From NCBI GenBank assembly GCA_023269545.1, contig JAHFTB010000006.1, positions 1-64,000 on the forward strand: a stretch of DNA of 64,000 nucleotides. The letters are read 5' to 3'. The notes beneath the pieces are model-generated. The model had not been told where the DNA came from. It searched no databases and saw nothing but the letters and a program-made list of their open reading frames with translations. A program made the translations under genes and the position numbers. This DNA comes from Verrucomicrobiota bacterium. Lineage in GTDB: Bacteria; Verrucomicrobiota; Verrucomicrobiia; Chthoniobacterales; Xiphinematobacteraceae. Shown piece by piece: positions 1-64,000 of the stretch (position 1 is its first letter; each line of letters starts with the position of its first letter).

Positions 1-142
1 CTTAGATTTTCACTCTCCTTACGCCTTCTTAAATCTTCATTTCAAAAAAATTATTTACCTCATCAATTAATCCAATTTTCTCTGCTTCCTAGCTGTCTAT
101 TTTTTCGGGGGAACTCCAGACTACCTTTGGGAGGTATGGGCC

Positions 143-451
143 ATGACTCACGAAATGAAAAGTCTGATATCCCGAGAAAGCCTTACCCTTGAGCCTTCGG
201 CGATTGATCGAGTAACGGGAAGCGATATTAGAAGCACTGCAAGGAAAGCAGTTAAGAATATTGAGGCCATACTCGCCGGTGGGGCTACTATAGAAGCTCG
301 CAGGTATAAGATCAATAACCGAGAATTAGAACGTTATAGTATTGCTGAACTGCTTCAACTTCTTTCCTTTTGGCGTAAAGAATTAGCCGATGAAGAGCGT
401 AAGGAAAAGGGAGCGAGTAAACTGGGTCCTCATATCGAATTTCGTATTTAG
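143..451 (+). CDS. Phage head-tail joining protein, gpW-like
   Basis: This 102-residue protein precedes the portal gene by 7 bases, the position lambda gpW occupies before portal gpB. The C-terminal half has the gpW-like pattern of a basic residue-to-matrix segment (RYKINNRELERYS) followed by a helix ending in a short polar tail. In lambda, gpW closes the filled head and prepares it for tail attachment. The start is ATG with a good ribosome site (ggaggt, 129-134). The match is by length, context and weak similarity, so the family call is an inference. The terminase gene expected upstream is not recognisable in bases 1-142. Confidence 0.65.
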   Translation: MTHEMKSLISRESLTLEPSAIDRVTGSDIRSTARKAVKNIEAILAGGATIEARRYKINNRELERYSIAELLQLLSFWRKELADEERKEKGASKLGPHIEFRI

Positions 452-458
452 ATAATTT

Positions 459-1949
459 ATGAAACTACTAGATTTTATCAGCACCCTGGGGAATAAATGG
501 TGGCGAGGAGAACGCCATCAACAGGCGACTTCAATACAAATTCGTGTTTTAAGCCAAGCGGCTGCGAGTAGCCGATTAGAGGATTCCTGGTCTTCCTTCC
601 CTGTTAACGTGGACGCCCACATCTATCAGGAATGGACCACTCTTGTTGCTCGTAGTCGAGAGGGCGTTGAAAATTACGATCATTTAAAGAAGTATGTTCA
701 ATTAGTTCGTGATAATGTGGCTGGTCCCAGTGGATTTAAATTAGATGCTGAGATTCGATATCCGGATGGCGAACTAGATAAATTGACATCGGATGCAATC
801 GAAAAATCTTATGAAACCTTTTCAAGGAAAGGGAATTTTGATACTACTGGTATGCTATCTCGAGCAGATGCCGAGCGAATGATGCTTTCGACTTGGGCAG
901 CCGATGGAGAAGTGATTTGCATTGTTCGATATGGATCCCAGTTTCCTCATGGAATTGCCTTTCAATTTGTAGATCCTATGCGGTTGGATCCTACTAATTA
1001 TCAGAAACTCACCAATGGAAATGTGATTCGTCATGGGATAGAAATGGATGAGGATAATCGCCCTGTAGCCTACCATTTTAAGGAACAAAACGAACAGCAA
1101 TTTGGGTATATTATTGGAGGACGTAGTGGAATTAGAGTGCCCGCTAATCAAATTATCCATTGGTTTTTACCGGAAAAAGTAGGGCAGAAACGCGGTTTGC
1201 CTCCTGCTCGTACTGCTTTATGGAGAATGAGGATGATTGCAGGTTTTGAAGATGCAGCTATTACCAATGCTCGCATAGGAGCTTCAAAAACAGGATTAAT
1301 GAAGAATTTGGATGCGGATCCCCACCCAGAGCCGATTCAATTTGATGTGAAGCCAGGAGTAATTCAAGACATTGGAAATAGAGAATTAATCCCATTTACC
1401 CCACAATTTCCTGAGTCCACTATTGAAATTTTCCTAAGAACACTTCTTCGAAGTAGTGGAGCAGGACTTAACGTGAGCTATCATAACTTGGCAAATGATT
1501 TAACCAGTGTAAATTTTTCTAGCATTCGCCAGGGAGCCCTTGATGAGCGTGAAGTCTGGAAGGGGCTTCAGCATTCATTTCGTGAGGGAGTGGTAGTTCC
1601 TATGTATGAGAAATGGTTGGCATGCGCCTTACTTAATGAAGTGATTAAAATAAATGGCAGGCCACTAAACTTTGCAAATCCGGAAAAATATAAGTCCGTA
1701 TCCTTTAAAGGACGTAGTTGGCCTTGGATTGATCCAGCAGCAGAGCAAGCGGCAAATGAACGTGCAGTTGCCCAAGGATTTAAATCCCGCAGTGAAGTGA
1801 TCAGGGAAACCAGCAACCGAGATCCTGGAGATGTTTGGAGCGAAATGGAAAAGGAAAATATCGAATTAAAGAAACGAGGCATTGTACCGCTAATTCCTTC
1901 CGGATCTGTGCCACCGAGCAACGAAAACTTGGCTACCTATGAATCTTGA
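459..1949 (+). CDS. Phage portal protein, lambda gpB family
   Basis: This 496-residue protein matches lambda-family portals in length and in their typical order of blocks. These are an N-terminal segment with SREGVENYDHLKKYV, a central block with ADAERMMLSTWAADGE, and a later block with SYHNLANDLTSVNFSSIR. Portals form the dodecameric ring at one head vertex through which DNA enters and leaves, and to which the connector and tail bind. The gene sits between gpW and the capsid gene, as in lambda-like head modules. It looks full length with no frameshift. Confidence 0.92.
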   Translation: MKLLDFISTLGNKWWRGERHQQATSIQIRVLSQAAASSRLEDSWSSFPVNVDAHIYQEWTTLVARSREGVENYDHLKKYVQLVRDNVAGPSGFKLDAEIRYPDGELDKLTSDAIEKSYETFSRKGNFDTTGMLSRADAERMMLSTWAADGEVICIVRYGSQFPHGIAFQFVDPMRLDPTNYQKLTNGNVIRHGIEMDEDNRPVAYHFKEQNEQQFGYIIGGRSGIRVPANQIIHWFLPEKVGQKRGLPPARTALWRMRMIAGFEDAAITNARIGASKTGLMKNLDADPHPEPIQFDVKPGVIQDIGNRELIPFTPQFPESTIEIFLRTLLRSSGAGLNVSYHNLANDLTSVNFSSIRQGALDEREVWKGLQHSFREGVVVPMYEKWLACALLNEVIKINGRPLNFANPEKYKSVSFKGRSWPWIDPAAEQAANERAVAQGFKSRSEVIRETSNRDPGDVWSEMEKENIELKKRGIVPLIPSGSVPPSNENLATYES

Positions 1950-1960
1950 TCCTCTGGCAG

Positions 1961-2434
1961 TTAAGGCTGAGGAATAAAAGCCTTTAGTAGAACATAGATC
2001 AATCCGGACAATAGGCTCAGAGTGGCAAACAGCGTGGCAAGGTGTAAACCAACCATCCATTTGATCATTCTGGTTTCAAGCCCGGCGATCTTGTTTTCCA
2101 ATCCAGCAGTCTTGGTTTCTAATTTGGTATCAAGAGCAGCTATGTCTCCCTTGAATTCAGACCTTAGGTCTTTGATTTCAGCTCTGACCTCACTGATTTC
2201 TGTCTTTAGTTCGGATCTGACTGATGCGATTTCGGTTTTTACCTCACCAATTTCAGCTTTGAGATAATCCTTGGTAACCAGGTTCTTATTGTCGCTCTCA
2301 GTAGCCTCCACAATCGTTTCAGCCAGGATTTGGGCCTGGGGTACGGAAAACCCGTTGGCTTCAAGATCCTTAGAAATGGCTAACGTGCTGAGACTCACAG
2401 GGGAAATATAGCTGATCATCGAGGGCCTGTCCAT
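1961..2434 (-). CDS. Coiled-coil membrane protein, DUF1640-like, inserted in the head module
   Basis: This 157-residue protein is encoded against the direction of the phage genes, between portal and capsid. Residues about 50-125 form heptads rich in Glu/Lys with repeated units such as EIGEVKTEI, SELKTEI and AEIKDLRSEF. A hydrophobic membrane segment follows at about 130-152. The layout resembles DUF1640 (CCDC90-like) proteins, whose bacterial role is unknown. Opposite orientation and isolation suggest a moron, an extra gene acquired by the prophage. A decayed relative lies at 50050-50240, sharing the N-terminal STLAIS block and the C-terminal membrane segment. Function is not known. Confidence 0.7.
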   Translation of the reverse strand: MDRPSMISYISPVSLSTLAISKDLEANGFSVPQAQILAETIVEATESDNKNLVTKDYLKAEIGEVKTEIASVRSELKTEISEVRAEIKDLRSEFKGDIAALDTKLETKTAGLENKIAGLETRMIKWMVGLHLATLFATLSLLSGLIYVLLKAFIPQP

Positions 2435-2534
2435 GAAATCTCAAACCATAGAGTGAGAGCGAAGATAAGCAGATTGGCATCTGCATAAAAATGCAGAAGA
2501 CAGAATTTTTAGCTTTGAGAAACTTCTCGCAGAA

Positions 2535-4406
2535 ATGGGAAAGATCTCAGAACAATTTTTCAGTGAGCCGATGCGGAGGATGATGAGCATCGAGCAAGTG
2601 AATGCCGAAGCACGAACCATTGAATTATCATTTAGCTCTAATTCAGAAATTGAGCGTCGGCCAGGAGTAATTGAAATTCTGAGCCATGCCCCGGGCGCTT
2701 GCGATTTAAGCCGTCTCAATAAGAGAGCAAACTTACTTTTTAACCATAACCTAAATATTGTACTAGGCGTAGTAGAATCTGCCCGAATCGACCCCGATGG
2801 GCATGGAAGAGCCATAGTACGATTTGGAAAATCAGAAGAAGCCGAACGAGTCTGGAAAGACGTTCAAGATAAAATCTTATGTCAAGCTTCCGTCGGATAT
2901 CGAGTGAAAGAAGTGAAGTATTCCTCAAGGTCAGAAAGTGACTCCGAGTTTTATACTATTACGAAATGGGAACCCTATGAAATCAGCATCGTTACAGCTC
3001 CCGCCGATTCCTCTGTAGGCATAGGAAGAAGCCTTACAATGAAAGAATTTATGGAAAAAACTATCACTGCGCCAGAAGAGGTGCCCGCTTCGGCTCCGGT
3101 AGAGCCTAAAATGAGTATTAATATTGAAACCGAGCGCAGTCTTGGTCGCCAAACTGAACAAGATCGAGTTCGTGCCATAATAGACGCTGGAAAACAATAT
3201 AGCATGCAAGACATCGCCATGCGGGCTATTGAGGAGGGCAAGAGTCTTGCTGAAACTAAAGACCTCTTCCTCTCCGCACTGAACCAACGCAATCATAAAA
3301 TTGTGGATGGAACAAAGCCCATTGGATTAAGCGAAAAAGAGAGCCGATCCTTTTCCATGGTAAAACTCATTCGTGCGCTTTCCTCCCCAGAAGATCCGAG
3401 TGCTAGGAAAGGCGCTGCCTTTGAACTTGAAGCCTGTTCTGCCGCCGCCGATCAAGTATCCCACCGATCCCTGAAAGGGACGATGATTCCAGTCGACGTA
3501 TTAACGACCCCGCTCTTAGCACAGCGAAGTGGAAATACCATCTCCATGATGTCGGGAAGCGGATACACCGGGAGCGGCGGAAATACCGTACAAACTCATC
3601 TATTAGCCGCATCCTTCATCGATGTCTTAAGGAATCGTACCGTTATCATGCAAGTTGCAACCCAGCTCAGTGGACTTGTGGGAAATATTGACATTCCCAA
3701 ACAAACCACGACTTCTTCCGGCTATTGGATTGGTGAAGATGGAGATGCAAACAAGCAAGATATTAACTTTGGTCTAGTTTCCTTAAAACCCAAGACCGTA
3801 GCCAACTATGGAGAAATTACCCGTAAAATGCTCGTTCAGCCCAGCCTTTCCGTAGAAATGTTGCTTCGAAACGATCTTGCTGCAGGACTTGCGCGAGCAA
3901 TCGATAAAGCAGGATTTTATGGAGATGGAACTAGCAATGCACCCACGGGAATTAAGAATACCAGTGGAATTCATAATGCTAAATTTGCATCCGATGACCC
4001 CACATTTAAAGAACTCATTGCCATGGAAACCGCCATTGCAATGGAAAATGCGGATGTCGAGAATATGGCACTTGTAGTAAATCCCTCCTTCCGAGGATAT
4101 GCGAAAACCGCCTTAAAATTCCCCACTGCCTCCACCAATGGCGGGACCATTTGGGAAGGTGGAAATACCGTCAATGGCTATCGCACCGAAGTCACCAACC
4201 AAATTTCCACTGGAGACATCTTCTTTGGGAACTTTGCTGACTTTTTAATAGGACTCTGGGGAGGACTCGAAATTACCGTGGATCCTTACACCCACAGCGC
4301 CAAAGGCCGGATCAGAATCGTATCCATGCAAGATGTCGACTTCACCATCCGACGTGCCGTTTCATTCTGCTACGGAAGCAAACAGAAACTGAAAGTAGCG
4401 GCCTAA
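2535..4406 (+). CDS. Prohead protease fused to HK97-type major capsid protein
   Basis: One 623-residue ORF carries two head functions. Residues 1-165 match HK97-family prohead proteases, with candidate catalytic His71 (LFNHN) and Ser119 (ASVGY), followed by the typical WEPYEISIVTAPAD block. A linker of about 165-280 contains charged helical sequence that could act as the scaffold (delta) domain. Residues about 310-623 match HK97 capsid proteins, with LAQRSGNTISMM, GYWIGEDGD and YGDGTSNAPTGI. Such fusions are known in some phages, while HK97 itself uses two genes. Protease self-cleavage would release the capsid subunit. An ATG at 2571 is an alternative start, as neither start has a strong ribosome site. 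Confidence 0.93.
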   Translation: MGKISEQFFSEPMRRMMSIEQVNAEARTIELSFSSNSEIERRPGVIEILSHAPGACDLSRLNKRANLLFNHNLNIVLGVVESARIDPDGHGRAIVRFGKSEEAERVWKDVQDKILCQASVGYRVKEVKYSSRSESDSEFYTITKWEPYEISIVTAPADSSVGIGRSLTMKEFMEKTITAPEEVPASAPVEPKMSINIETERSLGRQTEQDRVRAIIDAGKQYSMQDIAMRAIEEGKSLAETKDLFLSALNQRNHKIVDGTKPIGLSEKESRSFSMVKLIRALSSPEDPSARKGAAFELEACSAAADQVSHRSLKGTMIPVDVLTTPLLAQRSGNTISMMSGSGYTGSGGNTVQTHLLAASFIDVLRNRTVIMQVATQLSGLVGNIDIPKQTTTSSGYWIGEDGDANKQDINFGLVSLKPKTVANYGEITRKMLVQPSLSVEMLLRNDLAAGLARAIDKAGFYGDGTSNAPTGIKNTSGIHNAKFASDDPTFKELIAMETAIAMENADVENMALVVNPSFRGYAKTALKFPTASTNGGTIWEGGNTVNGYRTEVTNQISTGDIFFGNFADFLIGLWGGLEITVDPYTHSAKGRIRIVSMQDVDFTIRRAVSFCYGSKQKLKVAA

Positions 4407-4412
4407 CAAACC

Positions 4413-4703
4413 ATGTCCCCCCTAGTCGCTGTGAAAAAACATGGCGACTTGGGGGCGCCCCTTAAAACAATGAGTACCGAAGAACGAGACGAAATCCTTG
4501 GTTATCTAAAAGCTGTCCTCAGCCTTTTAAAATGGTTTGGAGGTGGTTCTTTTTTAGCTCTTTGCGCGCTCATTGCTCTTAATATATCTGACCATTTCGA
4601 CCAGGCGCATATTAAAAAAGACGTGGAATGGATGCGTCCGAAAGTGGAACGACTTTGGTATAGAGGAGAACCACTTTCAATATCTGAAGATAAGCTGAAA
4701 TAG
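4413..4703 (+). CDS. Small membrane protein of the lysis region
   Basis: This 96-residue protein has one hydrophobic span at about 38-60 (LLKWFGGGSFLALCALIAL) flanked by charged ends. It lies 6 bases after the capsid gene and 5 bases before the holin, so it probably belongs to the lysis cassette. The start is uncertain: ATG at 4470 would give a 77-residue product beginning STEERDEI and keep the membrane span. No family is recognised. A holin accessory or antiholin role is possible from context only. Confidence 0.6.
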   Translation: MSPLVAVKKHGDLGAPLKTMSTEERDEILGYLKAVLSLLKWFGGGSFLALCALIALNISDHFDQAHIKKDVEWMRPKVERLWYRGEPLSISEDKLK

Positions 4704-4708
4704 TAGCT

Positions 4709-5122
4709 ATGTTTAATATTCCTGCCGCTGTAACTGCTATTACCGCATTGGTGAACAAATTTGTTCCCGATCGAGATGCTCAAATTAAGTTACAAGCAGA
4801 GATTGAAACTAAACTAATCGAATATCAACATCAACAGCTCAATAACCAAGCAGAGATTAACAAGGTAGAGGCAGCCTCTCCGTCATTTTTTGTTGCTGGT
4901 TGGCGACCTGCCTGTGGTTGGTGCGGTGCATTGGGCCTGTTGTGGCAATTTTTTCTAGCGCCGATCATCACCTGGGCAGCAACCCTATCAGGAAGCAAAG
5001 TTACACTTCCTGTCATCCCCAGTGAGGAACTTTTCCAGCTTGTACTGGCTTTATTAGGCCTCGCTGGATGGAGAACACTGGACAAAATTAAAAACGTTGC
5101 CACCACAGCGGTTAAAAAATGA
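4709..5122 (+). CDS. Holin, 3-TM (GTA-holin-like) family
   Basis: This 137-residue protein has an N-terminal amphipathic helix, a charged helical stretch and the motif AGWRPACGW near residue 63. Two clear hydrophobic spans follow at about 70-92 and 106-122. The RP motif before the first span is typical of the 3-TM holin family found in gene transfer agents and prophages. Holins form membrane lesions that let the endolysin reach the cell wall. The last 4 bases overlap the endolysin gene, which supports a lysis cassette. Confidence 0.85.
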   Translation: MFNIPAAVTAITALVNKFVPDRDAQIKLQAEIETKLIEYQHQQLNNQAEINKVEAASPSFFVAGWRPACGWCGALGLLWQFFLAPIITWAATLSGSKVTLPVIPSEELFQLVLALLGLAGWRTLDKIKNVATTAVKK

Positions 5123-5583
5123 TCACATCACTTATAGATCAGCGATCGGAAAAAAACATTCAGACGCTCGTGCCCGAGGCACAGCAAGTTTTTCGAGATT
5201 TTTTGATTGCTCTTAATGAAAATTTTATGACGCTAGAAATAAACGCAGTCGTCATTTGCGGAACTCGAACCTATGCTGAGCAAGATGTGCTTTATGCCAA
5301 GGGAAGGACCATCAAAGGGAAGATAGTTACGAATGCGCGGGGAGGATATTCTTACCATAACTTTGGAATAGCAATTGATATTGGGCTCTTTAAATACGGT
5401 AAATACCTCGATGACCATCCGAAACTCTATGAACAAATCGGAATCATTGTACGTAAATTCCCAGAATTAGAATGGGGAGGCGACTGGAAGAGTCCCTGTG
5501 ATCCTCCACACGTTCAATATCGCACATTTTGCACTATGGCTGAGCTTCGGGAACGAGTCGCCAAAAAACAGGAAATTGTATAA
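5119..5583 (+). CDS. Endolysin, M15 peptidase (L-alanyl-D-glutamate peptidase type)
   Basis: This 154-residue protein has the zinc-peptidase M15 signature. SYHNFGIAIDIG supplies the zinc ligands His80 and Asp87, a Glu-Trp pair follows at 118-119, and DPPHVQY gives the third ligand His131. Members such as phage T5 endolysin cleave peptide crosslinks of peptidoglycan. There is no signal peptide, so export should depend on the overlapping upstream holin. The cassette lies between the capsid and connector genes, which is an unusual place for lysis genes. Confidence 0.93.
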   Translation: MITSLIDQRSEKNIQTLVPEAQQVFRDFLIALNENFMTLEINAVVICGTRTYAEQDVLYAKGRTIKGKIVTNARGGYSYHNFGIAIDIGLFKYGKYLDDHPKLYEQIGIIVRKFPELEWGGDWKSPCDPPHVQYRTFCTMAELRERVAKKQEIV

Positions 5584-5882
5584 TGAAAGAAAACCTCGAC
5601 ATCTTTATTTCTCATTTTGGACAAGACGTTGTATTTGAAAACGGCGGCACCCTTCACGAAATAAGGGCAATTTTTGACAACGCCTTTTACGATGCTTCGA
5701 TTGGAGAAATAGTTCTCGATACCACACAACCTCGCCTCACCTGTAAACTCGAAGACATTCGAGGCATTAAACGAGGAGATTATGTAAATATAGAAGAAAA
5801 AAAATTTAGCGTTCTTCAAATTCAACCAGACGGCACAGGAATGGCCACTGCTTTATTAGCACATGAGCGAAATTTTCATTAA
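5583..5882 (+). CDS. Head-tail connector, lambda gpFII-like
   Basis: This 99-residue, beta-rich protein has the FII-like pattern: an N-terminal HFGQDVVFENGG, a mid DTTQPRLTCKLEDIRGIKRGD turn and a C-terminal strand QIQPDGTGMATALLA. FII-type proteins sit at the head-tail joint and provide the docking face for the tail. It overlaps the endolysin stop by one base and the next gene by 20 bases, so the genes are translationally linked. Assignment is by family pattern and order. Confidence 0.75.
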   Translation: MKENLDIFISHFGQDVVFENGGTLHEIRAIFDNAFYDASIGEIVLDTTQPRLTCKLEDIRGIKRGDYVNIEEKKFSVLQIQPDGTGMATALLAHERNFH

Positions 5883-6369
5883 TGCAAATGGTCTAAATAA
5901 GGCTGTAGAAAAACTGCGGCTTCCTGATGAAACCTTGCAAAAAATCATCAACCGTGCAATTGCCCAAACAGCTCGCTGGGGCCTTCAGAGAGCAATTTCC
6001 TTATTAGGTAAGGCAACCCGAGTAAGCGCCAAAAAATTAAAAACACGAGGGCGTATTGACATTAAGCATGCTGAGGCTGGTTACGCATCAATTTGGCTTG
6101 GCCTTGATGATGTGGGACTTGGACACATGAAACCCAGGAAAACAAAAACCGGCATAAAAGCTGCAGCTGGAAAAATCATGGTTCCCGGAGGGTTCATCGC
6201 CAAAAAAAACGTGTTTAAGCGGCGCGGAAAGAATCGGGTTCCAATAGATAAGCAAATGTTTGCGCTCCATGAACATGCTGAGCCCGCATTGCGGCAGGTA
6301 GCGGATGAAGTCAGCTTGCGATTACAGGAAAATTTTGATCGGGCCTACGAAGCCATTGTCTACAAATGA
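5863..6369 (+). CDS. Minor tail protein Z-like (tail completion)
   Basis: This 168-residue basic protein resembles the lambda gpZ / prophage minor tail protein Z family. It has an N-terminal helix with INRAIAQTARWGLQRAIS, a Lys-rich KATRVSAKKLKTRG segment and a C-terminal helical end. In lambda, gpZ acts late in tail completion and positions DNA for injection. It overlaps both neighbours, the FII-like connector and a second tail-completion protein, forming a head-tail joining block before the P2-type baseplate genes. Confidence 0.8.
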   Translation: MSEIFINANGLNKAVEKLRLPDETLQKIINRAIAQTARWGLQRAISLLGKATRVSAKKLKTRGRIDIKHAEAGYASIWLGLDDVGLGHMKPRKTKTGIKAAAGKIMVPGGFIAKKNVFKRRGKNRVPIDKQMFALHEHAEPALRQVADEVSLRLQENFDRAYEAIVYK

Positions 6370-6911
6370 ATCTCCCTGAAATTAATTTAACAGAGCTGCA
6401 CGAGAGCATTGCGAGTGGACTCAAAATACAGTTTCCAGGTTGTACTGTTGATTATTATTCTCGCCCTGGAGAACAAATAAAGACTCCAGCTATATTTTTT
6501 GAACTGGAGGGCATTGGAAGTGCAGATCCCCACGATATTGGGACTGAGCAACTTGAGGCGGAATTAAGATTTTCAGCGGAAGTTATTGTGACCTATAAAC
6601 AAAAGGGTCTGCTAGGTGTTCGGTTGCTTGCTTTAGGAGTAGCAAAATTTGTTCATGGCAATCGCTGGGGACATCCCGTTTCGCCTGGGCAATTTGTGGA
6701 TGCAGCTCCAGAAGCCTTTTCCGGTTCAATGGATGCCTATGAAAGTTGGCGAGTTTCTTGGACGCACACAGCCTTGCTAGGAAAAAACATTTGGGAGGAA
6801 ATCGGGATCATTCCAGATCAAGTATTAGTATCTGAGATTCCCCATGTCGGTATTTTTCACGAGCCTCGTTATATCCAGATATTCGCACAAGAAGAGGGCA
6901 AAAATGAGTAA
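6366..6911 (+). CDS. Phage tail completion/terminator-like protein
   Basis: This 181-residue protein has no firmly recognised family. The arrangement of an N-terminal helix, a PAIFFELEGI strand and later strands resembles tail terminator or gp37-type proteins, which are usually found between gpZ and gpV in such prophages. It starts 4 bases inside gpZ and ends overlapping the gpV start. Its position suggests that it caps the tail tube or joins tail to head, but this is inferred from gene order. Confidence 0.6.
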   Translation: MNLPEINLTELHESIASGLKIQFPGCTVDYYSRPGEQIKTPAIFFELEGIGSADPHDIGTEQLEAELRFSAEVIVTYKQKGLLGVRLLALGVAKFVHGNRWGHPVSPGQFVDAAPEAFSGSMDAYESWRVSWTHTALLGKNIWEEIGIIPDQVLVSEIPHVGIFHEPRYIQIFAQEEGKNE

Positions 6912-7641
6912 CTTCCGCATCGGAGAACTTGAGCGACGTCTTAACAATATCGTACGTTTCGGAAATATTATCGAAATCGACTACGACAAGGCCCGAGTTC
7001 GTGTTAAAATGGGGGATAACTCCAGCGCTTGGTTACCATGGATGACAGAGCGTGCTGGAGGTAAAGAAGGTAAAACGACTTGGAATCCACCAGCTATTGG
7101 TGAACAAGTAGTGGTACTAGCGCCATCTGGGGAATTGGCTTCGGCATTTCTTTTACCTGGCGGGATCTATAAAAAAGACCGGCCTGCAAATGGCGATAAA
7201 GCCACAATTTCTCGTACTACTTATGGGGATGGCACGGTTTCAGAATACGACCGAGAATCCCATGTGCACTTGCTTCAGCTCCCTGTTGGAGGAAAAGCTG
7301 TAGTGAAAGTGGGAGATAATGTTTCAACCGATATCACAGATTCTCAAATCACTCATCGGTTTAACTCCGGAGGCAAAATAGAAATAAATGCAAACGGAGT
7401 AACAATAACCAACGGAGAAACCTCATTAGATATAACCGCAGACGGTGTAAAAATGAGCAGAGGTGCAACCTCATTAAATATTATCTCAGGAGGCATCATT
7501 ATTAAAGGGTCCATTACTATGACAGGCTCTTTAACACAATTTAAAGGACCTCTAAAAAGTAACGGCGTAACGCTTCATAGCCACATTCACGGAGGAGTAA
7601 CAAGCGGATCGGGATCTACCGGTCCAGCAATACCTGCATAA
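6904..7641 (+). CDS. Baseplate spike protein, P2 gpV-like
   Basis: The 245-residue product begins with an OB-fold-like segment (RFGNIIEIDYDKARVRVKMG). It then has the motif LPWMTERAGGKEGKTTWNPP, which is characteristic of gpV / phage_base_V proteins. Residues about 150-225 are short repeats such as ITNGETSLDITADGV and MSRGATSLNIISGG, expected to form a beta-helix spike. The C-terminal HSHIHGG resembles the metal-binding HxH of spike tips. The protein would be the membrane-piercing tip of the contractile tail. ATG 6904 was chosen over an upstream in-frame ATG because agaggg precedes it. Confidence 0.92.
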   Translation: MSNFRIGELERRLNNIVRFGNIIEIDYDKARVRVKMGDNSSAWLPWMTERAGGKEGKTTWNPPAIGEQVVVLAPSGELASAFLLPGGIYKKDRPANGDKATISRTTYGDGTVSEYDRESHVHLLQLPVGGKAVVKVGDNVSTDITDSQITHRFNSGGKIEINANGVTITNGETSLDITADGVKMSRGATSLNIISGGIIIKGSITMTGSLTQFKGPLKSNGVTLHSHIHGGVTSGSGSTGPAIPA

Positions 7642-7642
7642 C

Positions 7643-7978
7643 ATGCGTGGAACGAATGCCACAACTGGAAAAGAGCTATCTGGACTCGATCATTTAAAAC
7701 AGTCGGTTCGAGATATCTTAACTACCCCGATTGGATCGCGTGTCCTGCTGCGTGATTATGGGTCTCGCCTTTTTGAATTAGTCGATGCCCCGCTGAACGA
7801 AGAAACCATCATGGAACTTTATGCCGCGACAATTGAAGCCCTACACAAATGGGAGCCCCGTATTGAAGTGACACGTGTATTTGTCGAGGCGATCGAGATT
7901 GGGAAAGTTATTTTTGGAGTTGAAGCAAAATATCTGGAAAGTGGAGCAACAGTAACAATTGGAGGAATTAAGATATGA
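7643..7978 (+). CDS. Baseplate wedge protein, P2 gpW / T4 gp25-like
   Basis: This 111-residue protein has the gp25-like signature: IRDILTTPIGSRV-type sequence (VRDILTTPIGSRVLLRDYGS), then APLNEETIMELY and KWEPRIEVTRV. In P2 and T4 this protein joins baseplate wedges to the sheath initiation site. It lies in the conserved V-W-J-I order, one base after gpV and overlapping gpJ by 4 bases. Confidence 0.93.
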   Translation: MRGTNATTGKELSGLDHLKQSVRDILTTPIGSRVLLRDYGSRLFELVDAPLNEETIMELYAATIEALHKWEPRIEVTRVFVEAIEIGKVIFGVEAKYLESGATVTIGGIKI

Positions 7979-8880
7979 GCTTTACGCCAATCGATCTTTC
8001 AAAACTCTCCGCTCCTGATGTTGTCGAGGAAATTGATCATAAAGTTATTATTGCCGAAATGGTAAATGATTTGAGGCGTCGTGATTTGGCATTCGATGCA
8101 CTAGTGGAAAGCGATCCTGCGTGGAAAACCCTGGAGGTAGCGGCCTATCGGGAAATGCTCCTGCGCCAGCGCGTGAATGACGTAGCGCGAAGCGTGATGC
8201 TTGCCTTTGCCAGTGGATCAGATCTTGACCATATGGGAGCCCTTTTTGGAGTTACCCGCAAAATTATTAATCCCGAGAATCTCGAAGTTATTCCGCCTAC
8301 CACAGCAGTTATGGAGGCCGATACTGATTTCCGTTACCGAATTACCCTCGCTCTTGAAGGGCTCAGTACAGCAGGTCCTGAAGGCAGCTATCTTTATCAT
8401 ACACTTAAGTGCAGTAAAATAAAGGATGCTAGTGTTGTGGGTCCTCCCACAGTTTCGCCTGGACAAGTTTTAGTCACTATCCTTGGAAATTTCGGAGATG
8501 GTACAGTCGCAGCGGAAGTGGTTGATGAAGTAAAATCGCTTCTCAATGCGGAAAATGTTCGACCTATTACAGATGAGGTAATCGTCAAGGGAGCGAAGAT
8601 CCATCACTATAAAATAGTCGCAACCCTCTACACATTCGATGGCCCGGATCCCGATGTAATCATTAATAAAGCGCGTAAAAATGCCGAGGCTTTCGTATCT
8701 TCCAGCCATCGTGTTGGACGAGACATTCCAATCTCGGGAATTTATGCGGCATTACATGTAGAAGGAGTGCAGCGTGTGGTTCTCACTGAGCCCACTGAGA
8801 CACTAAAACTCGATCATACCCAAGCGCCATACTGCGCGTATACAGATATTAAACTTACCCATGGAGGAACCGACGAATGA
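7975..8880 (+). CDS. Baseplate assembly protein, P2 gpJ-like
   Basis: This 301-residue protein shows the gpJ pattern: an N-terminal PIDLSKLSAPDVVEEIDHK, MLLRQRVNDVARSVMLAFASG and GSDLDHMGALFGVTR. It then has a GPEGSYLYHTLKCS block and the C-terminal AALHVEGVQRVVL. It forms the peripheral baseplate wedge with gpI. It overlaps gpW and gpI by 4 bases each, which implies coupled translation. Confidence 0.94.
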   Translation: MSFTPIDLSKLSAPDVVEEIDHKVIIAEMVNDLRRRDLAFDALVESDPAWKTLEVAAYREMLLRQRVNDVARSVMLAFASGSDLDHMGALFGVTRKIINPENLEVIPPTTAVMEADTDFRYRITLALEGLSTAGPEGSYLYHTLKCSKIKDASVVGPPTVSPGQVLVTILGNFGDGTVAAEVVDEVKSLLNAENVRPITDEVIVKGAKIHHYKIVATLYTFDGPDPDVIINKARKNAEAFVSSSHRVGRDIPISGIYAALHVEGVQRVVLTEPTETLKLDHTQAPYCAYTDIKLTHGGTDE

Positions 8881-9404
8881 GCCTTCTTCCTCCCAATACT
8901 ACCCCGCAGGAAAGAGTAATAGCTGAGACCATTGCCCGTATTAGCGACGTGCCGGTTCCGTTGCGTACCCTTTGGAACCCACAAAAATGCCCTGCAAACC
9001 TCCTTCCTTGGTTAGCTTGGGCGCTCTCTGTGGATGAATGGGATGCCAATTGGACCGAGCAACAAAAAAGAGATACTATTGCAGCAAGTGTAGAAGTTCA
9101 TCGTAAAAAAGGAACAATTGGTGCCGTCCGTAAAGTGCTTGAGCCGTTTGGACTGAGCAATGCGATCCAAGAATGGTGGCAGATGGAACCGCGAGGGAAA
9201 CCATACACTTTTAGAATTCTATTATCATTTATTACAACGCCAGCTCACATTCAAGACTCTATTATTTCCGCAGTTCGTCGCGTAAAACCAGTGCGATCTG
9301 AGATGACTGTGGAGCTAGCAACGGGATTTCTGGGGCAAGTTAATATCGTAGGAATTCTACGCCCTATTCTTTTCGCTCGAATCTCTGCACAAATCACCTA
9401 TTAA
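8877..9404 (+). CDS. Baseplate/tail protein, P2 gpI-like
   Basis: This 175-residue protein carries the gpI hallmark LLPWLAWALSVDEWDANWTE in its N-terminal part, followed by VHRKKGTIGAVRKVL. gpI joins gpJ and the tail fibres to the baseplate. It sits directly before the fibre gene, as in P2. It is full length with no disruption. Confidence 0.94.
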   Translation: MSLLPPNTTPQERVIAETIARISDVPVPLRTLWNPQKCPANLLPWLAWALSVDEWDANWTEQQKRDTIAASVEVHRKKGTIGAVRKVLEPFGLSNAIQEWWQMEPRGKPYTFRILLSFITTPAHIQDSIISAVRRVKPVRSEMTVELATGFLGQVNIVGILRPILFARISAQITY

Positions 9405-9405
9405 T

Positions 9406-10488
9406 ATGTCTGCATTTCAATTTATAATAACCGACGCCGGGAAAGCTGCTATGGCGCTGGCGGGGCAGTTTGGTCCAGTTACTTTAGGCAAAATTTCTGT
9501 CGGCTCAGCAGGCTATACCCCCTCTTCAGCGCAATCTTCTCTGCAACAGGAGATCAAGCAACTGATTCCAGAGGGCAGTAGTGCTTCAGGGCCGGGAATT
9601 ATCCATATCACAGCTAAAGACAATAGCGCGGATAAATACACCATTCGTGAAGTTGGTTTGCTAACATCTGAGGGTATTCTGTTTGCTATACACTCTCAAA
9701 CTGAAGACATTCTCGTGAAGAGTGTTGGCGGTGTTGCGTTGCTTGCTTTTGATTTTGCAATTACCAATTTGCCGGCTGAAAGCGTCACCATTGGAGATGC
9801 TCAATTCCAGTATCCACCGGCCACTGAAACTGTAAAAGGAGTCGCTGGAATTGCAACACAGGAGGATGTAAATAAGGGACTAGACGATAGCACTATTGTT
9901 ACTCCGCTTAAGCTTGCTAATGCAACATGCGTAAAGAATACAATAACAACTGAACGCATTGCAGACGAATCGGTTACAGTGGTCAAGATAGCTAAGGGAT
10001 CTATCACATCCTTCCAGCTTAATAACTCACTTAAAGCGTCAATAGTTCCGGCTGGCTGTGTGGCAGCATTCGCTGGAGTATATGCTCCGGGAGGATGGCT
10101 TAAAGCTAATGGCGCGGCAGTTCCTAGGGCTACATATCCTGATCTATATGCTGTGATCGGAATACATTATGGAGCAGGGGATGGCTCTACTACATTCAAT
10201 TTACCGGACCTTCGTGGACAATTTGTTCGGGGTTGGGACGACGGGAGGGGAGTGAATCCAGGTCGCGGATTTGGCTCGTGGGAGGGAGATGAATTTCGCT
10301 CGCATAGTCACAACTTTGTTACTAATCCGGCTTCAATTCCCACCTCATCTCATCATCACCATCCGGAGCGGATATTGACTGAAAATACACCGCATAGTCT
10401 TATGGGAGCTCACGGTTGGATTCAAAATGCTGGAGGAAGTGAAACGCGTCCTATAAATGTCGCTCTTCTTTACTGCATTAAATATTAA
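9406..10488 (+). CDS. Tail fibre protein with tail-collar domain
   Basis: The 360-residue product begins with a P2 gpH-like baseplate-attachment region (FIITDAGKAAMALA). A short shaft follows with KGVAGIATQEDVNKG and DSTIVTPLKLA. The phage tail-collar domain starts near residue 205: GCVAAFAGVYAPGGWL, STTFNLPDLRGQFVRGWD and the terminal ALLYCIKY. Histidine clusters in the tip (SHSHNF, SSHHHHPE) are typical of metal-binding fibre ends. It should bind the host surface. No reverse transcriptase or template repeat was seen nearby, so diversification is not indicated. Confidence 0.9.
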   Translation: MSAFQFIITDAGKAAMALAGQFGPVTLGKISVGSAGYTPSSAQSSLQQEIKQLIPEGSSASGPGIIHITAKDNSADKYTIREVGLLTSEGILFAIHSQTEDILVKSVGGVALLAFDFAITNLPAESVTIGDAQFQYPPATETVKGVAGIATQEDVNKGLDDSTIVTPLKLANATCVKNTITTERIADESVTVVKIAKGSITSFQLNNSLKASIVPAGCVAAFAGVYAPGGWLKANGAAVPRATYPDLYAVIGIHYGAGDGSTTFNLPDLRGQFVRGWDDGRGVNPGRGFGSWEGDEFRSHSHNFVTNPASIPTSSHHHHPERILTENTPHSLMGAHGWIQNAGGSETRPINVALLYCIKY

Positions 10489-10495
10489 AATAATA

Positions 10496-10918
10496 ATGAA
10501 CATTTATCATTATCATCCTAACACTGGAAGTTACCTGGGAAATAGCTTAGCTGATGAAAGTCCTCTTGATCCAGGTGTTTACTTAGTTCCAGCGCATTCT
10601 ACTTCAGTCAAACCTCCAATTTCTAGGGACGGGAAACAAAGCGTTTGGAAAAATAATAAGTGGGAAATGTTAGACATTCCAAAACTTAATTCGGAACCGG
10701 AAGCAAAACCCATGCCAGTCACATGGGAGACGATACGAGGCCAACGTAATAGTCTTCTCCGCCAGAGTGATTGGACCCAGATTTCTGATACTCCTCTTGA
10801 TGCTGATCAACAGACTGCCTGGAAGACATATCGTCAGACTCTACGCGACATACCAGATATTTTTAACACTCCAGACTCCGTTAAATGGCCCGAATCTCCA
10901 ACACTAATAACAGAATAA
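10496..10918 (+). CDS. Tail fibre assembly / chaperone-like protein
   Basis: The 140-residue product starts MNIYHYHPNTGSY, a pattern common to tail fibre assembly proteins. It ends with the phage tail-assembly-chaperone-like block containing RGQRNSLLRQSDWTQ, DADQQTAWKTYRQTLRDIP and KWPESP. Such proteins help the fibre fold or attach. ATG 10496 is chosen because it begins just after the fibre gene. An upstream in-frame ATG at 10457 would only add residues from the fibre-gene overlap. Confidence 0.85.
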   Translation: MNIYHYHPNTGSYLGNSLADESPLDPGVYLVPAHSTSVKPPISRDGKQSVWKNNKWEMLDIPKLNSEPEAKPMPVTWETIRGQRNSLLRQSDWTQISDTPLDADQQTAWKTYRQTLRDIPDIFNTPDSVKWPESPTLITE

Positions 10919-10924
10919 AACTAT

Positions 10925-12067
10925 ATGTCATTCCTACACGGTATTGAGGTCATTGAAATTGACCACGGTCCCCGCCCCATTCGTACTGCCAGCAGCTCAG
11001 TAATCGGACTTGTGGGTACAGCTCCTAATGCTGATGCTACCGCGTATCCAATTAATACGCCTGTCCTTATAACCGGGTCACAATCAGCAATTAAAACTCT
11101 TGGAGACATTGGTACACTTGCCCCCGCGCTAGATGGAATATTTGATCAAACAGGCGCCGCTGTTGTGATTGCTCGTGTTGAACAGGGAGAGAATGCTGCT
11201 GAGACACAAGGCAATATCATTGGTAACAATATAGAGAAAACTGGCATGTGGGCTCTCACAGGAGCTATGAGCAAGGTTGGTGTACAGCCGCGCATTCTAA
11301 TTGCTCCAGGATTCACTCATATAGCTGCCGTTACTACAGAACTCATTGCAGTCGCAAATCGTTTACGCGCTATTGTTGTCGCTGATGGACCTAATACTAC
11401 TGATGCTGAGGCGATTACATTCTCGGGTGGATTCGGGAGCGATCGATTATACATCGTTGATCCTCAGGTGCAGGTATCTCGCAAAGGAGTTATAGTCAGC
11501 GAGCCGGTATCTGCACGCGTGGCTGGCCTGATTGCCAAGAGCGATAATGAGCATGGATTTTGGCGTTCCCCTTCCAATCAAGAAATTCATAGCATAGTCG
11601 GAATCGCACGCCCTATAGACTTTCTTTTTGGGGATCGTAATGTTTCAGCCAACCTTCTTAACGAAAAAAACGTCACCACGATTATTCGGCAGAATGGATT
11701 TCGTCTGTGGGGCAATCGTTCCACTGCTAGCGATCCAAAATACGCATTCTTAAGCGTCCGTCGTACAGCCGACATGATATTTGATAGCATCCTTCGCGCT
11801 CATCTCTGGGCCGTAGATCGCAATATCTCAAAAACGTACATAGAGGACGTCGTTGAGAGCGTAACTAATTATCTACGCGAGCTTCAAAATCTAGGAGCGA
11901 TTCTTGGAGGGGAATGTTGGGCAGACCCGAAGTTAAATACCCCGGAGAGCCTTGCGCAAGGGAAAGTATATTTTGACTTTGATTTTGGACCTTCTTGTCC
12001 AGCCGAACGACTAACCTTCCGAGCACAAATCAACAACGACTACCTCTCTAAAATCTTTACTAAATAA
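10925..12067 (+). CDS. Tail sheath protein, P2 gpFI-like
   Basis: This 380-residue protein matches contractile sheath proteins. It starts SFLHGIEVIEIDHGPRPI and contains SSVIGLVGTAPNAD. A later block (RPIDFLFGDRNVSANLLNE, then ITIIRQNGFRLWGNR-like sequence) and the C-terminal SCPAERLTFRA are the usual sheath motifs. Sheath subunits contract to drive the tube through the cell envelope. Its presence with tube, gpU, gpX and gpD shows that this is a myovirus-type tail. Confidence 0.96.
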   Translation: MSFLHGIEVIEIDHGPRPIRTASSSVIGLVGTAPNADATAYPINTPVLITGSQSAIKTLGDIGTLAPALDGIFDQTGAAVVIARVEQGENAAETQGNIIGNNIEKTGMWALTGAMSKVGVQPRILIAPGFTHIAAVTTELIAVANRLRAIVVADGPNTTDAEAITFSGGFGSDRLYIVDPQVQVSRKGVIVSEPVSARVAGLIAKSDNEHGFWRSPSNQEIHSIVGIARPIDFLFGDRNVSANLLNEKNVTTIIRQNGFRLWGNRSTASDPKYAFLSVRRTADMIFDSILRAHLWAVDRNISKTYIEDVVESVTNYLRELQNLGAILGGECWADPKLNTPESLAQGKVYFDFDFGPSCPAERLTFRAQINNDYLSKIFTK

Positions 12068-12072
12068 TCACC

Positions 12073-12582
12073 ATGGCTACCGCATCTAATATTCTAAAAA
12101 ACTTTAATGTTTTCATCGATGGCCGAGGCTACGCCGGGGTTGCTGAGGAAATGCAACTTCCAACGCTCGGTCTTGCTACAGAGGATTTCCGAGCTGGAGG
12201 AATGGATGGAACCATCAAAATCGAAATGGGACAAGAAGCCATGGAATGCACCATTACACTCTCCGGTTATGATCTCGCAACGCTCGGACTATGGGGAATA
12301 GGAGAAGGAAACAATGTGCCCATTACCGCCCGTGGAGCCTTGGAATCACTCGATGGCACCGTCACTCCAATTGTCGTTAATCTTAGCGGAACAATTCGCA
12401 GTCTGGAACCCGGCGGCTGGAAAGCAGGAGAAAAATCCACATTGCAGCTCACCATCGACGTTCGGTCTTACAAATACACCCAAAATGGGCAGGCAATCCA
12501 CGACATCGACCTCATCAACATGGTGCGAATCGTAAATGGAAAAGACCGTCTCGCAGCGCAACGAAGCGCCCTTGGAATTTAA
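12073..12582 (+). CDS. Major tail tube protein, P2 gpFII-like
   Basis: This 169-residue protein has the P2 tube pattern: LKNFNVFIDGRGYAGVAEE, LPTLGLATEDFRAGGMDG and the C-terminal YKYTQNGQAIHDIDLINM followed by a short charged end. It polymerises into the inner tube through which DNA passes. It follows the sheath gene by 5 bases, the normal FI-FII order. Confidence 0.96.
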   Translation: MATASNILKNFNVFIDGRGYAGVAEEMQLPTLGLATEDFRAGGMDGTIKIEMGQEAMECTITLSGYDLATLGLWGIGEGNNVPITARGALESLDGTVTPIVVNLSGTIRSLEPGGWKAGEKSTLQLTIDVRSYKYTQNGQAIHDIDLINMVRIVNGKDRLAAQRSALGI

Positions 12583-12594
12583 AAAAATACTACT

Positions 12595-12858
12595 ATGACT
12601 GAAACTATTAAATTAACATATCCCATTAAAATCGACGGCACAGAGACACATGAACTTTCTATGCGGGTACCGCTATTAAATGATCTCTTGGCGGTCAAGA
12701 AAAACGATAATAAATCAGAACTAGAAATTGAAATGTTACTTATTTCCAATCTCTGCAAAGTCGCTCCTGACAGCATTCGAGCCATGCCATTTAGAGACTA
12801 TAGAAAACTCGAAAAGGCACTCGCAAAACTTATGGATGACGAAAACCCTTTGGACTAG
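12595..12858 (+). CDS. Tail assembly chaperone gpE-like, short form
   Basis: This 87-residue protein begins with the family pattern IKLTYPIKIDGTETHELSMRVP and ends with the helix FRDYRKLEKALAKLMD. It matches P2 gpE / phage tail assembly chaperones, which coat the tape measure during tail assembly. The stop is a tag at 12856. Just before it lies a pair of overlapping slippery heptamers that would give a longer product, listed separately. The gene sits between tube and tape measure, where such chaperones are expected. Confidence 0.9.
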   Translation: MTETIKLTYPIKIDGTETHELSMRVPLLNDLLAVKKNDNKSELEIEMLLISNLCKVAPDSIRAMPFRDYRKLEKALAKLMDDENPLD

Positions 12859-12986
12859 AGCGCGCGGAACTTTTAAAGGCCATCCTCGCGCTTGCCTCTC
12901 ACACCGGCTGGCAGCCTGAAAATATTGGTCGTCTGTCGTGGTATGATTTTCTCACGTATCTAAAATTCTTGCCTCGAAATGCCTGA
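12595..12986 (+). CDS. gpE-E' frameshift fusion of the tail assembly chaperone (predicted -1)
   Basis: The -1 frame is open only from 12840 and continues to a tga at 12984-12986. It encodes FGLERAELLKAILA followed by LASHTGWQPENIG and LSWYDFLTYLKFL, which looks like the gpE' part of P2-like phages. Switching at the slippery site gives a protein of about 130 residues. The -1 frame has no start codon of its own near the beginning. The extension overlaps the tape measure start by 8 bases. P2 is known to make gpE+E' by -1 frameshifting, and sequence plus position support the same here. Usage has not been shown. Confidence 0.82.
12843..12852 (+). promoter_or_regulatory. Programmed -1 ribosomal frameshift site
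   Basis: In the gpE frame the codons are gaa aac cct ttg gac tag. The bases form two overlapping heptamers of the X XXY YYZ type: A AAC CCT (12843-12849) and C CCT TTG (12846-12852). Slipping back by one base gives AAA CCC or CCC TTT and enters the open E' frame. The gpE stop follows 3 bases after the second heptamer. No obvious downstream pseudoknot was worked out. Confidence 0.75.
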
Positions 12987-14841
12987 AAAACGATTTAAAA
13001 CAGTTCTCGAAATAGGTGGTAACGTCGCTTCTTCTCTTAAGAATGCATTTAACGTACTGAGCGGGAATACCAAAAAGATTGGTTCTACTATTAGAGATCT
13101 TAATACAGATGCAAGGAAATTGCGTAGCGAACTTAAGGAGAAAAAGCTAGGCGGTCTAGAAGCGGCAAATGGGGTTAAAAAACTAGAAAGTGAATTAGCC
13201 AGACTCGAAGCTCGAATTAAACGTACCAGAATGGCTGGAGATGCTCTTGTTCAGATCAAAATGGCAGATTTGGGCGGGAGAATGAGTCAAATTGGGAGCA
13301 GCATCAAGCGAGGCGCAATTGCTATCACTGCTGGAAGCGCTGCAATGGGGGCTGCAATGGTTGCGATGATGAAAAACTCCGCAGACTACGGCGACAATGC
13401 AAAAAAAGCCGCCGAAAGAATGGGCATTGGCATCAACGAACTCATTAAACTAAAACACGCCGCAAAACTATCAGGCGTGGAAGGAGAACAACTAGAAAGT
13501 GGAATCACCAACCTTTTTAAGAGCATAGAAAAAGCACGAAACGGGGGAGACAAAGCAAACATCCTTGCCCTACTGAAACTCAACCCCAACAAACTTGCCG
13601 GCATGAACCCCGAAGAAGCCGTAAAAACATTTGCCGAAGCATTTAAAAACCTTAAAGGCCCCTACGCCAAAAAGAAAGGACTTATCGCTCAAATAATGAC
13701 CGGCGATAAAAAAATGGCAAATGTTCTCGACCTGGGAAAAAGCGGATTAGATGAAGCCGCAAAAGAAGCAGAAGAACTCAACCTGACCATTAATAAAAAA
13801 TTTGCAAAAAATAGTGAACTATTTAATGACAACCTTACAAAAATTGGAGTAGCCCTCAAAGGCGTAGGAAATATAATTAGCGAACATCTGCTTCCCGTAT
13901 TTAATGAACTCTCTCAGCAATTTATTGATTTTATAAAAGGAAATGGGGAAGACATGAAAAAATGGGCAGTAGACTTTGGTGCATACCTAAAACAAAATGT
14001 TCCCCACTGGGCCGAAGAAACTAAAAAAATAGCTCAACAAATTGGCTATGTGGCTGGAAAAATAGGGAAAATTATCGAGCCCCTTGGAGGAGTGAAAGTC
14101 GTGATCGGAGCCCTTCTCACACTGCAATTAGCTCCCCTAGTCACCGGCATAGGAGCCCTAGGATTAGCCCTTCTGGCAGCAATTCCCGCTATATTAAGTT
14201 GTGCCACTGCATTAGGAGCAATGAGCATAAGCGCCCTGCCCATTATCGGGACCGTCCTCCTCATTGGAGCCGCTATTACTGCACTCGGATTAGCAATTCA
14301 CCACGTTGTAAAAAATTGGGACTTTTATCTTCAAAAGATTCAAACAGGCACCACCTTCGCCTGCAAAAAAATACAGGAATTTCGAAAAATATGGGACACC
14401 TGCTGGAATGCACTAGAAATGACAACCCTCAATTTCGAAAAGAATATTTGGAAGAGCATTTCCGGAGTATTTGATCACCTGGATTGGATGAATTCGAAAT
14501 TCCAATGGATAGGAGATAGCGTAAAAAAAGTGGGCGGATGGTTTGGAGGCACTAATAAATATGCACCAGTACAAACAATTGCCGGCGCTCGTGCAATGGG
14601 CGGCCCTGTCTCTGTTGGAAAGCGCTATCTTGTAGGCGAGCGAGGACCTGAGATTTTTCAACCAAGGACGAATGGACAAATCATTCCAAATGGGCGTGCT
14701 GGAGGGAATACAGATAACCGAACTTTTAACATTACCATCAATGCTGCTCCTGGAATGAATGAGCGAACGATTGCAGATTTAGTAATGGTACGCATTAGTA
14801 GACAACAAGCTGCATTCGCGGGTGGAGCTCTTTTCGACTAA
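12979..14841 (+). CDS. Tail tape measure protein, P2 gpT-like
   Basis: This 620-residue protein has a long helical N-terminal part rich in Lys and Glu (about 20-90) and a small-residue hydrophobic stretch near 110-130. A helical body with repeated Lys-rich units comes next, then strongly hydrophobic segments at about 373-440 (LGLALLAAIPAIL, LPIIGTVLLIGAAI). The C-terminal block GERGPEIFQPRTNGQIIPN is a widespread tape-measure signature. The protein sets tail length and helps DNA entry. Its start overlaps the E' frame by 8 bases, and no strong ribosome site is seen, which suggests coupling. Confidence 0.93.
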   Translation: MPEKRFKTVLEIGGNVASSLKNAFNVLSGNTKKIGSTIRDLNTDARKLRSELKEKKLGGLEAANGVKKLESELARLEARIKRTRMAGDALVQIKMADLGGRMSQIGSSIKRGAIAITAGSAAMGAAMVAMMKNSADYGDNAKKAAERMGIGINELIKLKHAAKLSGVEGEQLESGITNLFKSIEKARNGGDKANILALLKLNPNKLAGMNPEEAVKTFAEAFKNLKGPYAKKKGLIAQIMTGDKKMANVLDLGKSGLDEAAKEAEELNLTINKKFAKNSELFNDNLTKIGVALKGVGNIISEHLLPVFNELSQQFIDFIKGNGEDMKKWAVDFGAYLKQNVPHWAEETKKIAQQIGYVAGKIGKIIEPLGGVKVVIGALLTLQLAPLVTGIGALGLALLAAIPAILSCATALGAMSISALPIIGTVLLIGAAITALGLAIHHVVKNWDFYLQKIQTGTTFACKKIQEFRKIWDTCWNALEMTTLNFEKNIWKSISGVFDHLDWMNSKFQWIGDSVKKVGGWFGGTNKYAPVQTIAGARAMGGPVSVGKRYLVGERGPEIFQPRTNGQIIPNGRAGGNTDNRTFNITINAAPGMNERTIADLVMVRISRQQAAFAGGALFD

Positions 14842-14845
14842 ATAT

Positions 14846-15304
14846 ATGGCACTTGTCATGATGGCGCTCGGTGCATATCGGTTTTGCCTCGATACGGCTG
14901 CTTATCAGCAACTCTGTCGTCAAACTGAATATAGCTGGATGAAGCAATCCCGTGTAGGGCTCCCCCCGCTGAGCCAACCGATGGGAGAGCAAAGTGATCA
15001 AATTACCCTTCAAGGAGTTATTCTGCCTACATTTCGCGGCGGTACCGGGCAGGTAGCTCAAATGCGCTTACAAGCTGGTCTCAGTATTCCTTTGCCGCTT
15101 ATTTCGGGACTTGGAAATTATTTGGGGCAGTGGGTCATTACCAGCATTAGTGATACGCAAGAAATTTTTTGGTCGAATGGACAGCCTCGCAAAATCGAGT
15201 TTCAAATTAGCTTAGAAAAATACAATGAGCTGAACCTAAAAATTAAGGGATACAATGTCTCCTCGGCGGGTTTACTGGGAGCAATCGTTGGCCACATCGC
15301 ATGA
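14846..15304 (+). CDS. Tail protein, P2 gpU-like
   Basis: The 152-residue product begins MALVMMALGAYRFCLDTAAY, a classic gpU start. It also contains GRPPLLQPMG-like sequence (PPLSQPMGEQSDQITLQG) and ITSISDTQEIFWSNGQPRKI. gpU terminates the tail tube at the head-proximal end. ATG 14846 lies 4 bases after the tape measure stop and is preferred over an overlapping upstream start. Confidence 0.93.
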   Translation: MALVMMALGAYRFCLDTAAYQQLCRQTEYSWMKQSRVGLPPLSQPMGEQSDQITLQGVILPTFRGGTGQVAQMRLQAGLSIPLPLISGLGNYLGQWVITSISDTQEIFWSNGQPRKIEFQISLEKYNELNLKIKGYNVSSAGLLGAIVGHIA

Positions 15305-15510
15305 ACGAGTACATTACCAACAGAGGCGATATGCTCGATGAAATCTGCTACCGCCACTACGGATCCACTCAAGAAGGACAGGTAGAAGCCGTACTGGAAG
15401 CGAATCGATCTCTCGATCTAGGACAATACATCGTTTTACCAATGGGCCTGACACTGACATTGCCGCTTGTAGCTCCTCAAACCAATGAAGTGGTGAGGCT
15501 CTTTTCGTGA
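15301..15510 (+). CDS. Tail protein, P2 gpX-like (LysM-type)
   Basis: This 69-residue protein matches gpX: an N-terminal NRGDMLDEICYRHYG, VEAVLEANRSLD, then a LPMGLTLTLP block close to a LysM-like fold. gpX is needed for tail assembly in P2-like phages. It overlaps gpU and gpD by 4 bases each. Confidence 0.93.
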   Translation: MNEYITNRGDMLDEICYRHYGSTQEGQVEAVLEANRSLDLGQYIVLPMGLTLTLPLVAPQTNEVVRLFS

Positions 15511-16568
15511 CACCGGCATTCACAATATCCGTTGAAGGATCTGATCTCACTGCATTAATTCAGCAGCGACTGATCTCGCTTGAAATCACGGATAATACTG
15601 CTGAGCAGGCTGACTCTCTTACGATAGAACTGGCTGATTGTGATCGAAAAATTGCACTGCCAGATCGAGGAGGCGTGATCAGCGTTGCTCTGGGCTACAA
15701 AGGGAATATGCGGGACATGGGAAAATTCATCCTCGACAGCGTGAGTATTGGAGGCCCGCCGGACCGTGTAACTCTCGGTGCAACTGCCGCACCATTTACA
15801 GCAGTAGGAAATTTTAAACCCTTTCAGACACGCAAGAGTCGATCATTTGATGACATTACACTAGGCGATCTCGTCCGCACAATTGCGAGTTCCTCTGGTC
15901 TTACCGCTGCCGTATCTCCGACATTCGATAGCGTCAAACTCTCTCATGTTGATCAGACCAACGAGAGTGACATGAATTTGCTGACACGCCTTGCCAGAGA
16001 CCATGGAGCGGTAATGAAACCAACCGCAGGCCACCTCGTGTTCGCAAAAAAAGGGGCAGGGAAAAGTGTTGCCGGCAAACCTCTTGGCAAAATTACCATC
16101 GACCGTTCTGAGTGCAGTTCCTACAGCGCCGAATGGTCAAAACGAGCGAATTATAGCAAAGTAAAAACCAAATCTCACAACGTGGAGACTGGCGAGACAG
16201 ATCAATATGAAGCATCTGATGGTGACGATGATGATGGGCCGGAATATGAACATCCTACCCTATATTCCGATGCAGAATCGGCTCAGCGAGGTGCTGCCTC
16301 CATCTTAGAGCAAAATTCGCGCTTATCTGAGACCATCAACCTTACCTTACCAGGCCGTCCGGACATCATCGCAGAGGGAATCATTACAGTTACTGGATTT
16401 AAAGAGCGCATGAATGGCGACTGGCTTATCAAAGCTGTGCAACACAACCTCAGTACATCGGGATTTACCACCACTATTCAGGGCGAAACAAGTTCCAGCA
16501 AAGGGGAGAAGGCGGCAAAAGCCAAAAAGGCGAAGAAGGAAAATCGGGCGTTTAGGGAGTCCAATTGA
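15507..16568 (+). CDS. Tail hub protein, P2 gpD-like
   Basis: The 353-residue product starts at GTG 15507, overlapping gpX. The family pattern is clear: SLEITDNTAEQADSLTIEL, LGYKGNMRDMGKFILDSV, LTRLARDHGAVMKP and a central acidic loop (DGDDDDGPEYEHP). gpD forms the baseplate hub that links spike and tube. The last 20 residues are a Lys/Ala-rich tail, which is common in this family. It is the last + strand phage gene and converges on hipA with only 37 bases between. Confidence 0.95.
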   Translation: MTPAFTISVEGSDLTALIQQRLISLEITDNTAEQADSLTIELADCDRKIALPDRGGVISVALGYKGNMRDMGKFILDSVSIGGPPDRVTLGATAAPFTAVGNFKPFQTRKSRSFDDITLGDLVRTIASSSGLTAAVSPTFDSVKLSHVDQTNESDMNLLTRLARDHGAVMKPTAGHLVFAKKGAGKSVAGKPLGKITIDRSECSSYSAEWSKRANYSKVKTKSHNVETGETDQYEASDGDDDDGPEYEHPTLYSDAESAQRGAASILEQNSRLSETINLTLPGRPDIIAEGIITVTGFKERMNGDWLIKAVQHNLSTSGFTTTIQGETSSSKGEKAAKAKKAKKENRAFRESN

Positions 16569-16605
16569 AAAGCACCAATAAGCCTTTCAAGAAAGATTTT
16601 CCTCG

Positions 16606-17907
16606 CTACTTAATAATCAATTTTCGACATTCAATACTTCGATTTGAAATTTCCTCTGTTAGCTGATTAACAATTGGATTATTAATGCCTTGAGAACTTA
16701 TTTCCTTACATAAGGTATGAGATAGGTCTGGCAAGACTGTAGCTATCTTTTTAATCCGATTTAAAAGCTTGCTTGTATTCATTCCAAGCTCTAAAGCGCA
16801 TTTTTCCCATCGCTCTGCATTAATTTCTCGGAGTTTGTAGGCGCCCCCAATTTTCATTGCCATTCCTGCTTTACGTAAATTTGTCTGCCTGGAATAAGGC
16901 AATATACTTGATAGGTCATAAAGAGGAGCTAGTCGCACTTGTCCTCCTGAGGCAATCAAGAATGAATAGTTTTTGGCATGGGCATCGGTTCCACCAATCA
17001 GCCAATTAAAAATTATAGAATCTATAAATCTCAGTTCATCTACTAAGTGGTCACTAGAATATTCTCTGATAAGTTTTATAATATCGACAAGAGAAGGCCC
17101 TCCTTCACTCTGATATTTTTGCTGTGGCATGCGCCCAAGTGCCTGACACATATCCTCTTGATGGATACGAATTACGCCGCGAGAGGCTGTTATGCGATCG
17201 TAACGTTTAATAATAATTACGGGATAGTTTTCAAAATATTGGAGTGAGGAAGAAGCCGTAGATAACCCGGACATCTCTGATAAGCGCATGCAAAAATATT
17301 CATTTTCGGCATAGCTATCAAAAGCGCTGGTTGCTGGTTTAAGAATATGGGTCGTTGGGATTTTCCCACTGGGTATGCCCCATCGATGACTTTCTGGATC
17401 ATAGAAAAAGGCTGTCTTAGGTTGCGCTCCAGCAAGACTGAAATAGCCTATATCATTATTTGTGCGAGATGCGCTATAATCAGTAAGGAGCAATTGAATC
17501 CTTTCAACAATTTCACTTTCCTTCATCCAAACTATACCGCCAGGGCGACTTTTTTTTGACCAATTCTCAATCTGATCTGAACGGATGAACTGAACTGCTC
17601 CGGCACAATCTTCCCCAACATGCCACAATAATTGAAATGGATTTCGATGAGAAACCTTAAATTTTTTTCCCCATTGCCGCAAAATGCCTTCATGATCAGG
17701 AAGTAATCCCCAAAGAAATGTTTCCACAACTTTATGCCCATGTCTGGTGGTAGCCAATGGCATCGAAAGAGACAAAGGAAAGTTTTCTACATCCGCGATC
17801 CATTTGGGGTCGTAGCGAAAGCTCAGGCGGTCAAGTTTTTTATCCCGAATAACCATCCCCATCCATTTTCCTTCCATAAAGGCATGGAGTACCTGGAAGT
17901 CACTCAT
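16606..17907 (-). CDS. hipA: HipA-type serine/threonine kinase toxin
   Basis: This 433-residue protein is close to the usual HipA length of about 440. The phosphorylation loop motif FSLAGAQPKTAFF places the regulatory serine at Ser157. An ATP-site lysine is probable at Lys190 (THILKP). The catalytic motif IGGTDAHAKN gives Asp308, and LYDLSS gives the metal-binding Asp331. In E. coli, HipA phosphorylates glutamyl-tRNA synthetase and causes growth arrest. The target here is unknown. The start overlaps hipB by 4 bases. A location beside the integrase suggests a prophage-maintenance or persistence module. Confidence 0.93.
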   Translation of the reverse strand: MSDFQVLHAFMEGKWMGMVIRDKKLDRLSFRYDPKWIADVENFPLSLSMPLATTRHGHKVVETFLWGLLPDHEGILRQWGKKFKVSHRNPFQLLWHVGEDCAGAVQFIRSDQIENWSKKSRPGGIVWMKESEIVERIQLLLTDYSASRTNNDIGYFSLAGAQPKTAFFYDPESHRWGIPSGKIPTTHILKPATSAFDSYAENEYFCMRLSEMSGLSTASSSLQYFENYPVIIIKRYDRITASRGVIRIHQEDMCQALGRMPQQKYQSEGGPSLVDIIKLIREYSSDHLVDELRFIDSIIFNWLIGGTDAHAKNYSFLIASGGQVRLAPLYDLSSILPYSRQTNLRKAGMAMKIGGAYKLREINAERWEKCALELGMNTSKLLNRIKKIATVLPDLSHTLCKEISSQGINNPIVNQLTEEISNRSIECRKLIIK

Positions 17908-18194
17908 GGTGTATCCCCAGGATTTTTAACTATTTCTCCTAAATCAATTTCCGCCCTAATATGTTTGTACGAAATAGGGCAAAGGGTAATTCCTAATTCT
18001 CGAAGAGTTCGAAGAATCAGCCCTATTTGCGCTGATGGCTTTCCTCGTTCCACTTGGGTTATCCACAAACGACTAGTCCCAACCCTTTGTGCCAGCTCAT
18101 CCTGAGTAATTTTTTTGAGGCGTCGGAGTTCTCGAATCAATGCTCCTATCTCTTTTGCAGAACGAACTGCCGGAAAAGGTGTTTCGGTGTGCAT
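17904..18194 (-). CDS. hipB: HipB-type antitoxin, XRE-family repressor
   Basis: This 96-residue protein has a helix-turn-helix of Xre type at about residues 17-75, with KITQDELAQRVGTS, LWITQVERGKPS and LILRTLRELGI. It is the expected partner of the downstream kinase, binding it and repressing their shared promoter. Direct repeats upstream and over its start codon are probable binding sites. Gene order antitoxin-toxin with an ATGA overlap is typical. Confidence 0.92.
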   Translation of the reverse strand: MHTETPFPAVRSAKEIGALIRELRRLKKITQDELAQRVGTSRLWITQVERGKPSAQIGLILRTLRELGITLCPISYKHIRAEIDLGEIVKNPGDTP

Positions 18195-18262
18195 ATGATC
18201 GAATACAATTTACATTTGCATATGATCGCATGCAAGTAAAAATTGTAATCGATCGTATATAC
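18190..18262 (-). promoter_or_regulatory. Probable hipBA operator/promoter with direct repeats
   Basis: Two identical 12-base copies of TGCATATGATCG lie at 18190-18201 and 18217-18228, 27 bases apart. A looser related site, CGATCGTATA, lies at 18250-18259 in the opposite sense. The first copy covers the hipB start codon. On the - strand a TTGCAT-17-TAAATT pair could serve as a promoter between the repeats. Binding by HipB is inferred from position. Confidence 0.55.
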
Positions 18263-18425
18263 TCATTCTTAGCTGTTTCGTTGAATGCCCTCAAATTGTG
18301 GCGTTTCGATTAGGCATCCTACCAAACACAGGTAGCTCGCGCTTCACATGATTGCCAAGGGTGATTTGCAATTGGCATTTCTCCAAAAACATATGGCGTC
18401 AAAACGGCGTGCTCGGGTGTGAGAA

Positions 18426-19447
18426 CTACAATGCCCACCAGGCTTCCCAATCGGCCCGTGCCGCTGGGACTGCATAGATCCGTTGAACCATGGCCGGACT
18501 CGTATGACCCATTTGAAATGCTGTCTGAGGAGCGGATTTACAACGTGCTAGATGGTAGGTTGCGAAGGAATGGCGTAGTGCGTTGTCGGGGAAATCCGGC
18601 CATGGCAATTTTTTTTCTATGTGTAATCCGGCGACGAGCCGCTTCCGCTCTTTGTAGAAAGCACTCGCCATTTTAGGAACGATCCCTCCACTCCGTCCCT
18701 GGAAAAAGTCTGCCCGTTTTTTTAATGGTTCTGTAAAATCTACGATTCTCTCCAAAAGTCCATCCGTTTGCTTTGCGACATCGGGACGCACAAAAATTTG
18801 TCCATTTTTAGCATCCACGTCCTGCCAATCCATTCTTCGGATCTCAATACTGCGAAGTCCGGAAAATCCGCCCAAGAGTAACCACGCGCGTATCGGATCG
18901 GCCATTTCAGCTTCTAATAATGTCTCCATCTCGGAGGCTATTAAGATATTTCGGAGGGGTCGTGCTCGGGGAGCTGTAATCTTTCTAAATGGATTTCGTT
19001 CAATTAATTCCATGTCGTGACACCACGAAAAAACATTCCCGCATAACGATGGACTCCGGCTCTTGTGGTATCTGCGCCTGGAATTTTAGAGAACCAATTG
19101 GCAAGTTGTAGCGGGGTCATCGCCGAAATTGGCCCGCGAAACTTTTCCGTGAGTAGACGACACACTCGGGTCATTTTGGATATGTGATCTGCTGAGCTTC
19201 CCGATTTGGCGCGCAAAAACATTTGTACTGCCTGAGCAAGCGGCATTCCTTGCGATTGTTCTTCCGCTAGACCGTCGCTCCCCCTTTTTTTTAATAGACT
19301 TACCAATCGTGCGCCTTCTGCCCAGGCATCTGCTTCGATGGGAAAAAACCTACGAATTTTCTTTCCAGCAAACGATGCGCGAATCTCTAGTTTCCATGGT
19401 GTTGTTGGCCTTGCGGGATATTCAGAAACAAAAAATGGGTACTTCAT
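18426..19447 (-). pseudogene. Tyrosine recombinase (phage integrase), frameshifted
   Basis: The N-terminal part (19447-19004) holds the arm- and core-binding regions. The C-terminal part (to 18426) holds the catalytic domain, with SGLRSIEIRRM, NALRHSFATY and the MGHTSPAMVQRIY box containing the tyrosine nucleophile. The two halves are in different frames. Adding one base to the run of six A at 19028-19033 (T on the coding strand) restores a continuous reading, FFSWCHDMELIERNPF, which is the usual linker of this family. So one base has been lost, or there is a sequence error. The rest seems full length, about 340 residues. It lies next to tRNA-Leu. Confidence 0.85.
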
Positions 19448-19593
19448 CGGTTAGAGACGCTCCTCTTGTTGTCCATGTTGTCCAATATACCCCGAGAAAA
19501 CCCAACATCAACCCACAAGCGGCAACATGACCCAACAAAAGAGATTTTCTCTAGAAGGGCTTATTTCCTAGCTTTAGGAGTTGTTTTTCAGAG

Positions 19594-19677
19594 TGCCGGC
19601 GGCGGGATTCGAACCCGCACACCCTTGTCGGATAAGGGATTTTAAGTCCCTTGCGTCTGCCATTTCGCCACGCCGGC
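19594..19677 (-). tRNA. tRNA-Leu, anticodon UAA
   Basis: Read on the - strand, an 84-base cloverleaf has a seven-pair acceptor stem GCCGGCG/CGCCGGC with discriminator A. The anticodon arm GGGACTTAAAATCCC gives anticodon TAA. A long variable arm and the T arm GCGGGTTCGAATCCCGC follow. CCA is not encoded. The 3' end faces the integrase, which makes this tRNA the probable attachment site of the prophage. Confidence 0.95.
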
Positions 19678-19855
19678 ATGTGATTTTCAGCAATTTCAAG
19701 ACCACGCTCTTATTTCTGAGCATTCAGAGAGAACAGTGGGAAATTAGAAATGGATTGCATCAGAAATTTGTTTCTAAACAAGCCAAAAGGAACACTCTAC
19801 TATTGAAGAGGGAGCTTTGTGGCTATCCGCTTAGTTTTTATCGCGATTTTTAGGA

Positions 19856-21850
19856 TTAAAAGGGTTCTTCAGTTGAGGTCGAATGGCCTACTTGCCAATG
19901 TTCTAGCATTTCAGGCGGAATATTCTGAAGGAACCGGGAAGGGCGTTGAAAAGTTTCGCCATAGCCTCCTCCAAGACGTAATTCGGGATAGCTGAGGTAG
20001 AGTTCATCTTTACAGCGAGTCAAGCCTACATAAAAAAGTCGTCGCTCTTCTTCCAGAGCGTCCGGATTTTCTAATGAGCGACTGCCTGGAAACATGCCGT
20101 CCGCCAACCACACAAGAAAAACAATTTTCCACTCGAGTCCCTTAGCCTGATGAATGGAAGACAGGACGACTTTTCCCTCATCTCCCGAAGTTGCTACCGC
20201 ATCCACGGTTTCCACGGCTCCCAGCAATGCGAGTTGAGAAAGGAATTCATCAGCGTTTTCGAAGACCCGTGCATATGCTGCCAGTGTTTGAATATCCTCA
20301 CGTCTTGCATCATAGTTTGCGAAGTGTTCTTTTAAGTAATCATCATAAATGGCAAACAAGATCGTCTCAATCATCGAAGCGGGAGATTGGGGTTTTCCGC
20401 TGAGGACAAGATCGTCTAGCGTGTGCACTAGCTCAGACCAGCTTGGTTTGGTTTTGGCAGGTACCTTGAGAGACATGTAGTCAAGTTTTGCGCCTGACCG
20501 CGTGATCATTTGATTCCAAAGAGAATCTGCGGATTTTATTCCAATTCCGGGAAGAAGTCGGACCATCCGCTTGAAAGAAATTTCATCCTTTGGATTGACC
20601 GCAAATTTTATGAAAGCCGCCACATCCTTAATATGGGCTTGTTCAAAAAACCGAAGACCGCTGGTAATGACAAATGGAATGCCTCGGCGTGTAAATTCCA
20701 GCTGTATTTCCATGGAGTGATAATGGGCCCGGTAAAGAACTGCTATTTCGTTGAGGGGAGCCCCTTCTTCATGCAATTCAAGGACGCGTTGAGCCACAAA
20801 GGATGCTTGTTCCGTATTAGTAGCCAAAGGCACCCAAGCTGGTTTATTGCTTCCTCCTGGCCGTGTGGTGCCCAATGTTTTTTCAAATTGATGTTCATTG
20901 GCGCGAATTACAGCGTTAGCCACAGAAAGAATTTCAGGACTACTTCGATAGTTGGTTTCAATTCTAAAGATTGAGGCATTCTTGTGGCGACGGGGAAAAT
21001 CCAAAATATTTTTGAAGTTAGCTCCGCGCCACGAATAGATAGATTGAGCATCATCACCTACTATCATGATGTTGCCATGGATGCCTGCCAGCCGCTCAAC
21101 AAACTCCGATTGAAGTCGGTTGGTGTCCTGATATTCGTCAACAAGGATGTGGTGAAATTTTTCTTGATAGAGTTTGGCGATGTCTTCGCAAATTTCGAAC
21201 AGTTCTACAGGTTTGGAAAGCAAATCGTCAAAATCTAGGGAATTCGCTTCTCGTTTTCGTGCTGCAAAAGCAATTGACACGTGTTCAATTTGCTCTGCCC
21301 TATCTAAGAAATAGGGGTAGCGTCGCTCCAGTACACTTGGAATGGATTCCAAAGTATTGGTGACCAGACCGAAAATTTCCGACAATACTTCCGCTTTTGG
21401 AAAACGCTTATCTGCAGTCCTCAATCCCTCTCTTCTTACAACGACCTCGATCATATCTTGTTGATCTTCCCGATCGAGGATGGAAAATCCGGGTGGAAAT
21501 CCGATGCGTTCTCCATGAGCGCGCAAAATGCGGTTACCAATAGAATGAAAGGTTCCTCCCCAGATTCCTTCGATTCCTTGTGGAACTAAGGTTCGAACAC
21601 GTTCCAACATTTCGCGCGCAGCTTTATTAGTGAAGGTGACAAGGAGGATGTGGTTGGCTGTAACGCCTTGAGCGAGGAGCCATGCCACGCGATAGATAAG
21701 GGTGCGGGTTTTTCCGCTGCCAGCACCTGCAATGACAAGGCTAGCGCCAGGTGGAGCTTGCACGGCAGCGATTTGTTCCGCATTCAGGTCCGAGTGGAAA
21801 TTCACTTTAACGGGCTCAGAATGTTGTGAGAGTGTGTAATGTCTCGTCAC
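19856..21850 (-). CDS. pcrA: UvrD/PcrA-type superfamily 1 DNA helicase
   Basis: This 664-residue protein has the SF1A helicase motifs in order. Walker A AGAGSGKT is at 41-48, motif Ia VTFTNKAAREM at 71-81, Walker B VDEYQDTN at 237-244, motif III GDDAQSIYSWRGA at 265-277 and motif IV IETNYRSS. Motif V/VI sequences SSIHQAKGLEW and RRLFYVGLTR lie near the end. Members unwind DNA 3'-5' in repair and replication restart. It is shorter than E. coli UvrD (720), and the C-terminal tail is reduced. The exact orthologue (UvrD, PcrA or Rep) cannot be decided here. Confidence 0.93.
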   Translation of the reverse strand: MTRHYTLSQHSEPVKVNFHSDLNAEQIAAVQAPPGASLVIAGAGSGKTRTLIYRVAWLLAQGVTANHILLVTFTNKAAREMLERVRTLVPQGIEGIWGGTFHSIGNRILRAHGERIGFPPGFSILDREDQQDMIEVVVRREGLRTADKRFPKAEVLSEIFGLVTNTLESIPSVLERRYPYFLDRAEQIEHVSIAFAARKREANSLDFDDLLSKPVELFEICEDIAKLYQEKFHHILVDEYQDTNRLQSEFVERLAGIHGNIMIVGDDAQSIYSWRGANFKNILDFPRRHKNASIFRIETNYRSSPEILSVANAVIRANEHQFEKTLGTTRPGGSNKPAWVPLATNTEQASFVAQRVLELHEEGAPLNEIAVLYRAHYHSMEIQLEFTRRGIPFVITSGLRFFEQAHIKDVAAFIKFAVNPKDEISFKRMVRLLPGIGIKSADSLWNQMITRSGAKLDYMSLKVPAKTKPSWSELVHTLDDLVLSGKPQSPASMIETILFAIYDDYLKEHFANYDARREDIQTLAAYARVFENADEFLSQLALLGAVETVDAVATSGDEGKVVLSSIHQAKGLEWKIVFLVWLADGMFPGSRSLENPDALEEERRLFYVGLTRCKDELYLSYPELRLGGGYGETFQRPSRFLQNIPPEMLEHWQVGHSTSTEEPF

Positions 21851-21975
21851 TAGTGCGTGATTTGTGGAGCGGAGAGGTTAAATTTTAAAAAGGTAAAGAA
21901 CGGTTCATCAAAATCGTAAAGGATTCGTAGGGTGGATGGATTGCAATACTCTTCCTACAAACTCATAACCGTCTC

Positions 21976-23010
21976 TTAGCTCTTGTGTTTGCGTGATTTC
22001 GAGGAGGAAGAAGCCTTTTTCTTATTTTTCTTGGGAGCCGGCGGCGGGGTAAGACGTGCCGCAGCAACTTCTTCCGATTTGAGTCCCAGCCCATATACTA
22101 GCAAGCTGAGGCCATCCTTCCAAATTTTTGGACGAACAGGTTCTCCGTAAATGACAGCAATGACATCTTTTCCATGCCAGGTCCCACTTGCAATAAGGCA
22201 ATGGCCTGCCTTATCCGTGTATCCGGTTTTCATGCCATTGCAGAAAGTATAGTCTCGCAAGAGGTGATTGGTATTATAGATGGCAATGGTTTTCCCGTTA
22301 TTAAGTCGGAAATTGATCGCGCGATAATTGATGATTTCGCGTAGTAGCGGATTGGAATAGACAGTGCGTGCTACGATGGCCATGTCCCGGGCGGTAGAAT
22401 ATTGGGCATCGCAGGGAAGGCCGTTGGGATTGACAAAGTGCGAAGAATTTCCATGTAATTCAGCCATGCGGCGATTCATTTTATCCGCAAAAGCCGCTAC
22501 GCTGCCAGCATTGTCGCGAGCAAGAGCAACAGCCACATCATTTGCACTTTTTACTAGGAGAGCAACAAGTAACCCCCGTCGAGTATAGACGTCTCCGGGA
22601 CGAATGCCCAGCTTAGTTGGCAATACTGTGGTATCCGATTTTTCTATCGTTACTGGCTGATCCAGGTTTCCACTTTCAACAATGATCAGAGCTGTCAGGA
22701 GTTTTTGAGTGCTGGCAACTTGGCGAGGCTGGGTTTCGTTATGTTTTAAAATGATTTTTCCGGTATGAGCATCGAATAATATTGCGGCCTTAGCGGTAAT
22801 GACGGGGGGAATGGCTCCGGAAGTCGGCAGAGGAAAGGAAGCGGTAGTTCCTTGTAAAGTATCCGTTGGAGAAGCTGAAGGAGAGGTGGCTGGAGATGGA
22901 GAAACTGAGGGGGAGGGGGACGGGATCTGCTGCGCGATCAAAAAGCCCGGTATGCCTATAAGAATCGCACCGGTAAGAATGCGTAATCGGGAAAATACGA
23001 CGGTATTCAT
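21976..23010 (-). CDS. dacA: D-alanyl-D-alanine carboxypeptidase, PBP5/6 family (S11)
   Basis: This 344-residue protein begins with a hydrophobic signal segment (about 8-27). A low-complexity Pro/Ser linker follows at 30-50. The penicillin-binding motifs are STQK at 100-103, SAN at 155-157 and KTG at 261-263. The enzyme trims the terminal D-Ala of peptidoglycan stem peptides in the periplasm. The C-terminus ends in a Lys/Ser-rich tail instead of the usual amphipathic anchor domain, so the second PBP5 domain looks missing. Its start overlaps the stop of the upstream TPR gene by 4 bases. Confidence 0.93.
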   Translation of the reverse strand: MNTVVFSRLRILTGAILIGIPGFLIAQQIPSPSPSVSPSPATSPSASPTDTLQGTTASFPLPTSGAIPPVITAKAAILFDAHTGKIILKHNETQPRQVASTQKLLTALIIVESGNLDQPVTIEKSDTTVLPTKLGIRPGDVYTRRGLLVALLVKSANDVAVALARDNAGSVAAFADKMNRRMAELHGNSSHFVNPNGLPCDAQYSTARDMAIVARTVYSNPLLREIINYRAINFRLNNGKTIAIYNTNHLLRDYTFCNGMKTGYTDKAGHCLIASGTWHGKDVIAVIYGEPVRPKIWKDGLSLLVYGLGLKSEEVAAARLTPPPAPKKNKKKASSSSKSRKHKS

Positions 23011-23831
23011 TTGGAAGAATGAGAAAATTCAGGAAGAGGGGGGGCTGCATTTTTGAAGCTTTTCTCCATATTAGCATCTCGGAGAGCCCCATATTTCATA
23101 GCGAAATAATAATGTCGCTTGGCGAGCTCCACTGCGGGAGGGTTCCGATCCATGTAAATAACAGCCAGGTTATAATGGGCATCGCTATAAGCGTTATCAA
23201 GTTCTACGGCGGTACGCAATTCCGATTCGGCTGCATCTGACCATCCCATGCGATTCATGACTACTCCGAGATAATTGTGGATACGAGGATTTTGGGAATC
23301 ATAGAGCCTTGCTTGAGCCAGTGCTGCGAATGCCTCATCCAGGCGGTTGCGGTCCATGTAGAGGGAGCCCAATGTGAGCCAGGCAACGCCTGTTTCCAAA
23401 CGGAGGGAGATCGCCTGTTTCAGATTTTTTTCTGCAGAGGTAAAGTCCCCCAAGCGATATTGAATAACTCCTAAGTTCACAAGTCCTACGAGGTTATTGG
23501 GAGCAAGCTGAAGTACTTCCTGATAGGCGAGAAGGGCTTGCTTGAAGTTTCTGCTGGTGAAAGCGGTATTGCCCTCCGCTGCCGCTTGCTGAGCCACAGC
23601 TGGCACAAATTCAGCAGAGGTTTGTGTGGAGGGCGGAGAAAGTAATTCATCAGAGGATGAGTGGGCTGCGGAGGGAGATTTTTGCTGAAGACTTTGATCA
23701 CTTTCTGGTTTGTTCACGGAAGGAAGAGGAGGCTTTGCTGGTTGGGTAAAACCGGCACGAGGGGCCATGACAATGATACCCATGCCTATAACGAAATACC
23801 GATAAAGTGATAGCAGACGAGACGGGTGCAT
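23007..23831 (-). CDS. Exported tetratricopeptide-repeat protein
   Basis: This 274-residue protein has an N-terminal signal segment (about 6-28) and a Pro/Ser-rich linker to about residue 80. At least four TPR units follow between about 85 and 250, with LLAYQEVLQLAPNNL, GDFTSAEKNLKQAIS, NRLDEAFAALAQARLYD and SDAESELRTAVEL-type helices. TPR domains mediate protein contacts. Overlap with the carboxypeptidase gene suggests a role in envelope assembly, which is inference. Confidence 0.85.
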   Translation of the reverse strand: MHPSRLLSLYRYFVIGMGIIVMAPRAGFTQPAKPPLPSVNKPESDQSLQQKSPSAAHSSSDELLSPPSTQTSAEFVPAVAQQAAAEGNTAFTSRNFKQALLAYQEVLQLAPNNLVGLVNLGVIQYRLGDFTSAEKNLKQAISLRLETGVAWLTLGSLYMDRNRLDEAFAALAQARLYDSQNPRIHNYLGVVMNRMGWSDAAESELRTAVELDNAYSDAHYNLAVIYMDRNPPAVELAKRHYYFAMKYGALRDANMEKSFKNAAPPLPEFSHSSK

Positions 23832-23848
23832 GGACTGCCGCAGGATGA

Positions 23849-24643
23849 CTAGTGAGCTCCTAATTCCGCCGAACGCTGCTCCGCTGCTCGAACCGCTCGG
23901 ATCAGGGCTGCCCGAACGGCGGCATTCTCCAAAACTGTCAGTGCGGCGGCTGTTGTGCCGCCCGGGCTAGTGACCATTTCGCGTAGTAGCGCTGGATGCA
24001 ATCCGGTTTTTTCCGCCATATCGGCTGCGCCCCGTACGGTTTGAATCGCCAAGTTTAAGGCTACTGGCCGAGGCAATCCGGCGGCCACTCCTCCATCGGA
24101 AAGCGCTTCAATGATTAGATAAATATATGCAGGACCGCTTCCGCTCACACCAGTTACCGCATCAAAAAGAGATTCCTTGGTTACGATTACAGTTCCCACT
24201 GCTTCAAAAACCTGACGGGTTTGCTCAAGGTCTGCGGAAGTTGCGGAGGCTCCCGCAGTTAATGCGGTTGCACTGACTCCTATCATGGCACCTGTGTTTG
24301 GCATGGCCCGTACGACACGAGCTCCGGAAAGTGTTTGCAGGCTTCCTGTTGATTTTCCCGTAATGACGGAAACCAGAAGCTTGTGAGACAGAGCCCCCTC
24401 ACAAGATTGCAATGCGGTTGTGGCATCCCCAGGTTTTACCGCAAGGACAATGAGTTCTGATTCCCGAGCCACAGTCGCGTTATCATTGGCAGCACGGACG
24501 CCAGTTTCTTGTGCCAGGAGAGCCAGTGCCTGGGCATTCCGGTTCGAAACGATGATTTCCTGGGGAGTACAAAGTTTGGCGCGCAGGATGCCTTCAATAA
24601 TGGCACGAGCCATGCGTCCACCCCCAATAAAGCCATATTTCAT
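23849..24643 (-). CDS. proC: Pyrroline-5-carboxylate reductase
   Basis: This 264-residue protein makes the last step of proline synthesis, reducing pyrroline-5-carboxylate with NAD(P)H. The N-terminal Rossmann motif is GFIGGGRMA. The family blocks VLAVKPGD, RAMPNTGAMIGVSATAL, TGVSGSGPAYIYLIIEAL and TSPGGTTAAALTVLE are all present. Length is normal. It stands alone, 17 bases from the TPR gene in the same direction. Confidence 0.96.
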   Translation of the reverse strand: MKYGFIGGGRMARAIIEGILRAKLCTPQEIIVSNRNAQALALLAQETGVRAANDNATVARESELIVLAVKPGDATTALQSCEGALSHKLLVSVITGKSTGSLQTLSGARVVRAMPNTGAMIGVSATALTAGASATSADLEQTRQVFEAVGTVIVTKESLFDAVTGVSGSGPAYIYLIIEALSDGGVAAGLPRPVALNLAIQTVRGAADMAEKTGLHPALLREMVTSPGGTTAAALTVLENAAVRAALIRAVRAAEQRSAELGAH

Positions 24644-24878
24644 ATGAAACTATAAATTGCATTTGCCAATAGAGTGATGCAAGTCACTTCGATTTTCTGT
24701 TTATTTTGCCCGGGAAAATTCATGCTTATTTTATACCGGTTTCGCCATATCCATTCGGTTCCTGGGAGCAATTCGCGGTTTTTTAGGCTGTGAGTTCTGC
24801 CACTCACTACGAATTCACCCTTGCCATTAGTAAAATTTCTCCTCGCTCCATGGATACCTTTTATTCTAAAAGGCTCTA

Positions 24879-25391
24879 ATGAACTGTCGTGGCTTCCTTT
24901 CCACTTTTTCGGTGCTTTCCGCTGTAGCCCTTGCGATAGGCTTTTTACCCGCCTGTGCTACGAAAGCGGTAGTCGACCCTCGGATGACTTCTGCCATGGT
25001 TACCCACAATGTTCATGGGTGGACTGCTGCGAAGATTCAAAATGGTCAAATATTGGATTATAGAGATATTCAACATTTGGTCAGGGCAAAAATGCCTGCT
25101 TCCACTGTCATTGCTTATCTGCAAAGCACCGAGAAATCCTATCAATTCAGCCCAGGCCAGCTGGACTCCTTAAGAAATCTGGGGGCCGCTTCACAGTTAA
25201 TTCACTATCTCAACGAAACCAAAGGATTTTATACCAGCAATGGTTCTTCCTATCCCTCGCACCAATTCTATTGGACAAGGCTGTGGGATAGAAGTTTTGC
25301 GCGGCGCCTAATGTCCAAATCCCAATTTCCGCTCGAGAAGGATATGATGGATCCGGCATATGAAGAATCTCTTTTTTCACCATTCTTCTGA
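24879..25391 (+). CDS. Putative lipoprotein, unrecognised
   Basis: This 170-residue protein has a 25-residue signal segment ending in a lipobox-like LPAC, giving Cys26 as the probable lipidated residue. The middle (about 55-115) resembles short helical domains seen in other Verrucomicrobial lipoproteins, with VRAKMPASTVIAYLQST and FSPGQLDSLRNLGA, close in style to a DnaJ-less EF-hand-like or SHOCT-like helical pair. No function is assigned. It is flanked by proC on the other strand and leuD downstream in convergent orientation. Confidence 0.75.
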   Translation: MNCRGFLSTFSVLSAVALAIGFLPACATKAVVDPRMTSAMVTHNVHGWTAAKIQNGQILDYRDIQHLVRAKMPASTVIAYLQSTEKSYQFSPGQLDSLRNLGAASQLIHYLNETKGFYTSNGSSYPSHQFYWTRLWDRSFARRLMSKSQFPLEKDMMDPAYEESLFSPFF

Positions 25392-25425
25392 GATCCTTTG
25401 CTATAGCGGAAGCAGGGCTCCCCGT

Positions 25426-26031
25426 TTACAAATTACGGAAGTAGGGAAGCTCTTGTGCCGTTTGTTTTACAAGTGGAATACCTTCGAGAAGTTCAGCAAT
25501 AGAATCCCATTTTCCTTGAATCAAGGATTCTCGGGCATGATTGGGGAGGCTGCCTGAAAAGGTTTTGCCGCCAGCAGTTACCTGACATAAGGCGACATCA
25601 ATCACGAATTCAGAAGAGGGATGTGTTTTGGTAAGCTCCGCAAGTTCGCGCAGTGCCTCCCTGGGAAGAGAAAGACAGGGCATGCCTAATGTTATTGAAT
25701 TCCCGAAGAATATTTCGGCATAACTTTCCGCCAGAATTGCTTGAAATCCATGGCGATATAGGGCTTGGGGAGCGTGTTCCCGCGAGCTTCCGCAACCAAA
25801 ATTAGAACCACTAATAAGAATATGAGCTCCTTTGTGATGAGCTGCATTTAAAGGATGTGATTTTTGCTCCCCTTCCGAGGTGAATCTTTCATCATAAAAG
25901 GCATATTGTCCGAGATCATCGAATGTAATGCATTTTAGGTAACGTGCGGGGATGATACGATCGGTATCAATGTCATCACCGGGAACGGAGACTGCAGTTC
26001 CAGTGACAGTGCGAATTTTTTGTAAGGCCAT
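25426..26031 (-). CDS. leuD: 3-isopropylmalate dehydratase, small subunit
   Basis: This 201-residue protein is the swivel-domain subunit that pairs with LeuC for the second step of leucine synthesis. Typical blocks are DDIDTDRIIPARYLK, GSNFGCGSSREHAPQAL and AESYAEIFFGNSITLGMP. Length is normal. It lies 30 bases downstream of leuC in the same direction, forming a leuCD operon. Confidence 0.97.
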   Translation of the reverse strand: MALQKIRTVTGTAVSVPGDDIDTDRIIPARYLKCITFDDLGQYAFYDERFTSEGEQKSHPLNAAHHKGAHILISGSNFGCGSSREHAPQALYRHGFQAILAESYAEIFFGNSITLGMPCLSLPREALRELAELTKTHPSSEFVIDVALCQVTAGGKTFSGSLPNHARESLIQGKWDSIAELLEGIPLVKQTAQELPYFRNL

Positions 26032-26061
26032 TATTATAGTGGTGAGTGGATGGTCCGAGAA

Positions 26062-27471
26062 CTAATGAATGGAGAAGACTTCGCGTGCATCGCTGATTTC
26101 CCCTGTGATCGCGGCAGCGGCTACCATCAAAGGACTCATCAATATGGTTCTTCCGGTGGGGCTGCCTTGGCGGCCTTTAAAATTTCGATTACTGGAGCTG
26201 GCACAGAGTTGATCTCCCTCCAGTTTATCCGGATTCATAGCAAGACACATGGAACATCCCGCTCTACGCCATTCAAAGCCTGCGTCTCTAAAAATTTTCG
26301 CTAGGCCTGTTGTTTCAGCGATGGCAGCCACTCCTTGAGATCCGGGTACAACGATTGCTTTGACGCCGGATTTTACCTTGTGTCCTTTGAGATATCGGGC
26401 CACTTCTTGTAAATCCGTCAGTCGCCCATTCGTGCAACTGCCGAGAAAAGCGACGTCCACCCGAGTTCCTCTGATGGGTTGACCAGGTTTTAAATGCATA
26501 TGCTGGAGTGCTTCTTCTGCGGTACTCCGATCTTTGGCTGGTACTTCTTCCGGAGTCGGAATCTTTTCCTCGATGAAAATTGCTTGAGCAGGGTTGATTC
26601 CCCAAGTGACCGTGGGAGAGATGTCTTCCGCCCGGAACGTGACCGCATCGTCGTAAACGGCATCAGTGTCTGTAGCAAAAGACTTCCATCTTGCCACGGC
26701 AGCCTCCCAATCCTGAGGTTTCGGTGCATAGGGACGTCCTTTCAAGTATTCAAAAGTGGTGTGATCAGGATTGACATAGCCCACACGAGCCCCGCCTTCG
26801 ATGGACATATTGCAGACCGTCATTCGTTCTTCCTGTGTAAAAGCGTCGAATGTGCTTCCTCCATATTCATAGGCGAATCCCAGGCCGCCGTTGACTCCAA
26901 GTTTGCGAATAATATGAAGAATGACATCTTTGGCATATACGCCAGGTGCCAACTTTCCGTTTACATTAATGCGACGTACTTTGGGTTGATGCAGAGCTAT
27001 CGTTTGGGTAGCTAAAACATCTCTGACCTGGCTGGTACCAATACCAAAGGCAATCGCTCCAAATGCTCCGTGGGTGGAAGTATGGGAATCGCCGCAAGCA
27101 ATGGTGGTTCCTGGTTGGGTAATGCCTTGTTCCGGCCCCACGATGTGGACAATTCCCTGGCGGCCGGTGGGAATATCAAAAAATTCGATTCCACATTCAG
27201 CACAATTGGCCCGTAAAGCCTGAATCATTTCGGCTGCCAGAGGATCGGAAAATGGCTCTGTCGTTTCGTTCGTGGGAACAATATGATCCACGGTAGCAAA
27301 AGTACGCTGTGGGTATAGCACCTTAAGTCCCAGGTCGCGTAGCATTCCGAATGCCTGTGGACTGGTCACCTCGTGAATCAAATGTGTTCCAATAAGGAGC
27401 TGAGTTTGCCCATTTGATAGTTTCCGAACGGTATGTGCATCCCAGACCTTATCTAGCAAAGTTTTGCTCAT
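26062..27471 (-). CDS. leuC: 3-isopropylmalate dehydratase, large subunit
   Basis: This 469-residue protein is the aconitase-like large subunit. The cysteine ligands of the 4Fe-4S cluster are visible as Cys346 in GSCTNGR and Cys406/Cys409 in [11 protein letters not shown]. Other family blocks are [23 protein letters not shown] and [18 protein letters not shown]. It isomerises 2- to 3-isopropylmalate with LeuD. Other leu genes are not in the window. Confidence 0.97.
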
Positions 27472-27565
27472 AGTGGAAACTCACTCTAATACGCGGTGCC
27501 TTTTGATGCAAGCTATCGGAAGTTTCCTGTGAGGAATTCATCCGCACATTCCCTGAATCGATTGC

Positions 27566-27581
27566 ATAATAAGTTTATTAT
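27566..27581. promoter_or_regulatory. Palindrome upstream of leuC
   Basis: The bases ATAATAAGTTTATTAT form a perfect 7-2-7 palindrome in the AT-rich spacer between leuC and the PDZ protein gene. It lies 95 bases upstream of the leuC start on the - strand. It could be an operator, or a weak hairpin ending the upstream unit. No regulator can be named. Confidence 0.35.
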
Positions 27582-27628
27582 AAGTAAGATATAAAATAAT
27601 AAGATACTTAATTTTAATTTATGATCGC

Positions 27629-29146
27629 TTATTCCAATGATTTGCTGGAGGCATGAGGTTCGATATTTGTCGTAGCTGGAATTGAGTAGTCTTTTATGAG
27701 CTGGAGATCCGTTTGGGAAGAGGCGGCCGCATCGAGGTAGAGAAGGTGGGGATCTTCAAGAAATTCGATTTTTTGTAAACCATTGATAGGTTGACTCGCT
27801 GCTTTGGCAAGGTCTGTCAGACTATGGATGGCATGTCCGTTTACCCTGGTAAGAATGATATGACTGAGCTCGTCAAATCCCATGGTATTGTTCGAAGGCA
27901 AAACTTCGCTGAGGAAAACCACTTTTCCGTGAAATTGGGGGAGTTCCGTCTGATATTGATCGATATATACAAGTCGTTGTGGGGCACGTATTTTCCAATC
28001 TCCTCCCCATTCTTGAAGATACGGGCGTGAGAGCTCCATAAATACTAATCCTCCGAGAATAAAATAACCAGGCTGCCGATCCGGAGCATATGCGGGACTC
28101 AGGCTTTTTTCTGTGGGTTCATTGGCTAGCTTTGCCTTTCCTTCGAAAAATTTTCCATTGCGGAAAACTTTTAAACTTACTTCATCGCCCACCCGATGTT
28201 TTGTGCTAATAAGATAATTGAAATTGATTTTCCCGAAGAGAGGATCCCTAATATTCCCCTGTTCGTCCAGTGGCTGATGGTCCACGGCAAAGAGAACATC
28301 TCCCCGTTGGAGACCTGCCTTTGCGGCGGGCCCATGGTCTTTCACTTTACAAATATAAATTCCTCCGTTTTGAGGCAGATTGAGCCATCTTCGGATTTGA
28401 GGATCTCGTGTGGAAGTCGCAGTCAAACCTAAGTGAGGAACCCCGGCGTAGGGAGGGGGATTTGCTACAAATTGTTGGATCACTTGGGCAGGAATTACCT
28501 CATAGGTTTGATGTTGGGAATCTGTTCGCATGATTAAGCCGGTCAATTTTTGTTCGCGAACGACTAGTTGGGTGGCATTGGTGTCGCGATACTGAAGAGG
28601 TGCGGCTACTCGAAAGCTAAGTAAATAGCTTGTTTCTGCGGGATATAAAGTTACCGCTGCTCTGATAAGCGTTCCTTCGGTGGCATTTAATTGTCCATTT
28701 GATTGAAGCTGCAAGATGGAAAGGATGTCTCCGGGTTTTGCATTCAGATCCAGTTCACAAGGAGTCAGATCTTTAAAAAGTGATTCGGGATGGAGAAGGG
28801 CAAGGTTGTAATCGTAATCCACCCGAATCACTTGTGCTGGAGATCTCTCGCTGGTTTGTGGATTCTCAAGTTCCACATAAGTGTGATCGGCTATTAATTC
28901 CGCTGTGACTAGCACATTTCCGCCCGGTAGGAGAACTCCCATGCCAGACTGGGTAAGGGGGGCATTTTTTGCCCATGGATGCTGAAATTGATAGGACTGA
29001 ACTGTGGAATTTACACGAATGAGATGTCTTGCCCAGAAGGCTTCCGGTTGAGGCTCCGTTTCGGCGTCGCTGCTAGGGGAAGAGCTCGCTGAATTCAGAG
29101 AGAAGCAAAATGCGAAGAGAAAAAACGTCAGACGCAGCCAATTCAT
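27629..29146 (-). CDS. HtrA-like pseudoprotease with PDZ domain
   Basis: This 505-residue exported protein (signal segment about 5-20) has the layout of its neighbour: a trypsin-like domain, one PDZ domain near 235-345 (IYICKVKDHGPAAKAGLQRGDVLF) and a C-terminal PDZ-like region. Aligning with the neighbour, all three triad residues are changed. The His position is Glu83 (VTAEL), the Asp position is Asn114 (YDYNLALL), and the GNSGG block is replaced by DTNATQLVV. So it is probably not a protease but a binding or regulatory partner. The gene starts directly after a copy of the 84-bp repeat. Confidence 0.85.
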   Translation of the reverse strand: MNWLRLTFFLFAFCFSLNSASSSPSSDAETEPQPEAFWARHLIRVNSTVQSYQFQHPWAKNAPLTQSGMGVLLPGGNVLVTAELIADHTYVELENPQTSERSPAQVIRVDYDYNLALLHPESLFKDLTPCELDLNAKPGDILSILQLQSNGQLNATEGTLIRAAVTLYPAETSYLLSFRVAAPLQYRDTNATQLVVREQKLTGLIMRTDSQHQTYEVIPAQVIQQFVANPPPYAGVPHLGLTATSTRDPQIRRWLNLPQNGGIYICKVKDHGPAAKAGLQRGDVLFAVDHQPLDEQGNIRDPLFGKINFNYLISTKHRVGDEVSLKVFRNGKFFEGKAKLANEPTEKSLSPAYAPDRQPGYFILGGLVFMELSRPYLQEWGGDWKIRAPQRLVYIDQYQTELPQFHGKVVFLSEVLPSNNTMGFDELSHIILTRVNGHAIHSLTDLAKAASQPINGLQKIEFLEDPHLLYLDAAASSQTDLQLIKDYSIPATTNIEPHASSKSLE

Positions 29147-29230
29147 AACTGACGTTACGTACTTTTAGAGGCTCTGGGAGCAAAAAAACCATTTTCACCT
29201 ACAAGGTTTCCCTTTTTTGCGTAACATCAC
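29147..29230 (-). repeat. 84-bp repeat, copy 1
   Basis: This copy fills the whole gap between the two HtrA-like genes, from one base past the upstream stop to the base before the next start codon. In gene sense it begins GTGATGTTACGCAAAAAA, contains GCTCCCAGAGC and ends ACGTAACGTCAGTT next to ATG. The end segments are complementary (TTACG/CGTAA). Confidence 0.9.
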
Positions 29231-29231
29231 T

Positions 29232-30695
29232 TCATAAATTAAAATCTTTTGGTACCTTGTAACGGGTCAAAATTCGTGAGCGGGCCGCGAGAACATCTTT
29301 GCGATCTAATACAATCGGGCGGGCAGTACCGATGGTCTCGATCACATCGAAATCTACGGGTTTGGAAAATGCACTGGCGAGGTCGTTCAAGGATCGAATC
29401 TTCGTTCCATTGACACGGTCGATAATGGAGTAACGAAATCCACTCAATTGAGTGTTAATCGGATCCGGTAAAATATTGCTCAGCACGACGATTTCAGGAT
29501 GCTCCTGATACAGGCCATCATTGAGAAATTGATCAAAGTAATAATTCAAACGCAGATTGTCCGGATTATGAACAGTCATGAAATTTTGATTTGCAGGCTG
29601 GAAAAGGAGTCCCCCGTAAATAAAATAGCGAGGCTTTTTTCCGTAACTATTTGCCTGTAATTGAAACGGCCAACGTTCGCGAAGAGGAACAACGACTTTC
29701 ATCGGTTTTTTATCACGCAAAATATTGAGAGTCACATGGTCGCCTTGAAATTTTCGTTCTATCACTTCAGCCATTTCCAAAGAATTTGCGTCCAATTCCA
29801 CGGATCCGTTATTACTGACCGGATGCCCATCAATCGCGAGAATGACATCGTTTTGCCGCAGAATTCCGTCCGCGGAACCTCCAGCGTAAACCGTGCTGAT
29901 GATCACCCCCCGATGATCATCCTGTAAGCCCAGAGCCTGTCTCATGGCGGTGCCATAAAGGGAATAATAGGTAATAGCCAGGTCCATATACCCTTTGTAT
30001 TTTCCGGACTGGATATCTTTGAGGAAACGGTCAATTACGGGTGTGGGGATAATGTATCCGACATTTTGAGCGACATTCCCTCGATAGCCTTGAAAGGCGA
30101 TGCCCGCTACTAATTGGTTTTGTATGACAGGTCCGCCACTGTTTCCCGGATTAATAGCAGCATCGATCTGAACTGTTAAGTGGGAATCGATTCCGGAATG
30201 AGTATAGGTCTGGAAATCAATGCGCGACACAATCCCCCGAGTTACCGAGAGCTTTTCTCCCCCCACCGGATAACCATAGACGGTGACAGCGGACTCCACA
30301 TGGGGAATACTACCCAATTCAAGGGGGACTGTATTTTTGAAGAAAGAGGGATCTTCCGGAACCAAGAGGGCTAGATCGCAGTCATGTGCAATGTAGAGAA
30401 CACGAGCTGAAAAAGGTCGAAGATCTCCTTCTTTGGAAAGATTGATAAAGCGGGCATCACTGACCACATGGGCATTTGTGAGAATCCGATGGCCAGCGAT
30501 GATGAATCCCGTGCCAATTCCATCGCTAATTTCACCCGAATTCCAGGGTACACGGTAATCCGGAGTTTGGCTGGTCGTTTCGATGCGGATCACACTCTCG
30601 TTCATGGAGGAAAAACGGGCTAAAACGACGACTTCCGACAAATTTAGACACAGAAAAACTGCAAACAGCGTATGAAAAAGGACCGAAAGCTTCAT
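29232..30695 (-). CDS. HtrA/Deg-type serine protease with PDZ domains
   Basis: This 487-residue protein has an N-terminal signal segment (about 4-26). The trypsin-like domain has an intact triad: His76 in LTNAHVV, Asp107 in DCDLALL and Ser186 in NPGNSGGPV. A PDZ domain follows at about 235-340 (GVIISTVYAGGSADGILRQ), then a C-terminal PDZ-like region similar to the plant Deg2/Deg9 group. It should degrade or refold damaged envelope proteins. The next gene is a paralogue that has lost the triad. A copy of the 84-bp repeat lies 1 base upstream of its start. Confidence 0.93.
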   Translation of the reverse strand: MKLSVLFHTLFAVFLCLNLSEVVVLARFSSMNESVIRIETTSQTPDYRVPWNSGEISDGIGTGFIIAGHRILTNAHVVSDARFINLSKEGDLRPFSARVLYIAHDCDLALLVPEDPSFFKNTVPLELGSIPHVESAVTVYGYPVGGEKLSVTRGIVSRIDFQTYTHSGIDSHLTVQIDAAINPGNSGGPVIQNQLVAGIAFQGYRGNVAQNVGYIIPTPVIDRFLKDIQSGKYKGYMDLAITYYSLYGTAMRQALGLQDDHRGVIISTVYAGGSADGILRQNDVILAIDGHPVSNNGSVELDANSLEMAEVIERKFQGDHVTLNILRDKKPMKVVVPLRERWPFQLQANSYGKKPRYFIYGGLLFQPANQNFMTVHNPDNLRLNYYFDQFLNDGLYQEHPEIVVLSNILPDPINTQLSGFRYSIIDRVNGTKIRSLNDLASAFSKPVDFDVIETIGTARPIVLDRKDVLAARSRILTRYKVPKDFNL

Positions 30696-30696
30696 T

Positions 30697-30781
30697 GTAA
30701 CTCACGTTACGCACTTTGAGAAGCTCTGGGAGCAAAAAAACCATTTTAGCCCACAAGGTTTCCTTTTTTGCGTCAGATCAC
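30697..30781 (-). repeat. 84-bp repeat, copy 2
   Basis: In gene sense this copy runs GTGATCTGACGCAAAAAAGG to GCGTAACGTGAGTTAC and is followed after one base by the protease ATG. The core GCTCCCAGAGC is unchanged. The end stems pair with one G/A mismatch. Confidence 0.9.
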
Positions 30782-30974
30782 ATTGTAAAACGACCGGAAT
30801 AGGCAAATGTCTTTGTGGAAATCCTCCGGATGGAGTCCGTATGAGAATATCAAAAGATTTTCTCAAGATCTTGATTATTAGTTACTTGATTTTTTTCGCA
30901 AAAGGTATTCCACTGGGGAAATCCTCTCGCAAGGCTTCATTTGACAGGGAGGGAAGGAACATCCAACTTGAATT

Positions 30975-31112
30975 ATGAATAAATTTATCCTGGCCCTTTT
31001 AGTGGGTGTAATGACTTCTGTGACAGCATTCGGACAGTGCATAAACTGCCCTTGTAAAACCGAAAAGAAAACCTTGGGGACCTGTGTGAAGTGTGGTTGT
31101 TGTAAAGACTAG
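30975..31112 (+). CDS. Small Cys-rich exported peptide, 45 residues
   Basis: This is a short ORF starting at ATG 30975. Residues 1-20 form a clear signal peptide (FILALLVGVMTSVTAFG). The remaining 25 residues contain seven cysteines in the patterns CINCPC and CVKCGCC, with Lys and Thr between. Such spacing suits metal binding or disulphide bonding. It stands alone on the + strand between the protease and the 373-residue protein. A purine-rich gggagggaagg lies about 20 bases upstream, somewhat far for a ribosome site. No family is recognised. Confidence 0.7.
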   Translation: MNKFILALLVGVMTSVTAFGQCINCPCKTEKKTLGTCVKCGCCKD

Positions 31113-31257
31113 TTCCTCGTTGTCGGTTCTCAGTTTTTAAAGCTGGCGGGTGGAATATACCCGGACGTCATTTCGTATTTCTTACGAAGAAATTTCCTAA
31201 GTTTTTTAGGGAAATGCTTCAGGTTGCATTGTATATTTAAATTGTAACGTATGCTGT

Positions 31258-31280
31258 TGCGCAATCCCAATCATTGCGCA
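31258..31280. promoter_or_regulatory. Inverted repeat and AT-rich promoter region
   Basis: TGCGCAAT (31258-31265) and ATTGCGCA (31273-31280) form a perfect 8-base inverted repeat with a 7-base spacer. It lies about 50 bases before the 373-residue ORF. Two TATAAT hexamers follow at 31303 and 31315. It may be an operator for that gene. Confidence 0.4.
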
Positions 31281-31330
31281 TGATGATTCGTAGAAACAGT
31301 AATATAATATACAATATAATTTAAATAAAT

Positions 31331-32452
31331 ATGAGTTCAACTAATGGTGCTGTCAATTGTAGTAATGTTAATAACAATGCATTCTCAGTTTCGGGGAATA
31401 CAGGAAATTCAGCCCCCCATGAAACAAGTTTTTTTTATAAGAGGCCTCTAAGTTTAGTTTGTTCTACGGCGGGGTTTGTCGGTCGGACGCTTGCCAACGT
31501 GCCACGAACCGTCGGGATGATAGTGGGAGGAGGATTAAAATTGGTATATGATTACCCTGTATTAATGCTGCCGTTATTGGTAGGAGCAGCGGGGGAGTTC
31601 GCGAAGGTTACTGGTATGCCGATTGAGCCTACTCCTAGTAGTATTAATGTGAGTACTCCATTAATAATGTCCGATGGAGGGCTTCAGGGGGATCAAGGGT
31701 TTAATCAGTGTATGAAACAGGAATTAAATGTTATCATTAGTGGTCACTATAATTCAAGGAATGGAACAGGGACATTTCAACGAGCTGATCCAGATAGAGA
31801 GGCACAAGTGCATCGTATATATTGCGATAAACAAGAATTCTGTGCTCCAGTAACTCCGTACCAAGAAGGCAGTATTTGTAAAATGCAGATAGAAGGAATG
31901 GATGGGTCCAATTCTTCCTCCTTTAAATTTAACAATCGAGAGATAGAGAATGTATGGCATGGCAAAGGTGATTTGTCAGAATCAGAACTAGCAAACTATC
32001 AGAAATGCGTAAATCAACGTACCGTTATAGTAAATTCTCAAAATATGACTTCCTTGGAGGCTGATGTGATAAGGACTGCTGATTGTGCAGAAAGGAGCAG
32101 GGCAACTCCTCAGGATCTTCCCCAGGAGGATGGCGGAGCGACCTTGGGCTTTGCCTCTCCGACAGAAGCTTCAGTTCCCCATATACAAAGGGCGAACGCG
32201 CATAGGTCGTGGGTATCATCAAAAGATAAGGATGAAGAACCAACACATTTTATAAATTCGAGCGAGCCACCCGCCGCCGACCTTCCTATACTACCTGATG
32301 AGCCTACTCAGCAGCCTCCTCAAAATAACAATGGCAAAAATATCGGTGCTGCTATTATGGTACCTCTTATTGTGGTAGGTGCTGCGGCCGGGATATGTGC
32401 CTTCAGCAAGAGTCACGGAAAAAGGGACTACAAGCCAGCGGTATCAGTATAA
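31331..32452 (+). CDS. Unrecognised Cys-containing membrane protein
   Basis: This 373-residue protein has an Asn/Ser-rich N-terminus (1-30), a block of hydrophobic segments at about 40-95, and a soluble middle of about 120-260 with several spaced cysteines (QCMKQ, YCDKQEFC, SICKMQ, YQKCVN, ADCAER). A Pro-rich stretch comes next (about 305-330). A membrane span at about 340-360 precedes a basic tail. It is preceded by strongly AT-rich DNA and an inverted repeat. No family is recognised. A secreted or surface role in a host-associated bacterium is only a guess. Confidence 0.65.
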   Translation: MSSTNGAVNCSNVNNNAFSVSGNTGNSAPHETSFFYKRPLSLVCSTAGFVGRTLANVPRTVGMIVGGGLKLVYDYPVLMLPLLVGAAGEFAKVTGMPIEPTPSSINVSTPLIMSDGGLQGDQGFNQCMKQELNVIISGHYNSRNGTGTFQRADPDREAQVHRIYCDKQEFCAPVTPYQEGSICKMQIEGMDGSNSSSFKFNNREIENVWHGKGDLSESELANYQKCVNQRTVIVNSQNMTSLEADVIRTADCAERSRATPQDLPQEDGGATLGFASPTEASVPHIQRANAHRSWVSSKDKDEEPTHFINSSEPPAADLPILPDEPTQQPPQNNNGKNIGAAIMVPLIVVGAAAGICAFSKSHGKRDYKPAVSV

Positions 32453-32480
32453 AGAAAGAGCTATCTGAAAATATATACCT

Positions 32481-32504
32481 GAGAGCATTTTAAAAAATGC
32501 TCTC
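32481..32504. terminator. Bidirectional terminator-like hairpin
   Basis: GAGAGCATTTT and AAAATGCTCTC form a perfect 11-base inverted repeat around 2 bases. It lies between two convergent genes, the 373-residue protein and the metallophosphoesterase. The A/T-rich top of the stem gives U-runs on either strand. Confidence 0.75.
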
Positions 32505-32511
32505 AAGTACT

Positions 32512-33429
32512 TTACACCAAAATAAAGGCCTTTTCGGAGAGCGTTTTTTCTCCGAACATCCATCGATAAGCACCTAGCCGGCCTCCTTTGGAGACTCCAA
32601 AATCGAGACAAGCAAGATTAGTGAGTAGAGGGACGGCTGGTTTGGAGAATCCGTAGTGACCAAAGAAGGTAGGGGGGGCGGAAGGTGGATAAGCCAGAAA
32701 GTGAGAGCGGAGATCTTCGGGAAGGGGTTTATTAGGAAGGGAAGGTTCTTCCGGATAGCCGATGTGTTTCCATGTCAAATCGCCGGCTGTCCACCATTTG
32801 ATTCGAAACGACAGTGGGGTTCTCCTTAAAGTAATAGACGCAGGAGCGGTGATTTTAATGCCGTTCATGAGAGCTTTCAGTGCTTGTGTTCGTGCACTAG
32901 CGGTTTCTGTGAGATCAGAGAAGGTGATGTGATTGCCTTGCGGTGAATTTGTCACAGTTCGCACGGCTTCGCTATTCCAGCATGCGTGGACACAGCGGAT
33001 GCCATGAGTTTCCAGGCAGATGGGAAGACGCATTAACCAGTCTATGCAAGCGTTCCATTCTCCCATCCGTGAGTGAAATTCGGCGAGAGTCTTGGCTAAC
33101 TGAGCTTCTATCTTTGCATGTTTGCTTGGGCTGGTCCGTACAGCCAGACCGCGTGCATAGGCTATGGCATTATATTCATGGTTGCCAATAATGACCTTGG
33201 CCTCTCCAGCCATTTCCATGGCTCGAATGATGTGAATGGTCTTACGAATTTCCGGTCCACGGTTAATAAAGTCCCCCAAGAAAACGGCGAGTCGCCGAGG
33301 ATGATGATAGATGCCATTTTTTTCGCGGTATTCTAATCGCTCGAGGAGTCGACGGAGTTTTTCGGCCTCGCCGTGCACGTCGCCAATGATGTCTATACCC
33401 AGGTGGTGGCCACTATTGTACTGAGCCAT
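32512..33429 (-). CDS. Calcineurin-like metallophosphoesterase
   Basis: This 305-residue protein has the family metal-binding motifs in order: DIIGDVHGE (about 14-22), FLGDFINRGP and IIGNHEYNA. The layout is that of PrpA/ApaH-like phosphatases, which act on phosphoproteins or dinucleoside polyphosphates. The C-terminal part contains a histidine block (FLGHYGF-like FFGHYGFSK) that completes the metal site. The substrate cannot be told. It is a single gene, convergent with the upstream membrane protein. Confidence 0.9.
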   Translation of the reverse strand: MAQYNSGHHLGIDIIGDVHGEAEKLRRLLERLEYREKNGIYHHPRRLAVFLGDFINRGPEIRKTIHIIRAMEMAGEAKVIIGNHEYNAIAYARGLAVRTSPSKHAKIEAQLAKTLAEFHSRMGEWNACIDWLMRLPICLETHGIRCVHACWNSEAVRTVTNSPQGNHITFSDLTETASARTQALKALMNGIKITAPASITLRRTPLSFRIKWWTAGDLTWKHIGYPEEPSLPNKPLPEDLRSHFLAYPPSAPPTFFGHYGFSKPAVPLLTNLACLDFGVSKGGRLGAYRWMFGEKTLSEKAFILV

Positions 33430-33561
33430 AAATTACAGGATATGCGCCGCTTGCATTTTTGGCGCTGGTCCGGGAATAAACGAAACCTATTTTGTACGCA
33501 AAGTGTATCATGCAAAATGCTCTGGCACATTACGATAGGGAATGGGGCCATCGGGCTGGCA

Positions 33562-34500
33562 TTATCGACTCAGTTCGAGCATGCGCCGTATCGGCCGCTC
33601 AGCGCGAGCTCGAATCGCTTCGGCTATTTCAATCTCAGGCTGGAGGTTTAATAGGCAGTCGTGTAGCTTTTCCAATGTATTCATTTTCATGAAACGGCAG
33701 TCTGCGCAGGCGCAGGTCTCTGTGGGGCCGGGGATGAATATCTTGTCCGGTATCTCCCGGCGCAGACGATGCAGCATGCCAGATTCTGTGACAATAATAA
33801 AACTCTTCGCTGGGCTATTTGCGCAATAATGAATCATTTTCTCCGTCGAACAGACCTCGTCTGCAAGTATACGCACGGATTCTATGCATTCAGGATGGGC
33901 GACTACAGCGGCATCGGGGAAGGTGTTCCGGATTTTTGTGATACTACGGTGGGTGAACTCAATATGGATATAACAGGAGCCACGCCAGAGATCCATTTTT
34001 CGCCCTGTTTGCTGCATCACCCACGCTCCTAAATTTTGATCGGGTACGAAAAGGATATTCCGATTCCGTGGAGCACTATTCACAATTTTTACTGCGTTTC
34101 CGCTGGTACAAATCACATCACTCAATGCTTTTACTCCTGCCGAGCAATTTATGTATGCGATGACATAATAATTTTTTTCCGCATTCTGATGCAAATAAGC
34201 TTCCAACTTGTCTGCAGGGCATGCTTCGGCAAGAGAGCAGCCAGCATCCAGATCGGGGAGAATCACGCGTTTGGCTGGGTTGATGATCTTGGCGGTTTCC
34301 CCCATGAAATGGACTCCGCAGAAAGCAATGACTTCCGCGTCTGCTCGGGTAGCGCAATAACTCAAACCCAAAGAATCTCCGACAAAATCCGCGAGTTCTT
34401 GAATTTCGGCAATTTGATAATTGTGAGCAAGGATGGTCGCATTTCGTTCTTTCTTAAGAGCGAGAATATCCTCCACAATATCAGTGGAAATTACAGCCAT
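33562..34500 (-). CDS. nadA: Quinolinate synthase A
   Basis: This 312-residue protein makes quinolinate from iminoaspartate and dihydroxyacetone phosphate in NAD synthesis. Family blocks are AHNYQIAEIQELADFVGDS, CGVHFMGETAKI and DLDAGCSLAEACP. The cluster ligands are expected at Cys88, Cys205 (AHPEC) and the CACADC segment at 263-268. nadB and nadC are not in the window. It follows fabD by 43 bases in the same direction. Confidence 0.96.
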   Translation of the reverse strand: MAVISTDIVEDILALKKERNATILAHNYQIAEIQELADFVGDSLGLSYCATRADAEVIAFCGVHFMGETAKIINPAKRVILPDLDAGCSLAEACPADKLEAYLHQNAEKNYYVIAYINCSAGVKALSDVICTSGNAVKIVNSAPRNRNILFVPDQNLGAWVMQQTGRKMDLWRGSCYIHIEFTHRSITKIRNTFPDAAVVAHPECIESVRILADEVCSTEKMIHYCANSPAKSFIIVTESGMLHRLRREIPDKIFIPGPTETCACADCRFMKMNTLEKLHDCLLNLQPEIEIAEAIRARAERPIRRMLELSR

Positions 34501-34543
34501 GGTATAGATGTACTCATCTTGAATCCGAGATCAAGCCAGGCTT

Positions 34544-35467
34544 TTAGAGTGATTTTATAACTTTCTCCAATGTGGCTTTATTCGAAATACTTAGGACACG
34601 AGTGCCTTTACAAATGCGATTTGCAAGGCCCGCGAGGACATCACCGGGACTCAATTCCAATAGGATATCACAATGCAGCTGATTGACAAGATATTGTATG
34701 GACTCCATCCATCGTACACTATTCGTGACCTGTTCCGCAAGGGTACGCCGAATGGTTTCTGGGTCAGAAACCGGCAGGGCGTCCACATTGCAAATGACAG
34801 GTACCGAAGGGGAGGAAAGAGAAGTGGCCTCCAGCTCTTGCTGGAGGCGTTTATAAGCGGGTTCCATCAAACGAGAATGAAAGGCTCCTGCTACCTTGAG
34901 TTCCACGGCCTTACGGGCGCCATAGTCCTTGGCTAAAGAAGCGGCTAATGCCACCTTGGAGGCTTCTCCGGAAATGACAATCTGTCCGGGGCAATTCAGA
35001 TTCGCCACATCCACATCCGTGGCAGCTGCTAAATCCCGAACGACAGTTTCTTCCGCTCCGATGATTGCTGCCATACCTCCCGTGCTTTCCTCACAGGCTT
35101 GTTGCATGAATGTGGCTCTTTGAGAGACTAGCCTTAATCCCGTTTCAAAATCGAATGTCCCTGCAGCTGTGTGCGCCGTAAACTCGCCCAGAGACAGCCC
35201 TGCCGCAGCGGAGAATTCAAAACCTGGTAAAGTGCTTTTGAGAGCCGAGAGCAGTGCCAACCCGTGAACATAGAGAGCCGGTTGGCAAATAGCCGTTTGG
35301 GTCAATTCTTCCGCCGGACCATTGAACATGACTTGGGAGAGGGGATATTTGAGAAACTCATCCGCTTTTTGAAACAATCTGAAAGCTTCGGGAAAAGTTT
35401 CATAAATATCACGGCCCATGCCTATGGTCTGAGCCCCTTGTCCGGCGAACATTAATCCTATCTTCAT
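34544..35467 (-). CDS. fabD: Malonyl-CoA:ACP transacylase
   Basis: This 307-residue protein loads malonate onto acyl carrier protein for fatty acid synthesis. It has FAGQGAQTIGMG at the N-terminus, the nucleophile motif GLSLGE with Ser92, and the catalytic His197 in GAFHSRLM. The usual GHSLGE is GLSLGE here, a variant seen in other bacterial transacylases. The rest of the fab cluster is not present. A copy of the 84-bp repeat starts 2 bases before its ATG. Confidence 0.95.
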   Translation of the reverse strand: MKIGLMFAGQGAQTIGMGRDIYETFPEAFRLFQKADEFLKYPLSQVMFNGPAEELTQTAICQPALYVHGLALLSALKSTLPGFEFSAAAGLSLGEFTAHTAAGTFDFETGLRLVSQRATFMQQACEESTGGMAAIIGAEETVVRDLAAATDVDVANLNCPGQIVISGEASKVALAASLAKDYGARKAVELKVAGAFHSRLMEPAYKRLQQELEATSLSSPSVPVICNVDALPVSDPETIRRTLAEQVTNSVRWMESIQYLVNQLHCDILLELSPGDVLAGLANRICKGTRVLSISNKATLEKVIKSL

Positions 35468-35469
35468 GG

Positions 35470-35551
35470 GTAACTGACGTTACGCACTTTTAGGAGCTCT
35501 GGGAGCAAAAAAACCATTTTCACTCACAAGGTCTCTTTTTTTGCGTAAGTT
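35470..35551 (-). repeat. 84-bp repeat, copy 3
   Basis: In gene sense it runs from AGAACTTACGCAAAAAAAG to GCGTAACGTCAGTTAC, then the fabD start codon. The end stems pair perfectly (TTACGCA/TGCGTAA). Its distal end differs from the other copies and resembles the degenerate element at 46292. Confidence 0.9.
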
Positions 35552-35572
35552 CTGTTAATATGGGATTTTTAC

Positions 35573-36121
35573 ATGACGATTATTGAAACGGAGAGGTTGC
35601 TTCTTCGCACCTGGACACCAGAGGATGCGGAAACCTATTTTCAAATGAACCAAGATCCCGAGGTGATAAAATTTTTACAGGGACCGCTGACAAGAGAGCA
35701 GGTCAATGACGTCATCCGGTCTACAAATAGGCATCAAAAAGAACTGGGCTATAGTTTGTTTGCGGCTGAGCTAAAAGAATCCGGACAATTCATTGGATTC
35801 ATTGGTCTCAATGATATGGATTTCTTTTCGAAATTTGGAGCGCATTTCACGCCTGCAGTGGAAGTGGCCTGGCGTTTGGGATCTCAGTATTGGAATAAAG
35901 GTTACGCATCAGAAGGTGCGAAAGCTTCTTTGGATTATGGATTTAGTCACAAAATTGGACTCCAAGAAATTGTAGCATGTACGGTGCCCGGCAACCACCG
36001 CTCTATTCGTGTGATGGAAAGAATTGGGATGATGAGAGATTTTGATGGGGACTTTGCTCATCCCAAACTGGAGCCACATCATCCGCTTTCCAAACACGTG
36101 CTTTACAGGATTCGCCGATAA
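35573..36121 (+). CDS. GNAT-family N-acetyltransferase, RimJ/RimL-like
   Basis: This 182-residue protein has the GNAT pattern of small-molecule or ribosomal-protein acetyltransferases. The N-terminus is ETERLLLRTWTPEDAE, the core strand is VEVAWRLGSQYWNKGYASEGAKA (acetyl-CoA binding), and NHRSIRVMERIGM follows near the end. The substrate is unknown. It is divergent from fabD with copy 3 of the repeat in the spacer. Confidence 0.9.
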   Translation: MTIIETERLLLRTWTPEDAETYFQMNQDPEVIKFLQGPLTREQVNDVIRSTNRHQKELGYSLFAAELKESGQFIGFIGLNDMDFFSKFGAHFTPAVEVAWRLGSQYWNKGYASEGAKASLDYGFSHKIGLQEIVACTVPGNHRSIRVMERIGMMRDFDGDFAHPKLEPHHPLSKHVLYRIRR

Positions 36122-36168
36122 GAGCTCTCGTTTGGACAACGTTGCGTCAAACGTTCTGAGCATCGCAA

Positions 36169-36258
36169 TGGCGGATGGGGGGAGATTCGAACTCCCGGTG
36201 CCGATGAAGGCACACACGCTTTCCAGGCGTGCACAATAGACCGCTCTGTCACCCATCC
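36169..36258 (-). tRNA. tRNA-Ser, anticodon GGA
   Basis: On the - strand the acceptor stem is GGATGGG/CCCATCC with discriminator G and an encoded CCA. The anticodon loop CTGGAAA gives GGA. A long variable arm (GTGCCTTCATCGGCAC) and the T arm GGGAGTTCGAATCTCCC fit a class II serine tRNA. Confidence 0.95.
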
Positions 36259-36377
36259 CCTGCGGGGAAACATAAAATCCTACAGGAATTGTGACGAATG
36301 ACAACTCAAGGTTGTGGATATAGCGAAACCAGTATCAAATGAGTTTGAATTGACCGTTATTATAGAAGCCCGAGAAG

Positions 36378-37601
36378 CTAAGAGATTTCGCGTTCCGGGT
36401 AAAAAACTTCATGGACGAGCCGGGTAGCTTCTTCGGCATGTGCCGCATCAATAATCACCGCAATTTTGATTTCTGAGGTGGAAATCATTTGAATATTGAT
36501 CCCCCCTTGGCTGAGGGCTTCGAAGAGTTTGGCGGCGACGCCGGAATGAGTGCGCATTCCGATACCCACTACGCTCAGCTTAGCAATGCCGTCGTGTTTT
36601 GTGATTTTTCCCGCACCGATTGCCGTAGCGACGGATTCGAGAGTCGGGCCTACTTTTTCCAGATCTTCCTTATTGATGGTGAAGGAGATGTCTGTTGCAC
36701 CGGATTCGGAAGTGTTCTGAATGATGACGTCTACGACTACATTGGTATCAGCTAGGGCACCAAAAAGGCGAGATGCGCTGCCGGGGCGGTCGGGGACTCG
36801 AGTAATGGTTACTTTGGCTTGATTTTTTTCCAGGCTGACTCCTCGGACTGCGACGTTTTCCATTTTAGCCGTTTCTTCTTTCACGATAGTTCCTCGATTA
36901 TTATTAAAACTGTTTCGTACCTCAAAGGGTACTTGAAACTTCTTAGCGAATTCCACTGAGCGGGATTGCATGACTTTGGATCCCGAACTGGCCATCTCAA
37001 GTAATTCATCATAGGAAATAGCCTCAATTTTTTTGGCTGTTGGGACTATTCTTGGATCGCATGTGAAGATTCCATCTACATCGGTATAGATTTCGCAATG
37101 GTCGGCTTTTAGTGTGGCAGCGAGAGCGATGGCTGTGAGGTCGGATCCGCCACGGCCTAATGTGGTGATGTGGCCGGTGGTGGAGTGGCCTTGAAATCCG
37201 GCTACAATGACAATGACTCCATTTTGAAGGTGCCGGTGGATGGCGGTGGGAGTAATATCATGAATCTTTGCCTTGGTGTGGATATTATTCGTAAGGATTC
37301 CAGCCTGTCCTCCAGTCAGGGATACCGCATTGCCTCCCATGGCATTGATAGCCATGGCAGTGAGTGCGGTGGTGGTTTGTTCGCCTGTGGCAAGGAGGAC
37401 ATCCATTTCCCGATCGGTTGGCTTCAAAGTGATGTCTCGGGCCTGTTTGATGAGGGAATCTGTGACTCCGGACATGGCGGAAACCACCGCAACGACGGAA
37501 TTTCCGTGGCGCTGAGTCTCTAAAATGCGAGCGGCTATATTTTTGATGCGTTCCGAAGTGCCGACGGAAGTGCCGCCGTATTTTTGAACAATGAGTGACA
37601 T
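36378..37601 (-). CDS. lysC: Aspartate kinase
   Basis: This 407-residue protein phosphorylates aspartate at the head of the Lys/Thr/Met pathway. It begins VQKYGGTSVGTSERI and has the kinase motifs VAGFQGHSTTGHITTLGRGGSD and EIYTDVDGIFTCDPR. Two ACT domains follow from about 265 (KVTITRVPDRPGSASRLF and LSVVGIGMRTHSGVAAKLFE), typical of feedback-regulated enzymes. It ends the hom-thrC-lysC operon, 4 bases after thrC. Confidence 0.97.
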   Translation of the reverse strand: MSLIVQKYGGTSVGTSERIKNIAARILETQRHGNSVVAVVSAMSGVTDSLIKQARDITLKPTDREMDVLLATGEQTTTALTAMAINAMGGNAVSLTGGQAGILTNNIHTKAKIHDITPTAIHRHLQNGVIVIVAGFQGHSTTGHITTLGRGGSDLTAIALAATLKADHCEIYTDVDGIFTCDPRIVPTAKKIEAISYDELLEMASSGSKVMQSRSVEFAKKFQVPFEVRNSFNNNRGTIVKEETAKMENVAVRGVSLEKNQAKVTITRVPDRPGSASRLFGALADTNVVVDVIIQNTSESGATDISFTINKEDLEKVGPTLESVATAIGAGKITKHDGIAKLSVVGIGMRTHSGVAAKLFEALSQGGINIQMISTSEIKIAVIIDAAHAEEATRLVHEVFYPEREIS

Positions 37602-37605
37602 GTAA

Positions 37606-38700
37606 TTACTTCATTTCCAGTATATTAGAAACAGAGCTAAGAGTGGCTTCCGATTCAATGAGATGCATGCCAATAGCCGCGGGGGTGTGAGGATCCTTAA
37701 GGCCGTGTCCCGTAACCGTACACACGATACGGGCGCCTTCGACTAATAAGGAGCGGTGTCGGTTATGAGGCGATTTACAAAAATATTTTAGCAGACCGGC
37801 GATAGAAGCGGCACTTGCTGGCTCTACAAAAATCCCTTCTTTAGAGGCAAGTTGGACTTGAGCGGTAATAATTTCCGCATCAGTCACAGTGTCTATGAGG
37901 CCATGGGACTCGCTGATAGCGGTGAGCGCTGGTTTCCAGCTGGCTGGATTTCCAATTCGGATAGCTGAGGCGATGGTATCAGGTTCTTCGACGATGTGTC
38001 CGAGCACTAGGGGAGCGGAACCAAAAGCCTGGAAGCCAATCATGTGTGGCAGAGTGTCGCATTTTCCCGCGCTGTGGTATTCACGATAGCCTCGCCAGTG
38101 GGCGGTAATATTGCCTGCATTTCCTACGGGGAGGAGATGCAGACTAGGGGCATTGCCTAATACGTCCACTACCTCAAAAGCAGCTGTTTTTTGTCCTTCA
38201 ATCCGAAAAGGATTGATAGAATTGACAATTTCCACGTCCGGATTTTCGGAAAATTGACGAACAATATTGAGAGCATCATCAAAATTACCGCGTAGGGAGA
38301 TGATTTTTGCGCCGTAAAGAAATGCCTGAAGCAGTTTGCCGGAGGCGATTTTGCCATGCGGCAAAAGGACAGCACAAGAAAGTCCGCCTCGAGCGGCATA
38401 GGCGGCTGCTGCGGCCGAGGTATTTCCTGTGGAAGCACATATGACAAACCGAGCGCCGCGTTCGAGTGCTTTTGAGACGGCGACGGTCATTCCCCGATCC
38501 TTAAAGGAACCGGTTGGATTTAATCCCTCGTACTTAATGTATACTTCCGAGCCGCGGCCCACTATTTCACTGAGCCAGGGGGAGTGGATGAGTGGTGTGG
38601 ACCCTTCGTTCAGGGATACCACCGGAGTCTCCTCGGTGACTGGAAGGTATGGTCGGTATCGGTTGATGACTCCACGATCATGCAAGGAGGAATTTTTCAT
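37606..38700 (-). CDS. thrC: Threonine synthase
   Basis: The 364-residue product converts O-phosphohomoserine to threonine with pyridoxal phosphate. The cofactor lysine is probable at Lys67 in [10 protein letters not shown]. Other blocks are [18 protein letters not shown] and [19 protein letters not shown] 38700 is chosen: upstream in-frame codons only read through the end of hom, and the N-terminus then matches the family. The start overlaps the hom stop, so translation is coupled. Confidence 0.95.
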
Positions 38701-38701
38701 T

Positions 38702-40015
38702 TTAATGGGAATTCTCTCTCTCTTCTTTCTTCTGAACATGAAGAAGAACGGGGTTTGCTTCCACACAGGATAGGGTGGCTATTTTGGAGACGGCTTCCAT
38801 GGTCGTGCCTGTGGGTGCATTGTGAATCATGAATACCAGAGAGGTGTGATCGGCATCGGCTCCTTCCGGTTGAAGCATTGAGGAAATTTTAATTTCTGCG
38901 TTTCCTAAAATGTTGGCGATTTGCGCGAGGACTCCTGGTCGATCGTTGACGTTTAACCTGAGATAAAAGGAGGACTCAGAGGAGGAAGCATCTTTCACGC
39001 GACCTTGTAAATTGTGTGGCTTGAAGCCACCGGAGGCACGAGGGAAAGTGAGGGCGAGCGCCGCCTCGGCGAGATCGCCCAAAACAGAGCTCGTCGTAGG
39101 AGCTTGGCCTGCTCCGCGTCCATAAAGCAAACTTTCGCCCACGAGGTCTCCATTGATGAGAATGGCATTAAAAACCCCATTGACAGATGCAAGGACATGG
39201 GATTGGGGTACGAGTGTAGGACGTACGGAAACTTCGATTTCCTGATTGGGGTGGGAACGAATGGAGGCGAGTAGCTTGATATTATAACCTAGTTCCAGAG
39301 CAAACCGGATGTCCAGCGGGCTGATATTTTCGATTCCTTCCACCTGAATGCTATTGGTATTCAGCCAGAATCCATATGCTAGAGATGCCAAAATAATCGC
39401 TTTGTGTGCGGCGTCCCATCCATTGATATCCAAAGATGGGTCCGCTTCTGCAAAGCCAAGGGACTGTGCTTCTGCGAGAGCTTGATGGAAGTCCATGGCG
39501 GAATCAGTCATACGAGTCAGAATATAATTACTGGTTCCATTCAGGATACCATAAATAGACTCAAAATGATTCCCCACAAAGGCTTCTCGGATAGATTTGA
39601 TGATGGGGATCCCTCCGGCGACGGCTGCCTCATAAAAAACAGGAACATTGGCGGATTCCGCGAGCTGAAAAATTTCGGCCCCATGTTCGGCAAGCAAAGC
39701 CTTATTAGCTGTGATCAGAGTTTTGCCAGCTGCAATAGCGGATCGAAAAAGAGCAAAGGGCTCTTTCGTACCTCCCATCAGTTCCACAATGATGCGGATA
39801 GAAGGGTCTGCAATGAGATCCCGCCAGTTAGTAGTGACCAGCCCTTCAGGTGCGGGAAATGGGCGGTTTTTAGTGGGGTGACGCAAGGCAATGCGGCGCA
39901 CTTCAAAGCGGACCCCCAATCGCCGGTAAAGTAACTCGCCGTTTTGCTGCAGGGCTTGAAAGACTCCCGCGCCAACGGTTCCAAAACCAGCCAGGCCTAT
40001 GCCAATGGATTCCAT
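38702..40015 (-). CDS. hom: Homoserine dehydrogenase
   Basis: This 437-residue protein reduces aspartate semialdehyde to homoserine. It has the NAD(P) motif [16 protein letters not shown]. The catalytic region includes [31 protein letters not shown] and [14 protein letters not shown]-terminal ACT domain (about 355-437, [18 protein letters not shown]) suggests threonine feedback. It is the first gene of hom-thrC-lysC. Confidence 0.97.
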
Positions 40016-40132
40016 AAAGTCGAACTTTCTACATTCGCCGACCCGGTAACTCTGTGTAAAGCCGTCTTTTAAGATTGCTGGGATTCTAAGAAGGTTTTAT
40101 TTATAAAAACAATGATTCGAAGACCATACAGC

Positions 40133-40223
40133 TTAAAAAAAAGCTGCGAATTACCCCCAAGAACTGAGTGGATAAAGAAATGCTCTCCTTAAAGAAAGCC
40201 CGGTTCCCGGGCAGGTACTTATC
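40133..40223 (+). repeat. Second repeat family, copy A
   Basis: This stretch of about 90 bases aligns with 61945-62032. Shared segments include GCGAATTA, CAAGAACTGA, CTTAAA and GGGCAGGTA before TTAT. It overlaps the start of the secreted protein gene that follows and supplies its start codon and the basic part of its signal peptide. Confidence 0.7.
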
Positions 40224-40977
40224 TATTTTAGCAGGAATTTTTTTTCTCACTGGGCAAGCGATGGCATTGAACCTTTCGCCTGCTGAATACGCCAAAATTT
40301 CCGCTCGAATTTGGAAAAATGAATGCGCTGGGACTATCAATGGTCTCACTTCCTGGAATCGGGGAGAGGATTTTACTTCCATGGGAATCGGTCATTTTAT
40401 TTGGTATCCGGCAGGCAAGCACGGTCCATTCGAAGAAAGCTTCCCAGAGATGATTGCTTTTCTGAAACGCCAGGGTGCATCCGTCCCCAAATGGGTGGTT
40501 CCCGTGCCCCCCTGTCCTTGGAAAACGCGCCAGGACTTTATGGCGAATTTTAATGGATCTCAAATGCGATCTCTTCGCAATTTTCTGGCTAATACAGTTT
40601 CCTTACAGGGCCGGTTTCTAGCTGAACGCCTCGAAAATGCTCTCCCGAAGATGTTAGGAGCCGTATCGGCTTCCGAACGGGAACGTATCCGAGCAAATTT
40701 CTATCGGGTAGCGGAAACCCCTGCCGGCATGTATGGACTCATTGACTATGTGAACTTCAAGGGAGAGGGGACTCTTGACACTGAACGTTATGCGGGAAGG
40801 GGGTGGGGATTGCTCCAAGTTTTGGAAGGCATGCAGCAGAGTGGGCCCGCTGTGAATGAATTTTCCAAATCCGCCGCACGTGTTCTCGAACAGCGAGTAC
40901 GTAATTCGCCGCGGGAACGTCGTGAGAATCGTTGGTTGCCAGGATGGCTCCATCGCGTGGCTTCCTACCGTTCCTAA
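40180..40977 (+). CDS. Exported lysozyme-like protein, unrecognised family
   Basis: The 265-residue product from ATG 40180 has a signal peptide of about 27 residues ending AMA. The mature N-terminus contains WKNECAGTINGLTSWN, then DFTSMGIGHFIWYPAGK. The order Glu...GIGH resembles the catalytic region of phage-type lysozymes (Glu followed by a GxGH turn), so a peptidoglycan-acting fold is possible but unproven. The start could also be GTG 40168. The first about 15 residues are encoded within the second repeat family. Confidence 0.7.
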   Translation: MLSLKKARFPGRYLSILAGIFFLTGQAMALNLSPAEYAKISARIWKNECAGTINGLTSWNRGEDFTSMGIGHFIWYPAGKHGPFEESFPEMIAFLKRQGASVPKWVVPVPPCPWKTRQDFMANFNGSQMRSLRNFLANTVSLQGRFLAERLENALPKMLGAVSASERERIRANFYRVAETPAGMYGLIDYVNFKGEGTLDTERYAGRGWGLLQVLEGMQQSGPAVNEFSKSAARVLEQRVRNSPRERRENRWLPGWLHRVASYRS

Positions 40978-41092
40978 CACTCACTCATAGCATGAGAGCT
41001 CTATAAAATGACATGCCTTGTAGGTCTTTTTCCCCAGTACGAACCCCCATAGTGGTATTTTTAAAAATCCAGTTATAATGCTAGTTTGCGGC

Positions 41093-42805
41093 ATGACAAA
41101 TGAAGATTTTTGCAATGTTTTGGAAAATATTGCGCGGCTTTTAGAATTAAAGGGAGAGAATCCCTTTAAGATCCGGGCCTACTCGAGGGCTTCACAATCG
41201 CTCTCTTTGGCTCCGTTGAATATTGCGAGCGCAACAGAGGAGCAGTTGAAGGAAATTGAAGGAGTAGGCGATGCGATTGCTGAAAAAATGAGAGAGTTGG
41301 CACAGACGGGGCATCTCAAATTTTACGAAGAACTCCGCAAAGAATTCCCTCCCGACATCTTCACGCTTTTCCAGGTGCCGGGTCTCGGAGCAAAGAAAAT
41401 TAAGGCATTGTACCAGACTCTGGAAGTGGCTTCCGTGGATGCATTAGAAAAAGCCTGTCGGGATGGGCGTTTGGCGGCTCTCCCTGGATTTGGCAAAAAG
41501 ACTTCTCAGAAGCTCCTTCGTGCGTTGGAAGAAATGCACCGAAATTCGAGTAAATTTCTTGCATCATGGGCCCTCCCCATTGCTGAAAAATTGCTCGAAG
41601 ATTTTAAGAGTCTCAAAGCAGTGACCCTAGCCTCTTATGCAGGAAGTTTGCGTCGGGGGAATGAAGTAGTAGGTGACATCGATTTCATTGTGGCAGGCAA
41701 GCCTGCTGAAGATATTATCTCCCATTTTACGGCGTATCCCCTGGTAGAAACGGTTTTAGCCAAGGGAAGTACTAAGTGTAGCGTGATCCTACAGGGAGGG
41801 ATTCAGTGTGACTTGCGTGTGGTCACGGTATCGGAGTATCCCTTCGCGCTCGTTTATTTTACAGGAAGCAAGGAACATAATGTGCGTTTGCGGGGGCGCG
41901 CTTTGGAAAATGGTTGGTCTTTAAATGAGTATTGCTTTACAGCGGCTCGCTCTTTAAAAAAACCTCTCCCTCAGGTGAATGAAGAGGCGGATGTTTATTC
42001 AGCCCTCGACCTTCAATGGATTCCGCCTGAATTGCGGGAAGACCGAGGAGAATTGGCTGCTGCTGCTGCCGGAAAAATTCCGCATTTGGTGGAGCTTGCA
42101 AACATTCGGGGAACATTTCACTGTCACACCACTGAGAGTGATGGCAAGCATACCTTGCAACAAATGGCTGAAGCGGCTGTTGAATTAGGATTTGAATATT
42201 TAGGTATCGCGGACCATAGCAAGAGTTCCGTACAAGCAAATGGGCTTACTGAGGAGCGCTTACTGGCACAACAAAAGGCGATTGCCAAATTGAATGCTGA
42301 CTCCACCGGGTTCCGTCTGTTTGCTGGCACGGAATGCGATATCCGCAAAGACGGTACGCTGGACTTCGCGGATGAAATTCTTGCTTCGCTGGATTACGTG
42401 GTGGCTTCCATCCATTCCTCCTTTTCCCTGCCGGAAGCGGAAATGACAAAGCGCGTGATTCGTGCGTTATCTCATCCTCATGTGACGATTCTAGGCCACA
42501 TGACCGGTCGACTTCTTTTGACTCGTTCCCCCTATGCCATTGATGTTCCTGCGGTGATTGAAGCTGCGGCTGCCACAGGCACCTGGATAGAGCTTAATGC
42601 CAGTCCGGAGAGACTGGATATGGAATGGCGCTGGTGGCCGATGGCTCGTGAAAAAGGAGTCAAATGCGTGATTAACCCTGATGCCCATTCGATACGGGGC
42701 TTTCAAAATCTCTACTTCGGAATTCGGAGTGCTCGAAAGGGAGGATTGACGCGTAAAGATGTCATGAATTGCCTTTCCCTATCGAGTATAGCGGAATTCC
42801 TTTAA
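41093..42805 (+). CDS. polX: Family X DNA polymerase with PHP domain
   Basis: The 570-residue product has helix-hairpin-helix segments at 53-64 and 94-104. The polymerase active site GDIDFIV gives Asp195 and Asp197, with the third Asp240 in QCDLRVV. The C-terminal PHP domain starts at FHCHTTESDGKH (about 342). Such enzymes fill gaps in base excision repair and may have 3'-5' exonuclease activity through the PHP domain. Length matches bacterial PolX. ATG 41093 gives the usual N-terminus, and an in-frame ATG at 41078 is possible. Confidence 0.95.
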   Translation: MTNEDFCNVLENIARLLELKGENPFKIRAYSRASQSLSLAPLNIASATEEQLKEIEGVGDAIAEKMRELAQTGHLKFYEELRKEFPPDIFTLFQVPGLGAKKIKALYQTLEVASVDALEKACRDGRLAALPGFGKKTSQKLLRALEEMHRNSSKFLASWALPIAEKLLEDFKSLKAVTLASYAGSLRRGNEVVGDIDFIVAGKPAEDIISHFTAYPLVETVLAKGSTKCSVILQGGIQCDLRVVTVSEYPFALVYFTGSKEHNVRLRGRALENGWSLNEYCFTAARSLKKPLPQVNEEADVYSALDLQWIPPELREDRGELAAAAAGKIPHLVELANIRGTFHCHTTESDGKHTLQQMAEAAVELGFEYLGIADHSKSSVQANGLTEERLLAQQKAIAKLNADSTGFRLFAGTECDIRKDGTLDFADEILASLDYVVASIHSSFSLPEAEMTKRVIRALSHPHVTILGHMTGRLLLTRSPYAIDVPAVIEAAAATGTWIELNASPERLDMEWRWWPMAREKGVKCVINPDAHSIRGFQNLYFGIRSARKGGLTRKDVMNCLSLSSIAEFL

Positions 42806-42859
42806 AATGAGCATGAATTTTCCCGGGCAGAGTATGGCTCCTATTTTTCCCTCCCAAAG

Positions 42860-45800
42860 TTACAACCGGCTGTTGCTCGTCCGGATTCTTGTGCGAGGAG
42901 CATCCTTTGTGTCTGGTAAGACGGAGGGAATCGGTTCAAACAAGGCCTCGATGTCAGCGGCGGAAAACTTAACAGTATCGGCGGTATCCTCGGACAGGAT
43001 ATTCTTGGCGAGCAAGGCTTTCTTCTCCTGCAGGGCAACGATCTTTTCCTCAATACTACCAGCGACAATGAGTTTGTAGACGAATACGGGTTTATCTTGA
43101 CCGAGACGATGGGTGCGGTCAGTAGCCTGATTTTCCACTGCGGGATTCCACCATGGATCATAATGAATGACCGTATCTGCGGCTGTCAGGTTCAAGCCGA
43201 CGCCGCCAGCCTTCAGACTGATGAGAAATAGTGGCACTTTACCCTGCTGGAAGTGTGTGATTGGTGTGATGCGATCGGTGGTGTCGCCGGTGAGGATGAC
43301 GTGTGGGATGGCGGCCTTTTTCAGTGCGGTGACGATTAATGAGAGCATGCCCGTGAACTGCGAAAACAGCAACACGCGATGGCCTTCGTCGATCAGCTCC
43401 GGAAGCATCTCAAGCAGCAAGTTCAGCTTGGCCGATTCCTTGACTTTTTTAGCTTTCTCAAGCTTGACTAACCGGGGATCGCAGCAAACTTGGCGTAGCT
43501 TGAGCAACGCATCGAGTACGATGATATGGCTGCGAGCGAATCCCTGTGCAGCCACGGCAGCCCGAACCTTTTCTTGCATTGCGGCGCGTACGGTTTCGTA
43601 TAGGTCGCGCTGTGAACCTTCGAGATGAATGGTGCGTACGATAGTGGTTTTGGGAGGCAGCTCTTTTGCGACTTCGTCCTTGCGCCGACGCAGCATGAAG
43701 GGGCGGATGCGACGTGCAAGTAGATCGCGCCGTACGGTGTCGCCTCCTTTCTCGATGGGGGTACGCCAGCGTTTGGTGAAATCTTTTTGGCTGCCGAGGA
43801 AGCCGGGTAGCAAAAAATCAAACTGTGCCCACAATTCACCGAGGTGATTCTCGAGCGGTGTTCCGGTGAGGCACAGACGGTGTCGTGTACGTAGCTCGCG
43901 GATGATTGCCGCGGCTCGGGTAGTCGCATTTTTGACGTACTGTGCTTCGTCAAGGATGAGCAAGTGATAGTCATGTTCCAAAAGGATCTCCTGATCACGC
44001 CAGAGCAATGCATAGGTCGTTAAAATGAGTTCATGTTCTTTAATCTGATTGAAACGATCTTTGCGCTGTGGCCCGTTCAGATCCAGAACCTTTAGGTTTG
44101 GCACGAAGCGACGTGCTTCCTCTCGCCAGTTGTGGACGAGTGTGGTCGGTACCACGATGAGTGCGAGTCGGTCCAGACGACAGGCTTCCTTTTCCGCAAG
44201 TACATGGGCTAGTGTCTGTATGGTCTTGCCCAGCCCCATATCATCTCGGCTAGTATGCCAGACAGATTGTGTTCCCGCAAGAATTGCATCCAGCTGAGCC
44301 CTTGGTGTTGGTATGTGCGCAATTCGGCTTGCAATCTGTGTGGCACAGATACTTTCTGTAAGCCGGATCCATTCTGCAGATGTTGAGCTAACTGTCGAAT
44401 GGATGAGTCGCCTTGAAATTGCCAACGGCCTGTATGTTCTAAGGCTTCCAGACGACCTGCATCCAGTTCGGAAATACGGAGAGTGCCATTGCCGAGGGTA
44501 TCGAATAAATCAATGAGTACGGATACAACCGGCTTGAGCCGGTCGGCGCGCAGCCGCAGGCGTTCGCCCCGATCAGTTCTCAGTTCGATTGTGGTGTCAT
44601 TAGTAATATTCTCGAGTTTGCCTGACAACCAGCGTGGGTTACGCCGAAAGAGGTCGGCTAACAGCGGTTCCAGGCGAACCACCCGATTCCCTACCATAAC
44701 GCCCATTTCCAGATCGAACCAACCCTCATCCGAACGACGTGCCGTCCCCTCGATAGCATCGATTTCGATCACGTTGAAACGGAATTCCGGTGTCATGGCA
44801 ATGCCCCATCCTTTTTTTTGTAAAGTAGGTAGTGACTCCTTCACAAAGGCGGACCACTTATCGGGTTCCTTTAGGCCGAATATCGTGTCGGGAAATTGGT
44901 GCAAACCTTGTACGTTGTCAGCGGGGATCTTTTGCAGCTCGGTTTTGCGTAGTTCAAGTAACCGGCGCGCTTCCAAATCGGAGGATCGTTTGACCTGAAG
45001 CATGCCACCCTCTTCAGAGGGAAACAGCATTTCGCGGCTTTCCGCATCGATTTTAGTCCCGGAATAGTCAAAAACCACCGTGGCAAAGTCTAGTAGATTC
45101 GCCCGGTAGTCATACTTTCCGAAATTTGCTCTCAGTAGGGATTGTGTATCAAGTGACAGGAGGGGGGGTAGGCTCGCTCTCGATGACGCGTAGCGCTGAA
45201 GTGTGGGATGTGGGGTGGCAGCGGCAGGTTGGATGAGACCTCATTCAGCATTGCGGCTACGAGCGAAGTTTCGGTCTGCAAGATGGGCGGTATCGATAGG
45301 TAGTCGATCAGTTGCCGGAATGGTAGGGATAACTGTGTGATGACACCCGCTTCGGCAGCACGTGTATCTACGTACCAAGGTGGGTCGGTGGCCAGTAGGA
45401 TCATGGAGGGCGGCTCGGTGTGTACTGCCGGTCGCAAACGGCCATCTGATTGCAGTTGCCACTGAATCTGTCCGGGCCGGGTATTTCCCAGGGACAAGGC
45501 TATGGGCGATGTGGGTTGATGAGATGTGGGGGGTGCAATAAACAGGCGGCCTGTCAGAACCATTTTTTGGAGGACGTCGGCTCCGTCTGCGCCAAATAGT
45601 GGGTAGGTATCAGAGGAAATATCCTTGCAATGGCCTAGCCAAAGTTCTCGTAGAATGACTAGATCATCCCTTGTGATGAATTTCGGTGTCTTGGTGAGGG
45701 AGGTTTCTACATTGTTCCAGAATTGCTCAATGGCCTGGATCGTGCCCTCCTTACTGAGGCGTGCCTTGAAAATCTGCACTTCATATTGTTGGCGGGAACG

Positions 45801-46226
45801 TAACCAGGTTAATACATAGGCAAGAGTGTGTTTGAGGGGTTGGGGTCCCCTTGCCTGTCTGACGGTTAATGCATGTTGGGAGCGGAAGTTCTCCAACCAA
45901 CTCACCAATTCGGAACGCATGCTATCAGGTGGTGCCTTTGGCATTTTTTTGAGTCCTGCCATGAGCACTGCCGCCACATGTTTGCAGTCGAATCCAACCG
46001 GGCATGAGCAGTCGCATTCCACCTCAAGATGGCCTTTTATCTTATGGAAATAAATCTCTGCCTTATAAGGACGATAGGATGTGCCTTGCACCTTGCCACT
46101 CAGTATATTGCTATTGCTTTTCCACTGAAGACCAGACACCGCGTGTATGTAATCATGAGCCTTGGCGACGGTGTGAGGCCCCAACCAATTTGTGATTAAA
46201 GTTTGATCGTAAGAAACTGAAGACAT
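42860..46226 (-). pseudogene. SWIM-SNF2 helicase, disrupted by two frameshifts
   Basis: Three adjoining reading frames make one protein of roughly 1100 residues. The first (from ATG 46226) has a SWIM zinc motif CDCSCPVGFDCKHVA. The second runs from about 45175 to 44245 and ends at LSGILA. The third starts at DDMGLGKTIQTLAHV and carries the other SNF2 motifs (ILDEAQYVKN, LTGTPLENHLGELW, KAGGVGLNLTAAD, DRTHRLGQ) to 42860. The normal ILADDMGLGKT is broken by an extra GA (TC on + at about 44244-44247). Another shift lies near 45170-45230. SNF2 proteins remodel protein-DNA contacts. The open frames suggest recent loss. Confidence 0.85.
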
Positions 46227-46291
46227 GGGGAAACTTATCCATTCACATGCTGCTTGCAAAAAATTTCTCTTCTGATTGGGGTATAAATTAT

Positions 46292-46356
46292 ACAGGATTT
46301 ACGCAAAAACAGGGGAAACCGAGCGCGCTTTTCTTTGGAATCTACGTAAGTCCTGT
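46292..46356. repeat. Degenerate relative of the 84-bp repeat
   Basis: ACAGGATTTACG (46292-46303) and CGTAAGTCCTGT (46345-46356) form an inverted repeat with one mismatch. The left part continues CAAAAACAGGGGAAACC, like the left end of the 84-bp repeat. The middle is different. The ends also match the distal end of copy 3. It adjoins copy 4 directly. Confidence 0.6.
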
Positions 46357-46440
46357 TAACTGACGTGACGCACTTTGAGGAGCTCTGGGAGCAAAAAAAC
46401 CATTTTAGCCTACAAGGTTTCCTTTTTTGCGTCACATCAC
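46356..46440 (-). repeat. 84-bp repeat, copy 4
   Basis: On the - strand it reads GTGATGTGACGCAAAAAAGG to GCGTCACGTCAGTTAAC, about 130 bases before the SNF2 start. The end stems pair well here (TGACGCA/TGCGTCA), with both bases changed from the pair seen in copies 1 and 3. GCTCCCAGAGC is conserved. Confidence 0.9.
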
Positions 46441-46561
46441 CTGTGAATATACTATGTACAGGGCATAAGCATTGACAGATTCCATGGGATTGCTACTATT
46501 AAAAATTCGCCCTTTTAGGAAAAGGACGTTTTGATTGTATTTCCCATTTTTTTGCCAAAGC

Positions 46562-46786
46562 ATGAATAGCCAAATTCTCGAAGAAGCCTCTAAAATGGAA
46601 CCGGACATTCCCGTGTTGATCAACATGATTTCGAAGCGTATCCGTCAACTCAACGCCGGAAGCCATCCTATGGTGGAAGTACATCCGAGGATGGGATTAG
46701 CCGATATTGCCCTGGCAGAAGTTGCAGCTGGTAAATTGAAGGCCATCGAAGGGGCTCCCGATTCTAAGAGTCTGATAGGGCTCTAA
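46562..46786 (+). CDS. rpoZ: RNA polymerase omega subunit
   Basis: The 74-residue product has the omega core: VLINMISKRIRQLNAG, HPRMGLADIALAEVAAGKL. Omega helps assemble RNA polymerase around the beta' subunit. ATG 46562 gives the usual short N-terminus. Style and length fit Verrucomicrobial omega subunits (recognition by eye). It lies 99 bases upstream of smpB in the same direction. Confidence 0.88.
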   Translation: MNSQILEEASKMEPDIPVLINMISKRIRQLNAGSHPMVEVHPRMGLADIALAEVAAGKLKAIEGAPDSKSLIGL

Positions 46787-46885
46787 ACTATAGAGAGTCC
46801 ACTAGAGTTTCATTGCAGTCGGTAAAGACAGTTGGGGGGGGAGAGTTGGGTTCTTTTCCTGTTCATTCCAAAAAGCTGTTTACAT

Positions 46886-47335
46886 ATGGAAATTGCCACC
46901 AATCGCAAGGCGTTCAGGGACTATGCGGTTTTGGACAAAATAGAGGCCGGTATTGCCTTGGTAGGCACGGAAGTGAAGTCTATCCGATTGGGGCTAGTGA
47001 ATCTGCAAGCCGCTTATGCCAAAGTGGAAAATGCGGAAGTATTTTTGTACGATTTGGATATCCAGCCCTACGAACGGGCAAGCCATGAACAGCACGTTGC
47101 CAAGCGTAAACGCAAATTACTTCTCCATGCACGTGAGATCAGTAAGCTATTTAACGAGATAGCTGTGAAGGGGCGAGCGTTGATTCCGCTGCGACTCTAT
47201 TGGAAAAAGGGACATGTGAAAGTTGAATTAGGGATTGGGAAAGGAAAGGCTTCCCATGATAAACGCGAAGATTTGAAGAAGAAAGCGGTCCAGCGCGATA
47301 CGAATCGAGAATTGGCGCGTTATAAAGGCAGGTAA
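46886..47335 (+). CDS. smpB: SsrA-binding protein SmpB
   Basis: The 149-residue product carries tmRNA to stalled ribosomes. Family blocks are ATNRKAFRDYAVLDKIEAGI, LVGTEVKSIRLGLVNLQAAY, RKRKLLLHAREISKL and the basic tail HDKREDLKKKAVQRDTNREL. ATG 46886 is the family start. No tmRNA gene was recognised in the window. Confidence 0.97.
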   Translation: MEIATNRKAFRDYAVLDKIEAGIALVGTEVKSIRLGLVNLQAAYAKVENAEVFLYDLDIQPYERASHEQHVAKRKRKLLLHAREISKLFNEIAVKGRALIPLRLYWKKGHVKVELGIGKGKASHDKREDLKKKAVQRDTNRELARYKGR

Positions 47336-47390
47336 TGGCATCGGTTCGGCTGCGTGCGCAAAATTGCATGATGCCTGAATCACTTGTTGC

Positions 47391-48269
47391 TTAAATATGC
47401 GATAAAAGAGTTTCTAAAATCAATCGGCGCAGTCCTACGGGGTCTGGTCCGGCAGGTAGGATGACCGAAAAAGGACGAGAAATTTTTAATCCGCATACCT
47501 TTAACTCAATCAAAGTTCCTGTCTGAATTTCCACTTCAACGCTCAATTTTGAGACAAATCCGATTCCCATTCCATGGGCCACCATGCGTTTGATCGCTTC
47601 GGTGCTTGGTAATTCCTGAAAAATATTGAGGGGTTCTGTCAGCCCTTTTCGTCGCAGAGCTGCTTCCACGCATTTCCGCGTCCCTGATCCGACTTCACGA
47701 AAAATCAGAGATGTTTTTGTCAGTTCCTCCAGACTAAGAGATCGCTTTTGATACTGTGGTGATGCGATGATAATGATTTCATCTTCATAGAATTTTTCGA
47801 TTCGCAGGCCGCGATGTTGGCAGGACGATTCAATTAAACCCAGTGCAATACGATGGGTGAGGAGGGCCTCGATAATGGAGTCGGTATTGTTTATGAGGAC
47901 TTCGACCTGCATGCCTGCGTATTTTTTTTTCAGGGTGGTAAGAACGGCAGGTAAAAAATATTGAGTGATACTCGTGCTACAACCAATGCAGATATGGCCT
48001 GTCAGCGTCTCCTTGCCGGCTAGGATTTGGTGTTTTGCTTGTTCGTAGAGATCCTCAATTTGACGGACATATTTGAGTAGAGTCCAACCTGCTTCAGTCA
48101 TGCTGACACCACTGGATGAGCGGAAAAAGAGCGGCTGTTGAAATTCATTCTCTAAGATCTTGATATGCTTGGTGATAGCTGGTTGGGACAGATGTAGGAT
48201 GCGTGATGCCTTCGTCAAGCTGCCGGCCTCAGCAACTCGACGAAAAACATGGAGGCGGAAGTCGGGCAT
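47391..48269 (-). CDS. LysR-family transcription regulator
   Basis: The 292-residue product has an N-terminal winged helix (RRVAEAGSLTKASRILHLSQPAITKHIKILE-type sequence at about 10-40) and an effector domain with FLPAVLTTLKKKYAGMQVEV and LIFREVGSGTRK. It resembles the CysB/CbbR branch. Such proteins usually regulate a divergent gene, here the FAD/NAD(P)-binding protein starting 165 bases away. The small-molecule signal is unknown. The start ATG 48269 is preferred to TTG 48272. Confidence 0.93.
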   Translation of the reverse strand: MPDFRLHVFRRVAEAGSLTKASRILHLSQPAITKHIKILENEFQQPLFFRSSSGVSMTEAGWTLLKYVRQIEDLYEQAKHQILAGKETLTGHICIGCSTSITQYFLPAVLTTLKKKYAGMQVEVLINNTDSIIEALLTHRIALGLIESSCQHRGLRIEKFYEDEIIIIASPQYQKRSLSLEELTKTSLIFREVGSGTRKCVEAALRRKGLTEPLNIFQELPSTEAIKRMVAHGMGIGFVSKLSVEVEIQTGTLIELKVCGLKISRPFSVILPAGPDPVGLRRLILETLLSHI

Positions 48270-48433
48270 CAATAGCTATGGTCTGTTCACGAAGTATGAG
48301 CAGGCTGCCAGACCGGGAATTGGGCACAGGTCAGGGGGCGGTGAAGAGAGGCAATCGGACCCATAACTATTACTTATAAACTATACTATAAAACGATTTC
48401 TCAAGGAGCAACTCTTTAAGTAAAGTGGCGCAC
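48270..48433. promoter_or_regulatory. Divergent promoter region between LysR gene and oxidoreductase
   Basis: The 164-base spacer is AT-rich near the right end and holds ATAACTATTACTTATAAAC, with T-N11-A spacings suitable for LysR binding. The GC-rich left part near the regulator start shows nothing clear. Binding is inferred from gene layout only. Confidence 0.35.
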
Positions 48434-49834
48434 ATGAATAATAACCAGCTCACTCATCAATACGATGTGGCGATTGTCGGAGGAGGCTTTAGCGGTACCA
48501 TGGTAGCAGTCCACCTCTTGCAGGCCCAAAAGGGTTTGCATATCGCCCTGTTCGACCGAGGTAAAGCAGCGGGACGAGGAGTAGCTTATGGCACTACCGA
48601 TCCTAAGCATTTGCTGAATGTTCAAGCGGGTCAAATGGGTGCTTTTCCAGACGATATCGGACATTTTTACCGGTGGCTGCAAGCGCACCCCGAAAATGTG
48701 ACGGCAGCTAAAATTACCGACTTGGCTCCCGACGCTTTTGTGCCTCGGCTGGTTTTTGGTGACTACATCCAAGATTTATTGCGAAAAGCATGTGAGATCT
48801 CTGACGATTTGGAAATCCTCCGTGACGAGATTGTGGATATAGTACGGACCGAAAATGGAAATTTTCGATTGACGAGCAAGGAAGGAAAACAATTGGAAGC
48901 AGCGCAAGTGGTTCTCGCCCTCGGAAATTTTCCGCCGAATAAGACTAAAAAAGGAAGTAAAGAGGATTGGCCCTGGTTTAGCAACAATCCCTACTCGGCG
49001 GAGATTTGCGCCCAGTTAGCCGAACCGGGAGATGTTCTCATCATTGGAACGGGGCTGACTAGTCTCGATGTCATGCTGACTCTGGCGCCGATCAAACGAG
49101 AGGGAAAGATTCATTTTCTTTCACGCGGTGGTCTTTTTCCTCAACCGCATCAAAAATATAAAACTCATCCCTCTTTTCTGGATGCCGAGTATTTGCCAAA
49201 AACTACCCGGCTGTTACTTCGGTGCATCCATCAAGAACTTCGGTCTGCCACCGCAAAAGGTGTCGATTGGCGAGCAGTGATTGATGCTATTCGTCCGTTT
49301 AATCAGGCCATTTGGCAGGGACTCAATCAGGAGGAACGGAAACGATTTATGAGGCATCTTCGGGGTCTTTGGGACACGCATCGCCATCGATGCGCTCCGG
49401 AAATTATGGCTACCAAACAACATCTTGAGGCCGAGGGACGCGTGGTTTGTCACCGTGGACACATCCAAAATTATCGACCAGTGGGCGATCGAATTGAAGT
49501 CAGCTACCGTCCCACGGGAACAAACGAAAAAAAGACTTTGCTGGTTCGGCAGGTTCTCAGCTGCACTGGTCCGCAATCAGATTATCGCAAGCTGGATGAT
49601 TCACTCGTACGTCAGTTGTTAGAACGCGATCTTTTAGCGCCGGATCCCTTACGAATGGGAGCGTATACCTACGAAGGAGAGAAAGTATGTGATAGGACAG
49701 GAAATCCCATTGACCGTCTCTATACTTTAGGAAGTCCTCAGAAAGGACGTCTCTATGAATCCATCGCCGTACCGGAATTGAGAGGACAAGCCGTCGCTGT
49801 AGCCAACCGGATTTTGCAAACAGCAAAAAACTGA
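48434..49834 (+). CDS. FAD/NAD(P)-binding oxidoreductase-like protein
   Basis: The 466-residue product has the dinucleotide motif VAIVGGGFSGTMVAVHLL and the RGVAYGTTDPKHLLNV block typical of the FAD-NAD(P)-binding (NAD_binding_9, YdhS-like) family. A second nucleotide motif lies near 180 (VLIIGTGLTSLDVML). The reaction is unknown for the family. It is divergent from a LysR gene, so inducible expression is probable. A GTG at 48425 is an alternative start. Confidence 0.88.
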   Translation: MNNNQLTHQYDVAIVGGGFSGTMVAVHLLQAQKGLHIALFDRGKAAGRGVAYGTTDPKHLLNVQAGQMGAFPDDIGHFYRWLQAHPENVTAAKITDLAPDAFVPRLVFGDYIQDLLRKACEISDDLEILRDEIVDIVRTENGNFRLTSKEGKQLEAAQVVLALGNFPPNKTKKGSKEDWPWFSNNPYSAEICAQLAEPGDVLIIGTGLTSLDVMLTLAPIKREGKIHFLSRGGLFPQPHQKYKTHPSFLDAEYLPKTTRLLLRCIHQELRSATAKGVDWRAVIDAIRPFNQAIWQGLNQEERKRFMRHLRGLWDTHRHRCAPEIMATKQHLEAEGRVVCHRGHIQNYRPVGDRIEVSYRPTGTNEKKTLLVRQVLSCTGPQSDYRKLDDSLVRQLLERDLLAPDPLRMGAYTYEGEKVCDRTGNPIDRLYTLGSPQKGRLYESIAVPELRGQAVAVANRILQTAKN

Positions 49835-49845
49835 TTAACAACACA

Positions 49846-49868
49846 CCCTCTGACCATGTGTCAGAGGG
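49846..49868 (+). terminator. Hairpin after the oxidoreductase gene
   Basis: CCCTCTGAC and GTCAGAGGG form a perfect 9-base stem with a CATGT loop, 11 bases after the stop codon. There is no U-run on the + strand, so its strength as a terminator is uncertain. Confidence 0.5.
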
Positions 49869-49914
49869 AAAAGACATAGGGAATGAAGTCCTGTAAAATA
49901 GACTCAAAATCCGT

Positions 49915-50040
49915 ATGTCCCGCGATGATTCGATCACTAAAAGAGAGAAACTCTTATTCCTACGTCGCCAAGCAGACCCTCTGGCTCAAGAGGCGGTTCT
50001 AACGACATTTTTCTCCGGAAGATCCCAGGGAGGATACTGA
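49915..50040 (+). CDS. Possible small protein, 41 residues
   Basis: An ATG-initiated ORF encodes a hydrophilic helix-like segment (SRDDSITKREKLLFLRRQ) followed by ADPLAQEAVLTTFF. The amino acid pattern looks protein-like, but no family is recognised. It may be a small gene or a fragment of a lost one. It ends inside the hairpin at 50033-50057. Confidence 0.3.
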   Translation: MSRDDSITKREKLLFLRRQADPLAQEAVLTTFFSGRSQGGY

Positions 50041-50057
50041 TGGGTCTCATCAGTATC
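50033..50057. terminator. Perfect 10-base hairpin
   Basis: GATACTGATG and CATCAGTATC pair fully around GGTCT. It lies at the 3' end of the coiled-coil gene remnant on the - strand. It lacks a long U-run, so it may be a terminator relic or a repeat. Confidence 0.45.
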
Positions 50058-50240
50058 TCAGTAAAAAATAGATCAGTCCCACAGTCAGAGCTAGTGAAGC
50101 GAACTGCAAGCTAATCAGCCACTTGATGGTATCGTTTTTCGAGTCTACCATTTTAACTATCAATTTTGTTTCCAGGCCAGCCATTCCGTAAAGTCCTTGG
50201 CTACTAATCGCCGTGAGATGGCCAATGTGCTGATGCTCAT
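50050..50240 (-). pseudogene. Remnant of a DUF1640-like coiled-coil gene
   Basis: On the - strand ATG 50240 reads MSISTLAIS followed by a short matching stretch, like the LSTLAIS region of the prophage protein at 1961-2434. In another frame, GLETKLIVKMVDSKND and a hydrophobic span ending LIYFLLRY match that protein's C-terminus (GLETRMIKWMVG...LIYVLLKAF). The central coiled-coil is missing and the frames differ, so the gene is dead. Confidence 0.65.
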
Positions 50241-50647
50241 CAGTATAATTTATTTGGGAATGGTACAAAAATCACATCCTTCACGGGGATAGGAGGCCCC
50301 ATAGGGACAGGTGAAACCGCTCGGATGTTTTTAAAATAAGCTACACAGTGTTTTTCAGTCGTTGAGACTGTTGCATGCCCTAAAAACTCCTTTGCGGTTT
50401 GAACTGATTGCGATCATCCGGTGGTTGCCGGACCTGTCGGAAAAACGCCGGAAATTCCCTCTTACGATGGGCGTTGTAAGCATAATCTTCAGTTGCTTTG
50501 TCAGTCGAGTAGTGAGAACTATTCCATTGTGCATGTGGAACGACACCGCAATTTCTCCTCACTCAACATGTGCATATTAGTTAAAATTCCTTGCGGAAAA
50601 TGTGATTTTGTGGCTCGCAAAAACTTTCTATCTTATTAAATATTAAT

Positions 50648-52135
50648 ATGTTGCCATTATTCCCTAATAAAAAGGAATTTGTCGAGAGCACTTCAATATC
50701 CGGCGTTGCTCCGGTTTGGACAGAGTTTGTGGCGGATTATGAAACTCCCATTTCCGCCTATCGAAAACTTGCTGGCGAAGAGGTTCTTTTTCTTCTGGAA
50801 TCCGCAGAGAAAAATGATTTGACGGGACGCTACTCCGTGCTTGCTTTTGGAGCTCATGCGACAATTTCCGCCAAGGAAAATGAGGTGCAAATTTGCCGGG
50901 ATGAGCATCTCACTACTTTGCATCATGTCAGGGATCCGCTGGGTGAGGTGGAGAAATTTGTGAAACTCTACCACTGTCCTTCCAGAGAAGATCTTGCTCC
51001 TTTTTGGGGGGGAGCTATCGGTTATTTGAGTTACGATGCTGTTCGCTGGTTTGAACCGACTATTCCCTTCCCTCCAAAGGACGAATTGGAGGTGCCGGAT
51101 ATGTTCTTTCTTGTACCGAAGGTAGTTCTTATTTTTGACCATCGGGCCCGCCAACTTAAAATTATTGCGACCGTATTTACGGAAGGGGGCGAGAAGGCAT
51201 ACGATGATGCCGTCACAAGGATTGATTCCATTGTTCAAAAGCTTTCTCTTCCTGTAAAATTTGAACCACTATTTTCGGCTGAAATTCCCCCTATTGCTTT
51301 GCCTCAGTCTAATACTACCCGGGAACGCTATTATGAAATAGTAGAACGGGCTAAAGAGTATATTCGTGCGGGAGACATATTTCAAATAGTTTTATCCCAA
51401 AGACTTACCGTTGATTATCCAGGAGATCCTCTGGATTTGTACCGCGCCTTGAGATTTGTAAATCCCTCACCCCATATGTTTTGCCTACGTTTCCCAGGTG
51501 GTTTTTCGCTTGTGGGAAGTTCGCCTGAGATTCATGTGCGGGTGACAGGCAAAAAAGTGGAAATTCGGCCTGTTGCAGGAACGCGTCGGCGAGGTCAAAG
51601 CAAGGAAGAAGAAGAAGCATTGGAAGCGGACTTACTGTCGGATGAGAAGGAACGCGCCGAACATCTCATGTTAGTGGATCTGGCACGGAACGATGTGGGG
51701 CGTATTTCAAAGTTTGGATCAGTACAAGTCAGCGATTTCATGGCAATCGAACGTTACAGTCATGTGATACATCTTGCCTCACACGTTTTAGGCGAATTGA
51801 ACGAAGAAAGCTCTGCTTTTGATGTGATGCGTGCCACATTTCCAGCTGGTACGGTGTCCGGTTCTCCAAAGGTGAGAGCTATGCAAATCATTAACGAATT
51901 AGAAACAAGCAAACGTTGTACCTATGCGGGAGCGGTGGGATATTTCGGGTACGACGGGAATTTAAATTCTTGTATTACTTTGCGAACGATACTTCTCAAA
52001 GCTGGAAAAGCATATGTTCAAGCAGGGGGAGGGATTGTGGCCGATTCCACACCAGCAGGAGAATTTCAGGAGACCATTAATAAAGCCATGGCGCCCCTCC
52101 GCGCTTTGGAAATTGCCAAGGCTATTGCACGATGA
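50648..52135 (+). CDS. trpE: Anthranilate synthase component I
   Basis: This 495-residue protein converts chorismate to anthranilate. The tryptophan feedback motif LLES (VLFLLESAE) is present. The catalytic blocks include [43 protein letters not shown] and [16 protein letters not shown]. It starts a trpE-trpG pair; the TrpG start overlaps its stop by 4 bases. Other trp genes are not in the window. Confidence 0.96.
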
Positions 52136-52695
52136 TTCTTATTATCGATAATTATGATTCCTTCACCTATAATCTCGTCCAATATTTTGGCGAATTAGGG
52201 CAGGAGGTCACCGTTCGTCGAAATGACGAAATTGATGTGGCTGGAGCAGAGGCTCTGCATCCGGATAGTATCTGCATTTCACCAGGCCCAGGCACACCGC
52301 AAGATGCGGGAATTAGCAAAGCTTTGATCGAGCAAATGGGACCCCATATTCCTATTTTGGGTGTCTGTTTAGGCCATCAGTGCATAGGTGAGGTATTTGG
52401 AGGGGAAGTCGTTCGTGCGGATAGGCTGATGCATGGAAAGACATCGCCCATCTCTCATAATGGCGAAGGAGTTTTTGCGGGCCTTCCTAATCCATTCCAG
52501 GCGACACGGTATCACTCACTGCTGATCCGAAGAGACTCTGTACCGGAATGCCTGAGAATTACGGCGGAAACGGAGGAAAAAGAAATTATGGGAATTCGAC
52601 ATCAAAAATTCCCGATATACGGCGTACAATTCCACCCGGAATCCATTTTGACTGAAAATGGCAAAGAATTGCTCCGGAATTTCTTAAGATCTTAA
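52132..52695 (+). CDS. trpG: Anthranilate/aminodeoxychorismate synthase component II (glutamine amidotransferase)
   Basis: This 187-residue protein supplies ammonia from glutamine. The triad is Cys79 in GVCLGHQ and His168-Glu170 in QFHPES. The N-terminus [14 protein letters not shown] and [13 protein letters not shown] are typical. In organisms with one such subunit it may serve both TrpE and PabB. Overlap with trpE supports a joint enzyme. Confidence 0.96.
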
Positions 52696-52896
52696 TCCAT
52701 AATTGCTTGCAGAAGTTTCTTCGGTCATATTGTCAGAATTTCAGATTAGTTTTGCTGCAACAGGTTGCAAATTGAGGAATTTCGGGGCATGGTGGTATAT
52801 CTTTCCTTGTGCCGCAGGTTGTTTTTTGCATAACGCCATAATTGTTATTTCTGGGACAGCATACCTCTCGCTCATTTCTCTATCGCGTAAAATTTC

Positions 52897-54120
52897 ATGA
52901 CGCCTCTGCCTAAAAAGACGGAACGGGTTGCTGCTCACGTCTTCCGGAAACAACCCCTTTTTCGCTGGGTATACGGCGGCTTTCTTCTTCTGCTGGGATT
53001 ATCCCTTTGGAAGACCTTCCACTTAAAACAAGACATTCATTCCCATCGATCACAAGGAGCGCTGGTACCCGTCAAACTGGTATCGGTGACTCAGAAAGAT
53101 TTTCCCATCTATCTCGATGGACTGGGAACCGTTCAGGCATATAATTCCGTATTAGTAAATGCGCGGGTTTCGGGTCAAATTAATGAAATTCGTTTTCGGG
53201 AAGGGCAAGAAGTCCGGCAAGGGGAGGTGTTAGCTGTGATAGATCCTCGTATTTATCAGGCGCAATATGATCAAGCCGTGGCAAAAAGACAGCAGGATCA
53301 GGCCCAATTGGAAAATGCGCGGATCATTCTTGAGCGGAATCAAAAACTTTTGCAGAGAGCGGTCATAGACCAGCAAACTTTTGATACGCAAAAATACTTG
53401 GTTGCGCAGCTAGATGCGGCTGTCCAAGCGGATTTAGCCAATATGGAAGGTCAAAAAACTCAATTGGATTATACTCAAGTGATCGCACCCATTTCAGGAA
53501 GAACCGGCGTTCGGCAAGTGGACGTTGGTAATCTTGTCACCGGAAACAGCGCTGCGAATGTGAATGGGGCCTCCTCTATTGTGGTGATCAACCAAATTCA
53601 GCCTATTTATGTTTCTTTTACACTTCCTCAGCAGGATATTCCACAAATCCGCGAGGCTCTCATACGGAATACAGCTCTGCCAGTGATTGTACTGGATAGA
53701 AATAATCAGACCGTTTTCAGCCAGGGAACGTTGACTGTGGTAGACAATCAAATTGATTCCACCACTGCTACTATTCGATTGAAGGCTACTTTCAAAAACG
53801 AGGATGATAAATTATGGCCCGGCCAATTTGTAAATATACGATTATTAACCGAAATGCTCCCAAAGGCTATGATAGTACCCGAGGAAGCCGTTCAATTGGG
53901 TCCTAATGGATCTTATGTTTATACAGTAAGCGACGCTAAAAAGGCGGTAATGCGTGCCGTGATCACAGGCCCCTCTGAGAATGGAGTGACTCTGATCACC
54001 TCAGGATTGAGGATGGGAGAAAAGGTGGTCACCGAAGGTCAATATCGCCTACAGGAAAATACCTTAGTCACCACTGTGCCGCCAAATTTGGCGGATGGGA
54101 AAAAGTACCACAAAGGTTAA
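52897..54120 (+). CDS. mdtA: RND efflux periplasmic adaptor, MdtA-like
   Basis: This 407-residue protein has an N-terminal membrane anchor (about 25-42). It then has the adaptor order of lipoyl half (VNARVSGQINEIRFREGQEVRQGEVLAVIDP), a coiled hairpin (about 130-190), and the second half (APISGRTGVRQVDVGNLV). C-terminal beta domains follow. It should bridge the inner-membrane pump and an outer-membrane channel. No TolC/OprM gene is adjacent, so the channel must be encoded elsewhere. Confidence 0.93.
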   Translation: MTPLPKKTERVAAHVFRKQPLFRWVYGGFLLLLGLSLWKTFHLKQDIHSHRSQGALVPVKLVSVTQKDFPIYLDGLGTVQAYNSVLVNARVSGQINEIRFREGQEVRQGEVLAVIDPRIYQAQYDQAVAKRQQDQAQLENARIILERNQKLLQRAVIDQQTFDTQKYLVAQLDAAVQADLANMEGQKTQLDYTQVIAPISGRTGVRQVDVGNLVTGNSAANVNGASSIVVINQIQPIYVSFTLPQQDIPQIREALIRNTALPVIVLDRNNQTVFSQGTLTVVDNQIDSTTATIRLKATFKNEDDKLWPGQFVNIRLLTEMLPKAMIVPEEAVQLGPNGSYVYTVSDAKKAVMRAVITGPSENGVTLITSGLRMGEKVVTEGQYRLQENTLVTTVPPNLADGKKYHKG

Positions 54121-54145
54121 ATTCAAAAGCATGCTTTTTTACAGA

Positions 54146-54230
54146 GTGATGTGACGCAAAAAAGGAAACCTTGTGGGTTAAAATGGTTTTTTTGCTCCCA
54201 GAGCTCCTTAAAGTGCGTAACGTCAGTTAC
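54146..54230 (+). repeat. 84-bp repeat, copy 5, inside the efflux operon
   Basis: On the + strand it runs GTGATGTGACGCAAAAAAGG to GCGTAACGTCAGTTAC and ends 41 bases before the pump gene start. It fills most of the spacer between adaptor and pump, so any transcript of the operon would include it. Confidence 0.9.
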
Positions 54231-54271
54231 AGAAAAGAAAAAGCGACCGATACTAAGTTATCTAAATTTCT

Positions 54272-57200
54272 ATGAACATTTCGGAACCCTTTATTAAGCG
54301 TCCCATTGCTACCTCCTTGCTCATGGTGGCGATTCTGCTTGTGGGGCTTTTGGGTTACCGATTTCTTCCCGTGGCAGCCTTGCCTACGGTGGATTTTCCG
54401 ACGATTCAAGTCACCTCCCAGTATCCAGGAGGCGATCCGGAAGTAATGGCTTCCTTGGTAACAGCTCCTCTGGAAAAACAGTTTGGGCAGATGAGCGGAT
54501 TGTCTTCCATGAACTCTCTGAGTTCTCTGGGGACCTCTGTAATCACTCTACAATTTGTCTTAGGCAAAGGAATCGACCAAGCCGCGCAGGATGTGCAAGC
54601 CGCGATTAATGCGGCAGGGGGCTTCCTTCCCAAGGATATGCCCAATCCACCGGTATATAATAAAGTGAATCCAGCGGATACCCCCATTCTCACTTTGGCT
54701 ATCACCTCGGATAATCTCCCTTTGGTTAAAGTGAATGATTATGCGGATTCGGTGCTGTTACAAAAATTAAGTGAAATTTCCGGGGTGGGACTCGTCACGA
54801 TTCAAGGCAACCAAAAATCCGCCGTACGCGTGCGAGTGAATCCGGCTGCGCTCGCTTCGCAAGGAATTAGTTTGGAGACCGTTCGGAACACGATCAATCA
54901 AGCAAATGTGAATGCTCCAAAAGGCAGCTTCGATGGAGTTCGCCAATCTTATACTATCGGAGCGAATGACCAAATTCGAAACGCCAGTGAATTAGCACCC
55001 ATCATTCTGGCGTATCGGAATGGAGCAGCCGTACGTCTGCAAGATGTAGCTTCAGTGGAAGATGGAGTGGAAAATTCACTTATCCAGGCTTGGATTTCCA
55101 GCAGGCAACGTTCCTACCAACCAGCCGTGCTCATAGACATCCAAAGGCAACCAGGTGCAAACATTATTGACACGGTAGATCGCATCAAGATGCTCTTGCC
55201 GAAATTGACAAGTTCTCTGCCAGTGGGAATGCACATTTCGGTTTTTTCGGATAGGACGGAAACCATCAGAGCATCGGTTCACGATGTCCAATTCACTCTT
55301 GTGCTGACCACCTTTCTGGTGATTCTGGTTCTTTTCCTCTTCCTCAGGAAATTGAGTGCTACAGTGATTCCGAGCGTGGCATTGTCTCTTTCCATAGTGG
55401 GGACATTTGCCTGCATGTATGCGGCTGGATTCAGCTTGGACAATCTTTCGTTGATGGCATTGACGATTTCGACGGGATTCGTGGTGGATGACGCCATTGT
55501 AATGATTGAGAACATTGTTCGTTACATCGAACAAGGGGAATCCCCATTAGTAGCTGCTCTTAAGGGATCGCGGCAGATTGGCTTCACAGTTATTTCGCTT
55601 AGTATTTCCCTAATAGCGGTATTTATTCCACTGCTATTGATGTCCGGAATTGTGGGACGTCTTTTTCGAGAATTTGCACTGACATTAAGCTGTGCCGTCA
55701 TCGTTTCAGCTGTGGTGTCCCTGACACTTACTCCGATGATGTGTGGGAAGATGTTAAAAACCAACACGGACAAAAAAGAGGAGCGGCTTGCTAAAAAGAA
55801 AAATAGGCTTGCCTATCTCGAAGTTTTTTTCGATCAACTTCTTCGCATTTACGACCGTTCCTTGCTTTGGGTATTTAAGCATCAACGAGCCACACTGCTT
55901 GTTGCAGCCGCGACTGTTGTAGCCACAGGCTATTTATTTTATATCATTCCCAAAGGATTACTGCCTCTTCAGGATACGGGATTAATTGTGGGAGTGACTG
56001 ATGCAGCACAGGATATTTCCTTCCGCAAGATGGAGGACTTGCAAAAAGAGCTTTCGAAACTAATTGCTCAGGATCCGGATGTGTTGCGTGTGGCGGCATT
56101 TGTGGGTGCAGGGACAGTAAATCCCACCCAAAATTCCGGTCGCTTTTATATTGTATTAAAGCCCCGTGAAAACCGCGCGAATGTGCAAGAAATTATGACT
56201 CGGATTTCGGAAGCCGCGGACCGGGTCATTGGTATTCATTTATATCTGCAGGCCACACAGGATTTGCAGATAGATACACGAGTCAGTCGTACTCAGTTTC
56301 AATATATATTGGAACATGTGGAGCCCACGACACTTATGAAATGGGGGCCGAAATTATTGAATCAATTAAAAACTGAGCCCGGTTTGGCTGATGTGGCAAT
56401 AGATCAACAAAATGAAGGTTTACAATTGAATATTGTAATAGACCGTACCACAGCTTCCCGACTTAATGTGCCGGTACAAGCGATTGACGACGCCCTCTAT
56501 GATGCATTTGGACAGCGCCAGATCTCTGTGATTTATACGGAACTGAACCAATATCGTATTGTGATGGAGAATGAAGAGGAGTTTCGAAATTCGCCACACG
56601 CCTTAGACAGGCTCTATGTGTCTTCCACTACAGGCAAGCTAGTTCCTCTGACCGCCCTCGCGACTATCCATACCAGTTTGGCGCCGTTGATTATCACTCA
56701 CCAAGGACAATTTCCATCGGTGACAATTTCTTTCAATTTACGTCAAGGGTACTCCCTGGGGGAAGCCGTGCGCTCGATTGAACAGGCACAACGTTCCATT
56801 GGGATGCCGGAGAGCATTCGTACACAATTTGTAGGCAGTGTTGCGGAATTTCAATCCTCCCTTCGTACCGAGCCCTTTCTGATTCTTGCGGCTCTTATTG
56901 TCATCTACATTGTCTTAGGGGTCTTGTATGAAAGCTATGTGCATCCGATCACGATTCTTTCCACATTACCGAGCGCCGGGGTAGGGGCGTTATTAGCACT
57001 TCTTGTTTGTAAGTTGGAATTTTCTTTAGTGGCTTTAATTGGGATCATTCTTTTAATCGGTATTGTAAAAAAGAATGCCATTATGATGATCGATTTTGCA
57101 TTGGACGTACGACGAGATCGCTCTATTTCGGCAACCGATGCAATTTATCAGGCCTGTTTGTTGCGCTTTCGTCCTATTATGATGACTACCGCTGCGGCAT

Positions 57201-57424
57201 TATTAGGGGCTTTGCCATTGGCTTTGCAAAGCGGTACTGGTTCCGAGCTTCGCCGTCCATTAGGAGTGGCAATTGTCGGAGGATTATTGCTATCTCAATT
57301 GATTACTCTTTACACGACACCGGTGATCTATTTGGTTCTCGACCGGTTTGAAGAGTGGATGAAACGTCCCCGTTCCGAACAGGAAAAGAGAGAAGTTCCT
57401 CAGTCCGCTTCCATGGCAGTATGA
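54272..57424 (+). CDS. mdtB: RND multidrug efflux pump, MdtB-like
   Basis: This 1050-residue protein has the RND layout: a first membrane span, a large periplasmic loop, a central block of spans and a second loop. The proton-relay pair is visible in TGFVVDDAIVMIENI. The N-terminus FIKRPIATSLLMVAILL is typical. It is one of two tandem pumps, an arrangement like E. coli MdtB-MdtC, which work as a heteromer. It ends overlapping mdtC by 4 bases. Confidence 0.94.
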   Translation: MNISEPFIKRPIATSLLMVAILLVGLLGYRFLPVAALPTVDFPTIQVTSQYPGGDPEVMASLVTAPLEKQFGQMSGLSSMNSLSSLGTSVITLQFVLGKGIDQAAQDVQAAINAAGGFLPKDMPNPPVYNKVNPADTPILTLAITSDNLPLVKVNDYADSVLLQKLSEISGVGLVTIQGNQKSAVRVRVNPAALASQGISLETVRNTINQANVNAPKGSFDGVRQSYTIGANDQIRNASELAPIILAYRNGAAVRLQDVASVEDGVENSLIQAWISSRQRSYQPAVLIDIQRQPGANIIDTVDRIKMLLPKLTSSLPVGMHISVFSDRTETIRASVHDVQFTLVLTTFLVILVLFLFLRKLSATVIPSVALSLSIVGTFACMYAAGFSLDNLSLMALTISTGFVVDDAIVMIENIVRYIEQGESPLVAALKGSRQIGFTVISLSISLIAVFIPLLLMSGIVGRLFREFALTLSCAVIVSAVVSLTLTPMMCGKMLKTNTDKKEERLAKKKNRLAYLEVFFDQLLRIYDRSLLWVFKHQRATLLVAAATVVATGYLFYIIPKGLLPLQDTGLIVGVTDAAQDISFRKMEDLQKELSKLIAQDPDVLRVAAFVGAGTVNPTQNSGRFYIVLKPRENRANVQEIMTRISEAADRVIGIHLYLQATQDLQIDTRVSRTQFQYILEHVEPTTLMKWGPKLLNQLKTEPGLADVAIDQQNEGLQLNIVIDRTTASRLNVPVQAIDDALYDAFGQRQISVIYTELNQYRIVMENEEEFRNSPHALDRLYVSSTTGKLVPLTALATIHTSLAPLIITHQGQFPSVTISFNLRQGYSLGEAVRSIEQAQRSIGMPESIRTQFVGSVAEFQSSLRTEPFLILAALIVIYIVLGVLYESYVHPITILSTLPSAGVGALLALLVCKLEFSLVALIGIILLIGIVKKNAIMMIDFALDVRRDRSISATDAIYQACLLRFRPIMMTTAAALLGALPLALQSGTGSELRRPLGVAIVGGLLLSQLITLYTTPVIYLVLDRFEEWMKRPRSEQEKREVPQSASMAV

Positions 57425-60400
57425 AGAACCCATTTGTCTATCGTCCACGAGGCACGATGCTTTTAGGAGTGGGCTTGTTCCTTCTGGGAATGACGGCGTA
57501 TTTTTTCCTGCCCATTGCGCCATTGCCCAATGTGGATTTTCCAACAATCAATGTAAACGTTTCCCTACCAGGTGTTGATCCCCAGACCGCAGCAACTTCC
57601 TTAGCGGCCCCCTTGGAGCGGCGACTAGGGCAAATCGCTGGTTTAGCGGAAATGACTTCTTCCAGCACGTTGGGAGGCACATCCATTACTCTCCAGTTTG
57701 CATTGGATCGAAATATCGATAGTGCGGCGAGGGATGTGCAGGCTGCTATCAATGCTGCGGCTAGTGATCTGCCGCCCAATCTGCCATTCCCTCCCACTTA
57801 TCGGAAAACGAATCCTGCCGGAGCGCCTGTCATGGTCTTGGCAATGACCTCTGATACGGTGCCCATTTCAAAGGTGTATAATTTTGCGGACGAAATAGTG
57901 GCTCAACGATTGAGTCAAGTTTTGGGAGTGAGCCAGGTCCTCCTTGCCGGAGGGGCAAAGACAGCAGTCCGAGTACAGGTGGATCCCACACAACTTGCCA
58001 GTATGGGGATGAGCTTAGATGACTTGCAAGGTTTTCTTCAAAATACTAACCACTTTGCTCCACGCGGTGTTCTTGAGGCTAATGGCCGTTCCTATGCACT
58101 TCATACTAATGATCAGCTTCTCGATGCTGCAGGATATCAATTCCTAGTCATTTCCCAAAAAAACGGAATTCCCATCCCTCTTTCCTCAATAGCGCGAGTG
58201 GTGAATGGGACGGAAAATACACTGCAAGGAGGATGGTTCAATGGGAAACGCGCGGTCATTTTACCAATATTCAAACAACCAGATGCTAATGTTATTAATA
58301 TTGTCCGGGAAATCCGGAAGATCCTGCCCTCATTACAAGCATGGCTACCGCCGGGAGTTCATCTGGAAGTAGTGGCGGATCGTACTCAAACTATTAGGAC
58401 ATCAGTTCATGATGTTCAATTTACTTTACTATTAACCATCGCACTGGTGATTGTGGTGATGTGGTTATTTCTCCGCCGCCTGGCACCCACATTGGTTGCG
58501 GGAGTTACTGTTCCCCTGGCACTTGCCGGCACTTTCGGCGTGATGTGGCTGTGTGGATTTAGCCTTGATAACCTTTCTCTCATGGCTCTTACGGTTTCCG
58601 TAGGATTTTTAGTGGATGACGCAATTGTGGTCATCGAGAATATTGTTTGTTACCTCGATCAAGGGCATTCCCCATGGGAAGCAGCATTATTGGGCGCAAA
58701 GCAAATTGGATTTACAGTCATCTCGATGAGCGCTTCGTTGGTGGTTGTTTTCCTTCCTATTTTGCTTATGGGGGGAGTTGTGGGACGGATTTTTCGCGAA
58801 TTTGCGATCACTCTCAGTGCGTCGGTTTTGGTGTCGGGCATTATTTCTCTGACTCTGACTCCGACTTTGTGCGCACAGTTTTTGCACAAGGAAAATCTTG
58901 CGGAGGGAAGCGCCCTAGCCCGTTGGTTGGAAGCTCAATTTTCAAAGTTATCATCTCTCTACCAACAAGGGTTAATCTGGGTGCTCGAACACGAAAAACT
59001 CATGCGATGGTTCCTATTAGCCGCTCTGGTGGGAACGATATTTCTATACGTGATCATTCCCAAAGGATTTTTTCCACAGCAAGATACCGGATTGATATTT
59101 GGAGTGACCATGGCGGCACAGGATATTTCCTTTCAAACTTTGCAATTTAAACAAAAACAACTCGCACAAATCGTTAAAGACGATCCCGCAGTGGAGGGAG
59201 TAGGGTCCGTGATTATCAATGGAGCAGGCTTTTCCAGTGCGAGCGGACGACTTTTTATCGCTCTCAAACCCTGGGCGAAGCGCAAGGTACATGTGGATAA
59301 AGTGATCAATCGTCTTCGTCCAAAGCTCGCTGCAATTCAGGATATTACTCTCTATCTTTTTCCCTCCCAGGATCTCCGTATGGGAGGACGCCTTGGTACC
59401 GGGCAATATCAATATGCTCTGTCTTCGGCCGACCTTCCCTCTCTGCTGAAATGGGCTCCTCAACTCATCGAAAAATTACGATCTCATCCCCAACTCGCTG
59501 ATGTCAACAATGATCAGCAGTCCGGAGGCCTTCAAATGCGAGTCGTCGTCGATCGCAATGTCGCCGGGCGGTTTGGCATACAGCCAAAACAGGTGGATTC
59601 TATTTTATACAGTGCATTTGGCCAGCGGCAGGTATCTACAATTTATTCTCACATCAACCAATTTCATACGGTTTTGGAAGCCTATCCTGAATTGCTTAAC
59701 GATCCTAATTATCTCACCAAAATCTATATTAAATCTGCTTCCGGTTCTCTTCTTCCTCTGAATACGGTAGCGAATTTTGAAAAGGACAGCACTCCCTTGG
59801 CCGTAAATCATCAAGGACAATTTGCGGTGGTCACATTTTCTTTCAACTTGATGCCGGGGATCTCATTAGGCGAGGCAGCCAAAATAGTGGAGAAGGCCCA
59901 AGATGAATTACATATGCCTGTGTCTATTAAAGGTGAATTTGCGGGTAATGCAAAATTGTTTCAGAAAACTTCCTCTTCTCAGCCATTGCTTCTCCTTTCA
60001 GCTATTGGCGCCGTATATATTATTTTGGGAATACTTTATGAAAGCTTGATCCATCCGCTCACCATTCTTTCCACATTGCCTACGGCAGGAGTGGGGGCAT
60101 TGCTTGCTCTCTATTTTTTCCATATGGAACTTAGTATTGTGGCAATGATCGGAATTATTCTTTTGATAGGTATTGTGAAAAAGAATGCCATTATGATGGT
60201 TGATTTTGCTATTGGAGCACAAAGAGAACAAGGACTCACTCCGCGGGATGCCATTTATAAAGCCTGTCTGATACGATTCCGCCCCATTATGATGACAAGT
60301 GCTGCAGCCTTATTGGGTTCCATTCCCCTTGCTGTAGGATTTGGAACAGGAGCGGAGCTTCGTCAACCGCTGGGAGTCGCAATCGTTGGAGGCTTATTAG

Positions 60401-60519
60401 TCTCCCAGATTCTGACGCTTTTTACTACGCCGGTCGTTTATCTGGCTTTGGAACGTTTCCGGAGAGCGGCCATAGAATCTTCCCGCTCTCTTCTGCCTCA
60501 AATGGGTTTGTATCAATAG
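57421..60519 (+). CDS. mdtC: RND multidrug efflux pump, MdtC-like
   Basis: The 1032-residue product starts at ATG 57421, overlapping the mdtB stop. It has the same RND layout, with VGFLVDDAIVVIENI as the proton-relay site and LNVDFPTI-like N-terminal loop sequence (LPNVDFPTINV). It is similar to but distinct from its neighbour, as expected for the heteromeric MdtBC pump. It probably exports bile salts, novobiocin or like compounds, by family knowledge. Confidence 0.94.
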   Translation: MKNPFVYRPRGTMLLGVGLFLLGMTAYFFLPIAPLPNVDFPTINVNVSLPGVDPQTAATSLAAPLERRLGQIAGLAEMTSSSTLGGTSITLQFALDRNIDSAARDVQAAINAAASDLPPNLPFPPTYRKTNPAGAPVMVLAMTSDTVPISKVYNFADEIVAQRLSQVLGVSQVLLAGGAKTAVRVQVDPTQLASMGMSLDDLQGFLQNTNHFAPRGVLEANGRSYALHTNDQLLDAAGYQFLVISQKNGIPIPLSSIARVVNGTENTLQGGWFNGKRAVILPIFKQPDANVINIVREIRKILPSLQAWLPPGVHLEVVADRTQTIRTSVHDVQFTLLLTIALVIVVMWLFLRRLAPTLVAGVTVPLALAGTFGVMWLCGFSLDNLSLMALTVSVGFLVDDAIVVIENIVCYLDQGHSPWEAALLGAKQIGFTVISMSASLVVVFLPILLMGGVVGRIFREFAITLSASVLVSGIISLTLTPTLCAQFLHKENLAEGSALARWLEAQFSKLSSLYQQGLIWVLEHEKLMRWFLLAALVGTIFLYVIIPKGFFPQQDTGLIFGVTMAAQDISFQTLQFKQKQLAQIVKDDPAVEGVGSVIINGAGFSSASGRLFIALKPWAKRKVHVDKVINRLRPKLAAIQDITLYLFPSQDLRMGGRLGTGQYQYALSSADLPSLLKWAPQLIEKLRSHPQLADVNNDQQSGGLQMRVVVDRNVAGRFGIQPKQVDSILYSAFGQRQVSTIYSHINQFHTVLEAYPELLNDPNYLTKIYIKSASGSLLPLNTVANFEKDSTPLAVNHQGQFAVVTFSFNLMPGISLGEAAKIVEKAQDELHMPVSIKGEFAGNAKLFQKTSSSQPLLLLSAIGAVYIILGILYESLIHPLTILSTLPTAGVGALLALYFFHMELSIVAMIGIILLIGIVKKNAIMMVDFAIGAQREQGLTPRDAIYKACLIRFRPIMMTSAAALLGSIPLAVGFGTGAELRQPLGVAIVGGLLVSQILTLFTTPVVYLALERFRRAAIESSRSLLPQMGLYQ

Positions 60520-60772
60520 GTATTCGCTCTATGGTGCGCATTCTATTACTGATTTATGATTTAGGATGCTAATTTCCATTAAATAGCAGATATCTGTTGT
60601 TGGGAGCGTGATTTTTATTAGAGCCTGTCCAAAAAGACTGGTGTGGCGATCTTATTGCGGCGATCTGGTTGGCATATGGATGGTTTATTTTATGGGCGCT
60701 GCGCCATAATATAGCATATAAATCAGAGGATGAAATATTGGGTTGCCATTTTTGTTTGAGAGGAGGCGGTGT
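60520..60772. other. Intergenic region, no gene seen
   Basis: This 253-base stretch between mdtC and lipB has stops in all frames. It includes GAGCCTGTCCAAAAAGACTG near 60621, which resembles the outer end of some insertion sequences, but there is no transposase. A short direct repeat GGCGATCT occurs at about 60646 and 60660. Confidence 0.4.
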
Positions 60773-61411
60773 TTAAAAGTGCCCATCAGGTAATTTTTCT
60801 AAGAGGTGAAGAAAAATAGTTTTCGTAGTTTCCACTACTTCGGAAATCAGGACATCTTCGCCGATTTCAGCGGAGAGCGAGGTCATGGTGACACCGGAGA
60901 TTCCACAGGGAATAATATCTGAAAAACCAGACAAATTTTTTTCAACGTTCAATGCAAATCCGTGCATGGAAATCCATCGACGAACGCCAACACCAATGGA
61001 AGTAATCTTACGGTTTTCTACCCAAACACCGGTAAGCCCCTCCCGGCGCTGTCCGTTCACATCATATTTCTTTAGGATAGTAAGGTTTACTTCCTCGAGA
61101 AAACGCAGATACTTATGCAAATCACGTCCCCTGGCGGCGAGATTTAAAATAGGATAACAAACAAGTTGGCCGGGGCCGTGATAAGTTGCCTGTCCTCCAC
61201 GATTGGTACGATGAATTGGGAATGAAAGCTGGTTGCGATCTGAAAGACTGGATTCGTCTTGTGTCCTTCCGATCGTAAAGACGGGATCATGTTCCAGGAG
61301 AAGCAGCCGTTCATGGCCGCTGGCAGCGGCTTCTTTGACCCAATGCTCCTGCAGGAAGAGTCCCTCTTGATAGGGAATTCTTCCTATCCATTCTGCCGTG
61401 GGTATATTCAT
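60773..61411 (-). CDS. lipB: Octanoyltransferase LipB
   Basis: This 212-residue protein transfers octanoyl from ACP to lipoate-dependent enzymes. The signature RGGQATYHGPGQ is at 71-82, Lys135 lies in RKITSIG, and the catalytic Cys169 in IIPCGIS. It lies 3 bases downstream of ruvC. A lipoyl synthase gene is not in the window. Confidence 0.95.
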   Translation of the reverse strand: MNIPTAEWIGRIPYQEGLFLQEHWVKEAAASGHERLLLLEHDPVFTIGRTQDESSLSDRNQLSFPIHRTNRGGQATYHGPGQLVCYPILNLAARGRDLHKYLRFLEEVNLTILKKYDVNGQRREGLTGVWVENRKITSIGVGVRRWISMHGFALNVEKNLSGFSDIIPCGISGVTMTSLSAEIGEDVLISEVVETTKTIFLHLLEKLPDGHF

Positions 61412-61414
61412 GGA

Positions 61415-61933
61415 TTAAATAGAAGGATGAGGTTGTTTTAAGGAAAGAAAAGCCGAGCGTGTTTGGAAATGGGAGAGACCTATCGCGATGGCGTCCGCAG
61501 CATCTTCGGGAGGCGTTTCAGTCAGCCCTAGCCTTGCTCTAATCATAAAAGCTACTTGATGTTTTGCTGCAGCTCCGCGGCCGACAACCGCTTGTTTGAC
61601 TTTCCGAGGGGCGTATTCGTAAATCGGTAATCCGCATTCCGCAGCGGCCAAAATGGCGGCTCCCCGAGCAGCTCCCATGCTAATTGCGGTGCGATGGCTT
61701 TGTACGTAAATAATGGCTTCCACAGCAAGGGAACTCGGAGAATATTCCGCGATTAACTGAGAGATTTTTTGGCGGATAGAGAGAAGGCAACCGGAGAGGC
61801 GCACTACCGGAGCATTGCGAATAGTCCCGAACTGTAAACAGGAAATTCCCTGACTGCCGCCATCGCGGAGCATGGCATACCCCGTACTACGCAGAGAAGG
61901 ATCTATGGCCAAAACGGTTTCTATTTCCTTCAT
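61415..61933 (-). CDS. ruvC: Holliday junction resolvase RuvC
   Basis: The 172-residue product cuts Holliday junctions with RuvAB. The acidic active site is visible: Asp11 (LAIDPSLRSTGY), Glu72 (AVEAIIYVQS), and Asp144 and Asp147 (PPEDAADAIAI). The block APRKVKQAVVGRGAAAKHQV is typical. ATG 61933 is chosen over GTG 61942. ruvA and ruvB are not adjacent here. Confidence 0.95.
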   Translation of the reverse strand: MKEIETVLAIDPSLRSTGYAMLRDGGSQGISCLQFGTIRNAPVVRLSGCLLSIRQKISQLIAEYSPSSLAVEAIIYVQSHRTAISMGAARGAAILAAAECGLPIYEYAPRKVKQAVVGRGAAAKHQVAFMIRARLGLTETPPEDAADAIAIGLSHFQTRSAFLSLKQPHPSI

Positions 61934-61944
61934 AGAAACCACAC

Positions 61945-62032
61945 CTTAAAAAAATTGCGAATTAGCCTCAAGAACTGAATGAATCACACAATGTTTTCTT
62001 AAAAAAATCCAGTTCTGGGGCAGGTATTTATA
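61945..62032. repeat. Second repeat family, copy B
   Basis: About 88 bases aligning with 40133-40223, with common segments GCGAATTA, CAAGAACTGA, TCTTAAA and GGGCAGGTATTTAT. It fills the spacer between ruvC and the glycosyltransferase gene. Confidence 0.7.
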
Positions 62033-62972
62033 AAAAATCAAAAGCTTGGAGGACTGTCTGAATAGAGAGATCTTCCATGATGCCGGTGGGGGAAGTCAAT
62101 ACGCGGACGCAGGGGCTTGTGGGCGCCCACGTTTTCGGATCAGTGGGTCCATAGAGGAGAAGGCAACGCGCTCCCGCAGCGGCCGCAATATGTGAGACCC
62201 CCGTATCGTGCCCAACAAAGGCATGTGCTTTGGAAAGAAGCGCTGCTAAGCTGGGAAGAGGAAGGTTTTCAAGAAAGGTCAGCCGAGAGGAATGAAGCCG
62301 CTTGAATAAATGTCTGATCGAGGAGACATCTGCTTCTCCTCCTACGCAGAAGAGGGAATACTGAGGGAAGTTTTGTAAGATCCAGTGGCAGAAATCCTCC
62401 CAATAGGAGAGAGGCCAGTTCTTATATTTGCCCCCGCTTCCCGGATGTACTGCTATGAATGGAGTTTGCTTGCGGATTCCTCTTAAAATAAAAAGATCAC
62501 AGAGGGCTCTTTGATCTGCTTCCGAGGGGAAAAGACATGGAGCCGGATCTTTCAAAAAAAGACCTAAACTTTCCAAAGGCTGTGCAAGTTGGTAAGCAGC
62601 ATGCAATCCCGGTTTGATTTTTGGAGATCCTGAAATAATCGGTTCTTTCACGCCTGCACGGCGCAGATTTTGAACAAAGGTTTCATCCGGATCATGCAGA
62701 TAACTAAGGACTTTTTGAAATCCCGCGAAATAGTTGCACCATGTGGAATCCAGCTCCGCGTTCGAATGGAAAAACCCCGCTAATGGCGCAGCATCAATGC
62801 TTCGGGTATGCTCTGCATAATAACGCTCTTCCACCAACCGGACAATGGGATAACGCCCTAGAATGTCCACCTGCGCGTCGGGGAAAGCCTGCCGCAATAA
62901 TCTTATTGCCGGTAGAGTGAGAATAAAGTCCCCAATCGCACCGTCACGAATCACTAAGATTTTTCCAGTCAT
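62028..62972 (-). CDS. Glycosyltransferase family 9 (heptosyltransferase-like)
   Basis: The 314-residue product starts MTGKILVIRDGAIGDFILTL, the GT9 N-terminal motif. It has VHPGSGGKYKNWP in the middle and the sugar-nucleotide block VGHDTGVSHIAAAAGA followed by LLYGPTDPKTWAP near the end. Members add heptose or a similar sugar to lipopolysaccharide core. ATG 62972 was chosen because longer in-frame upstream starts add unrelated sequence overlapping the next gene. Confidence 0.9.
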   Translation of the reverse strand: MTGKILVIRDGAIGDFILTLPAIRLLRQAFPDAQVDILGRYPIVRLVEERYYAEHTRSIDAAPLAGFFHSNAELDSTWCNYFAGFQKVLSYLHDPDETFVQNLRRAGVKEPIISGSPKIKPGLHAAYQLAQPLESLGLFLKDPAPCLFPSEADQRALCDLFILRGIRKQTPFIAVHPGSGGKYKNWPLSYWEDFCHWILQNFPQYSLFCVGGEADVSSIRHLFKRLHSSRLTFLENLPLPSLAALLSKAHAFVGHDTGVSHIAAAAGARCLLLYGPTDPKTWAPTSPCVRVLTSPTGIMEDLSIQTVLQAFDFL

Positions 62973-63042
62973 GACATAGAATGTCGAAATATAACGGAAC
63001 CGGTATCCAATGAACCCTTTTAACCGGCTGTAAACATGCGGT

Positions 63043-63216
63043 TTATCTTGAACCCATGCCCAAACCTCCAAGAGCTCCGGCGCCTTCCCAGCTCTCCGGG
63101 CGGTTCCATGGGATGGAGCTTTCTTTCGGAGCGCTGGACAGATCATTATTTTGGGCGCATCCAGTGAACAGAGATACGATCGCGATGCCAATAATCAGGA
63201 AAATACGTCGTAACAT
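63043..63216 (-). CDS. Small lipoprotein, 57 residues
   Basis: The product from ATG 63216 has a signal segment of about 18 residues with lipobox LFTGC, giving Cys19. The mature part is hydrophilic and contains SSIPWNRPESWEGAGALGG. That block recalls small Verrucomicrobial lipoproteins, but I cannot name a family. It is located just upstream of the glycosyltransferase in the same direction. Confidence 0.7.
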   Translation of the reverse strand: MLRRIFLIIGIAIVSLFTGCAQNNDLSSAPKESSIPWNRPESWEGAGALGGLGMGSR

Positions 63217-63729
63217 AAAACAAAGTAAAATGCCTGTTAATACATTGGGCCGAGGGGGTGCAAGCAGAAACTGTGCTTTGAGTGTAGCTGGATGGCTATC
63301 GGGCATCGCCGGAATCGAGGTTTTTGAGATCCTGCCCTCACTCAATGAAGACTGGATATCGTCGTCAGGCATTGGTTTTTCACACAAGGCATTTTGAGGT
63401 TTTTGAGATCCTATCGAAGCCACATTCCCCTCATCGTAGGAATCCTTTCACAAAATATTTTGATGAACATCTGATGCTTTATCAAAAAATATGATCCCCT
63501 TCTGAGGTATTATATGCGGCGTATAGAACCATTTGTTTAGGTTTATGATTCGCTGTGTATTGCTTGATATGAACAAATGATTAGGTAGGTAATACTATTT
63601 AAAGTCGCTTAAAAAATAAATCAATGCAATCGGTTGTTAAGTAAAAAAGATCGTGATTAACTGTTGATATTAAAATTCGCCTTAACTGTTTAGAGCAAAA
63701 AAAGAAAATGGAACGATAGTATTTGTTCT
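63217..63729. other. Intergenic region with direct repeat, no gene seen
   Basis: These 513 bases have no convincing coding sequence. A 17-base direct repeat GAGGTTTTTGAGATCCT occurs at 63317-63333 and 63396-63412. The right half is AT-rich and leads into the last ORF. No terminator-like hairpin was noted. Confidence 0.5.
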
Positions 63730-64000
63730 ATGCCACTACCAATAGTTGATAAAAAAAATCATCATGCAAATCAAGCTTCAGTTTGTTCTGTAGACGCTTC
63801 AAGTGAATTCAGCCAGTCGCCTGCATCACCTTCCAGGAGGATGTCGGCCGGCGAGCATTGCGAGATTCCGTCGACTTTGCCTCTCGGAGCTTCTGCTCAA
63901 ATTAGTCCTGCTAGTAGAAGAACAAGGGGGATGGACAGGTCTTCATCGATGAGTGATGTGAAGGGGGGCGAAGGTTTTATCAAGGAGCCAAGCTTCTTGA
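63730..64000 (+). CDS. Unrecognised Ser/Arg-rich protein, cut by window end
   Basis: An ORF starts at ATG 63730 and is still open at the window end (90 codons seen). It is hydrophilic and rich in Ser, Ala and Arg, with SPSRRMSAGE, ISPASRRTRGMDRSSS and GGEGFIKEPS. There is no signal peptide or membrane span in the visible part. The AT-rich upstream DNA and odd composition resemble the 373-residue protein at 31331. Function is unknown. Confidence 0.5.
   Translation, partial: MPLPIVDKKNHHANQASVCSVDASSEFSQSPASPSRRMSAGEHCEIPSTLPLGASAQISPASRRTRGMDRSSSMSDVKGGEGFIKEPSFL

Follow-up and report, generated by a model that had tools for sequence, protein, structure and literature searches.

A putative -1 frameshift at the gpE-E' tail chaperone locus of a P2-like prophage

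In phage P2, the tail gene E is translated either as E or, by way of a -1 frameshift, as E+E' (Christie et al. 2002, as cited in PMC3931495 and PMC3091744), and that tail chaperone genes carry conserved frameshifts is by now textbook knowledge (Xu, Hendrix and Duda 2004, cited together with Christie et al. 2002 in PMC3931495, PMC3091744 and PMC5009743). Closer to the locus described here are Burkholderia phage Mica and Achromobacter phage Mano, in which the frameshift product is annotated as a tape measure chaperone, and the Jilinvirus phages, in which it is unannotated. We report on a locus of the same kind, found in a stretch of 64,000 nucleotides that is called the window below.

The tail operon and its surroundings

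The window starts at base 1 of its contig, in an assembly of 2.5 Mb and 59 contigs. The features of its P2-like tail operon that are needed here are the following.

10925-12067: sheath FI
12073-12582, + strand: tail tube protein FII, 5' neighbour of gpE (PF04985, E=3.2e-54)
12595-12858, + strand: gpE, tail assembly chaperone, unshifted product of 87 aa (PF10109 Phage_TAC_7, E=2.4e-16; phrog_166, E=1.5e-18)
12840-12986, + strand: E' reading frame (-1), stop to stop and TGA included (E' profile match)
12843-12849, + strand: slippery heptamer 1, A_AAC_CCT
12846-12852, + strand: slippery heptamer 2, C_CCT_TTG
12858-12893, + strand: candidate stimulatory hairpin
12979-14841, + strand: tape measure protein T, 3' neighbour (phrog_8125 tail length tape measure, E=2.6e-35)

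Two overlapping frames, gpE and E', are thus lodged between FII and T (gene order over 12073-14841), and the last 8 nt of the E' frame are shared with the start of T, after which come the U, X and D genes. Against PF10109 ('E, or 41 or 14'), gpE scored 60 bits for a cut-off of 25. On sequence grounds, this is very probably the E/E' pair of tail assembly chaperone genes, in a P2-like prophage with a contractile tail.

On the 5' side, the contig ends just before the portal gene (window 1-459), and the terminase and earlier prophage genes are out of view. On the 3' side, between tail gene D and the integrase, the prophage carries a hipBA-type pair composed of a HipA-like kinase and its helix-turn-helix partner (16606-18194, - strand). 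The tyrosine integrase itself (18426-19447, - strand) is split into overlapping frames of 147 and 195 aa; the second corresponds to PF00589 and is shifted by -1 relative to the first. The overlap of the integrase frames contains no slippery heptamer, so that a disabling mutation or a base error would more likely account for this split than recoding. The integrase is adjoined by a tRNA-Leu (taa) gene (19593-19677, - strand), a likely attachment site of the prophage.

Slip sites and downstream RNA

The 3' end of gpE reads GAC GAA AAC CCT TTG GAC TAG. A preliminary description of this DNA had placed two overlapping slippery heptamers just 5' of the gpE stop, and both were read directly at the positions given above, in the gpE frame, the first 6 nt before the stop and the second 3 nt before TAG. 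When positions are compared, heptamer 2 occupies the place of the T_TTT_TTA/G of many relatives and has kept the UUU half, and the place 6 nt before the stop, A_AAC_CCT in the window, is A_AAT_TTT or G_GGT_TTY in other relatives. The slip sequence of the window, AAACCCTTTG, carries C where relatives carry T, G or A, and the window is alone among the listed loci in having CCC before UUU. No bacterial or phage case of CCCUUUG / CCCTTTG as a known slip site was found in the literature searched, and we regard AAACCCTTTG as a mildly new slip sequence, outside the usual T-rich set. The nearest relative (L036, tube protein 82% identical) ends 5' of the slip site, so that the exact sequence stands without a near-neighbour comparison.

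Slipping on heptamers of this general type has been measured in E. coli, where 61 of the 64 X_XXZ_ZZN heptamers shifted above background in the presence of a strong stimulator, the non-shifting ones being A_AA.C_CC.A, G_GG.C_CC.A and C_CC.G_GG.C (PMC4066793). None of these three occurs at the slip site of the window. In the same work a UUN second half shifted better than CCN, and heptamers with both halves made of pyrimidines did better (PMC4066793); CCU/UUG falls outside the strongest motifs under these rules. Between the two sites we favour site 2 (C_CCT_TTG) as the one where slipping would take place, on two grounds: its position is the homologous one, with UUU retained in its second half, and the E. 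coli rules (UUN over CCN, all-pyrimidine halves) also point there. We consider it possible, and rather doubtful, that the decamer A_AAC_CCU_UUG is a double slip site on which both heptamers shift, C_CCU_UUG being a natural motif unreported for tail chaperones in the literature searched. Overlapping heptamers were found in six other loci (L063, L075, L097, L110, L118 = L039 and L085 = L040), on the strength of which tandem slip sites may be a recurrent variant of the family; in L039/L118 and L040/L085 the sites are at the same two places as in the window.

The candidate hairpin downstream has a predicted energy of about -13.6 to -15 kcal/mol (z about -1.5 to -2 when taken alone), and its G-C pairs start 8 to 11 nt 3' of the heptamers. 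Over 82 loci, folding energy was found to dip just after the slip site, 0-50 nt past the gpE stop, with a mean z of -1.26 compared to about -0.2 at most other places. The dip was weaker when compared to synonymous-codon randomisation (mean z of -0.46, 1 of 60 replicates being as low). The predicted stems were in differing registers across loci, and RNAalifold yielded no structure shared by all of them. From these folding predictions, a stimulatory hairpin downstream of the slip site is at most possible.

The E' frame, its relatives and rival readings

Between 12840 and the TGA at 12984-12986 the -1 frame is uninterrupted, and its translation is KPFGLERAELLKAILALASHTGWQPENIGRLSWYDFLTYLKFLPRNA. 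It counts 47 sense codons from 12843, of which 43 are at or beyond the gpE stop; the open frame announced in the preliminary description is therefore present, and the number of 45 further codons given there holds to within a couple. A profile of E' made from 27 relatives, the window being left out, picked out this frame with E=2.5e-14, and nothing else in the 64 kb scored better than E=0.42. The E' of the window retains every invariant residue (L, A, S, H, T, W), together with a full-length frame.

When E' alone was compared by tblastn to 2.3 Gb of phage records, the best match had an E value of only 4e-3. These matches nevertheless adjoined the 3' side of an independently found gpE in phages Arya, ECO1230-10, ep3, PT1, ECOO78, MQ-4 and KA2-1, in which the E' segment is largely unannotated. 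Scans of E' and of the fusion with Pfam, PHROGs and NCBIfam gave no match for the E' part, and we take this E' subfamily, which has no model in these public collections, as mildly new. PF06528 (Phage_P2_GpE) did not match the E' of the window; one relative, L003, came to 22.1 bits for a cut-off of 23, and a profile-profile comparison to P2-like E' gave 94.7%. These last two results suggest that the window-type and P2-type E' groups are probably homologous.

Relatives were gathered in two sets. The first, composed of 28 loci (the window, phage records, genomes of the same phylum and viral contigs), was chosen partly for having the arrangement. All 28 have an X_XXY_YYZ heptamer at the junction, of the T_TTT_TTN, A_AAT_TTT or G_GGT_TTY type, A_AAC_CCT/C_CCT_TTG being present in the window only. 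The second set weighs more, as the choice of the first depended partly on the arrangement: an alignment restricted to E' was used to scan viral contigs, and yielded 80 loci, among which 66 distinct ones had a detectable gpE. Scans of the viral contigs with the tape measure protein and gpE found no relatives, these single-protein patterns being too specific.

In all 66 distinct loci, E' was in the -1 frame of gpE, never in +1 and never fused in the same frame. A perfect heptamer was found in 46 of them. The 20 others (among which L047, L048, L051, L067, L083, L106, L109 and L125) have a relaxed site at the same place, for instance CTT TTT A or GTT TTT A. On such a site, re-pairing can be perfect for the codon in the A site, but not for the one in the P site; that it is kept in these loci suggests that A-site re-pairing may be enough for slipping in the E/E' family. 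Loss of the -1 frame or of the slip site in relatives, which the preliminary description had named as a refutation, was not seen: the frame is kept in 66 of 66 loci, and the junction of every listed relative has either a perfect heptamer or a run of U. E' in relatives is under purifying selection, with synonymous change exceeding non-synonymous change in the informative close pairs (pN/pS 0.07-0.40). The frame kept in relatives and this synonymous excess argue that E' codes for protein and is read after a -1 shift.

One genome of the same class (G119, loci L005/L032) shows another layout. Around L005:1750, gpE is followed by a PF06528 domain in the -1 frame, whose own ATG overlaps the gpE stop (TGATG), and the junction has no perfect heptamer. 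Stop-start coupling possibly replaces frameshifting there.

Three other readings of the window locus were weighed. According to the first, the prophage is decaying: its slip site has moved away from the T-rich consensus, this copy has lost the ability to shift, and its E' is vestigial. We hold this as quite unlikely: the slip sequence does depart from the family pattern, the nearby integrase is split into two frames and the contig end cuts the prophage, but E' is full-length with its invariant residues in place, the genes for portal, capsid, sheath, tube and tape, as well as U, X and D, are all long and undamaged, and drift alone would hardly yield two perfect heptamers. Given the multi-contig assembly and the split integrase, some decay or a base error at the locus is nevertheless conceivable.

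A second reading, which we judge very improbable, is that E' is a separate translation product, started close to the gpE stop by coupled re-initiation, and no fusion is made. Wolbachia phage WO and Vibrio phage Valp1 annotate E' as a separate small gene, and the overlapping ATG of G119 would offer a start of this kind. In the window, however, ATG, GTG and TTG are all absent from the E' frame ahead of its conserved part, which starts no more than a few codons from the slip site, and such a start is absent in most relatives.

Chance expectations were computed for the third. In the other phage genes of the window, in-frame X_XXY_YYZ heptamers occupy 0.66% of codon boundaries, and a single heptamer is expected in the five available slots in about 3% of cases; tandem pairs were found at 0 of 5166 other codon boundaries, and among the 34 gene ends of the window only that of gpE has a tandem pair in a -1 overlap (0 at the other 33). 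An open frame of 43 codons, expected in about 7% of cases, is unremarkable alone. A random heptamer beside an open -1 frame, for which these 3% and 7% could be invoked, has a negligible probability and is ruled out by the homology of E', because the -1 frame beside gpE is the unique match of the profile in the window.

Proposed product and comparison with known systems

The PF10109 match of gpE, its placement between FII and T, the homology of the -1 frame and the selection on E' in relatives all support the P2-type gpE+E' frameshift that the preliminary description had proposed. We hold it highly probable that -1 frameshifting yields here a fusion of gpE and E' of about 130 residues. Most ribosomes would read gpE to the TAG at 12856, and a minority, their two tRNAs being paired to CCT and TTG (site 2) or to AAC and CCT (site 1), would slip by -1, pass the TAG, continue for about 44-45 codons and end at 12986. 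A slip at site 1 would give ...DDENP-F-GLERAEL..., and at site 2 ...DDENP-L-GLERAEL..., a difference of one residue. The tryptic peptides expected are LMDDENPLD for the unshifted product, LMDDENPFGLER for site 1 and LMDDENPLGLER for site 2. We infer slipping from conservation, and what we propose for its rate, for the site used and for the roles in assembly is to be read in the same way. By analogy with lambda gpG/gpGT, gpE would coat the tape measure protein and the E' extension would bring the tube protein to it, the ratio of gpE to gpE+E' being set by the frameshift.

AlphaFold2, applied to E' with 30 relatives, predicted a compact three-helix domain (mean pLDDT 89.9). The best named match of this predicted fold in the viral library was the tape measure chaperone of Mica (137 aa; probability 1.00, TM 0.85 on the query, rmsd 0.7, E=0.1). 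A search among solved structures found no relative of E'.

Compared to P2, the locus has the same FII-E-E'-T order, the same position of gpE, an E' in the -1 frame, for which P2 carries an annotated frameshift between FII and T, and the same 8-nt overlap of E' and T. It differs by its slip sites, 6 and 3 nt before the gpE stop, whereas P2 slips on T_TTT_TTG 18 nt before it, and its E' has a distant likeness to that of P2 (profile comparison probability 94.7). The E' of the window is nearer to the Mica/Jilinvirus type. Mica, Mano and the Jilinvirus phages share with the window the gpE and E' families, the distance of the slip site from the stop and the gene order, but have A_AAT_TTT or G_GGT_TTT as their slip sequence. 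In sequence, the E' of the window is about 34% identical to that of Mica, and the two superpose in fold. With lambda the likeness is one of logic, a chaperone and its -1 extended form encoded 5' of the tape measure gene (PMC5009743); lambda has a non-contractile tail, and no sequence relation is claimed.

These comparisons add a prophage from a little-studied host to the range of a textbook recoding event. They also point to an E' half that is systematically missed, since no Pfam, PHROGs or NCBIfam model detects it in the window and it goes unannotated in most of the phage records examined; the E' alignment (31 aligned sequences, 80 loci) would let annotators recover it. The arrangement and the mechanism are already known from P2, Mica and Mano, and what is new here is the slip sequence and the unmodelled E' subfamily.
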